Shown here: positions 1 to 6,842 of the stretch, piece after piece
Layout: every line of letters starts with the position of its first letter
Position numbering within the stretch: position 1 is the stretch's first letter
Origin: Anaerolineae bacterium
GTDB lineage: Bacteria > Chloroflexota > Anaerolineae > B4-G1
Assembly: GCA_030612185.1 (NCBI GenBank)
Contig: JAUWOI010000242.1
Location: 1 to 6,842 of the forward strand
DNA length: 6,842 nt
Direction: 5' to 3'
Program-made: the position numbers and the translations under genes
The notes under the pieces: generated by a model
Database searches by the model: none
What the model was told of the DNA's origin: nothing
Seen by the model: only the letters and a program-made list of their open reading frames with translations

Positions 1-432
1 CCCAAGTCCCCGCCAGCGCGGGAGACGCAGATCGCGCACCTGCTGGCACTGGCGGCCCGCTTCGACGTAGACCGGGCCGCGCTGGAAGCGGAGATCGGCA
101 AGCCGCTGGAGGAACTGACGCAGAAAGAGGCCTGCTTCTGGAACGGTCGTTACATGCGCCGCATGGCTGAGGAACGGCCGCCCAAGAGTCCTATTGACCG
201 CAAGCGGGCCTACCTGCCCGAAGGGGTAGATGGCTTCGAACTGGCTTACTTGCAGGAGCAGCAGGAGGCTGGTGTGTCGCTTCACTTCATCCTCTTCGAC
301 GGCCAGGCCTTCGAGGGAACGGTGGTTGGCTTCAGCCCCTACCAGATCACCATCCGCGAGACTGGCGGGGATGAGATCACGCTCAACAAACTTGCCATCG
401 CCTATTACCGCAAGGCCGGAGGTGTAAGATGA
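1..432 (+). CDS. Hfq/Sm-like domain protein, 5' end outside the window
   Basis: The frame is open from base 1, so the gene begins upstream; 143 residues are visible. The internal ATG at 154 has no Shine-Dalgarno sequence and would discard conserved-looking residues. Visible residues 82-137 align with E. coli Hfq (recalled sequence) almost without gaps. They begin with a short helix (YLQEQQEAG), followed by VSLHFILFDGQAFEGTVVGF in place of the Hfq strands [20 protein letters not shown], and a final strand around TLNKLAIAYY at the Sm2 position (Hfq YKHAIS). The Hfq histidine is absent here. Residues 7-30 (RETQIAHLLALAARFDVDRA) resemble the last two helices of an XRE-type helix-turn-helix, as in the next gene, but the DNA-contacting helices would lie outside the window. 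Residues 33-75 are a charged linker. The stop overlaps the next start (ATGA, 429-432), implying translational coupling. An RNA- or nucleic-acid-binding role is inferred from fold resemblance only. Confidence 0.8.
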   Translation, partial: PKSPPARETQIAHLLALAARFDVDRAALEAEIGKPLEELTQKEACFWNGRYMRRMAEERPPKSPIDRKRAYLPEGVDGFELAYLQEQQEAGVSLHFILFDGQAFEGTVVGFSPYQITIRETGGDEITLNKLAIAYYRKAGGVR

Positions 433-878
433 GCCTGGGCGACGAACTGCGCTATCTGCGAGCATTCCACGGCGGCGGTAATCTGCGGGAGATCGAGGAG
501 GAAATCGGCCTAGAGCCCGGCACGCTGCGTTACATGGAACAGTACTACCGCCGCGTGGGCGAGGACGACGAGGTGCTGGCTTCTATCGCCGCCTACTACG
601 ACGTCTCGCTTGGGACGCTACAATACCACCGGGAGCGGTATCGCAAGGCGTTCAGCGGCTACCTGCAACAAGGGCTGGAATCGGGGGCGACGACTCGCTT
701 CGAACTGCGCACCGGCGAGACGCTGACCGGCCGGGTACGCTGGTGGGACCTGGGGGCCTTCGGGTTGGAATCTGAGGCCGGCGTGCCCCTCACCATCGTG
801 CAGCGCCACGCCGTATTAGACTGGGCCGGCACGATAACTAATGACCAACTAGGTCAACAGCAGTCCGGCCAAACCTGA
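429..878 (+). CDS. XRE-type HTH fused to an Hfq/Sm-like domain
   Basis: 149 residues. The start is fixed by a strong Shine-Dalgarno sequence (GGAGGTG, 418-424, 4 bases from ATG) and a 4-bp ATGA overlap with the previous gene. Residues 4-66 fit a five-helix XRE/Cro-C1 domain: LRYLRAF helix, turn at GGG, NLREIEEEIG and EPGTLRYMEQ as the HTH pair, then DEVLASIAAYYDVSLGTL. Residues 67-77 are a basic linker. Residues 78-132 align with Hfq: helix YLQQGLESG, strands RFELRTGETLTGRVRWWD, then TIVQRHAVLDW at the Sm2 position. The QRHA matches the YKHA of Hfq, including the histidine that lines the Hfq pore. YLQxxxExG is shared with the upstream protein, so the two are probably paralogues. The tail (133-149) is polar, Gln-rich and probably disordered. 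Plausible roles are an RNA-responsive transcription regulator or an oligomerising DNA-binding protein. No characterised family of this architecture is known to me. Confidence 0.85.
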   Translation: MSLGDELRYLRAFHGGGNLREIEEEIGLEPGTLRYMEQYYRRVGEDDEVLASIAAYYDVSLGTLQYHRERYRKAFSGYLQQGLESGATTRFELRTGETLTGRVRWWDLGAFGLESEAGVPLTIVQRHAVLDWAGTITNDQLGQQQSGQT

Positions 879-889
879 GAGGTCAAGAT

Positions 890-2266
890 ATGATTGGACG
901 CGCACAGACCGAGGTTCTGCTCAAGCGGGCGCTTTCGCTCTCCTCAGCCAACCTAGCAGACGAGACCGAGGCGGTGCTGCTGGGGTTGGAGGAGCAACTG
1001 ACCCGCTTCGCCAACAATACCAATCACCAGCACGTGGCGGAGACCAACCACTACCTGGTGGTGCGCGCTGCGCTGGGACAGCGCGTGGGCGTGGCAGCGA
1101 CCAACGACCTGACCGACACCGGGCTGGAGCGGGTGGTCGAGGCCGCCGTCGCCGCCGCCAGACTCCGGCCCGAGGATCCCGGCTTCCCCGGCCTGCCGGA
1201 CCCCGCCAGCGTGCCGGAGGTTACCGGTTTCGACGAGGCCACCGCCGGGTGCAGCCCTGCCGAGCGGGCACGGGCTGTGTGCGTGGTCTGTCAGCGGGCG
1301 GAAGGGGCGGGCTGCGTCGCCGCCGGAGCCTTCCGCACCGCTATCCACGAGTGGGCCGTCGCCAACAGCCATGGCCTCTTCGCCTACCATCCCACCACGG
1401 AGGCTGACTTGACGACGGTGGTGATGACCGGCGACAGTTCGGGCTCGGGTTTTGCAGCCGGTGCATCGTGGAAGGCGGCGGAGGTGGACGTGGTCGCGCT
1501 GGGTGAGGAGGCCATCGCCAAAGCGCAACGCAGCCGCAACCCGCAGCCAGTGGAGCCGGGCGTCTACCCGGTCGTGCTGGAGCCCTACGCCACCCACGAC
1601 CTGCTGGCGACACTGAGCACTGCCGCCGGCGCTAACCCTGTGCAGGAGGGGAGAAGTTGGATGAGCGGACGGCAGGGGGAGAGGTTGATGTCGCCGCTCA
1701 TCTCCTTATGGGACGACGGCTGCGACCCTGCTGGCTGGCCTCTGCCCTTCGACTTTGAGGGCGTGCCCCGCCAGCGGGTGGATATCGTGCGCGATGGCAT
1801 TGTCGGGGATGTGGTCTACGACCGGGCGCGGGCGGCCAGGGACGGGCGGGAGTCTACAGGACATGCGCTGCCCGCCGCCAACCCGTTCAATCCCTGGCTC
1901 AACGCTGCCCGGCTTGGCCCGATTCCGCTGCACGCCTTTATGGGCACCGGGGAGAGCCGGCTTGAGGAAATGATAGCCGGGACCGAACGAGGCCTCTACG
2001 TCACTCGCTTCTGGTACACCCGCACCGTCCACCCCCGCGAGGCGGTGATGACCGGGATGACCCGCGACGGCACGTTCCTCATTGAGCACGGCGAACTGAC
2101 GAGACCGGTGCGCAACCTGCGCTTCACCCAGAGTTACGTCGAGGCGTTGGCGGGGACGGAGGCGGTGGGGCGAAAGGCGCGCCGCGTGTGGTCCGACCCG
2201 GGTATCCTCAGCGCGCCCGCTCTCAAACTGGCCGCCTTCAACTTCACCGGTACAACGGGATTTTAG
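890..2266 (+). CDS. pmbA: PmbA/TldE family protein (metallopeptidase-related subunit)
   Basis: 458 residues, about the family's usual length (about 450). The ATG is preceded by AGAGG (878-882, 7-base spacing) and lies 11 bases after the previous stop, so it is likely cotranscribed. The C-terminal half carries the family pattern: SLWDDGCDPAG (272-282), FDFEGVPRQRVDIVRDGIVG (287-306), then STGHALP (322-328) and a late MTGM...IEHGELTRPVRNL stretch (387-410). The HExxxH zinc motif of the catalytic partner TldD is absent; the stretch around 235-260 (THDLLATLSTAAG) has none. This fits the TldE side of the TldD-TldE heterodimer, a cytosolic protease that in E. coli processes microcin B17 and degrades the CcdA antitoxin. 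There is no signal peptide. No tldD lies in the window; it may be upstream or elsewhere. Subfamily and substrate are uncertain, since many bacteria carry several paralogues. Confidence 0.92.
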   Translation: MIGRAQTEVLLKRALSLSSANLADETEAVLLGLEEQLTRFANNTNHQHVAETNHYLVVRAALGQRVGVAATNDLTDTGLERVVEAAVAAARLRPEDPGFPGLPDPASVPEVTGFDEATAGCSPAERARAVCVVCQRAEGAGCVAAGAFRTAIHEWAVANSHGLFAYHPTTEADLTTVVMTGDSSGSGFAAGASWKAAEVDVVALGEEAIAKAQRSRNPQPVEPGVYPVVLEPYATHDLLATLSTAAGANPVQEGRSWMSGRQGERLMSPLISLWDDGCDPAGWPLPFDFEGVPRQRVDIVRDGIVGDVVYDRARAARDGRESTGHALPAANPFNPWLNAARLGPIPLHAFMGTGESRLEEMIAGTERGLYVTRFWYTRTVHPREAVMTGMTRDGTFLIEHGELTRPVRNLRFTQSYVEALAGTEAVGRKARRVWSDPGILSAPALKLAAFNFTGTTGF

Positions 2267-2288
2267 TTGACTAGAGGGAGTCTCAGCA

Positions 2289-2304
2289 TTGTACCCAGGT
2301 ACAA
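2289..2304. promoter_or_regulatory. Operator-like dyad TTGTACC-CA-GGTACAA
   Basis: A perfect 7+7 bp inverted repeat with a 2-base spacer, 22 bases after the pmbA stop. The spacer is too short for a comfortable RNA hairpin and no T-tract follows, so a protein-binding site fits better than a terminator. Its centre lies about 65 bases upstream of the predicted start of transcription of the 2502 operon. The regulator is unknown; the XRE-like protein encoded at 429-878 is one candidate, by proximity only. Confidence 0.4.
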
Positions 2305-2347
2305 GTCCAATTTCGGTCGCGGGCCCGATGCCAGGCAGGACAAACTG

Positions 2348-2356
2348 TGATACAAT
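2348..2356 (+). promoter_or_regulatory. Extended -10 promoter candidate for the 2502 operon
   Basis: TGATACAAT gives an extended -10 (TGn) followed by a 5/6 match to TATAAT. No convincing -35 hexamer lies 16-18 bases upstream (ATGCCA at 2328-2333 is poor), as is usual for extended -10 promoters. Transcription would start near 2362 and leave a leader of about 140 bases that contains the inverted-repeat element at 2399-2469. Confidence 0.4.
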
Positions 2357-2398
2357 GGTAGCGCAGCACGAATAAGTCCCAAAAGTCGAGATTATGAA

Positions 2399-2469
2399 AG
2401 GTGCAACGCACTTGTCCAGCAGATTGCACCGTAGAACAGGCAAACTTGTAGCAAAAGTGCGTTGCACCT
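2399..2469. repeat. 71-bp element with perfect 15-bp inverted ends (REP-doublet-like)
   Basis: AGGTGCAACGCACTT (2399-2413) is exactly complementary to AAGTGCGTTGCACCT (2455-2469), with 41 bases between. Each arm is also an imperfect palindrome by itself (GTGC-AAC-GCAC core). A pair of inverted palindromic units is the layout of REP doublets/REPINs; a miniature inverted-repeat element remnant is the alternative. No target-site duplication is visible at the flanks (TATGAA and GAGTAG). A third partial unit, TTGCACC (2424-2430), can pair with GGTGCAA of the left arm (2400-2406), giving a competing 7-bp hairpin. The right arm ends 32 bases before the start codon at 2502, so in RNA either fold sits in the leader. 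Whether it is mobile, regulatory or both cannot be told from one copy. Confidence 0.75.
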
Positions 2470-2501
2470 GAGTAGTAGTAACTGCAACCAAAGGAATACG
2501 C

Positions 2502-4061
2502 ATGTTCATCAAGACTTTCAACTTACGACGAGTTTCCTTGTCTACCTGTCTACTCGTCTACTTGTCTACTTGCCTACTCTTGGTGTTAGGGGTGGCAGGC
2601 TGTGCTGGAACGACCGCGCCTTCTGAGATACCCTCCGGTCCCATCATCGCCCTGGAACCGTGCCATCTCTCGGCGCCCGGCTCGTCCGCGCGGCTGCCCG
2701 CAAAGTGCGGCACACTGACTGTCTACGAGGATCGCGCCGCGTTATCTGGACGCCAGATCGTCCTGAAGATCGCAGTGCTCCCTGCGCTCAGCCGCGACCC
2801 TGCCCCGGACCCGCTATTCTTCATCACCGGTGGGCCAGGCGGCGCCGCCACTCAGGACTATCTGCCGGTGCGGTCTGCCTTCCAGCGCATCAACCAGGAT
2901 CGCGACATCGTTCTGGTGGACCAACGGGGCACGGGCCAATCGCACCCGTTGGACTGTCCGCCGTCAGAAGACACGCTCTCCTCCTCCGACGATGAGGTCC
3001 TGGAGCAAGAGCTGACCCACTGCTTAAACCAGCTTGACGCGGATCTCAATCTCTACACGACCTCGATTGCGATGGACGATCTGGACCAGGTGCGGGCCGC
3101 CCTGGGCTACGACAAGATCAATCTGTACGGCGTCTCTTACGGGACTAGGGCCGCGTTGACCTACCTGCGCCAGCACGAAGACCACGTACGGACGGTTATC
3201 CTGGACGGTGTGCTCCCGCAGGACGAGCCACTGGGCATCAGCATCGCCAGCGACGCCCAGCGCGCGCTTGACCTGATCTTTGAACGCTGCGTCACCGATA
3301 GTGCCTGCGCCCAGGCTTTCCCCGACCTGCGCCAGGATTTCAAATCGCTCCTGGAGAGTCTGGATCGAGGGCCGGTCGCAGTGAGACTGTCTCATCCTAC
3401 AACCGGTGAGCCCACCGAGGTCAGTTTCACACGGGAGCAGTTCGCTCAAACCATGCGCTTGCTCAGTTACTCCCAGGAAACTGTGGCGCTGCTGCCTCTA
3501 CTTATCTATACCACTCAGACCACCGGCGACTTCAACCGCCTGGCTGCGCAACACCTGCTCGTCAGCCAGCAACTGGAAGGCAATATCAGCGAGGGGATGA
3601 GCCACTCGGTGGTGTGCGCGGAAGATGTGCCCTTCTTTTACGAAGGGGAGGAGTTTGTGGGCAATAGCGATGCGGAAAAGCAAGCCTACCTGGGGGAGTG
3701 GTACCGCGAACTGGAAAAAGTCTGCGCGCTCTGGCCCGTGACTGAGGTTTCTGCAGACTTCAAAGCACCGGTCACCTCGGATGTCCCAGTGTTGTTACTT
3801 TCCGGCGAGGCCGACCCCGTGACGCCGCCCTCAAACGGCGATCAGGCGGCCAGGACGCTCCCCAACAGTTTGCACCTGGTCGCGCCGGGCCAGGGACACG
3901 GCATTATCTTGCGGGGTTGCGTCCCTCGTATCGCCACTGAGTTCATCGAGAGCGGCACGGTCCAGGAACTGGACACTGCTTGCATCAGTGAGATCCGTCC
4001 GATGCCGTTCTTTGTCAACTTTGCCGGCCCCAGCCCTGAGGCGAATGAGGTAAAACCATGA
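2502..4061 (+). CDS. S33-type alpha/beta hydrolase lipoprotein (tripeptidyl aminopeptidase-like)
   Basis: 519 residues; the ATG is preceded by AAGGA (2491-2495, 6-base spacing). The N-terminus is a lipoprotein signal peptide: basic start (K4, R9, R10), hydrophobic core 13-31, lipobox VAGC with the lipidated Cys at 34. The mature enzyme would therefore sit outside the cytoplasmic membrane. Alpha/beta-hydrolase landmarks are in order: oxyanion-hole GGPGG (110-114), DQRGTGQS (140-147), nucleophile elbow GVSYG with Ser212, a lid region, VVCAEDVPF (370-378), then the C-terminal TAP-like part with Asp438 (SGEADPVTPP) and His466 (GQGHG). The Ser-Asp-His triad is intact. Family members remove N-terminal residues or tripeptides (proline iminopeptidase, Streptomyces Tap/SlpD). 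Cys residues around 54/69 and 152/174 could pair outside the cell. It ends in a 4-bp overlap with the ATPase gene, suggesting work linked to that transporter. The exact substrate is unknown; an esterase role is possible. Confidence 0.92.
   Translation: MFIKTFNLRRVSLSTCLLVYLSTCLLLVLGVAGCAGTTAPSEIPSGPIIALEPCHLSAPGSSARLPAKCGTLTVYEDRAALSGRQIVLKIAVLPALSRDPAPDPLFFITGGPGGAATQDYLPVRSAFQRINQDRDIVLVDQRGTGQSHPLDCPPSEDTLSSSDDEVLEQELTHCLNQLDADLNLYTTSIAMDDLDQVRAALGYDKINLYGVSYGTRAALTYLRQHEDHVRTVILDGVLPQDEPLGISIASDAQRALDLIFERCVTDSACAQAFPDLRQDFKSLLESLDRGPVAVRLSHPTTGEPTEVSFTREQFAQTMRLLSYSQETVALLPLLIYTTQTTGDFNRLAAQHLLVSQQLEGNISEGMSHSVVCAEDVPFFYEGEEFVGNSDAEKQAYLGEWYRELEKVCALWPVTEVSADFKAPVTSDVPVLLLSGEADPVTPPSNGDQAARTLPNSLHLVAPGQGHGIILRGCVPRIATEFIESGTVQELDTACISEIRPMPFFVNFAGPSPEANEVKP
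2538..2577 (+). repeat. Five 8-bp tandem units (TTGTCTAC-type) inside the signal peptide
   Basis: The units read TTGTCTAC, CTGTCTAC, TCGTCTAC, TTGTCTAC, TTGCCTAC. Three units equal eight codons, so the peptide repeats as LSTCLLVY-LSTCLLLV and forms the hydrophobic core of the lipoprotein signal. Eight is not a multiple of three, so gaining or losing a unit would shift the reading frame of the hydrolase gene. Confidence 0.9.
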
Positions 4062-4792
4062 TTGAAGTCAAGAATCTGCACAAATCCTTTGGCGACGTGA
4101 TCGCCCTGCAAGGCGTGACGTTTACCGCCCCCGATGGTCGGATCACGGGGCTGCTTGGGCCCAACGGCGCTGGCAAGACGACTACCCTGCGCATCATCTA
4201 CACTGTGCTCAAGCCAGATCGTGGGACGGCAAATGTGGACGGCTACGACACGGGGTGCGCCGCGCGCGAGGCCCAGCAGCGGATCGGCGCTCTGCCCGAT
4301 AGTCATGGACTCTATCCCCGTCTCACCACACGCGAGAACATCCGCTACTACGGCCGTCTGCAAGGCCTGAAGGGTGCCGCTTTGGAAAAGAGTATAAACG
4401 CTCTGATCAAAATGTTGGACATGCAAGAGATCGCTGACCGGCGCACAGAGGGGTTCTCGCACGGCGAGAGGCTCAAGGTTGCCATTGCCCGCGCCCTGGT
4501 GCACAGTCCCCAGAACGTGCTGCTCGACGAGCCGACCACCGGGCTCGACGTGATGAGCACCCGTAACATGCGGACGTTCATCCGTCGCCTGCGAGACGAG
4601 GGCAAGACTGTGCTCTTCTCCAGCCACGTGATGCAGGAGGTCTCGGCGCTGTGTGACCACATTGTGGTGATCGCCCTCGGCAAGATAGTGACCAGCGGCA
4701 CACCTGATGAACTACGGCAGACTACCGGCCAGGCTAACCTGGAAGATGCCTTCGTGACGGTAATTGGTTCGGAAGAGGGGCTACAACGATGA
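4058..4792 (+). CDS. ABC transporter ATP-binding protein, NatA-like
   Basis: 244 residues; ATGA overlap with the hydrolase gene, with GAGG (4047-4050) 7 bases before the ATG. It is a complete nucleotide-binding domain: Walker A GPNGAGKTT (34-42, Lys40), signature FSHGERLK (133-140, an SHGE variant of the usual SGGQ), Walker B NVLLDEPT (153-160, Asp157, catalytic Glu158), D-loop GLD (162-164), H-loop His190 (FSSHVMQE). The Q-loop region reads ALPDSHGLYPRLT, without the usual Gln; NatA-type ATPases have a similar GLYxRLT stretch. The cytosolic ATPase would power the permease encoded next, most likely as a dimer. NatAB of Bacillus exports sodium, but this subfamily is broad (drugs, peptides, lipids), so the substrate is open. 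Confidence 0.95.
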   Translation: MIEVKNLHKSFGDVIALQGVTFTAPDGRITGLLGPNGAGKTTTLRIIYTVLKPDRGTANVDGYDTGCAAREAQQRIGALPDSHGLYPRLTTRENIRYYGRLQGLKGAALEKSINALIKMLDMQEIADRRTEGFSHGERLKVAIARALVHSPQNVLLDEPTTGLDVMSTRNMRTFIRRLRDEGKTVLFSSHVMQEVSALCDHIVVIALGKIVTSGTPDELRQTTGQANLEDAFVTVIGSEEGLQR

Positions 4793-5964
4793 TCGAACAC
4801 ATCGGCATCATTTTCAAGAAAGAAGTGATAGACAATTTGCGCGATCGGCGCACGTTGGCCGGATCGCTGTTCTATCCCTTGATCGGCCCCTTGCTGATGG
4901 CTCTGCTGTTCATTGTGATGGGGCGGACTATGTCTACTCAGGCCGAACAGCCCCTGGCCCTGCCGGTGGTGGGTGCCCAGAATGGGCCGGCGCTGATCCA
5001 GTTCCTGGAGCAGAACGGGGCCGAAATCCAGCCTGGGCCGGACAACCCGGAGGCGAGCGTGCGCGCCGGGGACCACGATGTGGTGCTCGTCATTCCCGCA
5101 GATTATGAGAAGAACTTCAGCACGGGACGTCCGGCGACGGTGCGCCTCATAGTGGACGATTCGCGCCAGTCGGCGTCCATCTCGGTAAACCGCGCCTCCA
5201 GATTACTCCAGGCGTACAGCCAGCAGATCGGCACGCTACGGCTGCTGGCGCGCGGCGTGGATCCCAGCCTCGTGACGGCGCTGGCAGTTGAACGTGCTGA
5301 CGTCTCCACGCCCCAGAGCCAGGCGGCATTTTTCCTGAACATCATGCCCTACTTCATCATCTTCTCGGTCTTTATCGGCGGGATGTATCTGGTCATTGAT
5401 ACGACGGCCGGCGAACGGGAGCGCGGTTCGTTGGAGCCGCTGCTGATCAACCCCGTGGCCCGCAGTGAACTCGTGCTGGGTAAACTGGCCGCCGCGTTGG
5501 TCTTCACTGTGATTGGAGTTATCGAAACGCTGGTTGGGTTCCTGATCATGCTGAATGTCATGCCCACAGAGTCCTTTGGCGTCCAGATCAGCCTGCACCC
5601 CTCGGCGCTGGGCGTCATTTTTCTGATCGCGGTCCCAATGATGCTGCTGGCCGCTGCCTTGCAGATGATCATCGCCACCTTCACCCGCAGTTTCAAGGAG
5701 GCGCAGAACTATCTCACATTCCTCCCGCTGATCCCGGCATTGCCTGGCATGTTCCTGGCCTTTGTGCCGGTCAAGGTCAAACTGTGGATGATGCTGATCC
5801 CCACCTTCGGCCAGCAGTTGCTCATCAACCAGGTGATGCGGGGCGAACCGTTGGATGCGTTCAACGTGACCGTCTCGGCCGCTGTGACCGCTGTCGCCGG
5901 CGTGGCGCTCACCTTCGTCGCGATCAAACTCTACGAACGGGAGCGTGTCCTTTTTGGGCGGTAA
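4789..5964 (+). CDS. ABC-2 type permease, NatB-like
   Basis: 391 residues; ATGA overlap with the ATPase gene, with GAGG at 4775-4778 as ribosome-binding site. Topology read from the sequence: a short amphipathic N-terminus (KKEVIDNLRDRR, 10-21), membrane segment about 24-45, an outside domain about 46-178, then about five more segments (181-203, 233-256, 272-297, 308-328, 359-381). The cytosolic loop DTTAGERERGSLEPLLINPV (204-223) is the conserved coupling motif of NatB-type permeases that contacts the ATPase. A large domain between segments 1 and 2 is typical of this group. It would form a homodimer with two copies of the ATPase. Export is the usual direction; the substrate is unknown. The adjacent lipoprotein hydrolase and lectin-like anchor suggest a cell-surface role. 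Confidence 0.93.
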   Translation: MIEHIGIIFKKEVIDNLRDRRTLAGSLFYPLIGPLLMALLFIVMGRTMSTQAEQPLALPVVGAQNGPALIQFLEQNGAEIQPGPDNPEASVRAGDHDVVLVIPADYEKNFSTGRPATVRLIVDDSRQSASISVNRASRLLQAYSQQIGTLRLLARGVDPSLVTALAVERADVSTPQSQAAFFLNIMPYFIIFSVFIGGMYLVIDTTAGERERGSLEPLLINPVARSELVLGKLAAALVFTVIGVIETLVGFLIMLNVMPTESFGVQISLHPSALGVIFLIAVPMMLLAAALQMIIATFTRSFKEAQNYLTFLPLIPALPGMFLAFVPVKVKLWMMLIPTFGQQLLINQVMRGEPLDAFNVTVSAAVTAVAGVALTFVAIKLYERERVLFGR

Positions 5965-5974
5965 TCTGTGAAGT

Positions 5975-6002
5975 GATCAACGACCAATGACAAATGACCA
6001 AA
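5975..6002 (+). repeat. 7-bp tandem repeat (GACCAAT-type) across a start codon
   Basis: Four units: GATCAAC, GACCAAT, GACAAAT, GACCAAA. The ATG at 5987 is formed inside the run and the first codons (MTNDQ) are repeat-encoded. A change in unit number would alter the distance from upstream signals or create a new frame. The 9-mer AATGACCAA also occurs at 840-848, near the end of the XRE-Hfq-like gene. Confidence 0.75.
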
Positions 6003-6607
6003 GCCGCTGGCTGTGGAGGGTCACGCTGGGGTTGCTGGCGCTGGTGGTAGCGGGTGCGCTGGTGCTGATCGTCGCGCTGGCGCTGGGCTGGAACAGCCCC
6101 CGCCCTACCCGCCCTCCCGACTGGGGAGCGCCTGGCCTGCCTTTGGACCTGAAAGCCTCTCAAAACGAAACCACGACGTCGCTGCTGGGCCATCCCAGCG
6201 GCGATTTCACTTTGGAGGTAGAGGCTATCCCACTCTCCGGCCCCGACTTCAACGGCTACGGCCTGGTCTACCGCGCCCAGGATTCCGCCCGCTACTACGT
6301 CTTCGCCGTCGGGGGCGACGGCTACTACGCAGTCCTGCAGGTGGCCAATGGCGGGGAAATGGCATTGGTGGACTGGCAGCAGTTTCCCCACGTCCATCGA
6401 GGCCAACAGCCCAACCGGCTGCGCGTGACATGCGAAGGCCACGCCTGCCATTGCTACATCAATGACGAGTATGCCGCCACCGTCGAGGACGGCACCTGGC
6501 TGATGGGGGACGTGGGGCTGTGGGTGCGCAGTTTCGGAGACGAGGACGTGGCGGTGCGTTTTCTGGACGTGTGCGCATGGGAAGTAAAACCTCCAGGTCT
6601 TCCATAG
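5987..6607 (+). CDS. Membrane-anchored DUF1080/LamG-like jelly-roll protein
   Basis: 206 residues. The ATG lies 22 bases after the permease stop with no good Shine-Dalgarno sequence, so translation may depend on coupling. Residues 12-34 form one membrane segment preceded by basic residues, placing the C-terminal part outside. After a Pro-rich linker (38-53), residues 60-198 look like a concanavalin-type sandwich of the DUF1080 (3-keto-disaccharide hydrolase-like) group: GDFTLEVEA, then FNGYGLVYRAQDSARYYVFA, GDGYYAVLQVANGG, PNRLRVTCEG, CYINDEYAATVEDG, GDVGLWV, VAVRFLDV. Such domains often bind glycans. No catalytic residues can be claimed. Cys149, 154, 156 and 196 are outside and could form disulfides. 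The domain ends near the stop. A stretch reading VYLPLVLR follows in another frame at 6607-6630, so an older C-terminus may have been longer. Confidence 0.88.
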   Translation: MTNDQSRWLWRVTLGLLALVVAGALVLIVALALGWNSPRPTRPPDWGAPGLPLDLKASQNETTTSLLGHPSGDFTLEVEAIPLSGPDFNGYGLVYRAQDSARYYVFAVGGDGYYAVLQVANGGEMALVDWQQFPHVHRGQQPNRLRVTCEGHACHCYINDEYAATVEDGTWLMGDVGLWVRSFGDEDVAVRFLDVCAWEVKPPGLP

Positions 6608-6678
6608 TGTACCTGCCGCTGGTGCTCAGACAAGATCGACACTCCGCTTGCTCAGGATATCGCTCTGCGCTTTTTACT

Positions 6679-6707
6679 CGCTTCCACCGGTCGGGGTGGA
6701 GAAAGCG
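6679..6707. other. Intergenic hairpin, not a clear terminator
   Basis: CGCTTCCACC (6679-6688) pairs with GGTGG (6695-6699) and AAGCG (6703-6707), giving ten pairs with a 6-base loop and a 3-base bulge (AGA). A T5 run lies before it (6671-6675), not after, and no A-run suitable for the minus strand follows. It may still slow or end transcription of the upstream operon, but it does not have the intrinsic-terminator layout. Confidence 0.4.
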
Positions 6708-6720
6708 GGGTGGTGCCTGG

Positions 6721-6749
6721 TTGGCATCCTCGCGATTTCCGAGTATAAT
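6721..6749 (+). promoter_or_regulatory. Sigma70-like promoter TTGGCA-17-TATAAT
   Basis: The -35 TTGGCA (6721-6726, 5/6) and a perfect -10 TATAAT (6744-6749) are separated by 17 bases. Transcription would start near 6756 and give a leader of about 50 bases to the gene at the right edge. It is the best promoter in the window and marks the start of a new transcription unit after 6607. Confidence 0.75.
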
Positions 6750-6780
6750 CGTAAGGTGTGGTAGCATTGCGGTCATACAC

Positions 6781-6804
6781 GGAGATTCGAGGAGGAGATT
6801 CGAG
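6781..6804 (+). repeat. 11-bp direct repeat forming the ribosome-binding region
   Basis: GGAGATTCGAG occurs at 6781-6791 and 6794-6804, separated by GA. The junction makes GGAGGAG (6791-6797), a strong Shine-Dalgarno sequence 7 bases before the ATG at 6805 and 14 before the ATG at 6812. Confidence 0.8.
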
Positions 6805-6811
6805 ATGCCAC

Positions 6812-6842
6812 ATGAATATAGCTTTAACTTCAGAGCAAACGA
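6812..6842 (+). CDS. Start of a gene cut by the right edge, possibly a ParD/CopG-type antitoxin
   Basis: Only ten full codons are visible. From the ATG at 6812 they read MNIALTSEQT, close to the first strand of ParD-like antitoxins (MNxxLTPEQ/E-type starts). The alternative ATG at 6805, in another frame, reads MPHEYSFNFRAN, matches nothing I know, but has the better Shine-Dalgarno spacing (GGAGGAG at 7 bases, against 14 for 6812). The promoter at 6721-6749 serves either. Codons are more AT-rich than in the neighbouring genes, as is common in mobile toxin-antitoxin modules. The gene call is firm because of its promoter and ribosome site. The frame and family are tentative. Confidence 0.5.
   Translation, partial: MNIALTSEQT

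Follow-up and report, generated by a model that had tools for sequence, protein, structure and literature searches.

Hfq is usually regarded as a free-standing RNA chaperone. In passages of the FlgV paper (PMC11607428), the family is split into a classic and a mobile clade. The cyanobacterial Hfq acts with PilB and EbsA, and sections of two papers on it (PMC8092324, PMC7690835) report no RNA substrate identified as of 2021. An Hfq-like Sm fold located inside helix-turn-helix (HTH) regulators is described in parts of a paper on PafBC (PMC6789036). The locus analysed here encodes two adjacent proteins, each of which is predicted to carry an Hfq/Sm domain behind an XRE-type HTH head.

Layout of the window and domains of the two proteins

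The window is the whole stretch of DNA that was analysed, 6,842 nucleotides of an Anaerolineae contig. The two overlapping frames reported in the initial annotation were recovered at positions 1-432 and 429-878, with a common ATGA. The annotated features are:

1..432, + strand: gene 1, last 143 residues of a 240-aa protein, 5' edge open
22..174, + strand: middle helical module of gene 1 (P0121 residues 105-155; predicted helices 105-116, 122-129 and 138-155)
232..417, + strand: putative Hfq/Sm domain of gene 1 (P0121 residues about 175-236; helix and five strands)
429..432, + strand: ATGA overlap of the gene 1 stop and the gene 2 start
429..878, + strand: gene 2, encoding a 149-aa HTH-Hfq protein
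429..623, + strand: XRE-type HTH head of gene 2 (residues 1-65; phrog_8 transcriptional regulator, E 1.7e-4)
636..824, + strand: putative Hfq/Sm domain of gene 2 (residues about 70-132; PF21979 Hfq_1, 27.5 bits, cut-off 27)
890..2266, + strand: TldD/PmbA-family metallopeptidase gene, directly 3' of gene 2
2502-4061, same strand as the pair: TAP-like alpha/beta hydrolase
4058-4792, same strand: putative ABC ATPase, judged by eye from its sequence
4789-5964, same strand: putative ABC permease, judged likewise
5987-6607, same strand: 206-aa protein, no Pfam match at E <= 1

The ATGA overlap suggests that the two genes may be translationally coupled. Further downstream, the 206-aa protein has a hydrophobic N-terminal stretch and closes the run of hydrolase and ABC genes. 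The gap 3' of the Tld gene contains a perfect 15-nt inverted repeat (arms 2399-2413 and 2455-2469, 41 nt apart); one arm has a 17-nt match in another locus (L080, E 0.053), probably by chance. No Rfam match was found in the window.

The full-length product of gene 1 is P0121 (240 aa, 100% identity over the part in the window), in which an HTH, a linker, a helical module and the Hfq domain follow one another. The HTH spans about residues 1-62, outside the window, and is covered by the precomputed Pfam entries PF01381, PF12844 and PF13560 (XRE-type HTH). In a distant relative (L110), the gene 1 product scores 40.6 for HTH_3, above cut-off. Looking beyond the left edge, as the initial annotation had proposed, revealed an N-terminal XRE-type HTH. 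Its reading of the visible part of gene 1 as the tail of an HTH was wrong: the full length of P0121 and the predicted helices place a separate helical module at this position. The module follows the pattern AR..QI..LL.LA.RF...ALE..GKPL.ELT..EA and no Pfam family exceeds its cut-off in the part lying in the window; similar stretches presumably occur in phage recombination proteins.

For gene 2, the XRE-type HTH proposed earlier is backed by phrog_8 in the window copy and by HTH_31 in one relative (L006; 27.7, cut-off 27). The window copy has no Pfam HTH match at E <= 1, and the head is the low-confidence part of its structure model (block pLDDT 56-70). An XRE-family HTH is found in both genes, in the window copy of gene 2 by phrog_8 only.

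Relationship of the C-terminal domains to Hfq

The predicted monomer structures of both proteins contain a helix and a five-stranded Sm barrel matching solved Hfq. The call of an Hfq/Sm fold in both C-termini is upheld by these models, and Hfq is the closest sequence family. For gene 1 the predicted fold matches Hfq clearly, and Hfq is also the nearest fold. The match of gene 2 is weaker and tied with a designed SH3 barrel, and the WYL domain of DriD is found among its structural matches. The YLQxxxExG motif noticed earlier is present in both proteins (YLQEQQEAG in gene 1, YLQQGLESG in gene 2); in distant relatives its stable part is little more than 'YL' in gene 1 and a leucine in gene 2.

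At the sequence level, the window copy of gene 1 stays below the Pfam cut-offs (13.7 bits for Hfq_1, 12.4 bits for Hfq). The PF17209 cut-off is exceeded by gene 1 of L110 (27.3), G210 and G154, and barely by that of G106. In L110, gene 1 exceeds the HTH_3 and Hfq cut-offs together and gene 2 that of Hfq_1. Membership in the Hfq superfamily is thus indicated by the predicted fold in both genes and by Pfam scores in window gene 2 and in relatives of gene 1. The TIGR02383 equivalog level (61.7 bits) is not reached (28.0 for gene 1 of L110, 25.0 for L006, 23.7 for L117), and the window proteins have no TIGR02383 match among those listed. The 52-bit cut-off of NF047718 is likewise not reached (25.3 and 28.5).

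Profiles built from close relatives are weak for Hfq (E 0.016 for gene 2, 0.22 for gene 1). Searched against PDB sequences, a diverse gene 1 profile matches XRE repressors and Bacillus subtilis Hfq (E 3.9e-5), and the best five rows for a diverse gene 2 profile are the Hfq proteins of Caulobacter, Anabaena, Synechocystis, Aquifex and Bacillus. Neither diverse profile reaches another barrel family at E < 0.05 among the best 60 of 122 (gene 1) and 60 of 66 (gene 2) matches; a better-scoring unrelated small beta-barrel, named in the initial annotation as the result that would speak against Hfq, is therefore absent from the matches listed at this threshold.

The Hfq domains of gene 1 and gene 2 align with each other. 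A gene 2 profile finds the HTH and the Hfq domain in all three gene 1 copies tested, and the reverse search succeeds in one of three. These comparisons support a common origin of both Hfq domains, and the cross-matching fits an old tandem duplication. Two separate captures of Hfq domains are possible as well, given that the gene 1 product of L110 tends towards classical Hfq and its gene 2 product towards the cyanobacterial one.

The residues of Hfq that touch RNA lie on its rim and on its distal and proximal faces. The Sm2 loop of the proximal face is named as an RNA contact in passages of the PafBC paper (PMC6789036). E. coli Hfq numbering was mapped on 37 aligned copies of gene 1 and 44 of gene 2, with 7 of 44 gene 1 copies off-pattern; for gene 1, Sm2 and position 8 were taken from a separate pattern that fitted 43 of 44 copies, the exception (L089) reading KIA. 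Gene 1 retains L12, G34, aromatic residues at positions 39 and 42, and a lysine at position 56. Its rim arginine positions are mostly Q (R in 7 of 37), E/Q and G; elsewhere it carries E (position 8), S/G/T (position 40), P (position 41) and L (position 57). In gene 2, D40 (44/44), an R at 56 (44/44) and H57 (40/44) are retained, position 42 is mostly G/A and the rim is absent. Compared with E. coli Hfq, the rim arginines and the distal and proximal residues are thus mostly changed. Judged from the alignments, the Sm2 core is retained and most RNA contacts are lost in both genes, a pattern that calls for caution in naming the pair an RNA chaperone.

The linkers of gene 1 show a basic, Pro-rich composition (36 of 44 measured). 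All five genomes in the order of G289 have a gene 2 tail rich in Gly, Arg and Pro; three of them have 12-13 RG pairs in the gene 1 linker, and the other two have none. RG-type composition is common in RNA-binding proteins. In three loci of this order (L146, L147, L148), gene 1 has linkers of 262-291 aa with repeats such as NFQDRPQRGP and YGN/DRG, very like low-complexity parts of eukaryotic RNA-binding proteins.

Conservation and genomic context of the gene pair

The two genes form a genuine pair that is found repeatedly across the phylum Chloroflexota. At E <= 0.001, 212 homologues of gene 1 and 315 of gene 2 were found, and the genome search proposed earlier recovered both genes in all 48 loci (44 and four further ones); the pair in the window is therefore not a chance arrangement. 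Both genes lie on one strand in 48/48 loci and are directly adjacent in 47. The exception (L103) has an extra frame between the genes (gap 1192), and its gene 1 is truncated at the end of the contig. The distance from gene 1 to gene 2 is exactly -4 in 32 of the 42 loci measured and exceeds 60 nt in a single one of them.

Long gene 1 matches are present in 42 of 298 genomes of the class, 37 of which were examined with flanks. A further 32 of the 298 match in the HTH part only, including G549 (E 2e-15, 240-aa frame). The other five of the 42 (G611, G488, G532, G565, G513), outside the 48 loci, have an Hfq_1 match beside gene 1. Among 400 genomes from the whole phylum, eight have a long gene 1 match, with at most six candidates scored per genome; some gene 1 match is found in 284, the large majority being HTH alone among the matches listed. 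Gene 2 is found in 4 of 13 genomes in the order of G210 and in 5/5 in the order of G289.

The genomes were also searched for Hfq families blind to the pair. All 18 Hfq_1 matches over cut-off in the 298 class genomes fall within the pair, as do 12 of 19 PF17209 rows. PF17209 exceeds its cut-off in three class genomes, each time in another frame (81, 90 and 157 aa). In 221 phylum genomes, four PF17209 matches exceed the cut-off, three of them being gene 1 of the pair (one counts only when in-frame neighbours are included). The earlier statement that classical Hfq is scarce in Chloroflexota agrees with these counts: outside the pair, it exceeds the Pfam cut-off in 3/298 class and 1/221 phylum genomes. 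The three PF17209 genomes share none with the 42 gene 1 genomes, but an overlap of less than one is expected by chance (3 vs 42 of 298), so that this exclusion says nothing about a replacement of classical Hfq.

Two neighbours recur among 44 loci. The Tld gene is located within 600 nt downstream on the same strand in 9/44 and on both sides in 6/44. ScpB is found within 600 nt upstream in at least 14/44; upstream counts are lower bounds because the window, L103 and L006 carry no sequence upstream of the pair and L091 carries 244 nt of it. Distances are rough, with stop-to-stop frames used. The remaining neighbours vary. In L085 and L083, Tld protease genes flank the pair on either side, and ScpB lies some 1.4-1.5 kb upstream. 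A function was not derived from the neighbours: TldD/E and ScpB recur inconstantly, so that no single pathway is indicated. No operator stood out by eye upstream of the pair in four relatives.

A phage origin of the pair found no support in viral contigs, phage records or viral structure models. None of 41 viral stretches fitting one conserved pattern was confirmed as a relative, phage records gave none when queried with one relative's gene 1, and Foldseek searches of viral models returned HTH-only, Hfq-like or long low-TM matches. Two mycobacteriophages, Phabba and Tonenili, have proteins named Hfq-like domain-containing. A defence system was also rejected; PADLOC matched the HTH part of gene 1 only and nothing in gene 2.

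Possible function and comparison with known systems

The analysis establishes the two domains with their order, as well as the pairing and overlap of the genes. The reading that we favour, at a probability of about 0.45, is that this constant pair of XRE-HTH and Hfq-domain proteins co-assembles via the Sm edges into a multivalent DNA-binding regulator or nucleoid protein. Both proteins would be made together and would assemble through the edges of the Sm domains as in Hfq subunits, probably the gene 1 with the gene 2 product. Several DNA-binding heads on flexible basic linkers would then surround one Sm core with RNA or a partner protein as its ligand, which the complex would hold at chosen DNA sites.

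A rather doubtful alternative is a WYL-like arrangement, in which the Sm-type domain serves dimerisation or ligand sensing in a two-protein transcription factor of the PafB/PafC kind, without a ring or RNA chaperoning. Pfam scans of the window proteins (E <= 1) and of ten relatives (E <= 0.1), however, give no WYL match, which excludes a WYL domain from the pair by this measure; WCX has no match among those listed for these relatives; and the nearest family is Hfq by sequence and, for gene 1, also by fold.

Unlikely too is a scaffold in the manner of cyanobacterial Hfq, whose Sm ring would bind a protein partner that the HTH heads place on DNA. The gene 2 domain is closest to the Hfq_1 and Hfq_rel_Cyano models, RNA-contact residues are mostly changed, and the sections cited above on PilB and EbsA name no RNA substrate of the cyanobacterial protein. 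Such a scaffold sits less well with the disordered parts, which are basic, in one order Gly/Arg-rich, and may point to nucleic acid, and with the absence of a constant partner gene, neither ScpB nor Tld being fixed beside the pair. It is similarly improbable that mixed Hfq-type rings with DNA-binding heads form a hub for RNA and multiple DNA sites that replaces stand-alone Hfq, perhaps in nucleoid condensates; if so, the heads would be carried by long, basic, in places RG-rich linkers. Convergence on Hfq by unrelated C-terminal barrels (such as SH3 or PRC) is very hard to reconcile with the curated Hfq cut-offs exceeded by window gene 2 and relatives and with diverse profiles that lead to no other barrel family among the matches listed (E < 0.05).

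In this pair, an Hfq domain survives inside a protein of DNA-binding type, encoded by genes that are always paired and mostly overlapping, in a phylum of which few sampled genomes have a free-standing Hfq by Pfam cut-off. If the pair binds RNA, transcription factor and RNA chaperone are joined in one molecule; otherwise, it gives the use of an Sm fold inside a transcription factor a second example next to WYL.

The initial annotation had called this architecture undescribed. Open PMC literature on Hfq (Chloroflexi, Anaerolineae, helix-turn-helix) contains no description of an HTH-Hfq protein among the matches listed, subscription papers and supplements lying outside this search, and to that extent the claim stands; the combination of HTH and Sm fold as such has a precedent in WYL regulators (PafBC). 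XRE-family repressors (CylR2, HTH_3) resemble the N-terminal head of gene 1 but lack an Hfq domain. The WYL regulators PafBC and DriD combine an HTH and an Sm-fold domain in a two-protein regulator, whereas the pair has no WYL sequence match and its Sm module is Hfq-related. With the cyanobacterial or 'mobile' Hfq (PF21979, NF047718), the pair shares the gene 2 domain above the PF21979 cut-off and the W-x-D at Sm1 seen in 3hfo and 3hfn; the solved chains have 70-72 aa, whereas an HTH precedes the domain in the pair. With classical Hfq (PF17209; TIGR02383), it shares the predicted helix and five-stranded Sm fold, the NG/DG...G turn and, in both proteins, an Sm2 motif with a basic residue, but its domains sit in tandem behind an XRE head and the rim and distal residues are lost. 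From sequence and predicted structure, we read the pair as a new architecture within the known Hfq/Sm fold family.
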